This document shows, one piece after another, positions 1-64,000 of a stretch of 64,000 nucleotides of DNA (position 1 is its first letter; the number at the start of each line of letters is the position of its first letter). Where the stretch lies: positions 62,001 through 126,000 of the forward strand of contig NZ_PYGC01000002.1 in the NCBI RefSeq assembly GCF_003014495.1. Direction: 5' to 3'. Origin of the DNA: Prolixibacter denitrificans. GTDB taxonomy: Bacteria; Bacteroidota; Bacteroidia; Bacteroidales; Prolixibacteraceae. Made by a program: the position numbers and the translations under genes. The notes beneath the pieces are model-generated. The model saw nothing but the letters and a program-made list of their open reading frames with translations. It made no database searches and was not told where the DNA came from.

Positions 1-561
1 TTTCAACAACATCGAAACCTTCTGAAAGACTCTCTCCTCTGACGAGCTCCTAACGATATCTTTCGCGGCTTCCATCTGTTTCGAAACTTCCTTCAGTATG
101 TCGCCATGCGTCTTCATCTTCTCCGCGGCTTTATTCTGCAACGAATCGACCGGTAGTCCCCGGCTACTGAGCTGTTTTTCGACTTTGTCTGCGTCTTTGA
201 GATGTGTTCGGAGAACTCCCCGGTAATGAAAGCTCAGCAATAAAAAGAATACAAAACTGAAGAAAAACAACAACCGGAATGGCGGAACATAACGCACCCT
301 TTTTCCGGCCAGAAATTCTTTCGTCAATCTTCCGGGTTGGAGAAAAAGTGGCTTGATGGTATGCCATAAACGGGTATCGAATGCGGCTACATTCCCCAGA
401 AAATCGATAGCTACCATCCCAAAAGGTTTCTGAAAATCACGAACTGATTGTCCGCATTCCGGGCAATAATGCCCCTGAAAAGTTGTTCCGCAATTCTTAC
501 AGGTCTCCTGATTTTCAGGCTCAACTGGCATGTTATTCAACATTAAATCCGATTTTGTCAT
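1..561 (-). CDS. DUF3667-type zinc-ribbon membrane protein, 3' end outside the window
   Basis: The reverse frame is open from an ATG at 561 to the window edge, giving 187 codons with no stop, so the C-terminus is missing. An N-terminal zinc ribbon is visible as CKNCG about 14 residues before CPECGQ. Next comes a segment like LWHTIKPLFLQPGRLTKEF and then a hydrophobic stretch rich in Phe and Leu (FRLFFFFSFVFFLLLSF), probably the first membrane helix. The visible part ends in a charged, probably helical region. This order matches the Bacteroidota DUF3667 family, whose function is unknown. In-frame ATGs at 543 and 531 are alternative starts. No partner gene is visible. Confidence 0.75.
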   Translation of the reverse strand, partial: MTKSDLMLNNMPVEPENQETCKNCGTTFQGHYCPECGQSVRDFQKPFGMVAIDFLGNVAAFDTRLWHTIKPLFLQPGRLTKEFLAGKRVRYVPPFRLLFFFSFVFFLLLSFHYRGVLRTHLKDADKVEKQLSSRGLPVDSLQNKAAEKMKTHGDILKEVSKQMEAAKDIVRSSSEERVFQKVSMLLK

Positions 562-862
562 GAGCGATAAACCGTTTGGTTGGTGTTATTGGTAAATATA
601 ATATTATGAATTATTCTTATAAAATTATCACCAATAATTCCCTCCGAATATGAATCTCGAATTCAAAAAGCCGTTACGATGATTAATTGAATTCAGGCGA
701 CTATCCATTTAAAATTAGCTATCTTCGCATCTGGTCTGAAATTAAGACCTGTGACTCGGGAATTGGGAAGAAAATCATTTTATTTTCCTGTAATTTTACC
801 TTAGTTTATACATCATTCCCAAGCCGGGAATTGATATATTGAATAATATAATTACGCATCAT
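562..862. other. intergenic region between divergent DUF3667 and ilvE genes
   Basis: There is no plausible gene here. It should carry both divergent promoters, but I find no full TAnnTTTG match; TATCTTCG at 720-727 is one base off. A small hairpin, GGTCT with AGACC, lies at about 734-750. TTGGGAA near 762 has a distant inverted copy, TTCCCAA, near 816. A leader structure upstream of ilvE is possible but not shown. Confidence 0.4.
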
Positions 863-1876
863 ATGGAAACTATCGACTGGAAAAATTTAGGATTCGGCTA
901 CCGGAAAGCCGATTACAATATCCGGTGCTGGTATCGCAATGGAAAATGGGGCGAACTGGAGGTATCCGATTCGGAACAGGTAACCATGCACATGGCAGCC
1001 ACCGCACTGCATTACGGCCAGGAAGCATTTGAAGGACTGAAAGCTTTTCGTGGAAAAGACAACAAAGTACGCGTTTTCCGCATGGATGAAAATGCCAAGC
1101 GTCTGCGCAATTCCGCCAACGGAATCATGATGGCTCCGGTTCCGGAAGACCTTTTCATGGACGCTATCCGGAAAGCGGTTAAGATGAACGAAGAATACGT
1201 GCCTCCGTTCGAATCAGGAGCATCACTTTATATTCGTCCGTTACTGATTGGTACGGGACCGCAAATTGGCGTAAAACCTGCGGAAGAATACCTTTTCATG
1301 GTATTTGTGATGCCGGTAGGCCCTTACTTTAAAGAAGGCTTTAAACCGACTGATTTGGTTATCTATCGTGAATATGACCGGGCTGCACCTCACGGAACCG
1401 GTATTTATAAAGTGGGTGGAAACTACGCTGCCAGTCTGCAGGCCGGAACCCGCGCGCATAAAGAAGGATACTCCGCCGTACTTTATCTCGATGCCAAAGA
1501 GAAAAAATACCTCGACGAGTGCGGACCAGCCAACTTCTTCGGTATTAAAAACAATACCTATGTTACGCCGAAATCCACTTCTATTCTGCCATCCATAACG
1601 AACATGAGTCTTCGTCAGCTGGCTGCTGATATGGGAATGACCGTAGAAGAACGGAAAATTCCGGTAGAAGAACTGGCCGAGTTCGAGGAAGTGGGAGCTT
1701 GCGGTACGGCAGCTGTTATTTCGCCCATCAAACGGGTTTACGACGCCGATATCGATAAGGAATATACGTACGGAAAAGAACCGGGCACAGTCAGTCAAAA
1801 ACTGTACGATAAACTTCGCGCCATTCAGTACGGAACCGAACCGGATCCTTACGGATGGACTGAAGTAATTGAATAA
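863..1876 (+). CDS. ilvE: branched-chain amino acid aminotransferase
   Basis: This is a class IV (fold type IV) PLP aminotransferase that interconverts Leu/Ile/Val with their 2-oxo acids using glutamate/2-oxoglutarate. At 337 residues it matches the family. Visible marks are LHYGQEAFEGLKAFRG near the N-terminus, SLYIRPLLIG, the Schiff-base lysine K183 in YKVGGNYAASL, and DECGPANFFGI. The frame is open from a TTG at 839, but I chose the ATG at 863 because METIDWKNLGF is the normal family start. It is monocistronic and ends in a strong hairpin at 1908. Confidence 0.93.
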   Translation: METIDWKNLGFGYRKADYNIRCWYRNGKWGELEVSDSEQVTMHMAATALHYGQEAFEGLKAFRGKDNKVRVFRMDENAKRLRNSANGIMMAPVPEDLFMDAIRKAVKMNEEYVPPFESGASLYIRPLLIGTGPQIGVKPAEEYLFMVFVMPVGPYFKEGFKPTDLVIYREYDRAAPHGTGIYKVGGNYAASLQAGTRAHKEGYSAVLYLDAKEKKYLDECGPANFFGIKNNTYVTPKSTSILPSITNMSLRQLAADMGMTVEERKIPVEELAEFEEVGACGTAAVISPIKRVYDADIDKEYTYGKEPGTVSQKLYDKLRAIQYGTEPDPYGWTEVIE

Positions 1877-1907
1877 AAAATAAGAGTCAGCTCCAACTGG
1901 CTTTCAA

Positions 1908-1938
1908 CCGTTTTCCCTACCGGGAAGACGGTTTTTTT
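1908..1938 (+). terminator. intrinsic terminator of ilvE
   Basis: A 10-bp stem (1908-1917 with 1922-1931, one G-U pair) with the loop TACC is followed by seven T residues. It lies 31 bp after the ilvE stop. Confidence 0.88.
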
Positions 1939-1971
1939 ATGCCTGAAAGCTTGTTCTCTACTTTCGCATCG

Positions 1972-2180
1972 GGGAAAGGTCAATCTGCCGTCTGAAGATG
2001 ACTGGCGATTCATTGCGGGAACAATCTGCCGCTCGCAGATCGCTCTTTCTTCCTGGCGGGAACCATCTACCGCTCGTAGACTGCTCTTTTTTCCTGACGG
2101 GGACCATCTACCGTTTGTAGACGACCCTTTTTTCCTGACGGGAACCATCTACCATTTGTAGATGGCTTTTTTGTCGTAAC
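1972..2180 (+). repeat. tandem 41-bp repeats, each with a terminator-like hairpin
   Basis: Four head-to-tail units of exactly 41 bp occupy 2017-2057, 2058-2098, 2099-2139 and 2140-2180. A decayed 45-bp unit lies upstream at 1972-2016, and a partial start (GGGAATC) follows at 2181. Units begin GGGAACCATCTAC and end TTTTTTCCTGAC or similar. Each contains an inverted repeat of the type TCTAC-5 nt-GTAGA followed by a T-rich run. The last unit has a perfect 8-bp stem CCATCTAC/GTAGATGG followed by C and six T. The array fills the space between the convergent ilvE and nadA genes. It reads as serial intrinsic terminators on the + strand. Confidence 0.85.
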
Positions 2181-2189
2181 GGGAATCTA

Positions 2190-3179
2190 TTACGAAAGCT
2201 CCAACATCCGCAGAATGGGCGCTTTGGCTTTTTCGATGGTGTCAGCATCCAGGTTAATTTCCGGACGCTCGTGTTTCAGCGCCAGGTACAGCTTCTGAAC
2301 CGTATTCAGCTTCATGTAGGTACAATCGTTGCAACCACACGTCGAGTCGATGGATGGAGCCGGAATGAATACTTTATCGGGGCAGGCTTTCTGCATCTGG
2401 TGCAGAATACCGCTTTCGGTAGCCACAATAAACTTTTTCGCCTCGTGCTGCTGAACGTAGTTGAGCAGTGCTGTCGTTGAGCCCACGTATTTGGCGACCA
2501 TCAGCACCGGTTTTTCGCACTCGGGATGAGCAATGAACTCTGCATCCGGATTTTCGTCCATCAGCTCCAAAATCCGCTCCAGCGAATATTTTTCATGTAC
2601 CATGCAAGCTCCATCCCACAATACCATATCGCGACCTGTTTGCGAGTTCAGGTAATTGCCTAAATTCTTATCCGGTGCAAAGATGAGTTTGGCATCTTCC
2701 GGGAACGAATCGACAATCTTCTTCGCGTTCGACGAAGTAACAATCACATCGGAGAGTGTTTTGATGTCGGCTGTACAGTTGATGTACGAAATCACTTTAT
2801 GGTCGGGATGTTCGGCCTTGAATTTGGCGAAAGCCTCTTTGGGTGCCGATTCGGCCAGCGAACAACCGGCTTTCAGGTCCGGTATGATTACTTTCTTATC
2901 AGGATTCAGAATCTTGGCCGTTTCGGCCATAAAATGAACGCCCAGGAAAACGATGACGTCAGCGTCAGTCTCCTGTGCTTTCCTGGCCAAAGCCAGTGAA
3001 TCGCCCAAAAAATCGGAAATATCCTGTAACTCAGGAGTGATATAGAAATGTCCCAGAATGACCGCATTCTTTTCCCGCTTCAATCGCTGAATCTCTTCAA
3101 CCAGGTTGACCTGCGGGGAAACAGGTTCGTCGATAAACCCTTTATCCTCCAGCATTTGCCGGATTGCTACTTCTTCCAT
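2190..3179 (-). CDS. nadA: quinolinate synthase A
   Basis: NadA condenses iminoaspartate with dihydroxyacetone phosphate to quinolinate, the [4Fe-4S]-dependent step of NAD synthesis in the cytosol. The 329-residue protein shows [23 protein letters not shown] near the start, [31 protein letters not shown], and a C-terminal [14 protein letters not shown] cluster that includes a cluster-ligating Cys. The frame extends upstream to 3293, but those 38 extra residues are Cys/Pro-rich and unlike the family. I chose the ATG at 3179, which has a purine-rich GAGAGAGG just upstream. No nadB or nadC is adjacent. It is convergent with ilvE across the 41-bp repeat array. Confidence 0.94.
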
Positions 3180-3315
3180 TCCTCTCTCAATCTTTAAACG
3201 GTTATGTTTGGATGCCACGAGGCAAAATAACGGAGGCAAAGGTAAGAATTTATCTGCAAACGAAATGCGAGTGTAACAGCACCGCCGGACCATTCCGGAA
3301 CGGCAGAAAAAATTA

Positions 3316-4236
3316 CTATCCAGCCGATTTAATCAGGCGTTTTTCTTCCCATGCATCCAGTGCTGATACGGCAATTTCTCTTCCGGCTGCCCGGATTTCG
3401 GCCGAACGCTCGAATTCCCAGGGCGTGGCCAACTGAAACGGGATGTCAATCACAATATCGGGTTGGTGATTCCGAATCGTCAACGCTGCAATTTCGCGCT
3501 GCATCAACTCGATTGTTTTCCCCATGGTTTCCAGGTAATCGAACTTGATGCCGGGCATCTGGAAAGTGAAAAACTGGGCCAGCTTCTGGTGAAGCGTCTG
3601 CTTTTCCTCTTCCTTCTTTTTTATTTCCTTACCCGATTTCCGAAGCATTTTCTTCGATTGCTCCTCATAACTCTTGTCATCTCCCGAAAGGTTAACAACC
3701 ACCAGGATGTCGTCTTTCTGCCGCTTCACGTAAGGAATCGGGATAGGCGATATCACCGCTCCGTCGACCAGTCTTTTTTTGCCCACCTCTACCGGCGTAA
3801 AAACATCGGGCACCGAGATGGAAGCGCGAACTGCTGTAAACAGCGAACCTTTGTCGAATACCTCCAGTTGATGACTGACCAAATCGGTCGCAACGGCGGT
3901 AAACGGAATATCTAAATCTTCAATATTCACATCATGGGTAAATTCTTCGTGGATGGTCTTGAATATCCGGTCGCCCTTCACAAATCCCCGACTGCTGATG
4001 GTCAAATCCATGTAATGCCACAAATCGCGCATGGTGAGCTTACACATTCGTTTGGCAAACGGTTCCAATACGCCTGCAGCGTAAAATCCGCCAACCATGG
4101 CCCCCATCGATGTGCCGGCAACCGAGCTGATTTCATAACCACGGGCTTCCAGCTCCTCGATAACTCCAATATGGGCTAAGCCCCGGGCGCCACCGCTGCC
4201 CAATACCAAAGCGACTTTTTGTTTCATTTGATACAT
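3316..4236 (-). CDS. patatin-like phospholipase (RssA-type)
   Basis: This is a 306-residue cytosolic hydrolase of the patatin family, which uses a Ser-Asp dyad. The oxyanion-hole motif GSGGARG is near residue 14, the nucleophile elbow is GTSMG near residue 42, and the Asp is in VDGAV near residue 175. A lysine/glutamate-rich insert ([18 protein letters not shown]) follows the catalytic domain. The start could instead be the ATG at 4227 ([10 protein letters not shown]), which puts the glycine loop at the usual distance. It is in the same direction as nadA, 136 bp upstream of that gene's start, and need not be co-transcribed. The substrate is unknown. Confidence 0.85.
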
Positions 4237-4336
4237 TTATATACCACTAATACAATCAATTTTCCCACTGGTTCAAACAACTCATCTTCCTGCTAAGTAA
4301 ATGTAATGATTACCAGCATTGAAAAAACAGAGACAA

Positions 4337-4370
4337 ATAAAAAGGGCTGCCTGAAAAGACAACCCTTTTG
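4337..4370 (-). terminator. terminator of the first TonB receptor
   Basis: On the reverse strand a 10-bp stem with two G-U pairs (4342-4351 with 4358-4367) and a 6-nt loop is followed by a T-rich run. It lies 27 bp after the receptor's stop codon. Confidence 0.8.
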
Positions 4371-4396
4371 TGTATTATTTGGTCTTTCGGTACTTC

Positions 4397-7090
4397 TTAG
4401 AAGTTCACACGAAGTGAGAAGTTGAAGTTACGTCCGAATCCCCAGAAACCAACCATGTTGTCGCGGGTGTGGTTTCCAACACCTGAACCGCGGTCCCATG
4501 CATCGGCAATGTACGACGTATTGAATACGTTGTAACAGTTGGCATTGAAATAAGAATCAAGACCTCCAAGTTTGAATGCATATCCGATACGGGCATCCAA
4601 TGTGTTGTAGTTCGGGATTTTCCATGACTGCTGACGATCATTCGGATCGGTACGTTTCTCAGGAGAGAATTTTGCGTAGAAATCAGCGTTGTACAACCAG
4701 TTCAGTCCCAAGTCAATCTGCTTGGTCAGATTTGCTTTAGCAGCCAATCCAAACTGAGTCTGCGGTGCATCAGCCACTTTCAGATCCTTCGTATACAGCG
4801 TAGCAGAACCTACTTTTGCGTGACTGTCGTCGAAAATGTCAACGTTCACGTCTTTTGTATAGTGCCAGTCGTTAACCGAACCGTTGGCAGCCAAACGCAA
4901 CCAGTGAGTCGGGTTGTATTTCAACTCTGCCTCAACACCTTTGTGCAACTCGTTCAGACCTTTGAAATATACAGTCTGGTTGGCAGAAGTTCCGTCAGGC
5001 ATAGTATAGCGATAAGAACCATTGGTCCACCGGTCGTTCCACTGCGTGTAGTATGCGTTGATGCGTGCATCGAATTTTTTCGATTTGTATCCGTAACCAG
5101 CTTCAATCGATGATATTTTCTCGGTAGTGTAATCCGGATTTACATCGTTTGAATAGTTAATAAATACGTAGTCGAAGTAAGGTGCACGAGCATAGTAACC
5201 TGCATTCACGAAGAAGTTCGAACGCGGGCTAACATTCCAGTTAACACCACCTTTTACATTATATCCTAACTGGTTCTCAGTCGGACTTTTAACGCCTTTG
5301 TAGTTCGGCTCACCGTTATAACCATTGGTATTATACGTGTTGCTGTCGTAGGTGAAATAGTCGATACGCTTGTACCAGGTATTCGAGAGTGTTGCAGCAA
5401 CGAAAGCTGACCAAATGTCGTTTGAATACTCCAACTGACCGAAACCACCGAAGTAGTTAACCAGACCATCGTCGTAGTAGGCAATTTTGTCACCAACCTT
5501 TGCCCTCGCGTTACCAGACAGGTATCCCCGACCAGAATCATCGTAGTAGTTAGCGCCCAACAGATCGCGTACTTCACGGTAGTGAATACCTTTGTAAATA
5601 CGACCGTCGATGCCGGCAACCAGGTTCAGGTTCTCACCCAAGTGTGCATTCAAAGAAGAAAGAATACCTTCCCAGTTGTGCTGGTTAACCGAGTTACGAA
5701 GAATCTGAACAGCACCTTCGCCGTTGTTAGCAGCATTGATGTTGGCTGCACGTGAAATATTGAAATCTTCATGTGCCATCGGATTCTTAATATCGTAACC
5801 ATCAGTTCCGAAACCAACTTTCGGTACGTCATATTTGTAGTAGAACCCGGGAACGGTTTCGCCCATGTACTGGAAAGGACCATAGTAACGTCCCAGCAAG
5901 CCGGAACCACCACCACGACCAACAGAGGCATACAGAGAAGTCTGCAATTTAGCATTCTCATTGATATCCCAGTACCAGTTCAAGGCAAACTGAGGCTTGT
6001 GGTAGTAGTTTTCTTTTTCGTTCATTTTCTTACCGTCGAGGTAACCGTAACGCATGTTGAATTTGGTTCCCATGGCATCGTGAACCGTTTCGGTCATGGC
6101 AGAATACTCATTGTTCGGACGCTGTCCGTGTTTCTGCGGAGCACCGATAGCAGTAAACTGTAGCAGGTTTTTGTCGTTCAGCTGCTTCGAAATCGAAAGA
6201 AAGTATGACCATGCATCTACCCAGGTAGACTGGATATAGCCGGTCCCTTCGGTGCGGCTACCAATGAAAGAAACGGCCCATCCGTTATCCATCAAACCGG
6301 TAGAAAGTCCAACCATGTACTTCTTGCGGCCATAATCGGTCATTCCGTACTGTGCAAATCCACCTTTTTTAGCGTCGGTGGTTTTGGTGATAATGTTCAA
6401 CGTACCTCCAACAGAGCTGATAGCCAATTTCGAAGCACCCAGACCACGCTGAACCTGCATCATGCGGGTAGCATCAGACAGACCAGCCCAGTTTGACCAG
6501 TACACCCATCCGTTTTCCATATCGTTCACCGGAATGCCGTTGATCAATACTGCAACGTTTTTCTGATCGAAACCACGAACGTTGATACGGGAGTCACCAT
6601 AACCACCACCTAAATTACTGGTGTAAACACTCGGTGTCATTTTCATGATTGCAGGAAATTCCTGAGAACCGAGCTCCAACTGGATGGTTTTAGCATTAAT
6701 CGTAGTAGCAGCAACCGGTGTTTTACGCGATACTGCCACGTTGGCCATTACATTCACTTCAGAAAGACCTACTGCGTCGTTCTTCAGCGAAACTTTTTTC
6801 ATATCGACTGTCGCACCATTTTTTACCGATACGGTTTGCTTCTTTTGCTCATAGCCAATATAAGAGAATACAACGGTTTGCTCTCCGGCAGGGACCTGCA
6901 ATTTATAGCTTCCATTGAAATCGGTTGCCGTTCCAATGGTTGTGCCACTAACAGTGACTGCGGCACCAATCAGGCTCTCGCCTGTTTCTGCGTCAACTAC
7001 CTTTCCGGTAATTGTTCCCTGTCCAAAAGCGGTAAATGAGTAAAGCCCCATTATCATTCCGAGAAGGACAGCAAAGACTGACTTTTTCAT
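4397..7090 (-). CDS. TonB-dependent outer-membrane receptor with carboxypeptidase-like N-terminal domain
   Basis: This 897-residue outer-membrane transporter has a signal peptide (MKKSVFAVLLGMIMGLYSFTAFGQ). A CarboxypepD_reg-like beta-sandwich follows at about residues 25-105 (GTITGKVVDAETGESLIGAA). The plug domain includes GYGDSRINVRGF, VLINGIPVNDMENG and GLGASKLAISSVGGTLNII. The remainder is a 22-strand-type barrel ending in an aromatic residue (FNFSLRVNF). It takes up a bulky ligand using energy from TonB, but the substrate cannot be read from sequence. No SusD-like partner is adjacent. A close paralogue is encoded divergently at 8058, sharing most plug motifs. Confidence 0.92.
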   Translation of the reverse strand: MKKSVFAVLLGMIMGLYSFTAFGQGTITGKVVDAETGESLIGAAVTVSGTTIGTATDFNGSYKLQVPAGEQTVVFSYIGYEQKKQTVSVKNGATVDMKKVSLKNDAVGLSEVNVMANVAVSRKTPVAATTINAKTIQLELGSQEFPAIMKMTPSVYTSNLGGGYGDSRINVRGFDQKNVAVLINGIPVNDMENGWVYWSNWAGLSDATRMMQVQRGLGASKLAISSVGGTLNIITKTTDAKKGGFAQYGMTDYGRKKYMVGLSTGLMDNGWAVSFIGSRTEGTGYIQSTWVDAWSYFLSISKQLNDKNLLQFTAIGAPQKHGQRPNNEYSAMTETVHDAMGTKFNMRYGYLDGKKMNEKENYYHKPQFALNWYWDINENAKLQTSLYASVGRGGGSGLLGRYYGPFQYMGETVPGFYYKYDVPKVGFGTDGYDIKNPMAHEDFNISRAANINAANNGEGAVQILRNSVNQHNWEGILSSLNAHLGENLNLVAGIDGRIYKGIHYREVRDLLGANYYDDSGRGYLSGNARAKVGDKIAYYDDGLVNYFGGFGQLEYSNDIWSAFVAATLSNTWYKRIDYFTYDSNTYNTNGYNGEPNYKGVKSPTENQLGYNVKGGVNWNVSPRSNFFVNAGYYARAPYFDYVFINYSNDVNPDYTTEKISSIEAGYGYKSKKFDARINAYYTQWNDRWTNGSYRYTMPDGTSANQTVYFKGLNELHKGVEAELKYNPTHWLRLAANGSVNDWHYTKDVNVDIFDDSHAKVGSATLYTKDLKVADAPQTQFGLAAKANLTKQIDLGLNWLYNADFYAKFSPEKRTDPNDRQQSWKIPNYNTLDARIGYAFKLGGLDSYFNANCYNVFNTSYIADAWDRGSGVGNHTRDNMVGFWGFGRNFNFSLRVNF

Positions 7091-8057
7091 AAAATATTAA
7101 TTAGTAAAATTCCAGTTAAACTATGTGTTTGTTGCTAGTATATAGATACATTTTGATGTTCGAATACCTGTTCCTGAACGCGCTGTAAAATTATAGTCTT
7201 GCCCATCGACGAACTGAAAGCTGCCATTAACGATTTGTTAAGTGAACGATAATCAAAAATTACAAACATGTTACAACAATAATTTTGGCTACATTTATTC
7301 GCCACACAACCAGCTGCTTATAGAAAAACACAGACACAATACTCCCAAAAATTTTTCTTCGCTGTTGTGAAAACTCACCATACTGCAGGGATTTAAAAAG
7401 TGATTGTGGAATAAAGATGTTCATTGCGGGGTAAGGATGAAGTACCCTACCGGGATGGGAAAGTAAAAATCTCATATCAGGAAATCTGGAAATTTTCATT
7501 TGATACGTTGCCAGAAAAAATAAGATTCAGTAAATCCGATTACTTAGATTTATAACTTTTATCGTCGGCGAATTTAATCTTGATAAACAAATCACCAAAA
7601 CCCTTTTGATAATCTTAACGATCAATTCACTTTCCATATGAAACTAATAGCCCGGACTCAAATAATATTATTAAGATTTAGACCAAATTAGAGTACTGGG
7701 AGACAGACAGGTATCTGATAACATAAACATTTTTTAACATTTATAACACTCTGGAATGAGAGATCAATCTCATCTTTGTTATGTTCATTTTAGGAATAAG
7801 ATATTGTGCAACATAAATGCCAAACTAATTAAGGAAAGTTCAATATATTAGGCCTTCCTATGAAACCAACTAAGACCAACAAACCTGCTACAACCGTAGT
7901 CAAACCGTCTGTTCCGTATGGTTTAGCCTTTTGCGGACATCTCCCTTTTTCTTTATCCGAACATGCTTTTTTACCTACCCTACATACCTGTATTTCTTTT
8001 TTATTTATTCAAATATTTATTATTCAACAAGTTAATTTGTAATCTAACCTAGAAAGT
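7091..8057. other. 967-bp intergenic region between the divergent TonB receptors
   Basis: The region is AT-rich with no convincing gene. Short open frames at 7260-7499 (-) and 7860-8042 (+) lack family features. Both receptor promoters should lie here. The nearest match to the Bacteroidota -7 box is CATCTTTG, one base off, near 7775 on the + strand, with no -33 TTG at the right distance. The unusual length leaves room for regulatory sites or a small RNA, but I see no clear one. Confidence 0.4.
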
Positions 8058-10640
8058 ATGAAAGCAAGATTTATTAGGGTTTTCCTTTTAGCTTTTCTAT
8101 CGCTATTCTCCGTTACAGCCTTTGGACAAGGAACCGTAAAGGGAGTTTTAGTCGATTCATCAACAGGTGAAAACCTGGTGGGTGCTGCAGCCGTTGTGAA
8201 GGGCACCTCCATTGGTACAGCCTCTCTTTTTGATGGAAGTTTTTCTCTGCAGGTTCCTGCAGGCAAACAAACGCTGTTATTTTCCTACATCGGATACATT
8301 CCTTCCGAGAAGGAAATAACAGTAAAAGATGGTCAGGTACTCGACCTGGGCAACGTAAAACTAAAGTCGAATACGGTAGGTATCGACGAGGTTCTGGTTG
8401 TCAGCTCTTTCGCCCGCGACCGCCAGACTCCGGTTGCTCTTTCCACCATTCAGCCTCAATTGATTCAGGAAAAACTGGGTAACCAGGAATTTCCCGAAAT
8501 TTTGAAATCTACACCGTCGGTTTATGCAACCAAGCAAGGTGGAGGTTATGGTGACTCACGTATCAACCTTCGTGGATTTGATTCCAATAACATTGGGGTG
8601 CTGATTAACGGCGTTCCGGTGAACGATATGGAAAATGGCAAAGTTTACTGGTCAAACTGGGCTGGTCTTTCCGATGTTACACAAACCATGCAGGTTCAGC
8701 GTGGTCTGGGAGCTTCCAAACTGGCTCTGTCTTCGGTTGGTGGTACCATCAACATCATTACCCGTAGTACCGATGCTGAAAAAGGCGGTTCGGTGTATGC
8801 CGGAATCGGAAACGATGGCATGCATAAATACATGTTTACCGCATCGACCGGTTTGTTGGAAAATGGCTGGGCAGTAACTATTTCCGGAGCGCATAGCTAC
8901 GGTGATGGCTATATTCGCGGAACCAATTATGACGGATATTCCTATTTCCTCAACGTTTCAAAACAAATCAACGACGCCAACCGTCTTTCATTTACCATCT
9001 TTGGAGCTCCTCAATGGCACAATCAACGCGGTAACCAGCACAAAATTATCACTTACCGCGGCGAAAATCCCGAAATTCCCTATCCGGTACAAGACGGATA
9101 CAAATACAACAGCGATTTCGGATACCGCAATGGTAAAGTATATGGTGGTGCCTACGGATACAACGTATACCATAAACCACAGGCTTCGTTGAACTGGTAC
9201 TACAAAATTAACGAAGAGACTTTCCTCTCAACCGCAGTTTATGCTTCTGTTACCAACGGAGGTGGACGTCGTGTGGACGGTACCGGCAGCCAGATGTTGA
9301 ACTGGGACTATCGCAATGACCGCCCCTACGGTACAACCAAACTGACACCGGAAGGCTACTACGATTACAACGCCGTAATGGATATCAATAAGGCATCGCT
9401 CAATGGTTCTGAAGCCATCATCGGTATGAGTGTGAACTCGCACCAATGGTACGGAATGTTGTCGACTTTGAATACCAAGGTGAATAACATCAACATCACT
9501 GCAGGTTTAGACGGTCGTTATTACATTGGTAAACATGCCAAACAGGTGGATGATTTGCTGGGTGGCGCATTCTTTATTGACAACGTCAACATCAACCGGC
9601 CGGCAAACAGCCCGCTGAAAAAAGGTGATTACTACTCCTATCACAACGACGGTATTGTTCGTTGGATTGGTGTTTTCTCGCAAGCAGAATACGTAGTAGA
9701 CAACTTCTCAGCATTCCTGTCGGCTTCTATCTCATCTCAGTCATACAACCGGAAAGACTACTTTCAGTATACTCCCGGTGACCAGATGTCAGGATGGGTG
9801 AACTTCATGCCATGGAGTGTAAAAGGTGGTGCCAACTACAACATCAACAAGCATCACAATGTATATGTAAACGGAGGTTACTTCACGCGAACTCCTTACT
9901 ACAACATCGTTTATCCTAACTACACAAACGACATCAATAAAGACGCGAAATACGAACGTGTTCTTTCTACGGAAGTAGGTTATGGATATACCAGCAGCAA
10001 ACTGAACGTGAAACTGGGTGTGTATCGCACCAACTGGATGGACAAAGGTTTGCGTGTATCACTCGGACAAGTTAGCTCAAACATCAGTGGTTTGAACGCG
10101 CTTCACCAGGGAGTTGAATTGGAAGGTAACTACAAACCGATTCCGAAACTGAGCCTTCGCGGTATGGTTTCCGTTGGTGACTGGAAATGGCAAAACGACG
10201 TGTCATTTGACGTATACGATGACAACAATGTATACCAGGGAACATACAATGCTTATTTGAGCGGTATCCACGTGGGTAACTCAGCTCAGACGACTGCAGC
10301 CTTTGGCGCAGAAATGGAAGTATTGCCCGATCTGAAAATTGGTCTCGACTGGAACTACTACGGACGTAACTACGCCGACTTCGACCCGTCGAACCGTACC
10401 GATGCAGCTGACCGCTCAGACGCATGGAAAATGCCCGATGCTGCCCTCTTCGATTTGAATATCAACTATGGTTTCAAAATCGGAAATTTCGATGCATCAC
10501 TCTACGGAAATGTGAACAACTTGTTTGACAATGTTTACATCACCGATGCCACAGACGGAACCAACCACGATGCTGCTTCAGCACTGGTATGGTACGGATT
10601 TGGCCGGACCTGGTCAACTGGTTTAAAAGTCAGGTTTTAA
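8058..10640 (+). CDS. TonB-dependent outer-membrane receptor, paralogue of the 4397 gene
   Basis: This 860-residue receptor has the same architecture as the divergent neighbour: signal peptide (MKARFIRVFLLAFLSLFSVTAFGQ), carboxypeptidase-regulatory-like domain, plug (GYGDSRINLRGF, NDMENGKVYWSNWAGL, GLGASKLALSSVGGTINII) and a barrel ending WSTGLKVRF. Plug segments are nearly identical between the two, whereas the extracellular loops and barrel differ, suggesting duplication followed by substrate divergence. A lipoprotein gene starts 41 bp downstream and is probably co-transcribed. The ligand is unknown. Confidence 0.92.
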   Translation: MKARFIRVFLLAFLSLFSVTAFGQGTVKGVLVDSSTGENLVGAAAVVKGTSIGTASLFDGSFSLQVPAGKQTLLFSYIGYIPSEKEITVKDGQVLDLGNVKLKSNTVGIDEVLVVSSFARDRQTPVALSTIQPQLIQEKLGNQEFPEILKSTPSVYATKQGGGYGDSRINLRGFDSNNIGVLINGVPVNDMENGKVYWSNWAGLSDVTQTMQVQRGLGASKLALSSVGGTINIITRSTDAEKGGSVYAGIGNDGMHKYMFTASTGLLENGWAVTISGAHSYGDGYIRGTNYDGYSYFLNVSKQINDANRLSFTIFGAPQWHNQRGNQHKIITYRGENPEIPYPVQDGYKYNSDFGYRNGKVYGGAYGYNVYHKPQASLNWYYKINEETFLSTAVYASVTNGGGRRVDGTGSQMLNWDYRNDRPYGTTKLTPEGYYDYNAVMDINKASLNGSEAIIGMSVNSHQWYGMLSTLNTKVNNINITAGLDGRYYIGKHAKQVDDLLGGAFFIDNVNINRPANSPLKKGDYYSYHNDGIVRWIGVFSQAEYVVDNFSAFLSASISSQSYNRKDYFQYTPGDQMSGWVNFMPWSVKGGANYNINKHHNVYVNGGYFTRTPYYNIVYPNYTNDINKDAKYERVLSTEVGYGYTSSKLNVKLGVYRTNWMDKGLRVSLGQVSSNISGLNALHQGVELEGNYKPIPKLSLRGMVSVGDWKWQNDVSFDVYDDNNVYQGTYNAYLSGIHVGNSAQTTAAFGAEMEVLPDLKIGLDWNYYGRNYADFDPSNRTDAADRSDAWKMPDAALFDLNINYGFKIGNFDASLYGNVNNLFDNVYITDATDGTNHDAASALVWYGFGRTWSTGLKVRF

Positions 10641-10681
10641 TCTATGAATAGAATGATTTAACCGTGAAAAATCTGATAAGA

Positions 10682-12880
10682 ATGAATAAGTTATATAAAT
10701 TTCTGATCATCATTGCCGTTGCTCTGGCAGGCTGTAATCCGATGGAAGATATCAATAACCAGTTGGATCAGCAGAAAGAAGCTCCTACGGCAGAATTTGA
10801 ATACACCCTCTCGGATGCTGATTATTCAAGCATCTCATCTTATGCATTGGAAAATGCTTCGTCTCATCAAGACTCAGCCATAGCTGATGCTATTGCTGAA
10901 GATTTGGCTCTTCCTGAAGGATTTGCTGCGGATTACATTCCTGCACTCATGAGTGAACTTCACCCGGCTCTTGGAAAAAATTCGGTAGCCAAAGTGAGCT
11001 ATAATTTCACCAATGGTCCAAAAGCATATCTTTACGATATCAAATCTGCTCCGGAATATGGTGTCAGCGATGATGACTACATGCAATTTGGTGGAGCAGT
11101 TGCTGAATTTAAATATTTTTCTCCGTCAAATCCTCCGGAAGATTATCTCCCGACTATCTTAAACAATGGTGTTTCAGGAGCTTCCAGTGGAGATATCCGA
11201 TTGGTTACCTACGAATATTCTGATACTGACCCGGATTACACCGGTGAAGAAGGAGTAGTGGCATTTACGATGAGTTCAAGCGACTATGAATTGCTGGTCA
11301 ATTATGTCATGAACGACCCGGATCTCAGTTCATACATGGATCCGAATTACGATAACTCTGAATATTATTATGGTGCTTCGTACTATTACAATAATTTCGA
11401 TATCCGAATTTCCAAGCGAGCTGATTATCCGGAATTTGCAGGTCTGACAGATGCTGAAGCAAATGCTTTGATTGCTAGCAGGCTCAAAGAAGGCCTGATA
11501 AAAATGCTGCAGTTGAAGTTTGGTGCAAAGGCTATCGAAGGAATGAAGTATGAGGTGACCTACAAAACTTATGATGGAACCACCTCAGAAACACCAACTG
11601 CTACATTTATCTGCACTGCCGCCGGCGATACTCCTACATTCTCTGAAAACATGGAAGTATTAACCATGGAAAAAGCTGACTATGAGCTGCTGGTCAATTA
11701 TGTCAAAAACGATCCAACATTAAGTGCTTACATGGATCCGGACTACGACAATTCTGAATACTATTATGGTGCATCCTACTATTATGATAACTTCGATCTT
11801 CGTCTTTCAAACAGAACCGGCTATGCCGAATTCAGTGGTTTATCCGATGCCGATGCAGAAGCACTCATACAGGAGAGATTAACCGAAGGATTGATCAAGT
11901 TCCTGGAACTTAAGATTGGTGCCGACGCAGTAGTCGACAAGCAATATTCTGTGACATACAAAACATATGATGGTAGTAGTAGTGCCACTCCTACCCGTGT
12001 CTTTGTCTGCACTTCTGCAGGTACTAACCCGGTATTTGAGGAAGTCCTTAGTACCAAAAATGCCTCACTAAAAGCTGCTTCTACAATTTATGGCAGAGGC
12101 GACTATTACAAATACAATGGTTCCAGCTGGGTAGCGATGACAAATGTTGTCTATTTGAGTGATGCAGATTATGATGCAATGGGAGAACCAGGAGCTTACA
12201 ACAACTTCTCCAGCTCAGCTCCTGCGAATGATTATCTGCCACAATTCATGGCTCAAAAATATCCTTATGCCCAGGAGAATGACACAATGGCTGTCGTCTA
12301 TAAGTATTATTCAGGTGGAGTAAGAATTTATGCCGACGAATATGATTTCATCAGTGGAACATGGAGCCTTTACAACCCAGTGGAAGTAAAAACAGACCAA
12401 TTCATAAATATCGGTTCCAAGTGGATCTTCGACCCGACCGTTAAATTCACCATGTCTTCTTCTGATTTTCAATTGATCGTTGATGCGGTGAAAGCCAATT
12501 CCGATACGAAGAACCTGGTTGATAGTTATGGAACCGGTGAATTCTACTACGGTGCAAATTCGTTTTACAACAACTTCGACCTTCGTATTGTGAAACGGAA
12601 CAGTGGCGAATTCGCCCAATCAGAATACGATGGCCTTTCAGATGAGGAGGCAAGTACTCTGATCATGGACCGTGTCGTCGAAGGTATTGTTGTGATGTTG
12701 AAAGCTAAATTCCCCAACGCCGTTGCCCAGGTAAGTGGTGTGGATGTGATGTATGTTATTTCATTCAACTCTTACGAGAACGATGGTAGTTACGGAAAGT
12801 ACACGGTAACTCTCCAGTGTACCAAGTCAGGACCTGACCCAAGTTTCGAACTGGTTGAAGGACCAACTCCTGTCGAATAA
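10682..12880 (+). CDS. surface or periplasmic lipoprotein with three internal repeats
   Basis: This is a 732-residue lipoprotein. The signal ends in the lipobox LAGC, with the lipidated Cys at residue 17 (MNKLYKFLIIIAVALAGCNP). A GTG at 10664 could add six residues, but the ATG gives a normal signal peptide. Three homologous segments, roughly residues 195-318, 328-450 and 588-718, each begin like SDYELLVNYV, contain EYYYGASYYY followed by NNFDIRISKR, then SRLKEGLIKMLQLKFGA, and end in a Cys-containing strand. Between them are 'DADY...YLP' segments seen twice. I do not recognise a named family, and it is not SusD-like. Its position after a TonB receptor suggests a receptor-associated binding lipoprotein (inference). 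Confidence 0.8.
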   Translation: MNKLYKFLIIIAVALAGCNPMEDINNQLDQQKEAPTAEFEYTLSDADYSSISSYALENASSHQDSAIADAIAEDLALPEGFAADYIPALMSELHPALGKNSVAKVSYNFTNGPKAYLYDIKSAPEYGVSDDDYMQFGGAVAEFKYFSPSNPPEDYLPTILNNGVSGASSGDIRLVTYEYSDTDPDYTGEEGVVAFTMSSSDYELLVNYVMNDPDLSSYMDPNYDNSEYYYGASYYYNNFDIRISKRADYPEFAGLTDAEANALIASRLKEGLIKMLQLKFGAKAIEGMKYEVTYKTYDGTTSETPTATFICTAAGDTPTFSENMEVLTMEKADYELLVNYVKNDPTLSAYMDPDYDNSEYYYGASYYYDNFDLRLSNRTGYAEFSGLSDADAEALIQERLTEGLIKFLELKIGADAVVDKQYSVTYKTYDGSSSATPTRVFVCTSAGTNPVFEEVLSTKNASLKAASTIYGRGDYYKYNGSSWVAMTNVVYLSDADYDAMGEPGAYNNFSSSAPANDYLPQFMAQKYPYAQENDTMAVVYKYYSGGVRIYADEYDFISGTWSLYNPVEVKTDQFINIGSKWIFDPTVKFTMSSSDFQLIVDAVKANSDTKNLVDSYGTGEFYYGANSFYNNFDLRIVKRNSGEFAQSEYDGLSDEEASTLIMDRVVEGIVVMLKAKFPNAVAQVSGVDVMYVISFNSYENDGSYGKYTVTLQCTKSGPDPSFELVEGPTPVE

Positions 12881-12907
12881 ATCCGATTAAAAATACACTT
12901 CATTAAG

Positions 12908-12930
12908 AGGGGGCATTTGCCCCCTTTTTT
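12908..12930 (+). terminator. terminator of the receptor-lipoprotein operon
   Basis: A 6-bp G-C stem, GGGGGC/GCCCCC, with the loop ATTT is followed by six T residues, 28 bp after the lipoprotein stop. Confidence 0.88.
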
Positions 12931-13016
12931 AATACCCATACCTCCAATATGGTTTAAGCGAATGTTATGGTTTGGTTTAATCTTTCAGACTCAAAATAGT
13001 ACATGGATTAAATTCC

Positions 13017-13024
13017 TATATTTG
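13017..13024 (+). promoter_or_regulatory. candidate -7 box of typA
   Basis: TATATTTG matches the Bacteroidota -7 consensus TAnnTTTG and lies 18 bp before the typA ATG. A matching TTG -33 box is not evident at the usual distance. Confidence 0.4.
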
Positions 13025-13042
13025 CCGACTAAATTTTTGAAG

Positions 13043-14842
13043 ATGCAGAACATTCGCAATATTGCCATTATTGCCCACGTCGACCACGGAAAAACAACGC
13101 TGGTTGACAAGATGATACTTCATTCGAAGATCTTTCGTGATAACCAAAAACCGGGCGAACTGATCCTCGATAGCAACGATTTGGAACGGGAACGGGGAAT
13201 TACCATTCTGTCAAAAAACGTTTCAGTTGTTTACAAGGATATTAAGATCAACATCATCGATACCCCTGGTCACTCCGACTTTGGAGGCGAAGTAGAGCGT
13301 GTACTGAACATGGCCGATGGTGTTTTGCTGTTGGTTGACGCTTTTGAGGGAACCATGCCGCAAACCCGCTTCGTGTTACAAAAAGCTATTCAGCTGGGGC
13401 TGAAACCTATCGTTGTCATTAACAAGGTTGACAAACCCAACTGCCGTCCGGAAGAAGTTCAGGAAGAAGTTTTCGACCTGATGTTCTCGCTTGACGCGAC
13501 AGAAAAACAGCTCGACTTCCCAACCGTATACGGTTCAGCCAAACAGGGCTGGATGAGTGCCGACTGGAAAGAGAAAACTGACGATATTATCCCATTGCTT
13601 GACGCGATTGTAGAGCATATCCCTGCTCCCATCGAAAACAAGGGAACACCGCAAATGCTCATCACCTCGCTCGACTATTCAAAATATGTCGGACGAATTG
13701 CCATTGGCCGGGTTAACCGGGGCGAGCTGAAAGAAGGCATGAACGTTTCGCTCGTAAAGCGCGACGGCAAAGTTATCCGGACGAAGATCAAAGAGCTGCA
13801 AACATTCACCGGTCTGGGCCGCGAAAAAGTAGATTCTGTTCAGGACGGCGATATTTGTGCCTTGGTCGGGATTGACGGTTTCGATATTGGCGACACAGTT
13901 TGCGATTTCGAAAACCCGGAGCCACTCGACCCGATTGCAGTCGACGAGCCCACGATGAGTATGTTGTTCACCATCAACAACTCTCCGTTCTTTGGTAAAG
14001 AAGGAAAATTTGTCACCAGCCGCCACATCCACGACCGGTTGATGCAGGAGCTGGAAAAGAACCTGGCACTGCGTGTCGAAACCACCGAATCGGCCGATGC
14101 ATGGAATGTGCACGGGCGGGGCGTATTGCACTTGTCCGTTTTGATTGAAACCATGCGCCGCGAAGGTTATGAAATGCAGGTAGGACAGCCGCAGGTACTC
14201 TTCCGCGAAATTGGCGGAGAGAAACACGAACCGGTCGAATTGCTGCACATCGACCTTCCGGAAGAAATGAGCGGAACCGCTGTGGATATGGTCACCCGCC
14301 GCAAGGGAGAGATGATGAACATGGAACGCAAAGGCGATCGTATTCACCTCGAATTCGAGATTCCTTCCCGTGGTATCATTGGTCTGCGTACCGGCATGCT
14401 GACAGCCACCCAAGGCGAAGCTGTGATGTCGCACCGTTTCCATAAATACGACCTGTTTAAAGGTCCTATCGAAACGCGACTGAACGGTTCATTAATTGCC
14501 ATGGAAACCGGAACTGCATTCGCTTACGCGTTGAATAAGCTACAGGATCGCGGACGTTTCTTCATTGACCCGCAGGAAGATATTTACGCTGGCCAGGTAG
14601 TCGGTGAAAACAGTCGTGAGGGGGATATCGTTCTCAATGTCACCAAATCGAAAAAGTTGACCAACATGCGCGCATCCGGTTCCGACGACAAAGTACGTCT
14701 GGCACCGCCCATCCGATTTAGTTTGGAAGAAGCTCTCGAATACATTCAGAAAGATGAGTATGTGGAAGTGACACCTAAGTCCATCCGACTGCGTAAAATT
14801 TTGCTGGATGAAAACGAACGGAAACGCGCTTCGAAGAAATAA
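13043..14842 (+). CDS. typA: ribosome-associated GTPase TypA/BipA
   Basis: This is a translational GTPase of 599 residues, the usual family length. It assists 50S assembly and stress or cold adaptation on the ribosome. G-motifs are complete: AHVDHGKTT near residue 11, RERGITI, DTPGH and NKVDK. EF-G-like domains III and V follow ([25 protein letters not shown]), then the TypA-specific C-terminal domain ending in a Lys-rich tail. The frame is open from 12917, but the ATG at 13043 gives the standard start [16 protein letters not shown]. It is monocistronic. Confidence 0.95.
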
Positions 14843-15148
14843 ATTCACCCAATATATATCAGGAACCACTCCCAACCGGAGTGGTTTTTTTATGTCTCTA
14901 CTTTTTTCAAAAAGGCTTTTCCTCATTATTTCAGCGTCATACAAATTACCCTGTCAACTTTTTTACCACAAAAAAGAAATAAGCTCTTGTCCCCTATTTT
15001 ATTGAGACTCCAAGCCATACTGTGTAAAATATTTACGATTTGATAATTGACTTTTACACTATGTACATCCTGATTATCAGAATTTAACTTAAATTGTTTT
15101 ATTAAAACTCAAATCAAAGAAAATCAATACTAACCTAACAGAAACGAC
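14843..15148. other. intergenic region between typA and the beta-helix gene
   Basis: Besides the typA terminator, this 306-bp AT-rich stretch shows no gene and no confident promoter match. Confidence 0.4.
14864..14892 (+). terminator. terminator of typA
   Basis: The 8-bp stem ACCACTCC/GGAGTGGT with a 5-nt loop (14873-14877) is followed by seven T residues. Confidence 0.88.
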
Positions 15149-16195
15149 ATGAAAAAGCTTTTTATCGGCAGCCTCTTTCTGGTTGCTATTTTCGTCGCCG
15201 GTACTCAACTGGCTTCTGCGCAGGCAGGATTTGTCACACTCAACCATCAAGGTACTTCAACTTTTTACAAAACAATTGGCGAGGCTTTAACGGCCGCTGT
15301 CGACAATGACACCGTTTATATACCGGGTTCGTCTTTCACCGAAAGTCTAACCCTTAATAAAAAGCTTGTTATTTATGGTGCCGGTTTCCATCCCGATTCG
15401 ACCAAAGCATCCGGTATGACCGAAATCTTTGGTTCGATCAACGTTTATGGTGGAGCCAGCGGAAGTCATTTAGAAGGCTTCTATCTTTCAATTGACATCA
15501 ATTATTACAGTGGTGAAAACATTGACAACTTTCAAATCAACCGTTGTAACGTCTCTTCGATCAGTTTCAGAAACAACCCGGCAACCGGAAGCAATGGGGT
15601 TATTATTTCCGAGTCTGTTCTTCGAGGTAACTTAACAGGCGATCCCAAACTGGATAACGTACTCGTCGAGAAATCAATCATTCAGGGGAGAATAACCTAT
15701 TTCTACAATACTTCCCGCTTTCAGAATAATATTTTTCTAAATAAAGGTAGCACGACCTTTTCAGCAAACATGTTTGCCTATTCATCTGGCTGTCAAATCG
15801 TATCAAATGTTATCCTTTCCACTTATTTCAATTTTGCTGCCGACATCACTTTCCTTAAAAACGTGTTCGTCTCCAACCCAACGCTGACGACACCGGATGA
15901 TTATAATGTCGTAAATGTTGACATCAATTCGATATTTGTCCATCTCGAAAGTGGACTAGAATATACGTTCGATTATGCCAACGATTATCATCTGGCTGAT
16001 GGTTCTCCTGCTACCGGAATTGCCGGTAATACCGGTGAACCACTCGTTGATGCAGGGATTTACGATGCTGCCGATCCGTTCAAACCGGGAGCTGTTCCCT
16101 CCACTCCTCATGTTTACAAAGCTCAGGTGGCCAGTGAAAACGACGCCAATGGTTTGCTTAATGTAAAAATCGGTGTCGCTGCCCAGGAACGCTAA
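15149..16195 (+). CDS. secreted right-handed beta-helix-like protein
   Basis: This is a 348-residue exported protein with signal peptide MKKLFIGSLFLVAIFVAGTQLASAQ. The mature part resembles the pectin-lyase/parallel beta-helix fold: a 'TFYKTIGEALTAAVDNDTVYIPG' opening (a common start of such repeats, given here as a description), then many short turns such as NNIFLNKGST and LKNVFVSNP, and ADGSPATGIAGN near the end, typical of inverse-autotransporter-free Bacteroidota beta-helix proteins. No catalytic residues are recognisable, so an enzymatic role is not claimed. The next gene starts 27 bp downstream and encodes a large surface protein, so they probably act together at the cell surface. Confidence 0.7.
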   Translation: MKKLFIGSLFLVAIFVAGTQLASAQAGFVTLNHQGTSTFYKTIGEALTAAVDNDTVYIPGSSFTESLTLNKKLVIYGAGFHPDSTKASGMTEIFGSINVYGGASGSHLEGFYLSIDINYYSGENIDNFQINRCNVSSISFRNNPATGSNGVIISESVLRGNLTGDPKLDNVLVEKSIIQGRITYFYNTSRFQNNIFLNKGSTTFSANMFAYSSGCQIVSNVILSTYFNFAADITFLKNVFVSNPTLTTPDDYNVVNVDINSIFVHLESGLEYTFDYANDYHLADGSPATGIAGNTGEPLVDAGIYDAADPFKPGAVPSTPHVYKAQVASENDANGLLNVKIGVAAQER

Positions 16196-16222
16196 TCATA
16201 TCTCATCAATAAAAAAAGAGTT

Positions 16223-19200
16223 ATGAAGCGCCTCTTGCTTTTAGCCATATTGTGGCTGTGGCTTGTTCCGCTTTTGGGGCAGAATAAAGTCACTGGCTAT
16301 GAATATTGGTTCGATACGAACGATGCAGGAAAAGTGCGGGTCGATCTCCCGTCTCCTTTGCCTGTCATCGATGTTGAACTTGATCTTTCGGTTTCCACAC
16401 TGGCCGATGGAGTTCACATTGTGAACTTCCGTTTTCTGGATGAAAACAGTGCCTGGACTCCGGTATTAACCCGTCAGTTCATCAAACGTACAGCCAGTAC
16501 CCTAACTCATAATCTTGTTGCCAGTCAATACTGGTTCGACAATGATGTGGGAAATGCGGTTACTTCCCTATTCCCTCCTACGGATATAATGAATATAGAT
16601 GATCAGGTTGACGTATCAGCATTAACCGACGGAGTGCATACGCTAAACTTCAGAGTCCGTGACGAGAATGGAATTTGGACTCCTTTAGCAACAAGGCAAT
16701 TCGTTAAACGTGTCGACCTGGGCGCATCTCAGAAAATAATTGCCCATCAATACTGGTTCGACAAAGATTTCGGTAATGCCGTTACAACAACAGTTCCGGC
16801 AGCCGATGCTGTCACATTCGATGAAGCAATTGATATTTCTTCCCTGAGTGACGGTGTTCACACGCTTAATTTCAGGTCGCTGAGCGAAAGCCAAAAATGG
16901 AGTCCGGTTCTGACCAAACAGTTCGTTAAACGAGACGGGGCTACAAAACCTCACAATTTGGTTCGGTATCAGTATTGGTTCGACAGAGATTACCCGAATG
17001 CCATCACAACTGACATTCCGGCGACAGCCACTTTGGGTGTCGACAACACGATCGATGTTTCCGGTTTGAATGAGGGCGTCCATCTGTTGAACTACAGAGT
17101 TCAGGACGAAAGCGGTATTTGGAGCAGTCTGCAGTCAAAGCAATTTATAGTCAGAGGTCAATCTTCAAGCCCAGCCCTAATCACACAATACCGTTATTGG
17201 TTCGACGATGATATGAGTAGCATGGACACTGTTATTCTTGAGCAACCTGTCGCTGTCTTGGCATTCGATGCCAATATCGATGTTTCAGCTATTCCAATCG
17301 GGACTGGCCATCTGGCGCATTTCCAAGCAATGGATTCAGAAGGAAAATGGTCTCCGGTAGTGTCACGGGAATTTGAACGCAAAGCTGTCCCGAAAGCTCA
17401 GTTTACGGCTGATATCGTAGAAGGATGTCAACCTCTTGACGTTACTTTTACGAATACCAGCCGCGATGCCGATGCCTTTTACTGGGATTTTGGCGATGGA
17501 CAAACCAGCACGGAAACCTCGCCTGTTCATCAATACGAAACAGCCGGAACCTTCAGTGTAAAACTGGTAGCCATTTACACTACTGACAACCTAAAAGACT
17601 CTGTTGCGATAGATAATTATATCACAGTCCATGCCAATCCGACTTTGGATTTAGTCCCTGATGTAGCCTTCTGCGAAGGAAGTTCAGTAACTATTGACGC
17701 AGCAACCGGATTTACGTCCTATGAATGGAACGAGGTGCCAGGAACCGAATCATTGACAACCGATACGGCCGGAACCTATGTGTTGAAAGTAACCGACGAA
17801 TTTGGATGTTCGGCTACCGACACCATCACCGCAACCGTCAATGCGCTCCCCAATCTTAATCTTGGCCCGGATATTCAGTTGTGCCAGGGAGAGTCGGCGA
17901 CTTTGAAGGCGCCATCCGATTTCCAGACATACGAATGGAATGAAGTAACCGGCGTTGATTCATTGGTCGTGAACAGTCAGGCAACTTATACCCTCGTGGT
18001 AAATGATAATAACGGATGCCAGGCTTCAGACGATGTCTTAGTTACGGTAAACGATTTGCCAACTGTCGATTTGGGACCGGATGTTGCTTTCTGCCAGGGA
18101 AGTTCCATTACCATAACGGCTGAATCAGGGTTTGCTTCCTACGAATGGAACGACGTCGCCGGAACGGAATCACTGATCATCAGTACCGAAGGAACGTACG
18201 TACTGAAAGTGACTAACGCGAGTGGGTGTTCTGCTTCTGATACCATCGTGGCGACCGTCAATCCGATGCCGACGCTTGACTTAGGCCCCGATATTCAGCT
18301 CTGCCAGGGAGAATCAGCAACACTGAAGGCGCCATCCGATTTCCAGACATACGAATGGAATGGAGTAACAGGCGTTGATTCATTGGTCGTGAACAGTCAG
18401 GCGACTTATACACTCGTTGTAACCGATAATAACGGATGCCAGGCTTCAGACGATGCCTTAGTTACAGTAAACGATTTGCCAACTGTCGATTTAGGACCGG
18501 ATATTGCTTTCTGCGAGGGCAGTTCCATTACCATAACTGCTGAATCAGGATTTACTTCCTACGAATGGAACGATGTCGCCGGAACAGAATCGCTGACCAT
18601 CGATACCGAAGGAACGTACGTGCTGAAAGTCACGAATGCGAGTGGATGCTCGGCCTCTGACACCATCGTGGCAACCGTTAATCCGTTGCCAACACTTGAA
18701 TTAGGCCCCGATATTCAGCTCTGTCAGGGAGAATCAGCAACGCTGAAGGCTCCATCCGATTTCGAGACATACGAATGGAATGGAGTAACCGGCGTTGATT
18801 CATTGGTCGTGAACAGTCAGGCAACCTACACCCTTGTGGTAACCGATAATAACGGTTGTCAGGCTTCCGACGATGTCTTAGTCACGGTTAACGAATTACC
18901 GACTGTAGATTTAGGGCCCGATGTTGCATTCTGCGAGGGAAGTTCCATTACCATAACGGCTGAATCAGGATTTGCTTCCTACGAGTGGAACAATGTCGTC
19001 GGAACGGAATCGATGACGATCGATTCCGAAGGAACCTACGTACTGAAAGTGACCAACGCGAGTGGATGTTCCGCTTCCGACACGATTGTGGCAATCGTAA
19101 ATCCTTTGCCAACAGTAGACCTTGGACCTGATCTAGCCTTCTGTGAAGGTAGTTCGGTCGTTTTAACCGGGCCTTCAGAGATGGTCTCCTACGCATGGAA

Positions 19201-19774
19201 TCAAGTTGTGGGAACTGAGGAACAGGAGGTTTTCAGTGCTGGTGAAGTAGTTTTGGTAGTAGGTGATGATAACGGATGCTTCAACCGGGATACCATCCTG
19301 GTCTCGGTGAACTCACTGCCGGCTACACCAACGCTAACGCAGAATGAAGATACCCTGATTTCGAATTTTACCGGAATCAACCACTGGTATTTTAACGATG
19401 CGGAAATTCAGGATGAGCTATCCGACCAATATGTCATTTCGCAAAGCGGAGATTTTTTCGCTGTCGCGGAAAGTGATGCCGGTTGCTTATCTGATCCCTC
19501 AGCGGTTTTGAGTGTCATCTGTTCGGACGTGCCGGATATTTCACTTTCCGATATTCGACTCTATCCAAATCCAACCAAAGGTAAAGTGCGAATCGTGTCA
19601 TCTTCCGGTATCGATGAACTAGATCTCTATGCCATTAGTGGTAGCCGGCTCATCCACCTGGAGAATAAAGGAACCGAAGTGACGCTCGATTTGCAAAATC
19701 AGATGGATGGTATTTACCTGTTGCACATTAAACAGAATAGCCGCGTATATCAGTTCAAATTATTGAAACAGTAA
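16223..19774 (+). CDS. large T9SS-exported surface protein with YWFD, PKD and Ig-like repeats
   Basis: This 1183-residue protein has signal MKRLLLLAILWLWLVPLLGQ. Five repeats of about 75 residues, each starting like YQYWFDND and ending LTRQFVKR, cover roughly residues 25-390. A PKD domain follows (FTNTSRDADAFYWDFGDGQT). Next come eight Ig-like repeats of exactly 70 codons from about nucleotide 17640, alternating two types (GPDVAFCEGSS and GPDIQLCQGES). It ends in a type A T9SS sorting domain (LYPNPTKGKVRI to the C-terminus). Export through the outer membrane and anchoring are expected. The modular design suggests adhesion or a matrix role, not catalysis (inference). Confidence 0.85.
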   Translation: MKRLLLLAILWLWLVPLLGQNKVTGYEYWFDTNDAGKVRVDLPSPLPVIDVELDLSVSTLADGVHIVNFRFLDENSAWTPVLTRQFIKRTASTLTHNLVASQYWFDNDVGNAVTSLFPPTDIMNIDDQVDVSALTDGVHTLNFRVRDENGIWTPLATRQFVKRVDLGASQKIIAHQYWFDKDFGNAVTTTVPAADAVTFDEAIDISSLSDGVHTLNFRSLSESQKWSPVLTKQFVKRDGATKPHNLVRYQYWFDRDYPNAITTDIPATATLGVDNTIDVSGLNEGVHLLNYRVQDESGIWSSLQSKQFIVRGQSSSPALITQYRYWFDDDMSSMDTVILEQPVAVLAFDANIDVSAIPIGTGHLAHFQAMDSEGKWSPVVSREFERKAVPKAQFTADIVEGCQPLDVTFTNTSRDADAFYWDFGDGQTSTETSPVHQYETAGTFSVKLVAIYTTDNLKDSVAIDNYITVHANPTLDLVPDVAFCEGSSVTIDAATGFTSYEWNEVPGTESLTTDTAGTYVLKVTDEFGCSATDTITATVNALPNLNLGPDIQLCQGESATLKAPSDFQTYEWNEVTGVDSLVVNSQATYTLVVNDNNGCQASDDVLVTVNDLPTVDLGPDVAFCQGSSITITAESGFASYEWNDVAGTESLIISTEGTYVLKVTNASGCSASDTIVATVNPMPTLDLGPDIQLCQGESATLKAPSDFQTYEWNGVTGVDSLVVNSQATYTLVVTDNNGCQASDDALVTVNDLPTVDLGPDIAFCEGSSITITAESGFTSYEWNDVAGTESLTIDTEGTYVLKVTNASGCSASDTIVATVNPLPTLELGPDIQLCQGESATLKAPSDFETYEWNGVTGVDSLVVNSQATYTLVVTDNNGCQASDDVLVTVNELPTVDLGPDVAFCEGSSITITAESGFASYEWNNVVGTESMTIDSEGTYVLKVTNASGCSASDTIVAIVNPLPTVDLGPDLAFCEGSSVVLTGPSEMVSYAWNQVVGTEEQEVFSAGEVVLVVGDDNGCFNRDTILVSVNSLPATPTLTQNEDTLISNFTGINHWYFNDAEIQDELSDQYVISQSGDFFAVAESDAGCLSDPSAVLSVICSDVPDISLSDIRLYPNPTKGKVRIVSSSGIDELDLYAISGSRLIHLENKGTEVTLDLQNQMDGIYLLHIKQNSRVYQFKLLKQ
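17641..19320 (+). repeat. in-frame tandem repeats, 210-bp units in 420-bp pairs
   Basis: Eight units sit 210 bp apart, with clear unit starts at 18061, 18271, 18481, 18691, 18901 and 19111. Alternate units are most similar, so the real duplication unit is a 420-bp A+B pair present about three times. Near-identity at the nucleotide level, including third positions, implies recent expansion or gene conversion within the gene. Confidence 0.85.
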
Positions 19775-19804
19775 GCCCAATTAAATAACCAATCTTGAAA
19801 CCCC

Positions 19805-19848
19805 AAAGGCTGCCTCCGGACTATTTTTTCGGCAGGCAGCCTTTTTTT
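19805..19848 (+). terminator. terminator of the surface-protein operon
   Basis: A stem AAAGGCTGCC/GGCAGCCTTT, extended by an inner CCG/CGG pairing, is followed by a T run. It lies 30 bp after the stop. Confidence 0.85.
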
Positions 19849-20033
19849 CTTCCGGAAGAAGACATAATTTTTAAAATGAGCTGAATTTTTTCGGTTTATA
19901 TCAAAAAAATCTGACAAAAATCTCATTCTCATAAACAGCCTGTTTCTCTTTTAAATTAAAGGTTTTCAGACTGCTATTTACTTCATAAAGTAAAAAAATT
20001 CGATGTATTTCTGAAAAAATATACTACTTTGTA

Positions 20034-20065
20034 TTGCATAGTACCATTCTTTGTTCATATATTTG
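20034..20065 (+). promoter_or_regulatory. candidate promoter of the lipoprotein-PadR-PspC operon
   Basis: TTG at 20034-20036, a 21-bp spacer and TATATTTG at 20058-20065 fit the Bacteroidota -33/-7 promoter pattern. It is 52 bp upstream of the chosen start codon. Confidence 0.5.
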
Positions 20066-20117
20066 CATTACATACTTCAATGCCTTAAAAGGTATTTTTG
20101 AAAATGTAAATCGAAAA

Positions 20118-20576
20118 ATGATGAAACGAATAGGAAATCACATCACGGTAACCCTGGCACTGGCAGCGATGCTGTTTTTAAATTCCTGCACACCAGCTGC
20201 CGGCTTTCGCCCAGCCTCCCTACTGGTTGGAGAAAGTTCAAAAAGCACGGTGATTTCAACTGTTCTATTGAGACTTCCTGGAAAGTTGATCGATGCAACC
20301 GTCACCGAAATGGAAGCTCATTTTATGAAGAATAAACAGAAACATAAAAAAGAAGTCAAGCAAAACGCTTCCGAAAAAGTGTTAAGTCTTCCGATACATA
20401 CCCGGATTGCCAACCCCATTCCGTTAAAGAAAGACAACAAAACACTCAAAGACACAAAAGCATCAAATAACAATAGCCATACAAGTACTAGTGGAACTAC
20501 CAAGCTGAAAAACAGCAACGAATCGACCCCGGACACCAAACCCCAGGACGCCCCGGTTAGTTGCCAGCTGATGTAG
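20118..20576 (+). CDS. small lipoprotein, Lys/Ser/Thr-rich
   Basis: This 152-residue protein has signal MMKRIGNHITVTLALAAMLF and lipobox LNSC. The mature part has a short conserved-looking stretch (STVISTVLLRLPGKLIDATV), then a long low-complexity tail rich in Lys, Asn, Ser and Thr. Two ATGs are adjacent (20118 and 20121). I do not recognise a family. It starts an operon with a PadR regulator 18 bp downstream, so it is probably part of the same envelope-stress unit (inference). Confidence 0.6.
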   Translation: MMKRIGNHITVTLALAAMLFLNSCTPAAGFRPASLLVGESSKSTVISTVLLRLPGKLIDATVTEMEAHFMKNKQKHKKEVKQNASEKVLSLPIHTRIANPIPLKKDNKTLKDTKASNNNSHTSTSGTTKLKNSNESTPDTKPQDAPVSCQLM

Positions 20577-20594
20577 ATAAAGAAAGGGATCGCA

Positions 20595-20921
20595 ATGAAA
20601 CTGGAAAATACAAAAGCACAAATGCGCAAAGGAGTACTGGAGTACTGCATTCTCCTGATACTCTCCAAGCGCCCATCCTATGCTTCCGACATCATCGGAG
20701 AGATGAAGTCGGCTCGCATGATTGTGGTGGAAGGCACCCTTTATCCGCTGCTAACCCGACTGAAGAATGCCGGTTTGCTCGGATATCGCTGGGAGGAATC
20801 GTCGCAGGGACCTCCCCGGAAATACTACGAATTAACCGAAAACGGCAGCCAATTCCTCTCCGAACTGGAAGGCTCGTGGCAGGAACTGGTCGGAGCTGTC
20901 GCTGAAATCAAAAACAGTTAA
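20595..20921 (+). CDS. PadR-family transcriptional regulator
   Basis: This is a 108-residue winged-helix repressor. MRKGVLEYCILLILSKRPSY leads into the recognition region (VVEGTLYPLLTRLKNAGLL) and the wing (GPPRKYYELTENG), and a C-terminal helix allows dimerisation. This is the short PadR-s2 form. The start follows an AAAGAAAGGG ribosome-binding-like stretch. It probably controls its own operon, which continues with PspC genes 32 bp downstream. This PadR-PspC pairing recurs in Bacteroidota. Confidence 0.9.
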   Translation: MKLENTKAQMRKGVLEYCILLILSKRPSYASDIIGEMKSARMIVVEGTLYPLLTRLKNAGLLGYRWEESSQGPPRKYYELTENGSQFLSELEGSWQELVGAVAEIKNS

Positions 20922-20953
20922 CTGGAATCGCCCGAAACACAAAAACATTGGAC

Positions 20954-22516
20954 ATGAAAAGAACACTAACCATTAATATCAGCGGAACCGTTTTTCACAT
21001 CGATGAAGATGCTTACGATAAGTTACAGGCTTATCTTCTCGACATTAACCGGTATTTCGGTTCCGATCCGGAAGGAAGAGAAATCATTATGGACATCGAA
21101 GCCCGTATAGCTGAACTCTTCCAGGAAAAGACAAAAACCGACGGCAATGTAGTCACCATACAACATGTAGAAGAGGTAATCGAAGTGATGGGCCGGCCAT
21201 CAGACTTTGCCGCTGAAGAAGAGGAGGAAGAACCAACAGAACACAAGAAGCGGACGTTCCGGACAGGAAAAAGGCTTTACCGCGATCCTGAACACCAGGT
21301 AATAGGTGGTGTTTGCGGCGGATTGGGTGCCTATTTCAATCTTGACCCGGTGATTTTCCGTCTGGCATTCGTTTTACTCTTCCTGATTTCTCATGGAATT
21401 ATCGTGTTGCTTTACCTGATTTTCTGGATTGTGGTCCCAAAGGCCATCACCACTTCGCAACGCCTTGAGATGCGAGGTGAGGATGTCAACATCGACAACA
21501 TAAAAAAGACCATCAAGGATGAATTTCAGGACGTAAAAAAAAATTATCAAAAGTTCCGAAATTCCCCTTCGTACACGCGGGGGCGGGAAAAAATAAATGA
21601 TGCAGGCAGCGTGCTTGGTTCTGCACTCCGCGTAGTCCTTAAAATTTTCGTCATAGTTGTTGGGGTTGTCCTCATTGTCGGAGGATTGCTTACCATCATC
21701 GGTTTGGTCGGTTCGTTATTCATCTCGAATGCCTTTTTGGGAATTGTTCCCTGGAGCAGTCATGTAGTCCCGAATTTCTTCCACTTCTATGTGGGAACCG
21801 ACACGTTGAACTGGTTAATGATTTCCGTTGCCGCCTTGGTTGGAATTCCACTGCTGGCGTTAATTTACCTCGGAACGAAACTGGTTTTCCGTTACAAATC
21901 AAATAACGCGGCCGTTGGCCTCTCGGCTTTTGCACTCTGGATTATTGCCCTGATGATTCTTCTGGGAACCGGCATCAGCAAAGTCAACTATTTCAAACGC
22001 CAGGGAACGTATACACAGCGGCGCGAAATAACGTCGAAAGCAGATACACTCTACCTGAAACTGGCTCCGGATGAGTACCGCGATTACATCAACGACGATA
22101 TTCAGTTTGACGACATGCGCATTGCCTCGCTGAACGGACGCGATGTGCTGGTTGGCCACCCGACCTTTGACATTGAGTCGACTTCCAGCACCGAACCGGA
22201 ACTGATTATCCGTTCGAAAGCGCGTGGAAAGACCATCGACATGGCACAGGACAACGCGGAAGATGCTAATTATAAGATTGTCATCAGAGATTCGCTGGTC
22301 AACTTTTCACCCTGGTTCGAAATTGCAGAAGGAAAACAGTGGCGCGACCAGGAAGTGCATGTCATTCTTCGTCTTCCGGTAGGAAAAACCGTTTATCTCG
22401 GCGACAGAATGGTTAAAATTATCAACGACATCGAAAATACTACCAATACCTGGGATGGCGACATGGTTGGAAAATACTGGACCATGACACCTCAGGGACT
22501 CTCAATGGCAAAATAA
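20954..22516 (+). CDS. PspC-domain membrane protein
   Basis: This is a 520-residue inner-membrane protein. The N-terminal cytosolic part (MKRTLTINISGTVFHIDEDAYDKL) is acidic (EEEEEEP near residue 95). The PspC domain follows at about residues 113-165 (RLYRDPEHQVIGGVCGGLGA, then a hydrophobic helix). Further membrane helices lie around residues 225-345, and the C-terminal region is soluble and probably periplasmic. The frame opens at a TTG at 20948, but the ATG at 20954 is the better start. PspC proteins sense envelope stress in proteobacteria. Here the partner is PadR, not PspA/PspF. Confidence 0.87.
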   Translation: MKRTLTINISGTVFHIDEDAYDKLQAYLLDINRYFGSDPEGREIIMDIEARIAELFQEKTKTDGNVVTIQHVEEVIEVMGRPSDFAAEEEEEEPTEHKKRTFRTGKRLYRDPEHQVIGGVCGGLGAYFNLDPVIFRLAFVLLFLISHGIIVLLYLIFWIVVPKAITTSQRLEMRGEDVNIDNIKKTIKDEFQDVKKNYQKFRNSPSYTRGREKINDAGSVLGSALRVVLKIFVIVVGVVLIVGGLLTIIGLVGSLFISNAFLGIVPWSSHVVPNFFHFYVGTDTLNWLMISVAALVGIPLLALIYLGTKLVFRYKSNNAAVGLSAFALWIIALMILLGTGISKVNYFKRQGTYTQRREITSKADTLYLKLAPDEYRDYINDDIQFDDMRIASLNGRDVLVGHPTFDIESTSSTEPELIIRSKARGKTIDMAQDNAEDANYKIVIRDSLVNFSPWFEIAEGKQWRDQEVHVILRLPVGKTVYLGDRMVKIINDIENTTNTWDGDMVGKYWTMTPQGLSMAK

Positions 22517-22561
22517 ACGGTTTGCCGGACACCATAATTCATCCATAAAAACTAAACCGAG

Positions 22562-23065
22562 ATGAGTTTAATTTATAAAATTGGAATCATGATTGCACTG
22601 TTGCTGACCTCACTGGTCTCCAACGGGCAAAGTAAATCGTACCGGATTTACAACGAATTTGACCAACAGGACGGTTTCTCCTGGTTTTCCGTATCGAAAA
22701 ATATGCTCGATGTGGTAGACCTGACACTGGACGATGAAAACAAAAAAGTAACGGGTGATTTGAAAGAGATCCGGATCATGGTTTTCAATCCGAAAAAGGC
22801 GGAACTGCATAAGGACTTCTACCGGATGATGAACCATAAGCTTTCGCGGATGCACTACAAAAAGGCAGAACCCGAAGACAGCGATCCGTCTGACAATGTT
22901 GCGTTCTGGATTAAAGGCAACAAACGTAAAGTGCGCGAATGCCACATCGTGATTGGGAATGATAATCCGAGTGGATTGAACTGCCTCATCTCTTTTTATG
23001 GTGACATGGATGTCCGCAACCTCGATGAGTTGAAATCAATCGGCGAAAGCCAGATAGACCTTTAA
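22562..23065 (+). CDS. exported DUF4252-like protein
   Basis: This 167-residue protein has a signal (MSLIYKIGIMIALLLTSLVSNGQ) and no lipobox. The pattern EFDQQDGFSWFSVSKNML with a later LKEIRIMVF and a C-terminal VRNLDELKSIG helix resembles the DUF4252 family of Bacteroidota, function unknown. It lies 45 bp after the large PspC gene and 21 bp before the small one, so it is a member of the operon. Confidence 0.7.
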   Translation: MSLIYKIGIMIALLLTSLVSNGQSKSYRIYNEFDQQDGFSWFSVSKNMLDVVDLTLDDENKKVTGDLKEIRIMVFNPKKAELHKDFYRMMNHKLSRMHYKKAEPEDSDPSDNVAFWIKGNKRKVRECHIVIGNDNPSGLNCLISFYGDMDVRNLDELKSIGESQIDL

Positions 23066-23086
23066 ACAACAAAATTTTAGTTAGCG

Positions 23087-23296
23087 ATGCAGAAAAGATT
23101 AACCCGCTCGTATCACAAAAGCTTACTTGGCGTATGCGGCGGCATTTCCGAATATTTGAATCCACAAATGGACCCGGTATTCGTGCGAATAGCCTGGGTT
23201 GTATTATCATTTATAAATCCGCTGATGGTAGTGCTCTATTTCGTGCTGGCCATCATTATGCCCGAACCTGACTATCGTTATCATAGCGGGTACTAG
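23087..23296 (+). CDS. small PspC-domain protein
   Basis: These 69 residues consist almost entirely of one PspC domain: RLTRSYHKSLLGVCGGISEY followed by a hydrophobic helix (VFVRIAWVVLSFINPLMVVL). It matches the PspC segment of the large protein two genes upstream, probably by duplication. It is the last gene before a terminator. Confidence 0.85.
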   Translation: MQKRLTRSYHKSLLGVCGGISEYLNPQMDPVFVRIAWVVLSFINPLMVVLYFVLAIIMPEPDYRYHSGY

Positions 23297-23320
23297 TCCG
23301 GCTTTCGGGCAAACCTTTGA

Positions 23321-23357
23321 AGAGGCAGTTTTTTCGAATGCACTGCCTCTTTTTTTA
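23321..23357 (+). terminator. terminator of the PadR-PspC operon
   Basis: The 9-bp stem AGAGGCAGT/ACTGCCTCT (23321-23329 with 23342-23350) is followed by a T run. Confidence 0.88.
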
Positions 23358-23463
23358 TTTCCAAACTTCTGCTTCAGACCTGTCCCCTGCCTTTTTATAT
23401 CCTCAAATCAGATAACCGTGAATCCCTGTTGTAATTTTAACACGTTTTCCATTGTAATTTTCC

Positions 23464-23471
23464 TAAGTTTG
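23464..23471 (+). promoter_or_regulatory. candidate -7 box of the nuclease gene
   Basis: TAAGTTTG matches TAnnTTTG, 66 bp before the start codon. No TTG sits at the preferred -33 spacing. Confidence 0.33.
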
Positions 23472-23537
23472 GGTTACCAATGATTAACTGACAGCAAAAC
23501 TCCCCCGTTTCTGCGAGTTTTAGAGGATTTTTATGAT

Positions 23538-25031
23538 ATGAAAAAACTACCGACAAATCTGCAGCGATGGCTTTTCATGGCCTTCGTTATTCTGGCCGTT
23601 GCCAGCTGTTCTAAAAACGATGCACCGGTTACTCCTTCCGATGACAATCAAACCGGAACCGATTCGGGTTCCGATTCGAATTCAGACTCAGGCTCTCAAT
23701 CCGGAACGAATACCGATCCTTTCTCGATAACCGAAACCTTCGAGAGTGGCCAAAAAACGGCCTATGCCGCCGGAGATGTGACGCTAAGCACCGGTAGTTG
23801 GCACATGGACGATGCACTCCTCGGAAACCTGACCAGCGATGCCAAAGAAGGCAATCAATCGGTCCGGTTGCGCAACGGAAGCATTGCGATGAATTTTGAC
23901 ATCAACGGTGTGCAAATGCTATATGTGAAGCACGCGAAATTCGGCAACGACGGTAATTCCACCTGGAAGCTCATGCTTTCCGACGACGGCGGTTCGACAT
24001 ACACCCAAATCGGAAGCGATATTTCCGAAACGTCCACCACGCTGAAGACCGACTCGTTCAGTATCAGCGATACGCTGGCGGTACGGTTCAAAATCATGAA
24101 ATCCAGCGATAACCGGGTCAATCTCGACGATATTACATTCAAAGGAATCGGCGACCCGGGTGTTTCTGTTTCCGAGCCCGATACAACCTCAACCGGTGGC
24201 GGTGGTGGTTCCACTTCGGATGCAGCTGAGCCAAGAAATGTAACCGTTGGAACCGATGCGCCGCCCACATCCGGAGACAACAGCAATATGCTGCTGGGAA
24301 ATCCGTCGGATGCCGTGAATTCCATCGTTTCGAAAGACAATTACCTCATCGATATGGGTTACTACACCGAGTCGTATAGTGCGAGCCGGGCCGAACCGAA
24401 CTGGGTGAGCTGGCACCTCGATGCTTCGAACATTACCCATGCCGTGAGCCGGCAGGATAATTTCGCCGCGTGGGCCGATTTGCCTTCCGACTGGTTCCAG
24501 GTACAGGATAACAGCTACCACGGAAGTGGTTTCGACCGTGGACACAACTGCCCTTCGGCCGATCGAACCAGCTCATATAACGCCAACTCGTCCACATTCC
24601 TGATGACCAACATGATTCCGCAAGCGCCCAACAACAATCAACATACCTGGGCCGACCTCGAGAATTACCTGCGTGGTGAAGTGGACAAAGGTTACGAAAT
24701 CTACATCATCATGGGGTCGTATGGTGAAGGCGGAAGTGGCTATTACGGCACTACCGTTAACACCATCGATAACGGAAACATCACGGTGCCTTCCCATGTC
24801 TGGAAAATAGCCGTCATGTTGAAAACCGGCGACAACGATTTGAGCCGGATTGATTCCACGACAATGGTTCTGGCCGTAAATACGCCAAACACCAACAACA
24901 TCGATGCGGATTGGACCCAATACATTGTCACCGTAAGGGACATTGAAGATGCGACCGGCTACAACTTCCTGTCGGAACTCCCGCAGTCAGTTCAGGACGC
25001 CATCGAAACGAAAACCTATTCGGTCAACTAA
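23538..25031 (+). CDS. exported lipoprotein DNA/RNA non-specific endonuclease
   Basis: This 497-residue protein has a lipobox-like VASC (Cys near residue 24). A Ser/Asp/Gly low-complexity linker follows, then a beta-sandwich carbohydrate-binding-like domain (about residues 55-205). A Gly/Ser linker leads to the C-terminal nuclease domain. The NUC hallmark FDRGHNCPSADR provides the general-base His, and TNMIPQAPNNNQHTWADLE supplies the metal-ligand Asn. The family (NucA/EndoG type) cleaves DNA and RNA using one metal ion. The cell-surface form probably scavenges nucleic acids. It is monocistronic. Confidence 0.9.
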   Translation: MKKLPTNLQRWLFMAFVILAVASCSKNDAPVTPSDDNQTGTDSGSDSNSDSGSQSGTNTDPFSITETFESGQKTAYAAGDVTLSTGSWHMDDALLGNLTSDAKEGNQSVRLRNGSIAMNFDINGVQMLYVKHAKFGNDGNSTWKLMLSDDGGSTYTQIGSDISETSTTLKTDSFSISDTLAVRFKIMKSSDNRVNLDDITFKGIGDPGVSVSEPDTTSTGGGGGSTSDAAEPRNVTVGTDAPPTSGDNSNMLLGNPSDAVNSIVSKDNYLIDMGYYTESYSASRAEPNWVSWHLDASNITHAVSRQDNFAAWADLPSDWFQVQDNSYHGSGFDRGHNCPSADRTSSYNANSSTFLMTNMIPQAPNNNQHTWADLENYLRGEVDKGYEIYIIMGSYGEGGSGYYGTTVNTIDNGNITVPSHVWKIAVMLKTGDNDLSRIDSTTMVLAVNTPNTNNIDADWTQYIVTVRDIEDATGYNFLSELPQSVQDAIETKTYSVN

Positions 25032-25055
25032 GGGTTGGCGAGCAAAATATTGAAT

Positions 25056-25087
25056 GCGGCCGGGAGATACTTCCGGCCGTTTTTTAT
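25056..25087 (+). terminator. terminator of the nuclease gene
   Basis: The stem CGGCCGG/CCGGCCG (25057-25063 with 25073-25079) is followed by seven T residues. Confidence 0.88.
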
Positions 25088-25156
25088 TTACCGTAACCCC
25101 TGGCTTTCCTTACACTTCCTTTTTTCGTACCTTAATCACAACCAAACCCGCTGGTC

Positions 25157-25384
25157 ATGAATACATCAGGAAGAAATAACCGGCGAATCACCTGGCTTGC
25201 CATGGCCGTTCTCGCAGCCATTGCCGGATTGCTGTTTTTGGTGATTTCCCGCTACGACCCTTCGTTGCTGTTTCTGTCCGGACTCTTCATCGGTGTTTCG
25301 CTTTGCATCACCATCCGTTTGTTCTTCAACTCCCGCTCGAAAAAACCACAGAACCTTCCTCGTGAAAACGACGATTCGCCTTAA
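25157..25384 (+). CDS. small two-helix membrane protein
   Basis: These 75 residues have a basic N-terminus ([12 protein letters not shown]), two hydrophobic helices (about residues 13-33 and 38-58) separated by SRYDPS, and a charged C-terminal tail. I recognise no family. It lies between a terminator and rdgB, and the start codon follows AACCCGCTGGTC with no obvious ribosome site. Confidence 0.5.
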
Positions 25385-25390
25385 ATGCTT

Positions 25391-25398
25391 TACATTTG
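25391..25398 (+). promoter_or_regulatory. candidate -7 box of rdgB
   Basis: TACATTTG matches TAnnTTTG, 24 bp before the rdgB start. No TTG is present at -33. Confidence 0.4.
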
Positions 25399-25422
25399 TG
25401 CAAAACGCATTTGCAATCATTT

Positions 25423-26001
25423 ATGAAAAAACTGGTTTTTGCCACCAACAATCCGCACAAACTGAGAGAACTTCGCGAAATACTGGGTGAACAATTCGAA
25501 CTGCTCAGCCTGAACGACATCGGCTGTACCGACGACATCCCGGAAACGGGTGACACGCTGGAAGCCAATGCCGCCCAGAAATCATTTTACATCTGGGATC
25601 GTTACCAAATCAACTGCTTTGCCGACGACACCGGTCTCGAAATTGATGCACTGAATGGTGAGCCGGGAGTTTACTCTGCCCGCTATGCCGGCGAAGCCAA
25701 AGATGCCAGCGAAAATGTGAAGAAGGTATTGCGCCTGATGAACGGTGAAACGAACCGGACCGCCCGCTTCCGCACCGTCATTTCCCTCATTATCGATGGA
25801 AAAGAGACGCAATTCGATGGAATTGTAGAAGGTGAAATCCTCATCGAAACACGCGGTGAAGCCGGCTTCGGCTACGACCCGATTTTCCTTCCGGAAGGAA
25901 AAGAAAAAGCGTTTGCCGAGATGGAAGCCGACGAAAAGAATGAAATCAGTCACCGGGGCCGCGCTGTCGCCAAACTGGTCGACTACCTGAAGAAAAACTA
26001 A
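25423..26001 (+). CDS. rdgB: non-canonical purine NTP pyrophosphatase (RdgB/HAM1)
   Basis: This 192-residue enzyme hydrolyses dITP, XTP and similar bases to monophosphates, keeping them out of DNA. Motifs are [19 protein letters not shown] at the start, [25 protein letters not shown] (metal-binding Asp residues), [12 protein letters not shown], and [10 protein letters not shown] at the end. The frame is open from 25396, but the ATG at 25423 gives the family start [10 protein letters not shown]. It leads a run of same-strand genes, with the next one starting 9 bp downstream. Confidence 0.94.
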
Positions 26002-26010
26002 ACCTCCGTT

Positions 26011-28020
26011 ATGCAGCTAACGCGAAAAAAGACCTTCCTCATCTTGCTGGTGGCCGTACTGTCCGCTTTCTGGCAGGTGGCCTTTTTTCGCAACACGCTC
26101 AAATGGGACGCGCTGGATATCTCCTTTCCGTGGCGGTTCATCATCACCGCTACAGCGTGGCATGGCGAGTTGCCGCTCTGGAATCCGTTCCAGTTTCTCG
26201 GTTTTTCGCAGCACAGCGACCCACAAACCTGGTATCCCATCTTCTGGCTTTTTGCCCTGGCGGGAAAATACACGCTTTACTCACTAAGCCTGGAGTTCCT
26301 GCTGCATATTTTTCTGGCCGGCTGGGGCATGTTTCGCTTGTCGCGAAGTCGTGGACTGCTTCCAGAAGTAGCACTTTTCTGCTCCATCGGGTACATGTTG
26401 TCGGGCTTCTTTGTGGGAAATGCCCAACATCTTGGTTGGATTGTCAGCGGAACCTGGCTGCCGTTCGTGCTCGAAGCCTATCTCCTTTTCCTGAAAAAGG
26501 GAAAACCGCGCCACTTAGCTTTGACGGTTCTTTATCTCTTTTTCCTGTTCACCGGGGGTTATCTCGCCTTTTTTGTCACCACCGTCTATATTCTGATCGG
26601 CATTTTTCTGTGGCGTACCTATCGGGAAATCCGAAACAAGAAATTTGCCCGACTGGCCAGCCAATGGAAAAACCACCTATTGCTCGGCGTACTCTTCGCT
26701 GCCGTCAGTGCTGTCGTGTGGGTTTCGCTGCTCGACCTGATACCGGCGATGCACCGCGGAAACGGTATTTCGCTGGAGCGGGCACTATCGGTTCCCTTTT
26801 ACCCAATCGACCTGCTATCACTCTTCTTCCCGGCAGCACAAAACTACAGCCGCACATTTTGGATTGGTGACCAGTCGATGATCAACGTTTACTTAGGCAT
26901 ACTGCCCATGATGCTGTTCGTTGCCTGGATTTTTGCCAAAGGAAAAAAACGAACCGAATGGTGGTATTTCGCGGCCGCTATTTTTTTTCTGGCCGTGTCG
27001 CTGGGACAAGGCCTGCCGTTACGGACGTGGCTTTATTACGCCCTGCCACTTTTCAACTATTTCCGCATTCCGGCCCTTTTCCGGCTGTTTTTCGTGTTTT
27101 TCAGCCTGCTTTTAGCAGGTTCATTACTTAACAGATTAATTAAATATGATAAGCGACGACTAGGGCAAATTATGTTAGTAAGCCTCTTCGTTTTTCCGGT
27201 TTTTGTTGCCCTTTTACTGTACACGCTTATTGGGAAACTTGAAAATGAGTCGCTTCATGCTATTTTCAGACAAGCACTCTTGCAGGAAGTGCTGATTTTC
27301 GTCCTTTGGCTAACCATAAACCGTTGGAAGAAGAAAAACTGGCGACTTGTTCTTCCCGGACTTATTTTCATCGACATGTTGTTTGCCGTTCAGAGCAACA
27401 TTCACATGTCAGTCATCGACGATTTCCGGCCAACTCAAACACAAGCCGAACTAAACCGGCTGCCCAAAGGTTTTCCATTTCCCGATTTGAATCAACGAAT
27501 TGCCACCGTTCGTCAGCGAACGCCTGATGTTCGTCCGCTGTGGCGAAATGTGCCAACTTTCTACAAGCAAATCAGTTTCGACGGATATTCGCCTTATCAG
27601 TATCGCACCTGGCTCGCATTTGAAGATTCGTCCGTTTTTCGGGACGTTATCGACCATCCATTGCTCTACTTCCGGAAGGAAAATGACAATGATTCAACCC
27701 AAATTTCCATCACCGGATTCGGTGCTAATTACCTCGAAGCGGATGTTTCGCTAAAGGGACCTTCTGAATTGATATATCTGCAGAATTTCAAAAACGGCTG
27801 GCAGGCTTTCATCGATGGGAAAGCGACAGAAATTCAACCGGCCTACAAAGCCTTGATGAAGATTTCGGTGCCAACCGGTGAACATCACATCCGGTTCCGC
27901 TACCATCCGACCAAAGTGTTGGCAGCTTTTGCGGTTTCAGCCATCAGCTTTTTGCTTTTGTTAGTTTGGCTCTTGTGGGACACTTTTCTGCGGAAGCGAA
28001 AAAAGAAAACGGTTGCCTGA
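26011..28020 (+). CDS. YfhO-like polytopic membrane protein
   Basis: These 669 residues hold about eleven hydrophobic helices and a C-terminal soluble domain (about residues 540-640, with ISVPTGEHHIRFRYHP) followed by a last helix and a basic tail (RKRKKKTVA). The early LPLWNPFQFLG, preceding the helices of a GT-C-like core, and the C-terminal 'YLQNFKNGWQAFIDG' type segment fit the YfhO family, thought to act on lipid-linked glycosyl groups. The exact substrate is unknown. It starts 9 bp after rdgB. Confidence 0.75.
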   Translation: MQLTRKKTFLILLVAVLSAFWQVAFFRNTLKWDALDISFPWRFIITATAWHGELPLWNPFQFLGFSQHSDPQTWYPIFWLFALAGKYTLYSLSLEFLLHIFLAGWGMFRLSRSRGLLPEVALFCSIGYMLSGFFVGNAQHLGWIVSGTWLPFVLEAYLLFLKKGKPRHLALTVLYLFFLFTGGYLAFFVTTVYILIGIFLWRTYREIRNKKFARLASQWKNHLLLGVLFAAVSAVVWVSLLDLIPAMHRGNGISLERALSVPFYPIDLLSLFFPAAQNYSRTFWIGDQSMINVYLGILPMMLFVAWIFAKGKKRTEWWYFAAAIFFLAVSLGQGLPLRTWLYYALPLFNYFRIPALFRLFFVFFSLLLAGSLLNRLIKYDKRRLGQIMLVSLFVFPVFVALLLYTLIGKLENESLHAIFRQALLQEVLIFVLWLTINRWKKKNWRLVLPGLIFIDMLFAVQSNIHMSVIDDFRPTQTQAELNRLPKGFPFPDLNQRIATVRQRTPDVRPLWRNVPTFYKQISFDGYSPYQYRTWLAFEDSSVFRDVIDHPLLYFRKENDNDSTQISITGFGANYLEADVSLKGPSELIYLQNFKNGWQAFIDGKATEIQPAYKALMKISVPTGEHHIRFRYHPTKVLAAFAVSAISFLLLLVWLLWDTFLRKRKKKTVA

Positions 28021-28062
28021 CGCGATTTTTTTAACTTGGGGCAAGAAAACAAACCTGACGGA

Positions 28063-30375
28063 ATGCACAAACGAATCTACTTCCTCCTGCTTTTACTGGT
28101 AACCGGAATCACCCAGGCCCAGGTGCCTTTGTACCACTGGCGATCGCATCTTTCGTTTAACGATGTGATAGCTGTGACCGAAGCCGACGGAAAAGTGTTC
28201 GCGGCTACCAGTCAGGGACTTTTCAGTTACAACCAAAGCGATAATAGTGTAGAGACCTTCACCCGGGTGGAAGGACTATCGGATGCCGGCATTTCAGCCA
28301 TTGGCTGGTCGGATGCGGCGGGCATACTGGTGATTGGTTATTCCAACGGCAACATCGATTTGCTGGACGGCGAAACCGTGCACAACATTTCCGCCATCAA
28401 ACGCAAAACCAATCTGACACGAAAGTCCATCAATCAAATCATTACCGACGGCAGCGATGCCTACCTCAGTTGTGGTTTCGGCATTGTAAAACTGAACCTG
28501 GAGAAACGGGAAATCAGCGAAACGTGGTTGATTGGGAGTGGCGGCGCTTCCGTCATGGTGGACGCGTTGGCCATCGACAACCAGTATTACTGGGCAGCCA
28601 CAGCAAGCGGAATTTACCGGGCGCGAAAGGATGAACCCAACCTGCAGGATTACGCCAACTGGGAACAGCAAACCTCGGTTCCGGGCAACACCGACGACTT
28701 CACCTCCATTGCTGCCTTTCAAAACGAAGTTTACGCTTTCGACAATACCGCCAAACAATTGTACCGATGGAACGGAAATTACTGGCAAACAGCGTTCACC
28801 GGCATGAATGATTGCTTGAACCTGACCAGCAGCAACGACCAACTGGTCATTACCCGAAGTGAGTCGGTTGATTTGTACAACGGCTCTTCGCTCTCGTCTA
28901 TCACCACCTATAGCCCCGAAATTGTGCAGTGGCAAACCATCTCTCCCTCCGACGCTTTTGCCGGAAGCAACGGTAATCTCTGGATCGGCGACAGCAAATT
29001 CGGGATGATTGAACGGACTAACGGCGGAAGCTTTCAGCAAATCATTCCGGATGGTCCATCCGATAATTTGGGCGCTTCACTCTCATCCGGCAACGGGACG
29101 GTATTTGCTGCGACCGGTTCCAAAAGCGGCGATGTATTCCTGCCCGCCGAAGTTCATCTTTTAAGCAACGGCGAGTGGCATACCATCAACGCCAACACCA
29201 CGAAGAATCTCGATAATGTAAATGACTTGGTCCGGGTGGCTTCCGTACCCGGAAATCCCGACAGGTTTTATGCCGCTTCATGGGGAAAAGGATTGATTGC
29301 TTTCGATATTCTCCAGGCAACGGAGCATTACGATCCATCGAACTCTCCACTTGAAGCCTATGGCGACAACCTGTGTTGGATTGGCGGCTTGTCGTTCGAC
29401 CGGAATAACAACCTCTGGATGACTAACGCATTGGTCGAGCACCAGGTAAAAGTGCTGAAAGAAGACGGAAACTGGGCGAGTCTGAAATATCCGGGACTGG
29501 AAAGCACCGACAATTTTGTGGGCGATATTCTGGCTACGAAATCAGGCATCAAATGGGTTATCATCACGAATGTGGGTTTGTTTGCCTTCGACGACAACCG
29601 CACCATAGACGACCAGACCGACGACAAATACCGGAAGCTGACCGTGAGAAGCGTTTTCTCCAACAACGAAACCTCCATTTCCAAGCTCTATTCCAACATC
29701 CAGTGCATGGCCGAAGATCAGGATGGTGCCTTATGGGTCGGAACCGGAAAAGGCGTGGTGGAATATTACAATCCCGATAAGGTGTTCGACACGTCCGACT
29801 TTTACGGCATTCAACCCGGCGTTGATTTGGGCGACGGTCTCTATCACCCGCTGCTGGAAAAAGAAGTGGTGACCTCCATTGCGGTGGACGGCGGCAACCG
29901 GAAATGGTTCGGAACGAAGAATTCCGGCACGTTTCTCTTTTCGGATGACGGGCAAACACTCATTCGCCATTTCAATACCGAAAATTCGCCCCTTCTCTCC
30001 AACAATATCAAGTCGATAACCATCAATGCGAAAAACGGCGAAGTATTCTTTGCTACCGACTATGGCATTCAGTCGTACATGAGCGATGCATCGGGTGGTA
30101 ACCAAACATTCGCCAACGTATATGTGTTTCCCAACCCGGTGAGGGAAACGTACCACGGCGATATTACCATCGATGGTTTAATGGACCAGTCGACCGTGAA
30201 GATTACCGACATTGCCGGCAACCTGGTTTTCCAAACCACTTCTAATGGTGGCCGGGCTATCTGGAATGGAAAAGATTCTTACGGACGCCGGGTGAACACC
30301 GGTGTGTACCTGGTCTTCTGCTCCGACCAGAACGGCGACCAGAGTTTCGTGACCAAACTCCTTTTTATCCGGTAA
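28063..30375 (+). CDS. porZ: PorZ-like type IX secretion protein
   Basis: This 770-residue protein has signal MHKRIYFLLLLLVTGITQAQ. Two beta-propeller-like domains are built from short repeats (GKVFAATSQGLFSYN, LWIGDSKFGMIERT, LWVGTGKGVVEYYN), and a C-terminal T9SS sorting domain starts at about FPNPVRETY. Length and layout match Porphyromonas PorZ (about 776 residues), part of the T9SS attachment complex that delivers anionic LPS. The opening VPLYHWRSHLSFNDVIAV is also PorZ-like. The frame is open from a TTG at 28036, but the ATG at 28063 begins a proper signal peptide. recO follows 3 bp later. A generic two-component-propeller surface protein is the alternative. Confidence 0.78.
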   Translation: MHKRIYFLLLLLVTGITQAQVPLYHWRSHLSFNDVIAVTEADGKVFAATSQGLFSYNQSDNSVETFTRVEGLSDAGISAIGWSDAAGILVIGYSNGNIDLLDGETVHNISAIKRKTNLTRKSINQIITDGSDAYLSCGFGIVKLNLEKREISETWLIGSGGASVMVDALAIDNQYYWAATASGIYRARKDEPNLQDYANWEQQTSVPGNTDDFTSIAAFQNEVYAFDNTAKQLYRWNGNYWQTAFTGMNDCLNLTSSNDQLVITRSESVDLYNGSSLSSITTYSPEIVQWQTISPSDAFAGSNGNLWIGDSKFGMIERTNGGSFQQIIPDGPSDNLGASLSSGNGTVFAATGSKSGDVFLPAEVHLLSNGEWHTINANTTKNLDNVNDLVRVASVPGNPDRFYAASWGKGLIAFDILQATEHYDPSNSPLEAYGDNLCWIGGLSFDRNNNLWMTNALVEHQVKVLKEDGNWASLKYPGLESTDNFVGDILATKSGIKWVIITNVGLFAFDDNRTIDDQTDDKYRKLTVRSVFSNNETSISKLYSNIQCMAEDQDGALWVGTGKGVVEYYNPDKVFDTSDFYGIQPGVDLGDGLYHPLLEKEVVTSIAVDGGNRKWFGTKNSGTFLFSDDGQTLIRHFNTENSPLLSNNIKSITINAKNGEVFFATDYGIQSYMSDASGGNQTFANVYVFPNPVRETYHGDITIDGLMDQSTVKITDIAGNLVFQTTSNGGRAIWNGKDSYGRRVNTGVYLVFCSDQNGDQSFVTKLLFIR

Positions 30376-30378
30376 ACC

Positions 30379-31104
30379 ATGCAACAGAAAACACGCGCCA
30401 TCGTCCTCCATTACCTTCGCTACGGCGAAACCAGCATGATTGTCACGCTGTACACCGAAGCGTTCGGGCGGATGTCGTTCATGATGCAGGGCGTTCGCGG
30501 AAAAAAGTCGCGCAGCAAAGCCAACCTGTTACAGCCGCTCTTCCTGCTCGATATGGAAGTATCGTACAAGCCGGGCCGCGAATTGCAGCGCGTGAAAGAG
30601 ATGCGCAATGCCGTGCCTTACTCTTCCATTCCATTCGAAATCGGGAAATCGACACAGGCGATGTTCCTCTCGGAAATCCTCTACAAGGTGTTGCAGGAAG
30701 AAGAACCGCGCCCCGAACTGTTTGAATTTCTGTTTCACGCGGTACAATACCTTGATTTGGCGACCGAAGGAACCGCCAACTTCCACCTGGTATTTCTCTT
30801 GCAGTTTGCCCGCTATCTGGGCTTCGGACCGAGGGACAATTATTCCGAAGAAAAACCGTATTTCGACTTGCGCAACGGCGTGTTTGTCACCATGCCACCT
30901 CCGCATTCCGAGTACCTTCGCAAGGACGAAAGCCGCCTGTTCGCGAAGCTGATTCACGTGAATTTCGACTCGCTCGAAACGCTGAAACTCGATCACAAAT
31001 TACGCGACCGCTACCTCGAAGCACTCCTCGACTATTTCAGTTTGCATCTCGGGAGCACCATCCACATTAAATCCCTCCCGGTACTAAGGGAATTATTTTC
31101 GTAG
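30379..31104 (+). CDS. recO: DNA repair protein RecO
   Basis: This 241-residue protein loads RecA onto SSB-coated single-stranded DNA together with RecR. The N-terminal OB fold is recognisable by TRAIVLHYLRYGETSMIVTLYT and GRMSFMMQGVRGKKS, followed by the helical C-terminal domain (MFLSEILYKVLQEEEP, LLQFARYLGFGPRDNY). The Cys zinc site of some RecO proteins is absent, which is common. It starts 3 bp after porZ, so they are translationally coupled. Confidence 0.92.
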   Translation: MQQKTRAIVLHYLRYGETSMIVTLYTEAFGRMSFMMQGVRGKKSRSKANLLQPLFLLDMEVSYKPGRELQRVKEMRNAVPYSSIPFEIGKSTQAMFLSEILYKVLQEEEPRPELFEFLFHAVQYLDLATEGTANFHLVFLLQFARYLGFGPRDNYSEEKPYFDLRNGVFVTMPPPHSEYLRKDESRLFAKLIHVNFDSLETLKLDHKLRDRYLEALLDYFSLHLGSTIHIKSLPVLRELFS

Positions 31105-31170
31105 CATAATCTTCACACAAGCGTTTTCTCTTCCCGAAAAATCAAGTAAATTGTAGGTGTAAAAAGGCTG

Positions 31171-31199
31171 TTGCGCCTTCCAAATAATTACTACTTTTG
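31171..31199 (+). promoter_or_regulatory. candidate promoter of the aminotransferase-like gene
   Basis: TTG at 31171-31173, an 18-bp spacer and TACTTTTG at 31192-31199 match the -33/-7 consensus. It is 24 bp before the start codon. Confidence 0.5.
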
Positions 31200-31222
31200 A
31201 CCCCAATCTTCTAAAAGAATAT

Positions 31223-32383
31223 ATGGTTTCATCAAAATTGCCAACATCAAGAAGAAGTATCATTGCGACGATGACTGACTTGGCAAAAGAACATAACGCC
31301 ATTGACCTCGCCCTGTCGGTTTCTGATCTTCCCAGCCCGGAACAGCTCGTTAAGCTGATGCATAAATATGTATCGGAAGGATACAACCATTATGCGCCCA
31401 TGGAGGGAATCGAGCCGCTGCGCCGCGTTATTGTCGACCGCATTAAGCAACTACACAACAAAGAATACAATCCGAACACCGAAATCACCATCACCGCCGG
31501 ATCTACGCAAGCCATGGCTACCACCATCAGTGCGATGATTAAGGAAGGCGAAGAGGTGTTGTTGTTCGAACCGGTTTCGGAATCCTACATCTCGGCCATC
31601 GAGCTGAATGGCGGACGTCCGGTGTACGTGAATCTGAAGAAGCCCGATTTCCATATCGACTGGGACGAGGTGAAGAAGCTGATGAACGCCAAAACCCGGA
31701 TGATCATCATCAACAACCCGCAGAACCCTACCGGCAGGGTGATGAACGAAGAGGACATCAACCAGTTGAAACGGCTGACCAATGGAACGCGGATTGTGAT
31801 TCTGGCCAACGAGATTTTCGAACACATTGTATTCGACGATGAGAAACACCGCAGCATGTCGTCGGTTCCCGAACTGGCGGAACGCAGCATCGTGGTTTCC
31901 TCTTTCGGACCAGTGTACAAAATCAGTGGCTGGGGAATTGCCTACGTGGTGGGCCCTGAAAAACTGATGAGCGAATTCCGGAAAATCCAGCAATTCCAGG
32001 GATACAGCGTCAACACGCCCGGACAGTTTGCGCTGGCCGAATTTCTCGAAGAGGATAACAAATACGAAGAGATTGCGGATTTCTACCAGGGCCGGCGAAA
32101 CTATTTCAACCGCCTGATGAGCGAAAGCAATTTCGAAATCATTCCGGCCACCGGAACCTATTACGAAATTCTCGATTACAGCAATATTTCCGACGAAACC
32201 GACGTGGAGTTTGCCATGCGGTTGGTGAAGGAATACGGTGTTTCGGTGCTGCCGCTTTCGGCTTTCCGGCACGAGAAAACCAAGTCAAGGATGCTGCGCA
32301 TTTGCTTTGCCCGCAATAACGATGTGCTGGAAGAAGCAGCCAAACGTTTGTGCGCTGTTCCGGTGTTGGATCCGGCGAGGTAA
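31223..32383 (+). CDS. aminotransferase-fold protein lacking PLP-binding residues (probable pseudoenzyme)
   Basis: These 386 residues align along their length with fold-type I aminotransferases of the methionine/kynurenine aminotransferase (YbdL) group. NHYAPMEGIEPLR, ITAGSTQAM, NNPQNPTG and the C-terminal substrate Arg (MLRICFAR) are all kept. The cofactor site is not. The family's SDEVY, whose Asp holds the PLP ring nitrogen and Tyr the ring oxygen, reads ANEIF (N196, F199). The Schiff-base lysine of SSFGKT is Pro (SSFGPV, P230). The Lys of the usual GWKVG, near the phosphate, is Gly238. K233 lies three residues away and could only substitute with rearrangement. The frame is intact with no sign of decay. 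A regulatory or binding role is more likely than transamination (inference). It is flanked by its own promoter and terminator. Confidence 0.8.
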   Translation: MVSSKLPTSRRSIIATMTDLAKEHNAIDLALSVSDLPSPEQLVKLMHKYVSEGYNHYAPMEGIEPLRRVIVDRIKQLHNKEYNPNTEITITAGSTQAMATTISAMIKEGEEVLLFEPVSESYISAIELNGGRPVYVNLKKPDFHIDWDEVKKLMNAKTRMIIINNPQNPTGRVMNEEDINQLKRLTNGTRIVILANEIFEHIVFDDEKHRSMSSVPELAERSIVVSSFGPVYKISGWGIAYVVGPEKLMSEFRKIQQFQGYSVNTPGQFALAEFLEEDNKYEEIADFYQGRRNYFNRLMSESNFEIIPATGTYYEILDYSNISDETDVEFAMRLVKEYGVSVLPLSAFRHEKTKSRMLRICFARNNDVLEEAAKRLCAVPVLDPAR

Positions 32384-32399
32384 TTGCCAACCGCCCGGC

Positions 32400-32429
32400 T
32401 TGTCTGTAACTGATTTTTATCTATTTTTG
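32400..32429 (+). promoter_or_regulatory. promoter of tRNA-Arg
   Basis: TTG at 32400-32402, a 19-bp spacer and TATTTTTG at 32422-32429 fit the consensus very well. It lies 27 bp upstream of the tRNA 5' end. Confidence 0.6.
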
Positions 32430-32454
32430 CACTGCCCGAGCGCAGTGTTTTTTA
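32430..32454 (+). terminator. terminator of the aminotransferase-like gene, overlapping the tRNA promoter region
   Basis: CACTGC (32430-32435) pairs with GCAGTG (32442-32447) and is followed by six T residues. The hairpin begins immediately after the tRNA promoter's -7 box. Confidence 0.65.
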
Positions 32455-32455
32455 T

Positions 32456-32527
32456 GGCCCCATAGTTCAAGGGATAGAACGACAGTTTCCTAAACTGTAG
32501 ATCCAGGTTCGAGTCCTGGTGGGGCTA
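32456..32527 (+). tRNA. tRNA-Arg (anticodon CCU)
   Basis: The 72-nt cloverleaf has a 7-bp acceptor stem GGCCCCA/TGGGGCT (G-U first pair), D stem GTTC/GAAC, anticodon stem ACAGT/ACTGT around the loop TTCCTAA, a 4-nt variable region, T stem CCAGG/CCTGG with loop TTCGAGT, and discriminator A. The 3' CCA is not encoded. Its 3' end is the integration target of the element that follows. Confidence 0.95.
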
Positions 32528-32528
32528 C
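32519..32528 (+). repeat. left attachment core (attL)
   Basis: GTGGGGCTAC at the end of tRNA-Arg is identical to 39348-39357. Confidence 0.75.
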
Positions 32529-32529
32529 T

Positions 32530-32566
32530 GAGGAGTAGTATATTTATGCTACTCCTCTTGTTTTTA
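32530..32566 (+). terminator. element-supplied terminator after tRNA-Arg
   Basis: The 9-bp stem GAGGAGTAG/CTACTCCTC (32530-32538 with 32549-32557) is followed by TTGTTTTT. It lies inside the element, so it replaces the tRNA's displaced terminator. Confidence 0.75.
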
Positions 32567-32651
32567 AGGCGGTTTGTATATACCTTTCTTTCGATTTTAC
32601 CGCAAAATCACCGCAAATTAATCTACAAACCGCAAAAAAACGACAAAGAAA

Positions 32652-33812
32652 ATGAGCGTTATAACTAACTTAGGAAAGGTCAGAAATGATGGAACAGCCC
32701 CTGTTTACATTGTGACCTATGTAAATCGCGATAGAGTTCAATTTCTCACCCATGTATATTGCCATCCGGATAAGTTCGATAAAGTTAAAGGGAGAGTGAA
32801 AGGCAGAGGCAAAAGGGTTAATCAGCAAAACCTTATAATTGAAAATTGTAGATCCAGATTGAATAAGGTGTTTATTGATTATGAATTGCAGAATAAGAAA
32901 CTTACTCCCAAATTGCTAAAGAATGAGTACAACAACCCAGCACTGAGAATCGATTTTCACAAATTTCTGGAAGAGGCTATTAAAGAAAGAAAAGATGAAT
33001 CCGCTCCTCGAACCATTGCCCGGGATGAAGTCTTTCAGCGTCGACTGAAGGAATTTCGGAAAGAAATAGCATTCTCCGAGATTGATGCAGAATTTATTGA
33101 ATTGTTCCGTCGTTGGCTGAAAAAGGAGCATAAGAATGAGACAAACACCCTCCATAAACAGTTAAAAATTTTCCGGCTGTATCTGAATATCGCAAAAAGG
33201 AAGGGTATCATCAAAGAGAACCCGTTTGTGTCCATCAGGGTGAAGAAGCAAAAAACGGATCGGGTATTCCTGGAAGAAGATGAACTGCAGGAGCTCTGGG
33301 AAAGTTACCTAGAAGGAAAGTACATCGACAGTCCAGCCAAACACACAGTTTTGCGACATTTTCTGTTTATGTGCTTCACGGGTATGGACCACGGGGGATT
33401 AAGAGAATCGGTTCGTTTTGATAATATTTTCGGGAACACATTGGTTTTCGTCCGGGAAAAAACCATGACACAGAAAAAGGAAACCACCAAACTTCCCCTT
33501 ACGAGTAAAGCGATTCGTCTGATTGACGATGAAGGAAAGAAGGATGGAAATTGTTTTGCAGCTTACACAGAACCCAGAATGAACAAGGTTTTGAAGCAAA
33601 TTGCAGAAGACCACAAAATAAATAAGAGGGTTACCACCCATGTCGGCCGTCACACATTCGCAACGCTATTTATCCAGAAGACCGCGGATGTGGCAACGCT
33701 TCAAAAACTGTTAGGACATTCCAGCATTACCACGACTATGGTTTATGTCCATATTACTGACCAGCAAATCAATAAACAGATGAAACAGTTCGATGAACTG
33801 ATTGATTTCTGA
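32652..33812 (+). CDS. tyrosine-recombinase integrase
   Basis: This 386-residue site-specific recombinase has an N-terminal arm-binding-like domain (residues 1-100), a SAM-like core-binding domain (about 105-200), and a C-terminal catalytic domain. HVGRHTFATLF carries the His and Arg of the second box, LLGHSSITTTMVYVHI carries the later His and the nucleophilic Tyr. The first catalytic Arg (normally in TGLR) is absent, reading CFTGMDHGG. This loss is known in the IntDOT group of Bacteroidota integrases. It lies 124 bp inside attL, transcribed away from the tRNA, as expected for the enzyme that placed this element. Confidence 0.92.
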   Translation: MSVITNLGKVRNDGTAPVYIVTYVNRDRVQFLTHVYCHPDKFDKVKGRVKGRGKRVNQQNLIIENCRSRLNKVFIDYELQNKKLTPKLLKNEYNNPALRIDFHKFLEEAIKERKDESAPRTIARDEVFQRRLKEFRKEIAFSEIDAEFIELFRRWLKKEHKNETNTLHKQLKIFRLYLNIAKRKGIIKENPFVSIRVKKQKTDRVFLEEDELQELWESYLEGKYIDSPAKHTVLRHFLFMCFTGMDHGGLRESVRFDNIFGNTLVFVREKTMTQKKETTKLPLTSKAIRLIDDEGKKDGNCFAAYTEPRMNKVLKQIAEDHKINKRVTTHVGRHTFATLFIQKTADVATLQKLLGHSSITTTMVYVHITDQQINKQMKQFDELIDF

Positions 33813-33829
33813 TTTAATGAGACTGGAGG

Positions 33830-33865
33830 TCCCCAGCTGGCAACATTGCGACAGCTGGGGATTTT
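33830..33865. terminator. bidirectional terminator between integrase and the reverse cluster
   Basis: A perfect 10-bp stem TCCCCAGCTG/CAGCTGGGGA is followed by TTTT on the + strand. It lies 17 bp after the integrase stop and overlaps the end of the convergent gene. Confidence 0.75.
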
Positions 33866-34241
33866 AGCTTTGCCAAAAGTACGCGATTACCAGGACAGCC
33901 AAGCCCAGGTAAATATAAGACGAGACATCCTGTTGTGAGGTTCCGGAGCTGGCCCCATCGAGCTGGGCCGACTGATAATCTCTCTGGGCATTCATGTAAT
34001 CCAGGTTCTCAACGGTATCAATTCCAGAAACGATGCTGTCGCGATACTGTACCGCTCTTTCCCAATCTGCATAGGCCTGATTCATCGGTTTCAGAAAGTG
34101 TCTTTTCGCATATCCTTCATGACCCTTTGACACGCTTCCATCGTATCTTTCTTTTCGTTGTAAGTAGACATTCCAGGCGTCAACAATTGCCTGTTCGGCC
34201 GCTTGGATATCGGCACCGGTGTAATTCATAATATCATTCAT
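33864..34241 (-). CDS. small protein with C-terminal membrane helix
   Basis: This 125-residue protein is helical and Tyr/Ala-rich. Its C-terminal hydrophobic helix is SSYIYLGLAVLVIAYFWQS with no signal peptide, so it would be tail-anchored. I recognise no family. Candidate ATGs are at 34241 and 34229. In a phage-like element it could be a virion membrane or structural protein (inference only). Confidence 0.65.
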   Translation of the reverse strand: MNDIMNYTGADIQAAEQAIVDAWNVYLQRKERYDGSVSKGHEGYAKRHFLKPMNQAYADWERAVQYRDSIVSGIDTVENLDYMNAQRDYQSAQLDGASSGTSQQDVSSYIYLGLAVLVIAYFWQS

Positions 34242-34355
34242 TTTTTGATTTGAATTTGTTGTTTACACAAATATAGGGGTGAAGAAACATCCAACCTGTT
34301 GAATACTACTGTTTACTCCCAATATTTATATGAAGTTGGGCCGGTTCCTGGACAT

Positions 34356-34390
34356 AAAAAAAGGTCTACCGATTTGGAAGACCCTTTTTT
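34356..34390 (-). terminator. terminator of the 34408 gene
   Basis: GGTCT/AGACC flanked by A and T runs on both sides makes a hairpin usable on both strands. It is 18 bp after the reverse-strand stop codon. Confidence 0.65.
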
Positions 34391-34407
34391 ATGCGTTTTT
34401 CATGAAT

Positions 34408-34653
34408 TTACTTCTTTTTCATCTTGTTAAGAAAAACTTTTGTAGCAACGACAGTGGAAATAGCGTCAAATTTATCCCTTGCAGTAAATTCGTCAATATT
34501 TGCCAGAGAAATTAAATCGATGACCTTATTCAATGAATTAATAGTTGCATCAATAACAATGTTTTCTTCTTTCTGGTAAAACTTGATTTCTTCAATTGCT
34601 TCTTTAGAAAGCTCTATCCCGTTAACCTTTAACGTTTCATTTGTCTGTTCCAT
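34408..34653 (-). CDS. small hypothetical protein
   Basis: The 81-residue protein is predicted helical (KVNGIELSKEAIEEIKFYQK, then NSLNKVIDLISLANID) with a basic end (LNKMKKK). I chose the ATG at 34653, because upstream sequence to 34770 translates to hydrophobic AT-rich noise and lies in the promoter region. It is divergent from the ribbon-helix-helix gene. Family unknown. Confidence 0.6.
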   Translation of the reverse strand: MEQTNETLKVNGIELSKEAIEEIKFYQKEENIVIDATINSLNKVIDLISLANIDEFTARDKFDAISTVVATKVFLNKMKKK

Positions 34654-34788
34654 AACTGAATTATTAATTGATTCATGCTGTAAATTTATAAAATAATATA
34701 TTATAATAAAACAAATGTATAATAAATATATTATGACATATGATATTATTATATTATTTTCGTAGTACAAACAAATATTAAATACCTT
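34654..34788. promoter_or_regulatory. very AT-rich divergent promoter/operator region
   Basis: TAATATATTA (34694-34703) is palindromic. A near copy, AAATATATTA, lies about 30 bp away near 34724, and a related TTATTATATTATT stretch is near 34747. Sites repeated every few helical turns between a divergent ribbon-helix-helix gene and its neighbour suggest an autoregulated operator. Confidence 0.4.
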
Positions 34789-34947
34789 ATGACAAAGTCA
34801 GCCAAAACAATCACCGTTGATGAGGTTATCTGGGACAAGGTCAAAGAACAGGCCAAGAAGGAGAATCGTCCCATTAGTAATTTCGTGGAAACAGTCCTTA
34901 TTCGGTATTTCGATGAAATTGAAAAGAGTAAAGAACCCGGCCAATAA
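34789..34947 (+). CDS. ribbon-helix-helix (CopG/Arc-like) small protein
   Basis: The 52-residue protein has an N-terminal strand (AKTITVDEVIWDKVKEQAKK) followed by two helices (ENRPISNFVETVLIRYFDEIE), the pattern of ribbon-helix-helix DNA-binding dimers. It would normally repress from an adjacent operator. No toxin gene follows, so I do not call it an antitoxin. The terminator hairpin starts within its last codons and carries the stop codon in its loop. Confidence 0.65.
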   Translation: MTKSAKTITVDEVIWDKVKEQAKKENRPISNFVETVLIRYFDEIEKSKEPGQ

Positions 34948-34963
34948 CCGGGTTCTTCTCTTT
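34931..34963 (+). terminator. terminator overlapping the stop of the ribbon-helix-helix gene
   Basis: AAGAACCCGG pairs perfectly with CCGGGTTCTT (34931-34940 with 34948-34957). The 7-nt loop contains the stop codon, and a CTCTTTT tail follows. Confidence 0.8.
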
Positions 34964-35021
34964 TAAAATCAATCTATTCTCCTAACCCGGTCCAGTGCTC
35001 TCCAAAAAATTCTTTTCAGAT

Positions 35022-35276
35022 CTACTTCGATTCTTCTCTTTCCTCTCCTTGCTCCTTCAACCAGGAATCATCTTCGATAATTACCAGTTTATCAACTAAA
35101 AACCTGACCTGTGGAGGCAGTAGTATTTTCTGTCTTGGAAAATAACCCAGTTTCTTTAGTTCCGGATAATACCTGATGTTCAACCAGGTTCTCACTGTGG
35201 TGGCGGAAACGCCACATAATTTGGCCAATTCTCCTTTGGTTATGCACCGGTATCGATTATCACTGTTATTTTCCAT
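35022..35276 (-). CDS. small helix-turn-helix protein, DUF4248-like
   Basis: The 84-residue protein has an HTH of the excisionase/MerR kind (CITKGELAKLCGVSATTVRTWL), then KLGYFPRQKILLPPQVRFLVDKL and an acidic tail. This resembles the DUF4248 proteins of Bacteroidota mobile elements. It may act as an excisionase or a regulator. Its start overlaps the end of the preceding 42-codon gene by 11 nt. It is the last gene of the ATPase cluster. Confidence 0.7.
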   Translation of the reverse strand: MENNSDNRYRCITKGELAKLCGVSATTVRTWLNIRYYPELKKLGYFPRQKILLPPQVRFLVDKLVIIEDDSWLKEQGEEREESK

Positions 35277-35394
35277 CGAGGTTGTTGTATCTGTTCAAAA
35301 TTGACCGCATCCATGATGAATGTCCGGCATTGAAGCTCTGTTTGTAATTCCGGAGCTTCTTTTTGTGTTTCTTCCGGTTTCTTGATTTGGGCAT
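35266..35394 (-). CDS. very basic 42-residue protein
   Basis: The ATG at 35394 lies 11 nt after the stop of the preceding gene, and the frame ends 11 nt inside the next gene, so it fits the tight packing of the cluster. The protein is Lys/Arg-rich (PKSRNRKKHKKKLRNYKQ), followed by SFNAGHSSWMRSILNRYNNL. It resembles small nucleic-acid-condensing proteins of some phages in composition only. A TTG-initiated frame (35240-35443) covers the same bases, but I find this ATG frame more credible. Confidence 0.5.
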   Translation of the reverse strand: MPKSRNRKKHKKKLRNYKQSFNAGHSSWMRSILNRYNNLDGK

Positions 35395-35405
35395 GGCTGT
35401 AGGCT

Positions 35406-35612
35406 TTAAAATTTCCAAACTCTTTGCAGGCGAAAACCGGCAACTTTTACCAGGTAATCGATGCGGCCCCAGGAGCCGTTTCCAAGGTCACCGGCCCGAT
35501 GGGGTGATTTTGGGGAAATTACCGCGATGACTCCACCGGGCAGAATCTGGCAATCACGCTTTCGTTTTAAACTGGCTAATGCAGTGAAGGGGGTATGTTT
35601 CAGGTGCGACAT
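35406..35612 (-). CDS. 68-residue hypothetical protein
   Basis: The start lies 2 nt after the ATPase stop, which suggests coupled translation. The sequence is basic with Gly/Pro-rich parts (GGVIAVISPKSPHRAGDLGNG). I recognise no family and no membrane helix. Support comes from position and spacing. Confidence 0.5.
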   Translation of the reverse strand: MSHLKHTPFTALASLKRKRDCQILPGGVIAVISPKSPHRAGDLGNGSWGRIDYLVKVAGFRLQRVWKF

Positions 35613-35614
35613 GG

Positions 35615-36169
35615 TTAGGTTTTAATGATTTCGTAGTGGTGAATATTAGAATCGGATTCCTTGTTTACTCTCTGTTGAGCTTCGGCGATTTCATCGAAAT
35701 TCAGAATGACATTTTTCCTCCGGTTCACATTGTCTTTTGTCTTGAATAGGATGAATTCGGAGGCATTGGTAAATGCCTGGGGAGGCACATCAGTAAAACC
35801 GTGGCCGACCATGATAATATCAGTCATCTTTTGCCGGCGGCGGATATACATCCGTTTGAGTTCCGGACTGGTTACCGTAGTGAGGTATGCACGGCAGTCA
35901 TCAAAAACAATCAGGCCATCAAACCAAAATGCATTGATTTTCTTCAAAATTCTTTCATCTTCCCATACATACCGGCGGGCACCGATGTAATCAAAGTCTG
36001 TAGGTTTGTCCAACCTGGTAACCTCTAAATTATTCCACTCAGAATAATCCGGAGTGATGACCAAGACTTTGCCACCCCGGCTTATTTCGGATTCAACAAA
36101 TTTCCGGGTGAGCGTTGTTTTACCGGTACCATTGAACCCTAGCAGAATAATCTGTTTAGTTGTCCTCAT
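35615..36169 (-). CDS. P-loop ATPase of the packaging/HerA-FtsK type
   Basis: This 184-residue ATPase has Walker A GFNGTGKTTLT at residues 11-21 and Walker B GLIVFDDCRAY near 90. The following sensor-like segment is RRRQKMTDIIMVGHGFTDVPP, and the C-terminal part FILFKTKDN resembles the LFK.prD strand of viral genome-packaging ATPases (A32/PRD1-type) and Zot-like proteins. The family pumps DNA using ATP. No membrane helix is in the protein itself, but the overlapping upstream gene encodes one. It starts 14 nt inside that gene. Which virus group, if any, it belongs to needs profile comparison. Confidence 0.75.
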   Translation of the reverse strand: MRTTKQIILLGFNGTGKTTLTRKFVESEISRGGKVLVITPDYSEWNNLEVTRLDKPTDFDYIGARRYVWEDERILKKINAFWFDGLIVFDDCRAYLTTVTSPELKRMYIRRRQKMTDIIMVGHGFTDVPPQAFTNASEFILFKTKDNVNRRKNVILNFDEIAEAQQRVNKESDSNIHHYEIIKT

Positions 36170-36770
36170 CCTTTGTTTCCTCCTTAAGTTCCTGTACCTG
36201 TTGCTTGAGCTCGTTGATTTCCTTCTTCTTTTTCAGCTCTTTAATCTGTGATTCCAAATCGGCCGTTTTTTTACGCTCAGATTCTAATGCCAGGTTTACT
36301 TTCCTGATGCTGTTGGCAGCTCTAAACTTTTTGGTCATTACAATCAGTGTAAACACTGACGCGATAACCCATGGAGGAAGGTCCATCGATGAATACTGGA
36401 AGTAAACACCCCAATATTGAGCCAGTTCCTTTATATCAGCATCGTCGGCATAGAAGTCTTCCGGAGTCTGTGATTTTGCGTAAACAGCCAGAACAGTGGC
36501 TATTGTCTTGTCGAGAGTTTTGACAGCAAATTCAGCCGTTGTATTGCTTTGCTTTTTTTGAGCCTGACTAATCGGTTTTTGCTCTTCAAAATCTTCCTGA
36601 ACCGGAGTTTTTTCAAAAACCTCCTTTTCTTCCTGCATTTCGGAAAGAAGCCCGGCCAAGTCATCGTCTGAAGCGAAGGAATAGCCGCCTTTTGTTGCTG
36701 TAGCATCCTCACTTTCCAGTGTGGGTGCCACACTTTTAAGCTCATCAGGATTCACCATTCCTTTCCTCAT
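36156..36770 (-). CDS. membrane protein with coiled coil
   Basis: This 204-residue protein has an acidic low-complexity N-terminal half, one membrane helix (PPWVIASVFTLIVMTKKF, about residues 130-150), and a strong C-terminal coiled coil of KKK/EL heptads ending ETKDEDN. I chose the ATG at 36770 over the upstream TTG at 36776. It overlaps both neighbours. It could anchor the ATPase, which starts 14 nt before its stop, at the membrane (inference). Confidence 0.65.
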   Translation of the reverse strand: MRKGMVNPDELKSVAPTLESEDATATKGGYSFASDDDLAGLLSEMQEEKEVFEKTPVQEDFEEQKPISQAQKKQSNTTAEFAVKTLDKTIATVLAVYAKSQTPEDFYADDADIKELAQYWGVYFQYSSMDLPPWVIASVFTLIVMTKKFRAANSIRKVNLALESERKKTADLESQIKELKKKKEINELKQQVQELKEETKDEDN

Positions 36771-37047
36771 CGCCAATATTTTTCGTTAATAAATTTGACA
36801 GCCAGTCGACAAAGGGCCGGGCTTCAATCGTCCGGACAAAAGTTTTACCCGAGAAGGCTCCAATAACGATAAAGACATTCTCTCCGAAGATTTCAGTAAA
36901 AGCAGCTACATGTGTTTCTCCATCCTGAAGGGGGATTTTGTCCAGATACTTTTTGTAGGCTTCCTCTCCTTGCTTGAGATAGTTTTTGATGTTTGGGAGC
37001 TGGGTCCGGACGAACATTTGAACAATAGGGCTATCCAACATTAGCAT
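36745..37047 (-). CDS. 100-residue hypothetical protein
   Basis: The N-terminal half is helical (SPIVQMFVRTQLPNIKNYLKQGEEAYKKYLDKI). The C-terminal half is beta-rich with FIVIGAFSGKTFVRTIEARP. There is no signal and no known motif. It overlaps the upstream gene by 17 nt and the downstream gene by 26 nt. The second ATG, at 37041, is equally possible. Confidence 0.6.
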   Translation of the reverse strand: MLMLDSPIVQMFVRTQLPNIKNYLKQGEEAYKKYLDKIPLQDGETHVAAFTEIFGENVFIVIGAFSGKTFVRTIEARPFVDWLSNLLTKNIGDEERNGES

Positions 37048-37567
37048 GGTGTTTTGGCTGGTTGGACTTTCTTACCTTTTCAGCGATTTCCTGAATTTCT
37101 CTTGTGGACAGTACAAACGGGAAAAAGATTTCTGTTTCCTGCCGTGTGATATAGCGGTAAAACATATCGATTAACAGTTTACCCGGTGTCACCGGCTCTT
37201 TCAAATCTTTTGACAGTCGTTTACACGTTTCATTCAGCAATGCTGTTTGAATTGGAGAAAGTTTAATTCTTACCTCACCCGGTTTCGGTTCCCGTAAACT
37301 CGCGAGCTTTTCCGACAACTCCGTTTTTTGTGCCTCCAACATCGCACATTCATTGCTCAAGCGCTCAATCTCCCCCCGTGCTTCATTCTGCTTTCTTAAC
37401 TTCGTAGTGGAGATTTCAAGCATCCTAACCAATAGAAGACGGTTGTTAAGGTCATTGGGGTCGACGTCCGGTGCAATGTCAATTACAGACTCCTGGAACA
37501 TCTGGTGTTCATCCTGAGAAAGGCGAGCTGTAAACGGATTTTTTACTGTAAATTCTTTTTCACTCAT
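37031..37567 (-). CDS. coiled-coil hypothetical protein, first gene of the cluster
   Basis: This 178-residue protein has a coiled coil at about residues 55-95 (KQNEARGEIERLSNECAMLE) and a C-terminal part that reads like a small DNA-binding or interaction domain (VRIKLSPIQTALLNETCKRL). I chose the ATG at 37567 over a TTG at 37573. A palindromic operator-like sequence lies 33 bp upstream. No family recognised. Confidence 0.65.
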   Translation of the reverse strand: MSEKEFTVKNPFTARLSQDEHQMFQESVIDIAPDVDPNDLNNRLLLVRMLEISTTKLRKQNEARGEIERLSNECAMLEAQKTELSEKLASLREPKPGEVRIKLSPIQTALLNETCKRLSKDLKEPVTPGKLLIDMFYRYITRQETEIFFPFVLSTREIQEIAEKVRKSNQPKHHANVG

Positions 37568-37599
37568 AACCAAATTGTTTACTGATTGTGTACAAGTTT

Positions 37600-37617
37600 A
37601 CAGTATACTGTTAACAG
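37600..37617. promoter_or_regulatory. overlapping palindromes, candidate operator of the ATPase cluster
   Basis: ACAGTATACTGT (37600-37611) and CTGTTAACAG (37608-37617) are both perfect palindromes sharing CTGT. Together they give three alternating ACAGT/ACTGT half-sites, 33 bp upstream of the cluster's first gene. Confidence 0.5.
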
Positions 37618-37686
37618 TCATGACAGAAATGCAACAGATGCAATAATTGCAACATTTGTATCAAAATGCAATATGTTCCAAGGCGC

Positions 37687-37714
37687 AAAAAAAGCCCCGG
37701 CGGGGAGCCGGGGC
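37687..37714 (-). terminator. terminator of the HTH gene at 37761
   Basis: The 8-bp GC-rich stem GCCCCGGC/GCCGGGGC is followed on the reverse strand by seven T residues. It isolates this gene from the cluster beyond. Confidence 0.85.
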
Positions 37715-37760
37715 CGTGCAGAAAAAAACCAATCTAAAACATTACGGATAAAGACAGAAA

Positions 37761-37961
37761 TTATGAAGCAATAGCGGAGTGAAGATATTTGGCAACCTCT
37801 TCTTGGTCGACTTCAAAATATTCGCAATACTCTGAAATCGTTATAGGCTTTTTTGCTGATTTACCCAGTGCATCCCGGACCTGATTCAACAGCCGGGATG
37901 CAGTGGGGGAACTACACCCTTCCAATCGTGATACATCTGAGGGTTTGATATATAGTGGCAT
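37761..37961 (-). CDS. small helix-turn-helix protein
   Basis: This 66-residue protein has MPLYIKPSDVSRLEGCSSPT and ASRLLNQVRDALGK in the first helix-turn-helix, then a second HTH-like segment (ITISEYCEYFEVDQEEVAKYLH). Similar short regulators occur in Bacteroidota elements. The start is the ATG at 37961, because the upstream extension starts with TTG. The reverse-strand leader directly before this ATG contains ACCTACACC, the same hexamer that fills module 1 beyond, so the protein may bind that word (inference). Confidence 0.65.
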   Translation of the reverse strand: MPLYIKPSDVSRLEGCSSPTASRLLNQVRDALGKSAKKPITISEYCEYFEVDQEEVAKYLHSAIAS

Positions 37962-37963
37962 AG

Positions 37964-37972
37964 GTGTAGGTA
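37964..37972. promoter_or_regulatory. isolated GTAGGT word in front of the HTH gene
   Basis: GTGTAGGTA ends 3 bp before the start codon of the HTH gene, on the opposite strand. It matches the words of module 1, which starts 137 bp further on. Confidence 0.4.
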
Positions 37973-38108
37973 TTTTTAAAGGTTTTGGCACCCGCAATAT
38001 AATCAGTGTATCAGTGTTTTACAAAAAAAGTTTCGCAACTAAATCCGGGGAGAAAGTAAATCCGTTCTCGCGATCTAAATCATAAAAAGAACCCCTGTCG
38101 AAAAAGCC

Positions 38109-38374
38109 ACCTACGTTACCTACACACCTCGAAATTTTGCTTTAATAAGCTTTCATACAGCAGATTAATCTGTAGGTAAGATTTACCTACACCCCTAAAA
38201 CCGTAGGTAAAGAGTGTCGTTTTGTAGGTAAACCTACATTTCAACTGTTTTTACCTACATTTCAATCTATTTCACCTACATCTACCTACGCTTCGAAATA
38301 AGTTAATTAACTGTAATATATATGATAATTAATTATATAACTTTTAATAAGTAGTAAGTGTAGGTAGTGTAGGT
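38109..38374 (+). ncRNA. word-repeat module 1 (ACCTAC/GTAGGT), candidate structured RNA or iteron array
   Basis: ACCTAC occurs at 38109, 38118, 38185, 38232, 38253, 38274 and 38284. Its complement GTAGGT occurs at 38172, 38203, 38224, 38360 and 38369. TGTAGGTAA-GAT-TTACCTACA at 38171-38191 is a perfect 9-bp hairpin. The first pair (ACCTAC-3 nt-ACCTAC-AC) can pair with the last pair (GT-GTAGGT-3 nt-GTAGGT), closing the whole 266 bases. There is no ORF. Function unknown. Confidence 0.6.
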
Positions 38375-38426
38375 AATTATTTTCACGCCTTTCGGCAAAT
38401 TTAAATTAGCACCCATTAAAAAAACC

Positions 38427-38525
38427 GGCTACATCGGCTACACTCCCAAAAACTCCACACAACAAGCTAATTATCAGCAATTTCACATGTAGCCAGTATA
38501 TTGGCTACACCTATGAACCGTAGCC
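38427..38525 (+). ncRNA. word-repeat module 2 (GGCTAC/GTAGCC), truncated
   Basis: GGCTAC at 38427, 38436 and 38503, with GTAGCC at 38489 and 38520. Start intervals of 9, 53, 14 and 17 match the first intervals of modules 1 and 3 (9, 54, 13, 18). TGTAGCCA-6 nt-TGGCTACA (38488-38509) is a perfect hairpin. The rest of the module is missing, so it looks like a 5' fragment. Confidence 0.5.
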
Positions 38526-38629
38526 AGGTAACATATACTCACGTTGAAAACTCTTTTAGTGGACTCAAAATTTTTGACGTCGTACTTTGTAACTAAAGAA
38601 AAAATAAAAGTGATACCGAAAAAAAAAGC

Positions 38630-38895
38630 GGCTACACCGGCTACGCCCCCTGTGAATTTACTTTAAAAAGCATACTATCAGAACACTACACCGTAGCCAA
38701 TCACCGGCTACACCCTCAAAACCGTAGCCAAATGAGGGTTAAACGTAGCCACCGGCAACAAATGTATGGTCATTGGCTACACAAGGCGCCTTTTTGGCTA
38801 CGGTCGGCTACGGTAAAACACACTATACCAATAATTATATAACTAATAATCAATAATAAAACTTTTAATAAGTCTTTAGTGTAGCCACTGTAGCC
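38630..38895 (+). ncRNA. word-repeat module 3 (GGCTAC/GTAGCC), full length
   Basis: GGCTAC at 38630, 38639, 38706, 38775, 38796 and 38806; GTAGCC at 38693, 38724, 38745, 38881 and 38890. It is the same length as module 1 (266 bp), and its word spacing matches except for 1-bp shifts and one missing extra word. The first and last pairs can form a closing helix, and the + strand continues GGGTTTTTT, like an intrinsic terminator. A shared CTTTTAATAAGT precedes the last pair in both full modules. Confidence 0.6.
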
Positions 38896-38921
38896 GGGTT
38901 TTTTACTTACACAATCAAAAA

Positions 38922-39023
38922 ATGAAAAGTCGTAATAGAAACGGCGGTTTACGCAACCTTTCGCAGCATCAAATACAAGGTTTTCAACATCCGGAGCTTT
39001 CTTTCAACTACGAACATAGTTAA
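38922..39023 (+). CDS. possible 33-codon ORF after module 3
   Basis: An ATG 27 bp after module 3 opens a 33-residue frame (starting MKSRNRNGGLRNLSQHQIQG) that ends at 39023. It may be a leader peptide or the remnant start of a deleted gene. Nothing else supports it. Confidence 0.2.
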   Translation: MKSRNRNGGLRNLSQHQIQGFQHPELSFNYEHS

Positions 39024-39347
39024 CCCCATGCCCAGATATTACATTAAAGGGGGTTCGGGGGAATTTTAAGAGTAATTGAGTAAGGACAACTAAAAGGTGT
39101 TCGCCTTACCAGGCTCACGACAATAAAACGGCCCTTCCGGGCCATGGTTAGAAATCAAGATGGGAAGCAGCCTGGCGCGGTCCTGTAATGAAAAACGACA
39201 TTCAGTTTCCGTCCCGAAATACTTTTCTCCGGAGCCTCTCAACACACATAAACCAGCCTTTTCCGCAAAACATGCCGCAAAATAGGTTTTTATTTTCTTG
39301 CTATTAAACTGTTTTTAAAATACTTGCAGACAATTATTTATGTTCTA

Positions 39348-39357
39348 GTGGGGCTAC
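39348..39357 (+). repeat. right attachment core (attR)
   Basis: GTGGGGCTAC is identical to the tRNA-Arg 3' end at 32519-32528, and is followed directly by a terminator hairpin as expected for the original tRNA downstream sequence. Confidence 0.75.
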
Positions 39358-39360
39358 CAC

Positions 39361-39388
39361 ACCTCCTGATTTTCAGGAGGTTTTTTTG
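39361..39388 (+). terminator. displaced original terminator of tRNA-Arg
   Basis: The 9-bp stem ACCTCCTGA/TCAGGAGGT with a 3-nt loop is followed by a run of T. It lies 3 bp after attR. Confidence 0.8.
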
Positions 39389-39501
39389 TTTTTGACACCG
39401 GATGCGGCACCGAAAGAATTACGCTCTACAATATTTTAAAAATGTCTGCCCTTTTCCTTTATGAGCATTACTTTACGGAAAGACATGAGGTCAGCTATAT
39501 A

Positions 39502-40509
39502 TTATTCTTTCTTTCTGGATTTTATTTCCTGTTCAATTTCCTTCAAATCCTGTTCATCGGCCTGTCGCGCTTCCCAGGCTTTTCGCTTCGAATCAAATTG
39601 TTCGTAAATTTCTCTTACCTTCTTCTCCATTATCGCATTGCTAATGGTGCCTTTTCCCCGAAGAATCTTTTGATCATTAAAATCCAAAATCCGATCGACA
39701 TTTTCTCTCCAAAAAGAGATGGTCAAGTCAAGCCTGTTTTTCGCTCGCAACTCGGCACTTTCCAGGAAAATGACAACTAAACGGTTGAGGGTATCTATCT
39801 CATCTGCTGTGAGGTAATTTTTAGCCGTGAAAATATCGCCTTTCCGAACAATGCTTCCTTTCCATGAAGTTAAATTCATATTAGGCGCATCAGCACTGGC
39901 CCGCGAAACAATAATCTCAGCCGCAGTTTTACCTGTGACGGCATACAGCAACTTATTTTGTGTCTCTGCAAAGAACATTTGCGTTGCTTTATCGGAAGAA
40001 TCGTAATCACTGCTTAATGAAAAAAGGTCGCGAACTTTCTGGTAGAAACGTTTTTCTGATGCCCGTATATCCCGAATACGACTTAAGAGCTCATCAAAGT
40101 AGTCGGGTCTCCCGTCCGGGTTTTTCAAACGTTCATCATCCATTACAAAGCCCTTAATCATGTATTCTTTCAGGTTGCGATTTGCCCACATTCGGAATTG
40201 CGTTCCTCTTTTGCTCCGCACCCGAAAGCCTATCGCCAAAATCACATCAAGCGCATAAAATGTTACACTATATTCCTTGCCATCTGCAGCAGTTGTTAAG
40301 TAATTCTTAACAACTGATTTATCATACAACTCCCCCTCTTTCAATATGTTGGATATGTGCATACTGATATTGGGAACCGAGGTGTCAAAAAGTTCTGCCA
40401 GCTGACTTTGGTTCATCCACACACTCCCATCTTTAGCATAAAGGGATACGGAAGCCCTACCGTCAGGCGTGTTGTAAATGATAATATTTTGCAAGTTATC
40501 TTGTTCCAT
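39502..40509 (-). CDS. RhuM-family protein
   Basis: This 335-residue protein of the virulence RhuM family has an N-terminal winged/Fic-associated DNA-binding-like part (IIIYNTPDGRASVSLYAKDG, VWMNQSQLAELFDTSVPNIS), the conserved VTFYALDVILAIGFRVRSKRGTQFR region (described, not a full motif) and WANRNLKEYMIKGFVMDDERL. The C-terminal half contains TAKNYLTADEIDTLNRLV. RhuM proteins occur on islands and mobile DNA, and their biochemical role is unsettled. It lies 114 bp outside attR, so it is not part of the element as bounded here. It is monocistronic. Confidence 0.85.
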   Translation of the reverse strand: MEQDNLQNIIIYNTPDGRASVSLYAKDGSVWMNQSQLAELFDTSVPNISMHISNILKEGELYDKSVVKNYLTTAADGKEYSVTFYALDVILAIGFRVRSKRGTQFRMWANRNLKEYMIKGFVMDDERLKNPDGRPDYFDELLSRIRDIRASEKRFYQKVRDLFSLSSDYDSSDKATQMFFAETQNKLLYAVTGKTAAEIIVSRASADAPNMNLTSWKGSIVRKGDIFTAKNYLTADEIDTLNRLVVIFLESAELRAKNRLDLTISFWRENVDRILDFNDQKILRGKGTISNAIMEKKVREIYEQFDSKRKAWEARQADEQDLKEIEQEIKSRKKE

Positions 40510-40855
40510 CCTATTTCCTTTTTGGATTTATCTTTGGCAGAAAAGCTATCGTACTCCTGCAGTCAGGTAATCTTCTTTTATATATCATGAAGTAGGTATT
40601 ATCATGAGACAAATCTTTTTTCTCGTATAAAAACTAAGACCATGTATCCAAATTTAATGAAATAGTTTATTATTTTTTGATGACCACTAGTTAGCTGCTG
40701 ACTCAGGTTCGGCTCCTTTAATAACCTGCTTCTTCCCCAAACATTCCCTCCCCGTTGAGTGTTAGAAAATTACTGGCTGGCGCATACCGTGTGTCAGCCG
40801 CCGATTCATCCGACCGAACCAAACATCGAATTTCACACCATAAAAACCTGTTAGT
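40510..40855. other. intergenic region between rhuM and acnA
   Basis: No gene is visible in these 346 bp. TATCTTTG at 40529-40536 on the + strand matches the -7 consensus but is 320 bp from acnA and lacks a well-placed TTG. I see no clear promoter near acnA. Confidence 0.35.
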
Positions 40856-43636
<2,781 letters not shown>

Positions 43637-43662
43637 TCATTTTGCTTACACATACTGACGGA

Positions 43663-43696
43663 ACGGAGCATTCGGGAAACCGGTGCTCCGTTTTTC
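43663..43696. terminator. terminator between acnA and the convergent kinase gene
   Basis: The 8-bp stem ACGGAGCA/TGCTCCGT (43663-43670 with 43684-43691) is followed by TTTT on the + strand. It is 27 bp after the acnA stop. Confidence 0.8.
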
Positions 43697-43705
43697 TTTT
43701 CCGGG

Positions 43706-45052
43706 CTAACCGGGTAAAACGACCGTGAAGGTGGTTCCCATTCCGGGAATGGAATGAAACGAAAGGGTTCCGCTGTGGCGGTGAACAATCTGCCGCGAGA
43801 GGGCAAGCCCGATTCCGCTTCCTCCCTGCCGGGTCGTGAAAAATGGAACGAAAACCTGGTCTGCATATTCTTCCGGAATGCCCACTCCGTTATCGGCCAC
43901 CACAATTCGGGTTTCCTGCTCGCCTTTCTGCACGCTCAGGTTGATCTCGGCATGCTCCACTTCCGACACCGCTTCCACGGCATTTTTCAGCAGGTTAATC
44001 ACGACCTGCGAAATCAGTTTGTCGTCGGCCGTGAATTCTGTAATTCCGTTCGATACGTTAACGTTGAAATGGATATTCCGCTGCTGCATTTCCTGGTGGT
44101 ACAAAATCCGGAAACGTGAGAGCCAGTCTTCAATGGAGATGGGCTTCAGCGCAGGTTCCGGAATCTTATACAATTTTCGGTACCGCTCAACGAACGACAT
44201 CATCAAATCGCCCTGCTCCTCGATGGCGCCGGCGCTGTTCCGGATGCGCTCGATATCGATGCCGGACTGGGTACAGATTTCGGAAACCTCCTCGGGCAAC
44301 GAACGACCGATGGACTGAGCCAGCGAGGTAATTGGGGCAATGGAGTTCATGATTTCGTGCGACATGATGCGGAAAAGCTTTTGCCACGATTCCACTTCGC
44401 GCTCTTCCAGCTCGGCCTTGATGTTTTGCAACGCCAGCAAATGATAGTGCTTATCACCGAAAATGAATTCGCTGGCACGAAGCTGCAATACCACCACCTG
44501 CCCATTGACGGAAAACTTATAAAGCAAAGGCTTGCCCGGTTTCAGTCGCTGCAGTTTCTGGTAAAATTCAGGCACGCGGTGTTCCAGCGTCTTCACGGAA
44601 GTGAGATGATGCAATTCGAGCAACTCCAGCAAGGCCGGATTGGCGATGATCACTTTTCCCTGCTCGTCGTAAGCCAGTAACCCGGTTCCCGAATGACCTA
44701 TTAATTCAGCGTAAAACTGTTCCTGAAAACGGTTGTGCACCCGCTCTTTCCGGATGGCACTCCGCAACCGGAGCAACGACTCCTTCAGCTCGTCGAATCC
44801 CGGGGGGGCTACCCCTTTTTCCAGATTTAATGATGAATCCTCGTTCAGCATACCTTCGAAAAACAGGCTCAAATCGCGGTTGGTTTTCCCCAGGAAATGG
44901 TATAACCGACCGGCTACTATCAGGAACACAAAAGCCGCAATTCCACTCCACAGGTATCCTCCGGCGAACCACAAAAAGGCCGCCAGAATGGCCAGGGCTC
45001 CCATCACCAGAATAAAGCCGGCGAGTCTCCGGTTGAATCGGTTAAAGCCCAT
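43706..45052 (-). CDS. NtrB-like membrane sensor histidine kinase
   Basis: This 448-residue kinase has two N-terminal membrane helices (about residues 12-55), a HAMP-like linker, and a PAS-like domain (GLLAYDEQGKVIIANPALLELL). The H-box is FRIMSHEIMNSIAPITSLAQ with phospho-acceptor His, the N-box is VINLLKNAVEAVS, and the G-boxes are VADNGVGIPEEY and GGSGIGLALSRQIV. It is the partner of the sigma-54-type regulator, whose gene it follows with an 11-nt overlap. The signal is unknown, but position suggests control of the neighbouring export genes. Confidence 0.92.
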   Translation of the reverse strand: MGFNRFNRRLAGFILVMGALAILAAFLWFAGGYLWSGIAAFVFLIVAGRLYHFLGKTNRDLSLFFEGMLNEDSSLNLEKGVAPPGFDELKESLLRLRSAIRKERVHNRFQEQFYAELIGHSGTGLLAYDEQGKVIIANPALLELLELHHLTSVKTLEHRVPEFYQKLQRLKPGKPLLYKFSVNGQVVVLQLRASEFIFGDKHYHLLALQNIKAELEEREVESWQKLFRIMSHEIMNSIAPITSLAQSIGRSLPEEVSEICTQSGIDIERIRNSAGAIEEQGDLMMSFVERYRKLYKIPEPALKPISIEDWLSRFRILYHQEMQQRNIHFNVNVSNGITEFTADDKLISQVVINLLKNAVEAVSEVEHAEINLSVQKGEQETRIVVADNGVGIPEEYADQVFVPFFTTRQGGSGIGLALSRQIVHRHSGTLSFHSIPGMGTTFTVVLPG

Positions 45053-46394
45053 ATTTCTTCACTTTATTGTAGAGCGTTTGTCGTGTAATTCCGAGCCGCG
45101 TGGCTGCCGAGCTCATGTTGCCGCTGCTCTCTTCGAGCGCTTGCTCAATCATGCTGCGCTCCATTTCCTCCAGCGTGGTGGGCGCCTCTTCCTGCTCGAT
45201 GACCGGACGGAAATGAAAATCTTCGGGCTGTAGCACCTCACCTTCCGCTAAAATAACGGCTTTCTCAATGGCGTGCCGTAACTCCCGCACGTTTCCCGGC
45301 CAGGAATACCGGCGTATTTTCTCCCGTGCCATTCCCGAAAGGGTGAGATGTTGCTTGTGGTATTTTTCTCCGTAGAATCCCAGGAAGTGTTTCGCCAGCA
45401 ATACAATGTCTTCTTCCCGTTCCCGCAACGGTGGCGCTTCGATGCGGATGGTATTGATGCGGAAAAGTAAATCTTCCCGGAATTTTCCTTCTTCCACCAT
45501 GGTCTCCAAGTTGCAGTTGGTGGCACAAATCAAACGGATATCGACCGGAACGGGCCGGTTGGCTCCCACCGGGATCACCTGCCGGTTTTCCAATACGGCC
45601 AGCAATTTCGCCTGCAAAGGCAACGAGAGGTTCCCGATTTCGTCGAGGAAAAGAGTGCCGTCATTGGCTATCACAATCTTCCCCTCACGGTCGACACGCG
45701 CATCTGTAAAAGCGCCTTTTACATGGCCGAACAGTTCGCTTTCGAACAGCGTTTCGCTAATGGCTCCCATGTCGACACTCACCAACGATTTGTTCGCCCG
45801 TTCTGAGTGCCGGTGAATGGCCTGGGCAATCAGTTCTTTACCTGTACCGTTTTCGCCAGTGATCAAGACATTGGCTTTCGTAGGTGCCACTTTTTCAATC
45901 AACTTGAAGACATATTTCATCGCGCTGGACTGCCCCAGCAATTCCACCTTTTCCTCTTTGTGATCGCTCTTCTCGGCTTTGCCGGCCGACTTGCCCAGCT
46001 TTTCCTGCGATTGCCGTACCCGGACTGCCGATTTCAATGTTTCGATCAACCGGTTGTTGTCCCACGGTTTCAGCACAAAATCCGACGCTCCCATCTTCAA
46101 CGCTTTCACCGCCAAATCCACATCCCCGAAGGCTGTGATCATCACGACCGGAATGTCCGGCTTCATCTTTTTGATTTCATTCAGCCAGTAAATTCCTTCA
46201 TTACCGGTATTCACCCCGGCCACGAAGTTCATGTCCAGCAGAATCACATCCACTGTGTTCGTTTGAAGGAAAAAGGGTAAGCGGTTGGGATTGGAAAGTG
46301 TCGATACTGAACCGAACTCCGGCTGAAGCACCAGCTCCAGGGCACGTAAAACGGTTCGGTTGTCGTCGACGACTAATATATTTCCGGAAGTCAT
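45042..46394 (-). CDS. sigma-54-dependent response regulator (NtrC family)
   Basis: This 450-residue regulator has a receiver domain (NILVVDDNRTVLRALE, phospho-Asp in VILLDMNF, Lys in FVLKPWDN). The AAA+ domain has Walker A TGENGTGKELIAQAIH and the sigma-54-contact loop GAFTDA in place of GAFTGA. The Fis-type HTH is at the C-terminus (GNMSSAATRLGITRQTLYNK). I chose the ATG at 46394 because the 16 upstream residues (from 46442) are not family-like. It should activate sigma-54 promoters, probably the divergent adaptor/exporter genes. Confidence 0.92.
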   Translation of the reverse strand: MTSGNILVVDDNRTVLRALELVLQPEFGSVSTLSNPNRLPFFLQTNTVDVILLDMNFVAGVNTGNEGIYWLNEIKKMKPDIPVVMITAFGDVDLAVKALKMGASDFVLKPWDNNRLIETLKSAVRVRQSQEKLGKSAGKAEKSDHKEEKVELLGQSSAMKYVFKLIEKVAPTKANVLITGENGTGKELIAQAIHRHSERANKSLVSVDMGAISETLFESELFGHVKGAFTDARVDREGKIVIANDGTLFLDEIGNLSLPLQAKLLAVLENRQVIPVGANRPVPVDIRLICATNCNLETMVEEGKFREDLLFRINTIRIEAPPLREREEDIVLLAKHFLGFYGEKYHKQHLTLSGMAREKIRRYSWPGNVRELRHAIEKAVILAEGEVLQPEDFHFRPVIEQEEAPTTLEEMERSMIEQALEESSGNMSSAATRLGITRQTLYNKVKKYGL

Positions 46395-46468
46395 AGGCAC
46401 AATTTGATAATCAAAGATAAGTTGCCAATCCCCGACAATCAAGGGGTTGTAAAAACATTTGTCGAACT

Positions 46469-46485
46469 TGTCAAGAAACTTGACA
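46469..46485. promoter_or_regulatory. candidate activator site of the NtrC-like regulator
   Basis: TGTCAAG-AAA-CTTGACA is a perfect inverted repeat. It lies 75 bp after the regulator start and 231 bp before the adaptor gene, the usual distance for an enhancer-binding protein. A related TTGTCGAAC lies just upstream. Confidence 0.5.
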
Positions 46486-46549
46486 TTTCAGGCTCCTCAA
46501 CAAGAGAACAAACATATCTATCCAACTGACTATGTACACATTGCTTCTG

Positions 46550-46565
46550 TTGGCATAGAATTGGA
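46550..46565 (+). promoter_or_regulatory. weak sigma-54 promoter candidate
   Basis: TTGGCATAGAATTGGA keeps the -24 TTGGCA but has TTGGA in place of TTGC at -12, so it is only a partial match. It lies 65 bp downstream of the palindrome. Confidence 0.25.
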
Positions 46566-46699
46566 TAAAGAGGTGTGCGAAGCCGGAAAAGTGTACGCTA
46601 AAGAGGATAAACAACGCTTTTTCGGACGAAAAGTACCAACAACTTAATGCTGATTTATAAACGCAAGTCGATAACGACTTTCTAATTTTTTGAATTCTT

Positions 46700-47959
46700 A
46701 TGTCTGGAATGGATCGCCAAATAGAGAAAAAGAAAGGATTGAAAAAGAAGCACTTCTGGATGATTGGAGGAGCACTGGCTTTTCTCGTCTTCCTGATGTC
46801 GCTGGTTTTCGGTAATCACGAATCCACCATTCGGGTAGACCGGGATAAAGTCTCCATCAGTCCGGTGACCGAGGGACTTTTTAACGACTACATCCGGGTA
46901 ATTGGAACCGTGGAACCGATTCGTTTTATTTACCTCGATGCGACCGAAGGCGGACGTGTCGAACAAATTATCAACGATGAAGGTGCGATGGTGAAGAAGG
47001 GAGATATCATCCTGAAACTATCCAATCCGGATTTGAAACTGAATATACTGACTGCCGAAGCCCGGCTGGCCGAGCAAATTAACTTCCTCCGGAACACCCG
47101 CATCCAGATGGAACAGGATAAGCTGACCCTTCAGCGCCAAATCCTGCAGATGGATTACGACATTCTGAAAAAGAAGCGGAAGTACACTCAGAACCAGCGC
47201 TTCTACAAAAAAGATATGATATCGGAAGATGAATACCTGGCTTCCAAAGAAGATTACGAATATGCGGTGAAAACCAGTAAAATTCTGGACGAGCGGCAGA
47301 AGACCGACTCCGCTTTCCGGGCTGTCCAGGTGAAGCAGATGGAATATAACCTCGACCGGATGAAAACCAACCTGGACCTGGTGAAACAGCGAATGGAAAA
47401 CCTCGATGTGAAAGCACCTATCGACGGTCAAATTGGCCTGCTCGACGCTGAAATCGGACAGTCCATTCCACAAGGCAGCCGCATCGGTCAGGTGAACGAT
47501 CTGAGCGCTTTCAAAGTGACTGCACAGGTCGACGAGCATTACATCGACCGGGTACGAAAAGGATTGAAGGCATCCTTTACCCGCCAGGATAAAAGTTACG
47601 ATATGTCCGTAAAGAAAGTCTATCCCGAAGTCCGCAACGGAACCTTCAAAATCGACATGGTTTTCGATAACGAGGTGCCCCAAAATATTCGCTCAGGACA
47701 AACATATCACGTGGAACTGCAATTGGGACAAGCGCAAAAATCCGTGCTGATTCCAAGAGGAGGTTTCTTCCAGTCGACCGGTGGACAGTGGATTTTCGTG
47801 CTAAGCAAAGATGGTAGTGAAGCAACCCGCCGCAATATCCGGATTGGCCGGCAGAACCCGCAGTACTACGAAGTGCTGGAAGGACTGAAACCGGGCGAAC
47901 AGGTGATTACTTCCGGGTACGACACCTTTGGCGATAACGAGCGAGTGGTTTTTAAATAA
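46700..47959 (+). CDS. HlyD/MacA-type periplasmic adaptor
   Basis: This 419-residue membrane-fusion protein has an N-terminal membrane anchor (HFWMIGGALAFLVFLMSLVFG). A lipoyl half-motif follows (GGRVEQIINDEGAMVKKGDII), then a long coiled-coil hairpin (about residues 115-230), the second half (DLDVKAPIDGQIGLLDAEIG-type) and a beta-barrel/membrane-proximal domain. It joins an ABC exporter to an outer-membrane TolC-type channel, but no TolC gene is in this cluster. It is the first gene of a row of permeases and ATPases. Confidence 0.9.
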   Translation: MSGMDRQIEKKKGLKKKHFWMIGGALAFLVFLMSLVFGNHESTIRVDRDKVSISPVTEGLFNDYIRVIGTVEPIRFIYLDATEGGRVEQIINDEGAMVKKGDIILKLSNPDLKLNILTAEARLAEQINFLRNTRIQMEQDKLTLQRQILQMDYDILKKKRKYTQNQRFYKKDMISEDEYLASKEDYEYAVKTSKILDERQKTDSAFRAVQVKQMEYNLDRMKTNLDLVKQRMENLDVKAPIDGQIGLLDAEIGQSIPQGSRIGQVNDLSAFKVTAQVDEHYIDRVRKGLKASFTRQDKSYDMSVKKVYPEVRNGTFKIDMVFDNEVPQNIRSGQTYHVELQLGQAQKSVLIPRGGFFQSTGGQWIFVLSKDGSEATRRNIRIGRQNPQYYEVLEGLKPGEQVITSGYDTFGDNERVVFK

Positions 47960-48013
47960 ACCCATAGTGGGAGAAAGTAAATCACATTTCAAAAACGAGA
48001 TACCTGAACAACG

Positions 48014-50392
48014 ATGATATTCAAAGGACTTAAAATTGCATTGAAAAGCCTGCTGAAGCAGAAGCTGACGACTTTGCTCAACATTCTGGGCCTGACACTG
48101 GCTTTCTTCGGTTTCCTGCTCATCATGATTTACCTGCAACATGAACTGAGCTACGATAAATTTAATAGAAATTACGACCGCATATACCTGTTGACCGCCA
48201 AAATGGATCAGGGGAAGCCGCAAGCCACCCTCCCCGCCTTGCTGAAAAAAGAGATTGGAAATTCAGTGCCGGAAGTAGATGACGTGGTTGTGTTTCATCA
48301 AATCCCACGCCTGGAGTATATTCATCGTGTCGATAAGCCGAATGATGACTATAATGCCACTCCGGTATATGCCAGCAAAGAGGTCTTTACCGCGTTTACT
48401 TTTCCGCTGGTTCAGGGAAATCCACAAACAGTGCTGAGCAAACCTTTTACCGCGGTGATTTCCCAGTCGCTGGCACGCAAAATATTTGGCGACCAAAATC
48501 CGGTTGGAAAGCAAATTTTGTATCAAAGAGGGAAGAGCCCGTTCACCATTACCGGTGTGATGAAGGACATCCCATCCAACTCATCCATTAAAACCGACTG
48601 TTTTTTATCGTTTGCCACCGAATCGGAAGACCCAAACAACGCAGCTAACCAACGATCTGAGTATAATTTCATTCTCGCGTTTTTGCTAAAACCGGGAGCC
48701 AATCCCGATCAAACCGCTCAAAAAATTGAGGCCAATTCGGGTAGCATGAAAGAGGATTTCGAAGGTTTTAAGAAAGCTTTTCACGCCGATCGGGTCCTCT
48801 ATCTGAAACCGTTCAAACAGGTTCACTTTACCAGCGATGGCAGCATGGCCTACCTAAATCCGGTCAATCCGTTGTTCCTGAAAATATTTGCCTCCGTTGC
48901 CCTTTTGATTTTGCTCATGGCCTTTGTGAATTACATCAACCTGATTTCGGTACAAGCCGGGAAACGGATTCACCAGCTGGGAATTCAGCGGGCTTTGGGG
49001 GCCACCCGGTTCCAGGTGCAGCTGCAGATCATTTTCGAAGCTATTGCGCTCGCACTGATCGCATTCTTGTTAGCTACCGTGGTGGTTGAGCTTCTCGGAA
49101 CCGACATGAACGGAATTCTGCCATACCAGGACTTGCCGATGATGAACCAGCTGGATCTGTTGCTTCTTCCAACCGGCCTGGCCATTCTGTTCGGTTTTTT
49201 CGCCGGCCTGTATCCGGCCTATCTGCTATCGTCGGCCGAACCAACCAAGATTCTGCATGGCGAGGTTCACTTCTCCGGAAACGGAAAAATCCTACGGGCT
49301 ACGTTGACGACTTTGCAGCTGGTCATTTCTACCGCGCTCATCATCGGAGCTTTCACGATTCATCGCCAGCTGAATTACTGGAAAAATTTCGATACCGGTT
49401 TGTCACCCAACAATGTGATATACCTGCAAACCGATGGGTCCATCACTCAGCATAGCCGCGCTTTTGCGGAAGAGTTACTGAAGGATCAACAGATTACCAA
49501 CTATACATACAGTGCTTTCGTTCCCGGACAAGTGCAAATGTCGTGGGGACGCGATGTCAACGAACAACGTATCAAAATATGGGCCTGGCCGGTTGACGAA
49601 CGGTTCCTTGATTTCTTTCACATCCAGATTGACCAGGGGCGTGCTTTCTCTCAAAATATGGAAGCCGACCGGAATGACCTGATCGTAAACGAAAAGGCGG
49701 TTCAGAATTTTGGATGGAAAGATCCGCTGGATGTTACTTTCCCGGCACTGGGCGGAGATGGCCATGTGATTGGTGTAGCAAAAAATGTTACCTACTCGTC
49801 GTTGCGTGAACAACTGCAGCCCATGGTCTTCTGGCTGACTGACAACCCAGTCTGGCAGCGTTACATTCTGCTGAAAGTACGCCCCGGCAACCTTACGCAA
49901 ACAACTCAGTACATCAAAAATACCTGGGCGAAATTCTCATCGGCTCCGCCACCGTCCATTGGGTTCCTCGATCAGAAATATGCGTCATTGTATAGTCGAG
50001 AAAACAAACTGGCTAACTTCATTCAGTTCGGCACGTTGATGTCGCTGCTGATTGCCCTGATTGGAATCATCGGTCTGGTGACGTACCTGACCCAAAAGCG
50101 TGCGAAAGAGATTGCCTTACGCAAAACCAACGGCGCTTCGACCATGCAAATACTGGCACTGCTGAATCAAAGCTTTATCCGCTGGATTGGAATCGCCGTG
50201 GTCATCGCTGTTCCGGTTGCCTGGTATTTCATGCACCAGTGGCTGCAAAACTTTGCTTACCGGACCAATCTTCCCTGGTGGATATTCATTAGTGCCGGAC
50301 TTATTGTGCTTTCTGTCTGTTTGTTAGTGATTAACTATTTCAGCTACAAGGCCGCCAATACCAACCCGGTTGACAGTTTACGAAACGAATAA
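48014..50392 (+). CDS. MacB/FtsX-type ABC permease, first of three
   Basis: This 792-residue permease has an N-terminal helix (ALKSLLKQKLTTLLNILGL), a large periplasmic MacB_PCD domain (about residues 45-270), and an FtsX unit of helices (about 285-430). A second periplasmic domain and a C-terminal FtsX unit follow (IGLVTYLTQKRAKEIALRKT, ending NPVDSLRNE). This is the double-unit Bacteroidota form that works by mechanotransmission, not by direct transport through the membrane. It is 54 bp after the adaptor gene and 49 bp before its ATPase. Confidence 0.88.
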   Translation: MIFKGLKIALKSLLKQKLTTLLNILGLTLAFFGFLLIMIYLQHELSYDKFNRNYDRIYLLTAKMDQGKPQATLPALLKKEIGNSVPEVDDVVVFHQIPRLEYIHRVDKPNDDYNATPVYASKEVFTAFTFPLVQGNPQTVLSKPFTAVISQSLARKIFGDQNPVGKQILYQRGKSPFTITGVMKDIPSNSSIKTDCFLSFATESEDPNNAANQRSEYNFILAFLLKPGANPDQTAQKIEANSGSMKEDFEGFKKAFHADRVLYLKPFKQVHFTSDGSMAYLNPVNPLFLKIFASVALLILLMAFVNYINLISVQAGKRIHQLGIQRALGATRFQVQLQIIFEAIALALIAFLLATVVVELLGTDMNGILPYQDLPMMNQLDLLLLPTGLAILFGFFAGLYPAYLLSSAEPTKILHGEVHFSGNGKILRATLTTLQLVISTALIIGAFTIHRQLNYWKNFDTGLSPNNVIYLQTDGSITQHSRAFAEELLKDQQITNYTYSAFVPGQVQMSWGRDVNEQRIKIWAWPVDERFLDFFHIQIDQGRAFSQNMEADRNDLIVNEKAVQNFGWKDPLDVTFPALGGDGHVIGVAKNVTYSSLREQLQPMVFWLTDNPVWQRYILLKVRPGNLTQTTQYIKNTWAKFSSAPPPSIGFLDQKYASLYSRENKLANFIQFGTLMSLLIALIGIIGLVTYLTQKRAKEIALRKTNGASTMQILALLNQSFIRWIGIAVVIAVPVAWYFMHQWLQNFAYRTNLPWWIFISAGLIVLSVCLLVINYFSYKAANTNPVDSLRNE

Positions 50393-50441
50393 TTCTGATT
50401 AAATTTTCACAAAAATATACCGACTACAAAATTTTTACATC

Positions 50442-51119
50442 ATGATACAAACTGAAAATCTGACAAAAGTTTTCCAAACCGAAGAGGTGGAAACAACTGC
50501 CCTGAATGAGGTCAACTTCAACGTAAAAAAAGGTGAATTCGTGGCCATTATGGGACCATCAGGTTGCGGAAAATCAACCCTGCTGAACATCGTTGGGCTA
50601 CTCGATAATCCGTCGTCGGGTTCCTATATGTTCGACGGTGTTGATGTTTCGCGTATGCGGGAAAAAGATCGAACCCAACTGCGGAAGGGAAACATAGGCT
50701 TTGTCTTCCAGAGCTTTAACCTGATTGACGAGCTGACTGTTTTCGAAAACGTCGAAATGCCGCTCATTTACCTGAAGATGAAAGCATCAGAACGCAAAGA
50801 ACGCGTCGAGAAAATTCTGGAACGAATGAAAATCAGTCACCGCCGGAAACACTTTCCTCGACAGCTTTCAGGAGGTCAGCAGCAGCGCGTAGCCATTGCG
50901 CGGGCCGTGGCAGCCAATCCTGGCCTCATTCTCGCCGATGAGCCCACCGGTAACCTTGACTCCAACAACGGTTTGGAAGTGATGAACCTGCTTTCGGAAC
51001 TGAATGAAGAGGGAACCACCATTGTGATGGTAACTCACTCGCAGCACGACGCCGATTTTGCACACCGCATCATCAACCTGTTCGACGGTCAGATTATTAC
51101 AGAAAAGCATAACAGATAG
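50442..51119 (+). CDS. MacB/LolD-type ABC ATPase
   Basis: This 225-residue ATPase is complete: Walker [13 protein letters not shown]-loop FVFQSFNLI, signature [16 protein letters not shown], Walker [14 protein letters not shown], and H-loop MVTHSQHDA. It would power the preceding and/or following permease. A 155-bp gap with a hairpin follows. Confidence 0.93.
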
Positions 51120-51150
51120 GTTCTTTTTCATCCATAAGACAAACTAGCAG

Positions 51151-51190
51151 GGATGGTGCAATTTCCGTTTGGATTTTGCCCATCCTCTTT
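51151..51190 (+). terminator. possible terminator or attenuator inside the exporter locus
   Basis: GGATGG/CCATCC with an inner GCAA/TTGC pairing (51151-51185) is followed by TCTTT. The tail is short, so read-through to the next permease is likely. Confidence 0.35.
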
Positions 51191-51274
51191 CCCATTTTAT
51201 CAATTAGCTTACAGTGAACAGCATGTGCTGACAGGAATCGTGAAGAAGGAAAGCTGAACACAAAACCTTGTCCC

Positions 51275-53626
51275 ATGAAGCAACTTCGTTACACCTTCCG
51301 CATGTTGAAACGAAATCCGTTACTGGTTTTCGTTACCCTTCCCGGCCTGGCATTCGGTCTGGCTGCCTTTTTATTGCTCTCGGTTTATGTTCGCCACGAA
51401 CTGAGTTACGACCAGCAATTCCCGACCAAAGACCGCGTTGTCAGATTATATAACTCTATAACACAGCGAAATTCTACTGAAACCTCTCCTCTTTCGCTCC
51501 GCAGTGCATACACAGAAATTCCTGCGAAAGTTCCCGAAATCGATGCAGCGGTACAAATTTATCGTGGCTGGAATGTGAATGTGGAAAGGAAAAACAAACG
51601 ATTCGAGAAGAATCAATTGTTGTATGCCGATCCCGGCTTTTTCGATGTATTTGGGTTGAATTTGCTGGCCGGAAACAAGAAAACGGCGTTACGGGATTTG
51701 AACTCCGTAGTATTGACTGTGCCAACGGCTAAAAAGTTTTTCGGCACCACCAATTGTGTCGGAAAAACCATCACCATTTCCGACCAGCCGTTTACCGTGA
51801 CGGGCGTCATGAAACAGCTGCCCACAACCACCCACTTTCATTTCGATTTGCTGGCCAGCATGTCATCGGTTCACCCGGAAAAATTCGGTGGATTTGAATT
51901 CTTCACCTACTTTCTGCTGAACAAAAATGCCAACCGGGAGCAGACAGAAGCGAAGATCAATGCGCTGAATGACCAGCTGATGAAGCCGTTGGCCGACATG
52001 TTCAATTTGAACGCGAACTCGGGAATAGAGCCGCTGACCCGGATTCATCTGCACACCAAAGCAGATTTCGATTTATCGGAAAAAGGAAGTTTGAGCAGTA
52101 TTTACCTCATTGCCGGCCTGGCCTTTTTCATCCTGTTGCTCGCCATGATCAACTACATTAACCTGTATGTCCTTCACGGAGAAAAAAGAATCAAAGAGAT
52201 TGCTTCCCGCAAGGCGTTGGGAGCCGACAAGTGGACACTGGCCAAGCTGTTTTACACCGAAACTGGAGTCATCAGCTTCTTCGCTTTGTTCATCGCTTTC
52301 TGGATTACGGAACTGGCCCGTCCATGGTTTGCTCACCTGATGCAGCGCTCGCTTCCGGCTTCCGACTTGTTTTCTCCTGCCGGGCTTCTCATCGTCGTAG
52401 CTTTTCTTATTCTTCTCATCTTCGTCAGTGGAGCCTATCCTTCATTCAACCTGTCCGGAATCAATCTGGTTACCGGACTAAAAGGTCAACGAGAAAAACA
52501 ACGCAGGAAAAGTCCATTGTCAATAGCTTCGGTGGTTGTTCAGTTTTCAGTGGCGGTGTTCCTGATTACTTCCTTAATCGTTATCCGGTCCCAAATTTCC
52601 TACCTGAAAGATATTCCGTTAGGATTCAACGCTTCCCATGTTATCGAAATTTCCGGACTGAATAAGGATACCAAAACTCACAGACATGCCATAAAAGAAG
52701 AGCTCAGCAAACTTCCGTTTGTCACGAGCGCTGCTGCCTCCATCCACAACATGGGCTCAGGTTCCAGCGGACAGGGAATTAAACTGTATAGCGATGCATC
52801 GGGTAATCTGAACTCAATCCATGAATACCGGGTTCACCCCGGATTCGGAAAAACCATGCAACTCCATCTTTTGCAAGGCCGGTTCTTCGACGATCGGGAA
52901 ACCGATCATATGGCCGTTATTCTCAACGAAGCAGCAGTAAAAATGCTGGGGTTGAAAGATCCAGTAGGAAAGCTGGTAACCATGTACAAAGACCCGATGA
53001 AGATTATCGGAGTGGTAAAAGATTTTTATTACAATTCCAGCAGTAGCGAAAAAATAGCCCCGCTGATGCTGACCAACTACAGCGATAAAGTAAACTGTTT
53101 TTATGTCAGGATTCCGGGGAAATTTACCAAAGCCGAGCAAAAGCAGGTGGCCTCCATCTTTCAGCAATACGACCCCAACTTTATCTTCAGCACCTACGAA
53201 TTAACCGACCGGTACAACGAGAAATTTGCGAACGAAGAGCGGGTGATGCGATTGATTTCAGCAGGAACCGTGCTCGCCATCATCATTAGTTTCATGGGCA
53301 TCATGGCACTGTCGATTTTCACCACGGCCCGCCGAACCAAAGAAATTGGCGTACGCAAAGTGATGGGAAGTTCGGTACGGGAAATCCTGCAACTGCTACT
53401 TTTTGATATGCTCATTTGGGTTGTAGGTGCCATGCTGCTCGCTTTTGCCGCCGATTATTTTGCACTGAATCATTGGCTCAGCAATTACGCGAACCGGGTT
53501 TCACTGCATCCGGGTTACTTTATTATCAGTGGAATGTTCGCCCTGCTGGTTGCAACAGCTGCTGTTGGCTGGCAAAGTTGGAAAGCCGCTACCCGCAATC
53601 CCGTTGACGCCCTGCGATACGAATAA
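51275..53626 (+). CDS. MacB/FtsX-type ABC permease, second of three
   Basis: This 783-residue paralogue has the same double FtsX layout (N-terminal LRYTFRMLKRNPLLVFVTLP, periplasmic domain, four-helix unit, second domain). The C-terminal unit includes MALSIFTTARRTKEIGVRKV and the end NPVDALRYE. Its ATPase is probably the one starting 28 bp downstream. The substrate is unknown. Confidence 0.88.
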   Translation: MKQLRYTFRMLKRNPLLVFVTLPGLAFGLAAFLLLSVYVRHELSYDQQFPTKDRVVRLYNSITQRNSTETSPLSLRSAYTEIPAKVPEIDAAVQIYRGWNVNVERKNKRFEKNQLLYADPGFFDVFGLNLLAGNKKTALRDLNSVVLTVPTAKKFFGTTNCVGKTITISDQPFTVTGVMKQLPTTTHFHFDLLASMSSVHPEKFGGFEFFTYFLLNKNANREQTEAKINALNDQLMKPLADMFNLNANSGIEPLTRIHLHTKADFDLSEKGSLSSIYLIAGLAFFILLLAMINYINLYVLHGEKRIKEIASRKALGADKWTLAKLFYTETGVISFFALFIAFWITELARPWFAHLMQRSLPASDLFSPAGLLIVVAFLILLIFVSGAYPSFNLSGINLVTGLKGQREKQRRKSPLSIASVVVQFSVAVFLITSLIVIRSQISYLKDIPLGFNASHVIEISGLNKDTKTHRHAIKEELSKLPFVTSAAASIHNMGSGSSGQGIKLYSDASGNLNSIHEYRVHPGFGKTMQLHLLQGRFFDDRETDHMAVILNEAAVKMLGLKDPVGKLVTMYKDPMKIIGVVKDFYYNSSSSEKIAPLMLTNYSDKVNCFYVRIPGKFTKAEQKQVASIFQQYDPNFIFSTYELTDRYNEKFANEERVMRLISAGTVLAIIISFMGIMALSIFTTARRTKEIGVRKVMGSSVREILQLLLFDMLIWVVGAMLLAFAADYFALNHWLSNYANRVSLHPGYFIISGMFALLVATAAVGWQSWKAATRNPVDALRYE

Positions 53627-53653
53627 ACATTAACGCATTAAACATACATCATC

Positions 53654-54331
53654 ATGATCAACCTGAAGAAAATCTACAAGTACTACGACAACAAATACGA
53701 ACGGACGTACATCCTGAAAAATGTGAACCTCGATGTGGCCGAAGGCGATTTTGTGTCGGTGATGGGGCCCAGCGGTGCTGGAAAATCGACCTTACTCAAC
53801 ATCATCGGGTTGCTGGATGATCCGAACGAAGGGGAATATTTCTTCCTCGATCAACCGGCGCACCAACTAAATGAGAAGAAGAAAGTAGACTTTCACCGTC
53901 ACCATGTAGGCTTTATCTTCCAGGCTTTTCACCTGATTGAGGAAATGACGGTGTATGAAAATATCGAGACGCCTTTATTCTACAAAGGGATGAAAAAGAA
54001 AGAGCGCCAAGCGGTGATCGCCGATTTGCTCGATCGCTTCAATATGGTGGCAAAAAAGGATTTGTTCCCGCAGCAACTTTCGGGCGGACAGCAGCAATTG
54101 GTCGGAATAGCCCGCGCCATCGCCGGCAAGCCTAAACTTTTGTTAGCCGACGAACCTACCGGGAATCTGCATCACGACCAGGGAAAAATGATCATGGACT
54201 TGCTGAAAAAACTGAACGATGAAGGTATGACCATCATTCAGGTGACACACAACCAGGAATTTGCCAATTACGGGAAACGCATCATCAGGCTGACCGACGG
54301 AGAAATAGAGGAAGAAATTGCCAACAGTTAA
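53654..54331 (+). CDS. MacB/LolD-type ABC ATPase with altered signature and D-loop
   Basis: The 225-residue ATPase has Walker A GPSGAGKSTLL, Q-loop FIFQAFHLI, Walker [12 protein letters not shown], and H-loop QVTHNQEFA. The signature helix reads LSGGQQQLVGIARA where Arg normally follows QQQ, and the D-loop reads GNLHHDQ instead of GNLDS. The catalytic Glu is present, so ATP use is still possible, but coupling may differ. It sits 28 bp after the second permease and 55 bp before the third. Confidence 0.9.
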   Translation: MINLKKIYKYYDNKYERTYILKNVNLDVAEGDFVSVMGPSGAGKSTLLNIIGLLDDPNEGEYFFLDQPAHQLNEKKKVDFHRHHVGFIFQAFHLIEEMTVYENIETPLFYKGMKKKERQAVIADLLDRFNMVAKKDLFPQQLSGGQQQLVGIARAIAGKPKLLLADEPTGNLHHDQGKMIMDLLKKLNDEGMTIIQVTHNQEFANYGKRIIRLTDGEIEEEIANS

Positions 54332-54386
54332 AGTTGGGCATTCTTACTATTTTTACTGAAACACCAAACTAAACCGACACCAAACC

Positions 54387-56804
54387 ATGCTACGAAACTA
54401 CCTTTTGGCAGCGATTCGCCATCTGCTGAAGAACAAAATGTTCACGGTCATCAATATCCTTGGACTGGCCATTGGGATGGCGGTTTCGCTACTGATACTG
54501 AACTACGTGAACTTCGAGTTCAGCTACGACAACATGCACCACCTGGCCAAACGCATTTACCGGGTGGAGTCGCGTTTCTATGAAGGCAACACTATGACCG
54601 ACGACTGGCCAACCAGTTCGTTTGGTTATGCCCCGGCCATGATGCAGCATATTTCCGGAATCGAAGATGCTGTTCGGGTGGATATTCACGAAACCGAGCA
54701 AATTGTTAGTTACCACGATAAGCGTTTCCGCGAAAGCGATGTTACCGTAACCGAGCCTTCGTTTTTCCGGATTTTCGATTTTCCATTACTGGAAGGAGAT
54801 CCGAAAACGGCGCTGGAAGGCCCCAACAAAGTGGTGATTACCCAAACGGCCGCGCACCGCTACTTTGGCGACGAAAATCCTATCGGGAAAATATTGAAGT
54901 TCAGCACAACCGGCTCGATTAAAAATTGCGAAGTCACCGGCGTTTTGGCCGACTTGCCGCCCAATTCCCATTTTCATTTCGACTTTTTTATTTCGTGGGA
55001 AACACTCCCCGAGTGGATGAAAAACTTCTGGTACCTGCACGAAGTTTACACCTATGTTTTGCTGCAGCCAAATGTGTCGCCGACCAGTATTGAGAATGCT
55101 TTCCCCAAAATGGCCGAGCAGTACAAAACACTGCCGGCACTGAAGAATAAAACCTGGGCCATCCACCTCAACCCGCTGCGGAATATTCATCTCACACCGC
55201 AGAAACAATACGAGCGCGAAGCCAAGGGGAACCGAAACGCTGTGAATGCACTAATGCTGGTTGCACTGGCTATCCTGGTGATTGCCTGGTTCAATTACAT
55301 CAACCTGACCACCGCCCGTGCTTTGGACCGTGCCCGGGAAGTGAGCGTCCGAAAGGTGTCAGGCGCATCGAAAAGGCATATCGTCATTCAATTCCTGATG
55401 GAATCGTTGCTGGTGAACGGCGTAGCTTTGTTGCTCGCCATTGGAGTCATGTTGGTTTCGGTGGGCTGGTTCAATCAACTGACCGGCAAAACTATTCCGT
55501 TCCAGCTTTGGGCCAACCCGACTTTCTGGATTCCGATTGTGCTGGTTTTCCTGGCCGGAATCTTTATTTCCGGATTCTACCCGGCATCCATACTCGCTTC
55601 CATTAAGCCGATTTCCATCCTTCGCGGGAAAAGCAAACAGTCCAAAGGCACCGGCACCATGCGGAAAGGGCTTGTCATCGTTCAGTTTGTGGCGTCGTTC
55701 GTTTTGATATTCAGCACGATTGTGGTTTACCACCAGTTGGATTACATGATGAACCAGCCAACCGGTGTGGATATCAATCGCGTGATGGCCATTAAGTTTC
55801 CGGCACAAACCGATGATTTACAGCAAAAAGTGTTGAGTTTCCGCAAGGAGGTAAAAAACTTCACTACCGTGAAAAATGCCACGATTTCCAGTGCCGTACC
55901 CGGAATGGAAGTAGCGTTTTTCGCCTCGAACCACCGGGCCGACGACCCGAACATGCAAAACCGCTTGTATGAGATGATGGGGGTCGATGATAACTTCGCT
56001 TCAACCTTCGGAATGAACATCATTGCCGGGCGTGGCTTTTCGGAAGATTTTGGCGACGACCGCAATAAACTGGTGGTGAACGAGGAAGCTTTGAAACTGC
56101 TCGACCTTCCCGATACCGAAGAATCCATTGGACGGAGGGTAAGCGTGGAAGGCGAAGAAGAGCCATTCGAAATTATCGGTATCATGAAGAACTATCATCA
56201 GCAATCGCTGGTGAAGGCTTACACGCCGATTATGATGCTTCGCTACGACCGCATTCCGTGGATTCCTCCCCGCTTTATTTCTGTAAAAATGACGGGAAAT
56301 CCATCGGCGAAAACCATAGCTGATATCCGGAATTTGTGGGAACGCTTCTTCCCACAATCTACGTTCGATTATTTCTTCGTCGACCGGTTTTACGAACAAC
56401 AATACCAGTCCGACCAACGCTTTGGTTCGGTATTCGGATTTTTCTCCGCGTTAGCGGTATTCATCGCTTGTCTCGGATTATGGGCATTGGCCATGTATTC
56501 AGGTGTTATTCGCCGGAAGGAAATTGGCGTTCGCAAAGTAAACGGCGCTTCCGTTGGTTCCATCATGACTATGCTCAACGGCGACATTCTGAAATGGGTG
56601 ATTTCGGCGTTTATTGTGGGCATTCCCCTCTCATGGTATCTCATGCACAAATGGCTTGAAAATTTCGCCTGGAAAACCGCTTTAAGCTGGTGGATTTTTG
56701 CTTCGGCAGCTATGTTCACCCTCATTATTGCTGTCGTCGCCGTAAGCTGGCAAAGTTACAAGGCTGCCAACCGCAATCCGGTAGAAGTGCTGAAAGAAGA
56801 ATAA
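54387..56804 (+). CDS. MacB/FtsX-type ABC permease, third of three
   Basis: This 805-residue paralogue has N-terminal helix LLAAIRHLLKNKMFTVINIL and GLAIGMAVSL, a large periplasmic domain (about residues 45-285), an FtsX unit (WFNYINLTTARALDRAREVS), a second periplasmic domain, and a C-terminal unit (YSGVIRRKEIGVRKVNGASV) ending NPVEVLKEE. It is the last gene before a bidirectional terminator. Confidence 0.88.
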   Translation: MLRNYLLAAIRHLLKNKMFTVINILGLAIGMAVSLLILNYVNFEFSYDNMHHLAKRIYRVESRFYEGNTMTDDWPTSSFGYAPAMMQHISGIEDAVRVDIHETEQIVSYHDKRFRESDVTVTEPSFFRIFDFPLLEGDPKTALEGPNKVVITQTAAHRYFGDENPIGKILKFSTTGSIKNCEVTGVLADLPPNSHFHFDFFISWETLPEWMKNFWYLHEVYTYVLLQPNVSPTSIENAFPKMAEQYKTLPALKNKTWAIHLNPLRNIHLTPQKQYEREAKGNRNAVNALMLVALAILVIAWFNYINLTTARALDRAREVSVRKVSGASKRHIVIQFLMESLLVNGVALLLAIGVMLVSVGWFNQLTGKTIPFQLWANPTFWIPIVLVFLAGIFISGFYPASILASIKPISILRGKSKQSKGTGTMRKGLVIVQFVASFVLIFSTIVVYHQLDYMMNQPTGVDINRVMAIKFPAQTDDLQQKVLSFRKEVKNFTTVKNATISSAVPGMEVAFFASNHRADDPNMQNRLYEMMGVDDNFASTFGMNIIAGRGFSEDFGDDRNKLVVNEEALKLLDLPDTEESIGRRVSVEGEEEPFEIIGIMKNYHQQSLVKAYTPIMMLRYDRIPWIPPRFISVKMTGNPSAKTIADIRNLWERFFPQSTFDYFFVDRFYEQQYQSDQRFGSVFGFFSALAVFIACLGLWALAMYSGVIRRKEIGVRKVNGASVGSIMTMLNGDILKWVISAFIVGIPLSWYLMHKWLENFAWKTALSWWIFASAAMFTLIIAVVAVSWQSYKAANRNPVEVLKEE

Positions 56805-56807
56805 AAC

Positions 56808-56840
56808 AAAAAGGGAGGAAATCAAATTCCTCCCTTTTCT
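56808..56840. terminator. bidirectional terminator between the exporter locus and pepE
   Basis: AAAAGGGAGGAA pairs perfectly with TTCCTCCCTTTT (56809-56820 with 56827-56838), giving T runs on either strand. It lies between convergent genes. Confidence 0.85.
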
Positions 56841-56859
56841 TCTGTCGTATCCTGAACAA

Positions 56860-57570
56860 CTATTCCTTTAACAGGAAGTTGAAATTATCTTCACTGCTTA
56901 GCTCCAATGGCTTTTGATCCTTTTTGAAAATTCTTGCTGTGAGGTTTCCAATCAGCGAAAGCTTGCCATCGTCGTATTTCAACATAGTTCCTTCGCGTAA
57001 GCCGACCACATAGGTATCGGGATTAATTTCCAGAAACTCTTCGATACGCTGTTCGCGTGTCTCTCCGGCATGTCCTTCCGGATTCTTATCCTGGTAATGA
57101 GGATTGATCTGGAAAGGAACCAACTTCAGGCAGTCAAATCCCATCGGATCGATGATGGGCATATCGTTGGTAGTACGCAGCGTGGGACAAGCCACATTGG
57201 AACCGGCACTCCAGCCAATGTATGGCATTCCGCTGGCCACTCTTTTGGCAATCGGTTTCATCAGGTTGTTGTCGTGCAGCATCCGCACCAATTGCCAGGT
57301 GTTTCCTCCACCCACAACAATGGCTTCGGCTTCTTCCACCGCTTTCACCGGGTCGTCGTAATGGTGAATTCCACGCACGTGGTGCCCGATTTCAGCAAAG
57401 CGCTGCTCTACTTTCGCTTCGTAATCATCGAATGAAAACGTTACCGCTGCGTAAGGGATGAAAAGTGCTTTTACGGGTTTATCGCCAAGGAATTTCTTGA
57501 TTTCATGTTTGGGGTAATCGAGGTATGGCTCTCCGGCCATCGTCGAGTTACTGATGAGTAAAAGTTGCAT
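56860..57570 (-). CDS. pepE: dipeptidase E (peptidase family S51)
   Basis: This 236-residue cytosolic peptidase splits Asp-Xaa dipeptides. The nucleophile Ser lies in IGWSAGSNVACPT, near residue 120, and the catalytic His is in QINPHYQD. The GGGNTWQLV loop and the N-terminal LLLISNSTM fit the family. The length equals typical PepE (about 229-235). It is monocistronic and convergent with the exporter locus. Confidence 0.92.
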   Translation of the reverse strand: MQLLLISNSTMAGEPYLDYPKHEIKKFLGDKPVKALFIPYAAVTFSFDDYEAKVEQRFAEIGHHVRGIHHYDDPVKAVEEAEAIVVGGGNTWQLVRMLHDNNLMKPIAKRVASGMPYIGWSAGSNVACPTLRTTNDMPIIDPMGFDCLKLVPFQINPHYQDKNPEGHAGETREQRIEEFLEINPDTYVVGLREGTMLKYDDGKLSLIGNLTARIFKKDQKPLELSSEDNFNFLLKE

Positions 57571-57678
57571 AGTTTTATTGATTCGATTTATTTTTTCCGG
57601 AACGCAATTAAGTCAAATTCAGGGAATGAAAAAAGAAGGAATCACAGGATAATGGTCTAATTATTCAGGTAGACTGAA

Positions 57679-58488
57679 CTAAAAACTAACCAGGGTGATG
57701 CCTGCCGTAAACGGATAGAGCACCGGGCCGTGACCTTCTTTGAAAAACGGAACCGGTGAATACTCCGCAAATACGTTGAACCATTTATATCCCATCCGAA
57801 CGGTGTAACTATAACGGTATTCGTTCAGGTACAATTCGTCGCGAAATTTCACCTTTTCACTGATACCCGCCTGATGGTACTTGATTTTCGTATGACTTCC
57901 CAATTTGTATCCGAAAACCACTCCTCCTGATATGAAGAACCGTCGCTGGAAATGTCCCATGGGAATCTGAAACTCGAGCAGCAGCGGAATTCGGCCATAA
58001 AACGTACTAAGTTTGGATTTCCGCATCTCCTCATAATCGGGATAGATAGGCTGGATCACTCCATTACCGTCTGCTTCGATGGTCACCTCCGGATTGAAAC
58101 GATAATCGTCAAAACACAACCCCAAACCGGTTACCAGACCGATGGCATCGTGATAACGCTGCAAACTGATACTTTTCTGCCAAAAGTTAACCTGGTAGGA
58201 AAACGAGCGCCAGATTTTCAAATTCATAAATCCATCCTGTGAAGGAGGATACGCTGAATAATCCTTTTGCAGGAATGAGTTAATCCCCAGGTGGAAGCCA
58301 CTCCAGTGACCGGAAAAATTACGATCCCAGAAGCTTTTGTACTCATCCTGGTTGCCCATAAAATCGTTAATAGAGACAGCGTGGCGAGGTTTCGCCGGTA
58401 CAATTGTTATCGTATCGTTTTGTTGCGCAAAAAGGACCGGTGAAAACAACAGTGCTGCTATTGTGACTATCAGGTATTTTCTTGTCAT
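57679..58488 (-). CDS. outer-membrane beta-barrel protein (PorT/OmpX-like)
   Basis: This 269-residue protein has signal MTRKYLIVTIAALLFSPVLFAQ. The rest alternates hydrophobic/aromatic strands (GHWSGFHLGINSFLQKDY, GLVTGLGLCFDDYRF, PLLLEFQIPMG, FISGGVVFGYKLGSHTKIKY) ending in Phe, as in OMP_b-brl_2-type barrels. The ATG at 58488 gives a correct signal, whereas the ATG at 58506 would fall inside the promoter region. It is a paralogue of the upstream gene at 58586. Confidence 0.78.
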   Translation of the reverse strand: MTRKYLIVTIAALLFSPVLFAQQNDTITIVPAKPRHAVSINDFMGNQDEYKSFWDRNFSGHWSGFHLGINSFLQKDYSAYPPSQDGFMNLKIWRSFSYQVNFWQKSISLQRYHDAIGLVTGLGLCFDDYRFNPEVTIEADGNGVIQPIYPDYEEMRKSKLSTFYGRIPLLLEFQIPMGHFQRRFFISGGVVFGYKLGSHTKIKYHQAGISEKVKFRDELYLNEYRYSYTVRMGYKWFNVFAEYSPVPFFKEGHGPVLYPFTAGITLVSF

Positions 58489-58503
58489 GGACCGAGGTTT
58501 GTA

Positions 58504-58511
58504 CAAATTTA
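58504..58511 (-). promoter_or_regulatory. candidate -7 box of the 57679 barrel gene
   Basis: The reverse strand reads TAAATTTG, a match to TAnnTTTG, 15 bp before the chosen start. A -33 box is not evident. Confidence 0.35.
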
Positions 58512-58526
58512 ACTGAAAAAGGAGCA

Positions 58527-58558
58527 GAAAAAAAATGGGCCGGTAGTAATCCGGCCCA
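58527..58558 (-). terminator. terminator of the 58586 barrel gene
   Basis: The stem GGGCCGG/CCGGCCC with a 7-nt loop is followed on the reverse strand by eight T residues. It separates the two barrel genes, so the downstream one needs its own promoter. Confidence 0.85.
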
Positions 58559-58585
58559 GAGTCTATGATGTTTCTATGTCTTTTA

Positions 58586-59509
58586 TTACCAATTCACCAG
58601 CCCTAAACCAATGGTGAAGGGATACATTTCAGGTCCGCGTCCACTTTCGTAGAAAGGCGTAAAATAATAGGTTGCAAACAGGTTAATTCCCTTGTAACCA
58701 ATTCGGGTTGTTGCCCCATAACGGAAGGGTGAAATATTGAAATCATCCCTGTTTTTATCCTTGGTACCGCTATGCTTTATCTTGGTATGCGAGCCCAGTC
58801 TCAGCCCGCCGATGACTCCTCCGGAAAGGTAGATTCGTTTATGGGATTTGTTCACAGGAATCTGAAATTCCAGCATCAAGGGCGCTTGCAGATACAATGT
58901 ATTGAGCTTGGTTTTCTGCTGGTTGTCATAGGTCAGGTAAACAGGCGCTGTTACACCGTTGTCATTCACTACCGTGTTTTTGTTGGAGAACCGGTAGTCG
59001 TTCCAGTTCAGGCCCAGGCCGGTGACCAATCCAATGGTGTTACGCTCCTTTTGCAGGCCAATGTTGTACTGCAGGAAGTTGATGTTCACTTCGTACGATT
59101 TGTTGTGGTTCAAATCCATCCAGTTGGCATCCGGGAAACCGGCATAACTGACATTGGCAAACGAATTCACCCCCATCTCGAAAAACGCCCAGTGCCCTTT
59201 GAATTTCGGCCGGTGACCGGTCCATTTTTCAAATTCGTCGTCGTCCAGGGTATCGAAATCGACATAGGAGCCGCTCCAACCGTCAACAAAAACAATTGTC
59301 CTTCGCCCCAGTCGAATTTTCACCGTGTCGTTGTCGAAGGAGTTCACATCAACCGAATTATCGCCGACCTGGACGTTGGTTTTGCCCATCCCATCCACTA
59401 CGGTCACGGCATTTTTACCAAGCACTTTAACCCGAACGGTATCCTGTGCCATCATATACTGAGTGCTGAACATGATCAGCATGAAGCTCAGAAGTATTCT
59501 ACCAAACAT
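58586..59509 (-). CDS. outer-membrane beta-barrel protein, paralogue
   Basis: These 307 residues have signal MFGRILLSFMLIMFSTQYMMAQ, an N-terminal soluble-looking part (TVRVKVLGKNAVTVVDG, DTVKIRLGRRTIVFVDG), then a barrel with GHWAFFEMGVNSFANVSYAG, GLVTGLGLNWNDYRF, APLMLEFQIPVN and SGGVIGGLRLGSHTKIKH. It shares the same motifs as the protein at 57679. It follows the anti-sigma-like gene by 56 bp and is probably part of that operon and target of the sigma factor (inference). Confidence 0.8.
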   Translation of the reverse strand: MFGRILLSFMLIMFSTQYMMAQDTVRVKVLGKNAVTVVDGMGKTNVQVGDNSVDVNSFDNDTVKIRLGRRTIVFVDGWSGSYVDFDTLDDDEFEKWTGHRPKFKGHWAFFEMGVNSFANVSYAGFPDANWMDLNHNKSYEVNINFLQYNIGLQKERNTIGLVTGLGLNWNDYRFSNKNTVVNDNGVTAPVYLTYDNQQKTKLNTLYLQAPLMLEFQIPVNKSHKRIYLSGGVIGGLRLGSHTKIKHSGTKDKNRDDFNISPFRYGATTRIGYKGINLFATYYFTPFYESGRGPEMYPFTIGLGLVNW

Positions 59510-59565
59510 AGCTTTTTGTTTTCGTTTTGTGGGTAGGACGAACCGTTGCCGGATTTTGTTACAGC

Positions 59566-60612
59566 TTAGCGGTTTTTATTCACCGGAAGGGAGAAAGAAA
59601 GCAAACGACTGTGAAACGAGATAGCCTTTATTTCGCCGTCATTGTTACGCTTTCCTACCAGCCGATCTCCCGATGCTCTGGCAATCAACTGAAGTCCGCC
59701 CAGCGCAATGTTATCGGGTGAAAGCAGTTCCCGGTCGTCACTATGCAACGATCTTGCGAGCCTTCTGTCGAGCAGGTCTTCCACCGGAACTTCATCCGCC
59801 AGAGCTTTTTCAGTGTCCTGATAATCGAGCACCATCACCACTTTTTCAGGCTGCACATCAAACCGGATGACTTTTGCTTTCATGGGTTCCGGAATGTTCA
59901 TTGCTATCCGAACGGGTTCGGGATGTTCCTCTTTTTGAGGTGTTACTTTGGCTTTCGCAGGAAGGATTTCTGCGACCTGCACCGGTTTTTCTCTGACGAT
60001 CTTTTCTTTGGGTGAAGGACCCGCTTTATCAGAAGCTTTCACTTCTCCCTTATCAGGAGCTGATTCCACCGGAGTATCCGGAACAGAAGTTTCTGCGACT
60101 TGCGGAGTCATTTGCTGTTGAACAGGTGCATCTTTTTCGGGATAGAAAAGGAAAATGCCCAGCGCCAACACAGCTGCGGCAGCAACACTCCACCAGATGG
60201 GCAGTACACGGGTCTTTCTTTTCAGCTTTGCCTTAACAGGAAAAACAGTTGCGGAATCCGGTTGCAGTTTCAGTCGTCCAAACGCGTTGACCGTTTCTTC
60301 CGCTTCAGGGTGATTTTTCAGCCAGGTTTGGAAAGCGGCCGCTTCTTCTTCCGAAAGGTCATCTTCTGAAAGAGCAATGGCTGCATTCTCCAGTCCTTCC
60401 GGTGTATCGAACAGTGATTTATGCAACGATTTCTTTCCACCCATGGAAAGCTCTTCCGGCAGAAGTACCAACGACGAAATTCCTTCCTCGTCAGGAGCTA
60501 AACGGGGATGCTCCGCGAAGAAAGCTTCCAGCTCCTTCCGCGTTTCTGGTTCCAGGTTCCCTTCCAGATAATCCAGAACAAATTCCTCGTAATTTTCAGT
60601 CGTTATATTCAT
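59566..60612 (-). CDS. anti-sigma-factor-like membrane protein
   Basis: This 348-residue protein has an acidic N-terminal domain with short helices (YEEFVLDYLEGNLEPETRKE, EDDLSEEEAAAFQTWLKNHP), one membrane helix (about residues 138-157), and a Pro/Val/Lys-rich periplasmic part. It follows the sigma factor with a 1-nt TAATG overlap, the usual arrangement for a membrane anti-sigma. The LEGNLEPETRKELEAFF start is like the zinc-free anti-sigma domain of Bacteroidota. FecR or other sensor motifs are not evident. Confidence 0.75.
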   Translation of the reverse strand: MNITTENYEEFVLDYLEGNLEPETRKELEAFFAEHPRLAPDEEGISSLVLLPEELSMGGKKSLHKSLFDTPEGLENAAIALSEDDLSEEEAAAFQTWLKNHPEAEETVNAFGRLKLQPDSATVFPVKAKLKRKTRVLPIWWSVAAAAVLALGIFLFYPEKDAPVQQQMTPQVAETSVPDTPVESAPDKGEVKASDKAGPSPKEKIVREKPVQVAEILPAKAKVTPQKEEHPEPVRIAMNIPEPMKAKVIRFDVQPEKVVMVLDYQDTEKALADEVPVEDLLDRRLARSLHSDDRELLSPDNIALGGLQLIARASGDRLVGKRNNDGEIKAISFHSRLLSFSLPVNKNR

Positions 60613-61097
60613 TACACCACCACATCAATGCTACCGATGTACTTCTTCAGAAAAACACGGGCCCGGTAAATATACACCTTGACCTGTGCTTCGGTTAAAC
60701 CGGAAATGTCGGCAATTTCCCGGTAGGAATAGCCTTCATAATCTCGTAGCAAAACCACGCTTCGTTGTTTTTCCGGCAAACGGGATATTGCTTCATGAAG
60801 CACCTCCTGCAAATCGGAAAAACCGTTTCGTTCGTGGCGGATCACATGTTCCGACGGATCACCAATTACCTCGCGGTTGCTTTTCCGTATCCGGTCAATC
60901 ATGGTATGATAAGCCGTGGTAAAAAGGTAGGTTTTCACCTTCGTTCCGTCGATATTTTCGCGATGCCGCCACATCTTTTCGTAACTGTCCTGTACAACGT
61001 CCCTTGCGCCGTCTTCATCGTGCATACTTTTCACGACAAAGCGGTACACTCTGTCAGCCCATTCATCTACTGCGCTGTTGTATTCATCAAGGGTCAT
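60612..61097 (-). CDS. ECF RNA polymerase sigma factor
   Basis: The 161-residue sigma factor shows region 2 (ARDVVQDSYEKMWRHRENID, KTYLFTTAYHTMIDRIRK) and region 4 (ISRLPEKQRSVVLLRDYEGY, YREIADISGLTEAQVKVYIYRAR). It directs RNA polymerase to its own promoter set in response to an envelope signal. The anti-sigma gene overlaps it by 1 nt. Confidence 0.93.
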   Translation of the reverse strand: MTLDEYNSAVDEWADRVYRFVVKSMHDEDGARDVVQDSYEKMWRHRENIDGTKVKTYLFTTAYHTMIDRIRKSNREVIGDPSEHVIRHERNGFSDLQEVLHEAISRLPEKQRSVVLLRDYEGYSYREIADISGLTEAQVKVYIYRARVFLKKYIGSIDVVV

Positions 61098-61192
61098 CCG
61101 GTCAGGCTACAATTACTTTTTCGGGGTAAGACGATTGTTTCCTGTTAAAGTTACAGCTATGGTCTATTTTTTTCAATTTACTTATTCGTAGA

Positions 61193-61227
61193 AAACAAAA
61201 AAGGTTGCCCTGAAGAGAGCAACCTTT
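61193..61227 (-). terminator. terminator of the S41 protease gene
   Basis: The stem AAAGGTTGC/GCAACCTTT (61200-61208 with 61219-61227) is followed on the reverse strand by TTTTTTGTTTT. Confidence 0.85.
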
Positions 61228-61253
61228 CTGTATCTGTCTGCTATTGCCATTCC

Positions 61254-62873
61254 TTAATCCGGCATTTTATCTGATTCAATTACGCTAATTGCCTTTTGCA
61301 AGGTGGTATCAATCTCTTTGATGATGGGATAGAAACCTTCTTCACCCAAAATATTCCGGGCTATGTAAGCGTTGAGTTGTGTCTTGATTATTTTCCCTGA
61401 AATTTTCAGGCCTTTGCTGTCACGCGGAACACCGTTTTTCGCGGCAAACCGAATGAATTTTGCAAATACATCCTGTTTATTCAGGTAAGCCTCCATCGCT
61501 TTCGCATCTTTCAGTTTAGAAAGAACTTCGCGATGCGCATCGGCATAATCGAAGGCATAACGGTAAACGAGGCCTTTCGATGTAATCTTTCCATAATAGT
61601 CGGAGAAACCGGTTGTATCAGCCGGGACAAACACATCGGGCATGATTCCGCCGCCGCCGTACACTACTCTGCCAAGGCGGGTATGATACTTCAATGAATC
61701 ATTGAAGTGAATACTGTCTCTTTGCTCAAATTCACCGTGTTTAAACCGGCGTGCAATATCTTGGTAGTAGGCTTTGTTACCTTCGTCATACGGTTTCTGG
61801 ATACATCTGCCGGAAGGCGTGTAATAGCGGGCTACCGTTAATCGCATGGCGGAACCGTCGCTGAACGGAATCTGCTCCTGTACCAGTCCTTTACCGAACG
61901 AACGGCGACCAACAATTAATCCGCGGTCGTTGTCCTGAATCGCTCCGGAGAAAATCTCGCTGGCTGAGGCCGAGAACTCGTCAATCAGCACCACTACTTT
62001 TTTGCCCAGCATACTTCCTTTGCCGTCAGCGCGGAACATTTTTTTCGGTTGGTGCAATCCTTTTGTGTACACAATCAGCTCTCCCTTATCGAGGAACTCA
62101 CTCACCATCTTGATGACCGCTGCCAAATAACCACCCGGGTTACCTCGCAGGTCGATGATGACATTCTTAACGCTGTCCTGATTTAATTTGTCGAGCGCCT
62201 TCATGAACTCAGTGTACGTGTTTTCAGCAAAACGACCGACCTTCACATAGCCGGTATTTTTATCGATCATGTACGAAACATCGACGCTGTAGAGCGGAAT
62301 ATCGCCACGGGTAATATCGAAGTCAATCAAATTGGGAATACCCCGGCGGGCAATGGAGACCTTTACGTGTGTTCCTTTTTTGCCGCGCAGTTTCTGGATA
62401 ACTTTATCGTTGGTAATTCCCACTCCGGCAATGGTCGTATCATTCACCATAACGATGCGGTCACCAGCCTGAATACCGAGCTTCTGGGACGGTCCACCAG
62501 AGATCACATCTACTACAGTAACCGTGTCGTTCTGAATAGAAAACTGAACGCCAATTCCACCGAAATTACCCGACATTTCCTCATTCACTTCCTTCATGTC
62601 CTTCTTGGGAATGTAGGTCGTATGCGGATCGAGTTGTTTAAGTATATCGGGGATAGCGTTGTTCACCAGTTGTTTTTCGTTCACTGAGTCGACGTAATAG
62701 TCGTTGACCAGATTCAAGATGAGATCGATCTTACTATTGCCCGGCGACTTAACGTGGTCGAAAGCAGATTGCTGCCGACGTTGCAGGACGATCCCGATAA
62801 AAATTCCAACTATGATGGCAAATGCCAGTAATACCGGGGTCCATGTAATTAACCTTCTGTTCTTCTTATCCAT
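61254..62873 (-). CDS. S41-family C-terminal processing protease
   Basis: This 539-residue enzyme is exported and membrane-anchored by an N-terminal helix (WTPVLLAFAIIVGIFIGIVL). A PDZ domain spans about residues 100-180 (GNFGGIGVQF, SQKLGIQAGDRIVMVND). The protease core follows with Ser303 (SASASEIF) and Lys328 (RSFGKGLVQ), a Ser-Lys dyad. The family trims or degrades periplasmic proteins. Its first codons overlap the end of the deaminase gene by 8 nt. Confidence 0.93.
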   Translation of the reverse strand: MDKKNRRLITWTPVLLAFAIIVGIFIGIVLQRRQQSAFDHVKSPGNSKIDLILNLVNDYYVDSVNEKQLVNNAIPDILKQLDPHTTYIPKKDMKEVNEEMSGNFGGIGVQFSIQNDTVTVVDVISGGPSQKLGIQAGDRIVMVNDTTIAGVGITNDKVIQKLRGKKGTHVKVSIARRGIPNLIDFDITRGDIPLYSVDVSYMIDKNTGYVKVGRFAENTYTEFMKALDKLNQDSVKNVIIDLRGNPGGYLAAVIKMVSEFLDKGELIVYTKGLHQPKKMFRADGKGSMLGKKVVVLIDEFSASASEIFSGAIQDNDRGLIVGRRSFGKGLVQEQIPFSDGSAMRLTVARYYTPSGRCIQKPYDEGNKAYYQDIARRFKHGEFEQRDSIHFNDSLKYHTRLGRVVYGGGGIMPDVFVPADTTGFSDYYGKITSKGLVYRYAFDYADAHREVLSKLKDAKAMEAYLNKQDVFAKFIRFAAKNGVPRDSKGLKISGKIIKTQLNAYIARNILGEEGFYPIIKEIDTTLQKAISVIESDKMPD

Positions 62874-63327
62874 TTTCTTCTATCTGTCTGTTTGATTCCA
62901 AATCTATCTGTACAATTTCTATCGAAGCCCTTTTCAACAATTCAATGCCATCGTTCAGCCGGTACGAGTCGGAGAAAACCACCCGGCTAATGCCCGCCTG
63001 GATAATCAGTTTCGAGCATTCGAGACAAGGTGACGAGGTGACATACAACGTGGCACGTTCGCTGCTGTTGTTCGACTTGGCCACTTTGGTAATGGCATTC
63101 GCCTCAGCATGCAACACGTACGGTTTGGTTTTGTTCTCCTCGTCCTCGCAGTTGTTTTCAAAGCCTGATGGCGTACCGTTGTAACCATCCGAAATGATCA
63201 TCTTGTCTTTCACCAGCAAAGCTCCTACCTGCCGGCGTTTACAATACGAATTTTCGGCCCAGATACGAGCCATACGCAGATAGCGATAATCCAGTAACGC
63301 TTGTTTGCGACTATTCGTTTTATCCAT
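62866..63327 (-). CDS. deoxycytidylate (dCMP)-type deaminase
   Basis: The 153-residue zinc deaminase has HAEANAI (zinc His and catalytic Glu) and PCLECSKLI (zinc Cys residues). An N-terminal RYLRMARIWAENSYCKRRQV and a GYNGTPSGFENNCED loop match ComEB/dCMP deaminases, which supply dUMP for dTMP synthesis. It overlaps the protease gene by 8 nt and is probably in one transcript with it. Confidence 0.9.
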   Translation of the reverse strand: MDKTNSRKQALLDYRYLRMARIWAENSYCKRRQVGALLVKDKMIISDGYNGTPSGFENNCEDEENKTKPYVLHAEANAITKVAKSNNSSERATLYVTSSPCLECSKLIIQAGISRVVFSDSYRLNDGIELLKRASIEIVQIDLESNRQIEENG

Positions 63328-63384
63328 TCAATGCATTAATTTACTTAATAACTGCACTTAGGTTAGGTCGTAGAAAAAGCACAT

Positions 63385-63412
63385 GAAAAAAAACCGCCTT
63401 GAACGAGGCGGT
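63385..63412 (-). terminator. terminator of the response regulator gene
   Basis: The stem ACCGCCT/AGGCGGT with a 6-nt loop is followed on the reverse strand by eight T residues. Confidence 0.85.
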
Positions 63413-63430
63413 GTACATGGTATCAGTCGT

Positions 63431-63805
63431 TCAGAGGAAATTCTTTACTTTATCCAGAATATCTTTCGACTTGATGGGCTTGGCCCAGAAGTCGTCACAG
63501 CCACTCTCTTTCGCCATCTCAACATCTTCGGGCATCACAAACGCGGTTTGCGCAATGACCGGCAGATCGGGCCGGATTTCCTTAATTTTCCGGGTAGCAT
63601 CAAACCCGTTCATGATAGGCATCTGCAAATCCATCAATACCAGATTTACTTCCGGATTTTTTTTAACCGTTTCAACCGCTTCCTGTCCATTCTTAACCCA
63701 AATCATTTCCGCATCAATCTTACGCAATACAGCCTTCAGATACAGATAGTTAGATTCGGCATCTTCAACAACAAGAATAACGGGTTTCTTCTCTGGGTTT
63801 TCCAC
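63431..63805 (-). CDS. single-domain response regulator (CheY-like)
   Basis: The 124-residue receiver domain has the acidic pair in ILVVEDAESNYLYLKAVL, phospho-Asp in VLMDLQMPIMNGFDATRKI, the Thr in AQTAFV, and Lys in FWAKPI. No output domain is attached. A kinase partner is not next to it. Confidence 0.92.
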   Translation of the reverse strand: MENPEKKPVILVVEDAESNYLYLKAVLRKIDAEMIWVKNGQEAVETVKKNPEVNLVLMDLQMPIMNGFDATRKIKEIRPDLPVIAQTAFVMPEDVEMAKESGCDDFWAKPIKSKDILDKVKNFL

Positions 63806-63946
63806 GTATGTTCAGCTTTTGGGTCCTGTGAATTTCAAATATATACAAAAATATTTTAGTTAAGCAGCGTAACCTGAAAAATGCACTGAAAGTAAATCAA
63901 TCCTTTTGCTGACAAATGACTAGCGATTCATCAATTATCCTGACAT

Positions 63947-64000
63947 TTAATTGAACCAATAGGTCATCTTGAAAACCAGCGCCCTGTTCTTTGCCTCCAT
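63947..64000 (-). CDS. C-terminal end of a gene that continues beyond the window
   Basis: Only 17 codons and the stop are visible, ending LVFKMTYWFN. The alternating aromatic/hydrophobic end resembles the last strand of an outer-membrane barrel (inference). The ATG at the edge is unlikely to be the start. Confidence 0.4.
   Translation of the reverse strand: MEAKNRALVFKMTYWFN

Follow-up and report, generated by a model that had tools for sequence, protein, structure and literature searches.

The window analysed here is a stretch of 64,000 nucleotides from Prolixibacter denitrificans, and within it a small element is integrated at the 3' end of a tRNA-Arg gene (Table 1). In the sister genome G001, whose sequence is 96% identical to the left flank and 92% identical to the right flank, the tRNA runs straight into the sequence to the right of position 39357: this is an empty site. 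RhuM (39502-40509) and aconitase lie outside the element. Several small, possibly DNA-binding proteins are encoded within it, and the reading frames of the integrase, the ATPase and the operon upstream of the ATPase are all open. No recognisable initiator or capsid domain was found in the 11 element ORFs tested; a search of the whole host genome with PF19263 alone gave no match. Inspection by eye shows GTTTACA-like repeats and a near-palindrome at 37578-37620, just upstream of the gene at 37031-37573; similar words, operator-like in appearance, precede that gene in some relatives.

Table 1. Features of the element and of its three repeat modules (positions in the window).
Feature	Position	Strand	Remarks
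Left attachment core GTGGGGCTAC	32519-32528	+	3' end of tRNA-Arg(CCT) 32456-32528
Element	32529-39357		6829 bp; ends fixed by empty site in sister genome G001
Tyrosine integrase	32652-33812	+	PF13102, PF00589, PF17293
Small helix-turn-helix-like protein	35022-35276	-	Beside ATPase in 20/20 loci; Pfam matches below cut-off
Small P-loop ATPase	35615-36169	-	Marker gene for relatives; weak family matches only
Three genes upstream of ATPase	36156-36776, 36745-37047, 37031-37573	-	In 19/20, 12/20 and 17/20 loci compared
Small protein adjoining module 1	37761-37997	-	Relatives in two other loci; no confident family
Module 1, intact array of putative iterons	38109-38374	.	12 ACCTAC/GTAGGT words, order >><><<>>>><<
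Module 1 right arm, AT-rich	38290-38359	.	83% AT; candidate melting region
Module 2, truncated array, left half only	38427-38525	.	5 GGCTAC/GTAGCC words
Module 3, intact array of putative iterons	38630-38895	.	11 GGCTAC/GTAGCC words, order >><><<>>><<
Module 3 right arm, AT-rich	38812-38880	.	81% AT; candidate melting region
Right attachment core GTGGGGCTAC	39348-39357	+	Duplicate of left core

Modules 1 and 3 are each 266 bp long and share a layout: an outer pair of words, an arm, a central cluster, an AT-rich arm and a second outer pair. Words start at 38109, 38118, 38172, 38185, 38203, 38224, (38232), 38253, 38274, 38284, 38360 and 38369 in module 1 (the word in brackets is the extra one) and at 38630, 38639, 38693, 38706, 38724, 38745, 38775, 38796, 38806, 38881 and 38890 in module 3. 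A preliminary description of this DNA had reported that the two modules agree in length, word order and intervals, and that the hexamer is switched from one to the other; on recount the intervals and lengths that it gives proved exact, the spacing of the two modules being nearly identical, and every word of module 1 is ACCTAC/GTAGGT, every word of module 3 GGCTAC/GTAGCC. Corresponding words, 11 in number, always differ in their first two letters (AC vs. GG) and always agree in CTAC. Since the words of module 2 (intervals 9, 53, 14, 17) are also GGCTAC, the hexamer difference sets module 1 apart from modules 2 and 3. The right arms are 81-83% AT, the left arms 60-69% and the element 59%. The modules had been called noncoding, and among ORFs of at least 40 aa only two (42 and 40 aa) overlap 38109-38895. 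The arrays are not due to chance: they score (-log10 Poisson) 22.0 for module 1 and 20.3 for module 3, whereas two Markov-2 simulations of the region gave 4.9 and 5.7, and 70 simulations no more than 8.2. A five-word CTAC/GTAG spacing pattern is matched within the 64 kb by modules 1 and 3 only, and by nothing in 100 shuffles. Because 113 of 189 aligned spacer positions (~60%) are identical, we regard modules 1 and 3 as homologous – by the evidence of their sequences, diverged copies of one ancestor.

Homologous arrays share words and spacing, not alignable sequence. A BLASTN search of the modules against 298 relatives gave only short, weak matches beyond the window (next best 5e-5); at E <= 0.01 there were matches in 48 of the 298 genomes, own genome included. 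The first spacing pattern had no match in viral contigs, and a pattern based on the AT-rich tail matched 11 contigs in which the first detector found no array.

Relatives were sought through the ATPase, in 199 genomes at E <= 1e-3 and in two sets of 395 genomes at E <= 1e-6; matches were found in 9, 15 and 2 genomes, respectively, each count including the own genome (the match in G726 was left out of the loci studied). At least 11 ATPase loci lie in genome contigs and at least three in viral contigs. Genes were compared one by one across 20 loci (the window, L023-L025, L027, L028 and L060-L073): all 20 carry the ATPase and the small helix-turn-helix-like protein, and 17 carry a capsid-like gene (cluster 4), which was not found in the window, L024 or L068 (the last of which ends shortly after the ATPase). 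The members L060-L073 are small virus-like elements, mostly from contigs titled Bacteroidota, that have a capsid-like protein and the small P-loop ATPase in common. An AlphaFold model of the capsid-like protein contains beta strands (pLDDT 71); in a Foldseek search nothing in the PDB reached E <= 0.001, and viral coat proteins figure, with low TM-scores, among the top weak matches. Three ATPases tried against the phage collection (window, L072, L065) matched nothing there. At the same tRNA-Arg in a genome of the same genus, G003, a related element (L024, 9100-13600) has broken integrase and ATPase frames, and no array was found in it; one of its ORFs, on inspection by eye, resembles a group II intron reverse transcriptase.

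Clear arrays with other words were found in 12 of the 34 other ATPase loci scanned (33 distinct; L025 and L061 are the same contig). Their scores range from 11.6 to 28.4, against a top simulated score of 8.2, and they lie ~1.6-3.9 kb upstream of the ATPase, compared to 1.9 kb in the window. ORFs that overlap these arrays are short (up to 110 aa), and the words include ATCTACA, AGTGCAT, AAGTAGTTA and TGTTGATT. Closest in anatomy is L072, with word ATCTACA, order >><<<<>>><<, intervals 9, 62, 10, 21, 20, 50, 20, 20, 49 and 9, and a total of 277 bp. Several further arrays were left out: L080 (score 14.6), a tandem repeat largely within a gene, at a locus whose Rep_trans-like gene (just below cut-off) accordingly does not count as an exception; L064 (10.3), inside an ORF and at a great distance from the ATPase; L074 (12.5), within a frame of 267 codons; L077 (9.9), partly in an ORF; L023 (9.2), with a 76-bp span ~6 kb from the ATPase; and, as borderline, L027 (8.3) and L028 (8.1), where arrays are visible by eye. 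In L067 a second strong array (727-1005; TATTACA/TGTAATA, score 18.3) lies ~5.7 kb from the first.

In nine of these 12 relatives one of the encoded proteins matches DUF5906 or VapE of Pfam (those of L068 and L069 fall below the curated cut-off and belong to the same BLAST cluster as L066, which is above it). The remaining three are L075, with initiator-gene fragments detected by HMM, L072, with a primase-like gene, and L073, where the contig end cuts the locus. The distance from array to initiator gene is ~1.9-3.4 kb in L027, L066, L067 and L069. No array was found in L025/L061. Its replication protein has an HUH motif and matches Rep_1 weakly, and inspection by eye adds a single-strand binding protein, so that replication genes seem to be exchanged within the ATPase-bearing family.

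To avoid the bias of starting from arrays, loci from the host family were chosen by PF19263 (the DUF5906 helicase domain) alone, before any array had been viewed. PF19263 matched 40 of 140 genomes, with 56 places listed; of these, 40 were fetched. HMMs confirmed the helicase in 33 of them, and the sequence available sufficed for 31 genes. Within a window of 340 bp, starting 60 bp before the gene end, an array with a score of at least 8 was present at the 3' end of 17 of the 31 helicase genes and of none of 117 other ORFs (Fisher 3e-14, for loci that are not independent). The cut-off of 8 was chosen after a first view of the helicase-locus arrays; at 7 or more the counts for helicase genes and other ORFs are 17 and 2, and at 6 or more 18 and 2. 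At least one of the 117 controls (L271, score 7.8) is a PF19263 gene missed by the HMMs, and was kept in, which is conservative. Relative to the end of the ORF, the array starts anywhere from 13 bp upstream to 124 bp downstream in 14 of the 17 cases, and 30, 59 and 107 bp upstream in the remaining three. No array with a score of at least 8 was found at the other 14 of the 31 initiator genes; L286 is without one although it is 65% identical to L287, which has one.

Pattern scans of viral contigs for the two words of the window led to 127 loci, 34 of them with arrays (6 inside long ORFs). A DUF5906/VapE-type helicase was found at 10 of the 34 array loci, at none of 67 loci without an array and at 3 of 26 in between; the HMMs used detected no helicase at 24 of the 34. 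Of ten proteins near arrays without such a helicase, those from L105, L165 and L103 carry primase or helicase domains, and the other seven have no domain, a methylase or a terminase. In two longer stretches, L221 and L223, a DUF6371 and a DnaG-type primase gene stand ahead of the array; the primase genes beside such arrays are, in all, of DnaG, Prim-Pol/AAA_25 or DUF6371 type.

The spacing of the window modules (9-54...75-9) recurs beside initiator genes: word starts in L266 are spaced 9-54 and, on the right side, 76-9, and those in L295 9-55...52-9. Both of these initiators have arrays of GGAAC(A), while the initiators of L263, L265, L267 and L269 have arrays of TGTAAC. Five full-length proteins of one orthologue group were aligned, L263, L265 and L269 vs. 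L266 and L295. The helicase core (alignment blocks 361-600) is 88-99% identical within as well as between word groups; in the last two blocks (641-718, ~80 columns) identity is 41% and 27% between word groups and 74% and 64% within them. Smaller between-group drops are also present in the N-terminal half (columns 121-160 and 201-240). By sequence, this one orthologue group agrees with an iteron specificity that follows the C-terminal domain of the initiator. The change from TGTAAC to GGAACA is, so far as the sequences tell, the same kind of event as that between modules 1 and 3, with the protein attached. Close initiators share a word where both have an array (L258/L293, L275/L292, L289/L290, L283/L287). 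The word of L289 and L290, both from the host family, is TAGGTA, which overlaps the GTAGGTAA of module 1: a possible lead to an initiator, not proof. No initiator with the exact words of the window was found, the patterns matching only the own genome among 273 relatives.

The arrays, the switching of their words, their position behind initiator genes and the divergence of the C-terminal end can be read directly from the sequences. The modules themselves are very probably double-stranded DNA replication origins, in which the word would be an iteron for the C-terminal domain of a self-loading initiator. The origin would be of SaPI/PICI type, its words most likely iterons read by that domain. The initiator would be a self-loading primase-helicase of the D5/DUF5906 or VapE-like type, which we take to belong to superfamily SF3; a structural model of the L065 initiator reached a mean pLDDT of 54.5, and no conclusion is based on it. 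It would bind the outer word pairs (9 bp apart, about one helical turn) and the central cluster, assemble as hexamers and melt the AT-rich arm, whereupon replication would start. Words would occur in both orientations because they are single sites on both sides of a nearly mirror-symmetric origin, and not because they pair. When the C-terminal specificity of the initiator changes all words must follow, which would account for the concerted switch from ACCTAC to GGCTAC. Since no initiator was found in the element, its origins would be either used in trans or left over from an ancestor that had one. The preliminary description had stated that the element has no identified origin or initiator: for the initiator this stands (11 ORFs, and PF19263 across the genome), while the modules are probably origins.

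For the switch itself it had offered two explanations, base pairing and a co-evolving binding protein. The protein is supported by other, internally consistent words elsewhere, by arrays that abut initiator-helicase genes and by a word switch that accompanies a diverged initiator C-terminal end; homologous modules with a different but consistent word, to which the preliminary description had looked for a decision, turned up both in relatives and behind initiator genes. Pairing is not needed. According to this account the modules are structured RNA or folded single-stranded DNA, and conservation acts on the pairing between inverted words; both modules do fold stably through their inverted words (MFE -74.0 and -79.5 kcal/mol; + strand, RNA parameters). 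Shuffling the spacers around unchanged words has a small effect whose direction agrees across four tests (z -1.1 to -1.9), and structure may contribute a little; scrambling the words has a much larger effect (z -5.3 to -8.5), so that folding energy as RNA depends on the words and little on the spacers. Pairing would, moreover, let each helix keep a sequence of its own, whereas within a module all words have switched to the same sequence, and such identity fits a common reader, so that RNA structure is not required. Arrays also follow the ends of initiator genes, and a check against Rfam, proposed at the outset, came out negative (8 matches up to E 5, none at gathering score). We give folding the slimmest chance of the readings weighed here. 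That the modules are an operator, partition or packaging site for a DNA-binding protein of the element itself, such as one of its small helix-turn-helix-like proteins or a packaging partner of the ATPase, is also quite improbable. It would suit the arrays that lie upstream of the conserved operon in relatives, as well as the several small possible DNA-binding proteins of the element; yet similar arrays abut initiator genes in loci found by helicase or DNA pattern and not by the ATPase, and two words in one element are a poor fit to a single cognate protein. Integrase arm-type sites are usually few; the modules, with 11-12 sites each and at their distance from the attachment core, are unlike them, and this candidate was set aside.

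If the modules are origins, the element itself may be read in two ways. Within the origin reading, with which its odds overlap, there is a slightly better than even chance that the element is a relic, descended from a virus, that has lost its capsid and initiator genes and retains unused leftovers of two initiator types. Neither the cluster 4 capsid-like gene nor an initiator was found in it, the G003 element at the same tRNA is degraded and without an array, and module 2 is truncated. A relic does not, however, sit easily with integrase, ATPase and operon frames that are open, nor with a word that is exact at all 11 corresponding positions while the spacers differ at ~40% of aligned positions. 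The other way, which we consider rather doubtful, is that capsid-encoding viruses serve the element, as their satellite, for helpers: a set of origins differing in iteron word would replace the initiator, any helper's initiator would replicate the satellite, and words would switch as the C-terminal domains of helpers diverge. Among 273 relatives no helper with the words of the window was found. A rescan of 86 loci for more than one array showed the window alone to have two adjacent arrays with scores above 20 and different words; L067, L068, L072, L076 and L078 have a second word cluster with a score of at least 8.5, and these, judged by word, position or low complexity, do not seem to have diverged from a copy of the first. 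The relic is held to be the more likely of the two.

Natural, matched origin-initiator pairs that differ in iteron and C-terminal end but keep the helicase core make the joint change in specificity of an initiator and a dozen scattered sites directly testable. They also suggest that origin arrays could be used to locate the initiator partners of small mobile elements. If the satellite reading is true, the origins of the window element would serve more than one helper, which can be put to the test. A literature search on iterons with Bacteroidota primase-helicases returned no paper on the subject by title, and in the literature examined we found no description of an initiator-less element with two iteron words; in this respect the element appears to be a variant.

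Comparison with known systems draws on extracts of the papers cited. In PICI origins an AT-rich region is flanked by two iteron sets (PMC6092414), and the C-terminal domain of the SaPI Rep recognises iterons directly downstream of the Rep gene (PMC7581432). The modules resemble these origins, which are served by Rep or Pri-Rep (PMC7581432, PMC6092414), in their AT-rich stretches and in their many short copies of the putative iteron (12 and 11 exact words, each in 266 bp), and in many other elements found here the array is directly downstream of a helicase initiator gene, as in SaPIs and PICIs. The window element differs in that no initiator was found (11 element ORFs were tested for a primase/initiator of its own, pri-rep), so that its arrays have no place directly 3' of such a gene; in its two words; and in the outer pair-arm-cluster-arm-outer pair layout, which gives three word groups where PICI origins have two iteron sets. 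SCCmec Cch2 is similar in being a D5-related helicase with a putative short-repeat origin beside its gene, to which its C-terminal domain binds in isolation, and different in that the iteron is AAGTG, in direct repeats, and the initiator is encoded within the element (PMC7581432). Phage P4 alpha is likewise, by description and not by sequence, a primase-helicase initiator acting on its own cognate origin; unlike the window element, P4 encodes its initiator (PMC6092414). PICMI (PMC10803314) and PLE (PMC7145576) are, as the window element may be, small integrated elements dependent on a helper phage, and PLE needs the helper for replication in addition to its own initiator (PMC7145576). PICMI, however, encodes a primase (PMC10803314), and the initiator of PLE is a RepA (PMC7145576). 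Neither was found in the window element, whose mobility is putative. The kind of origin, as far as these extracts go, is one already known from SaPIs and PICIs (PMC6092414) and, putatively, from SCCmec (PMC7581432).
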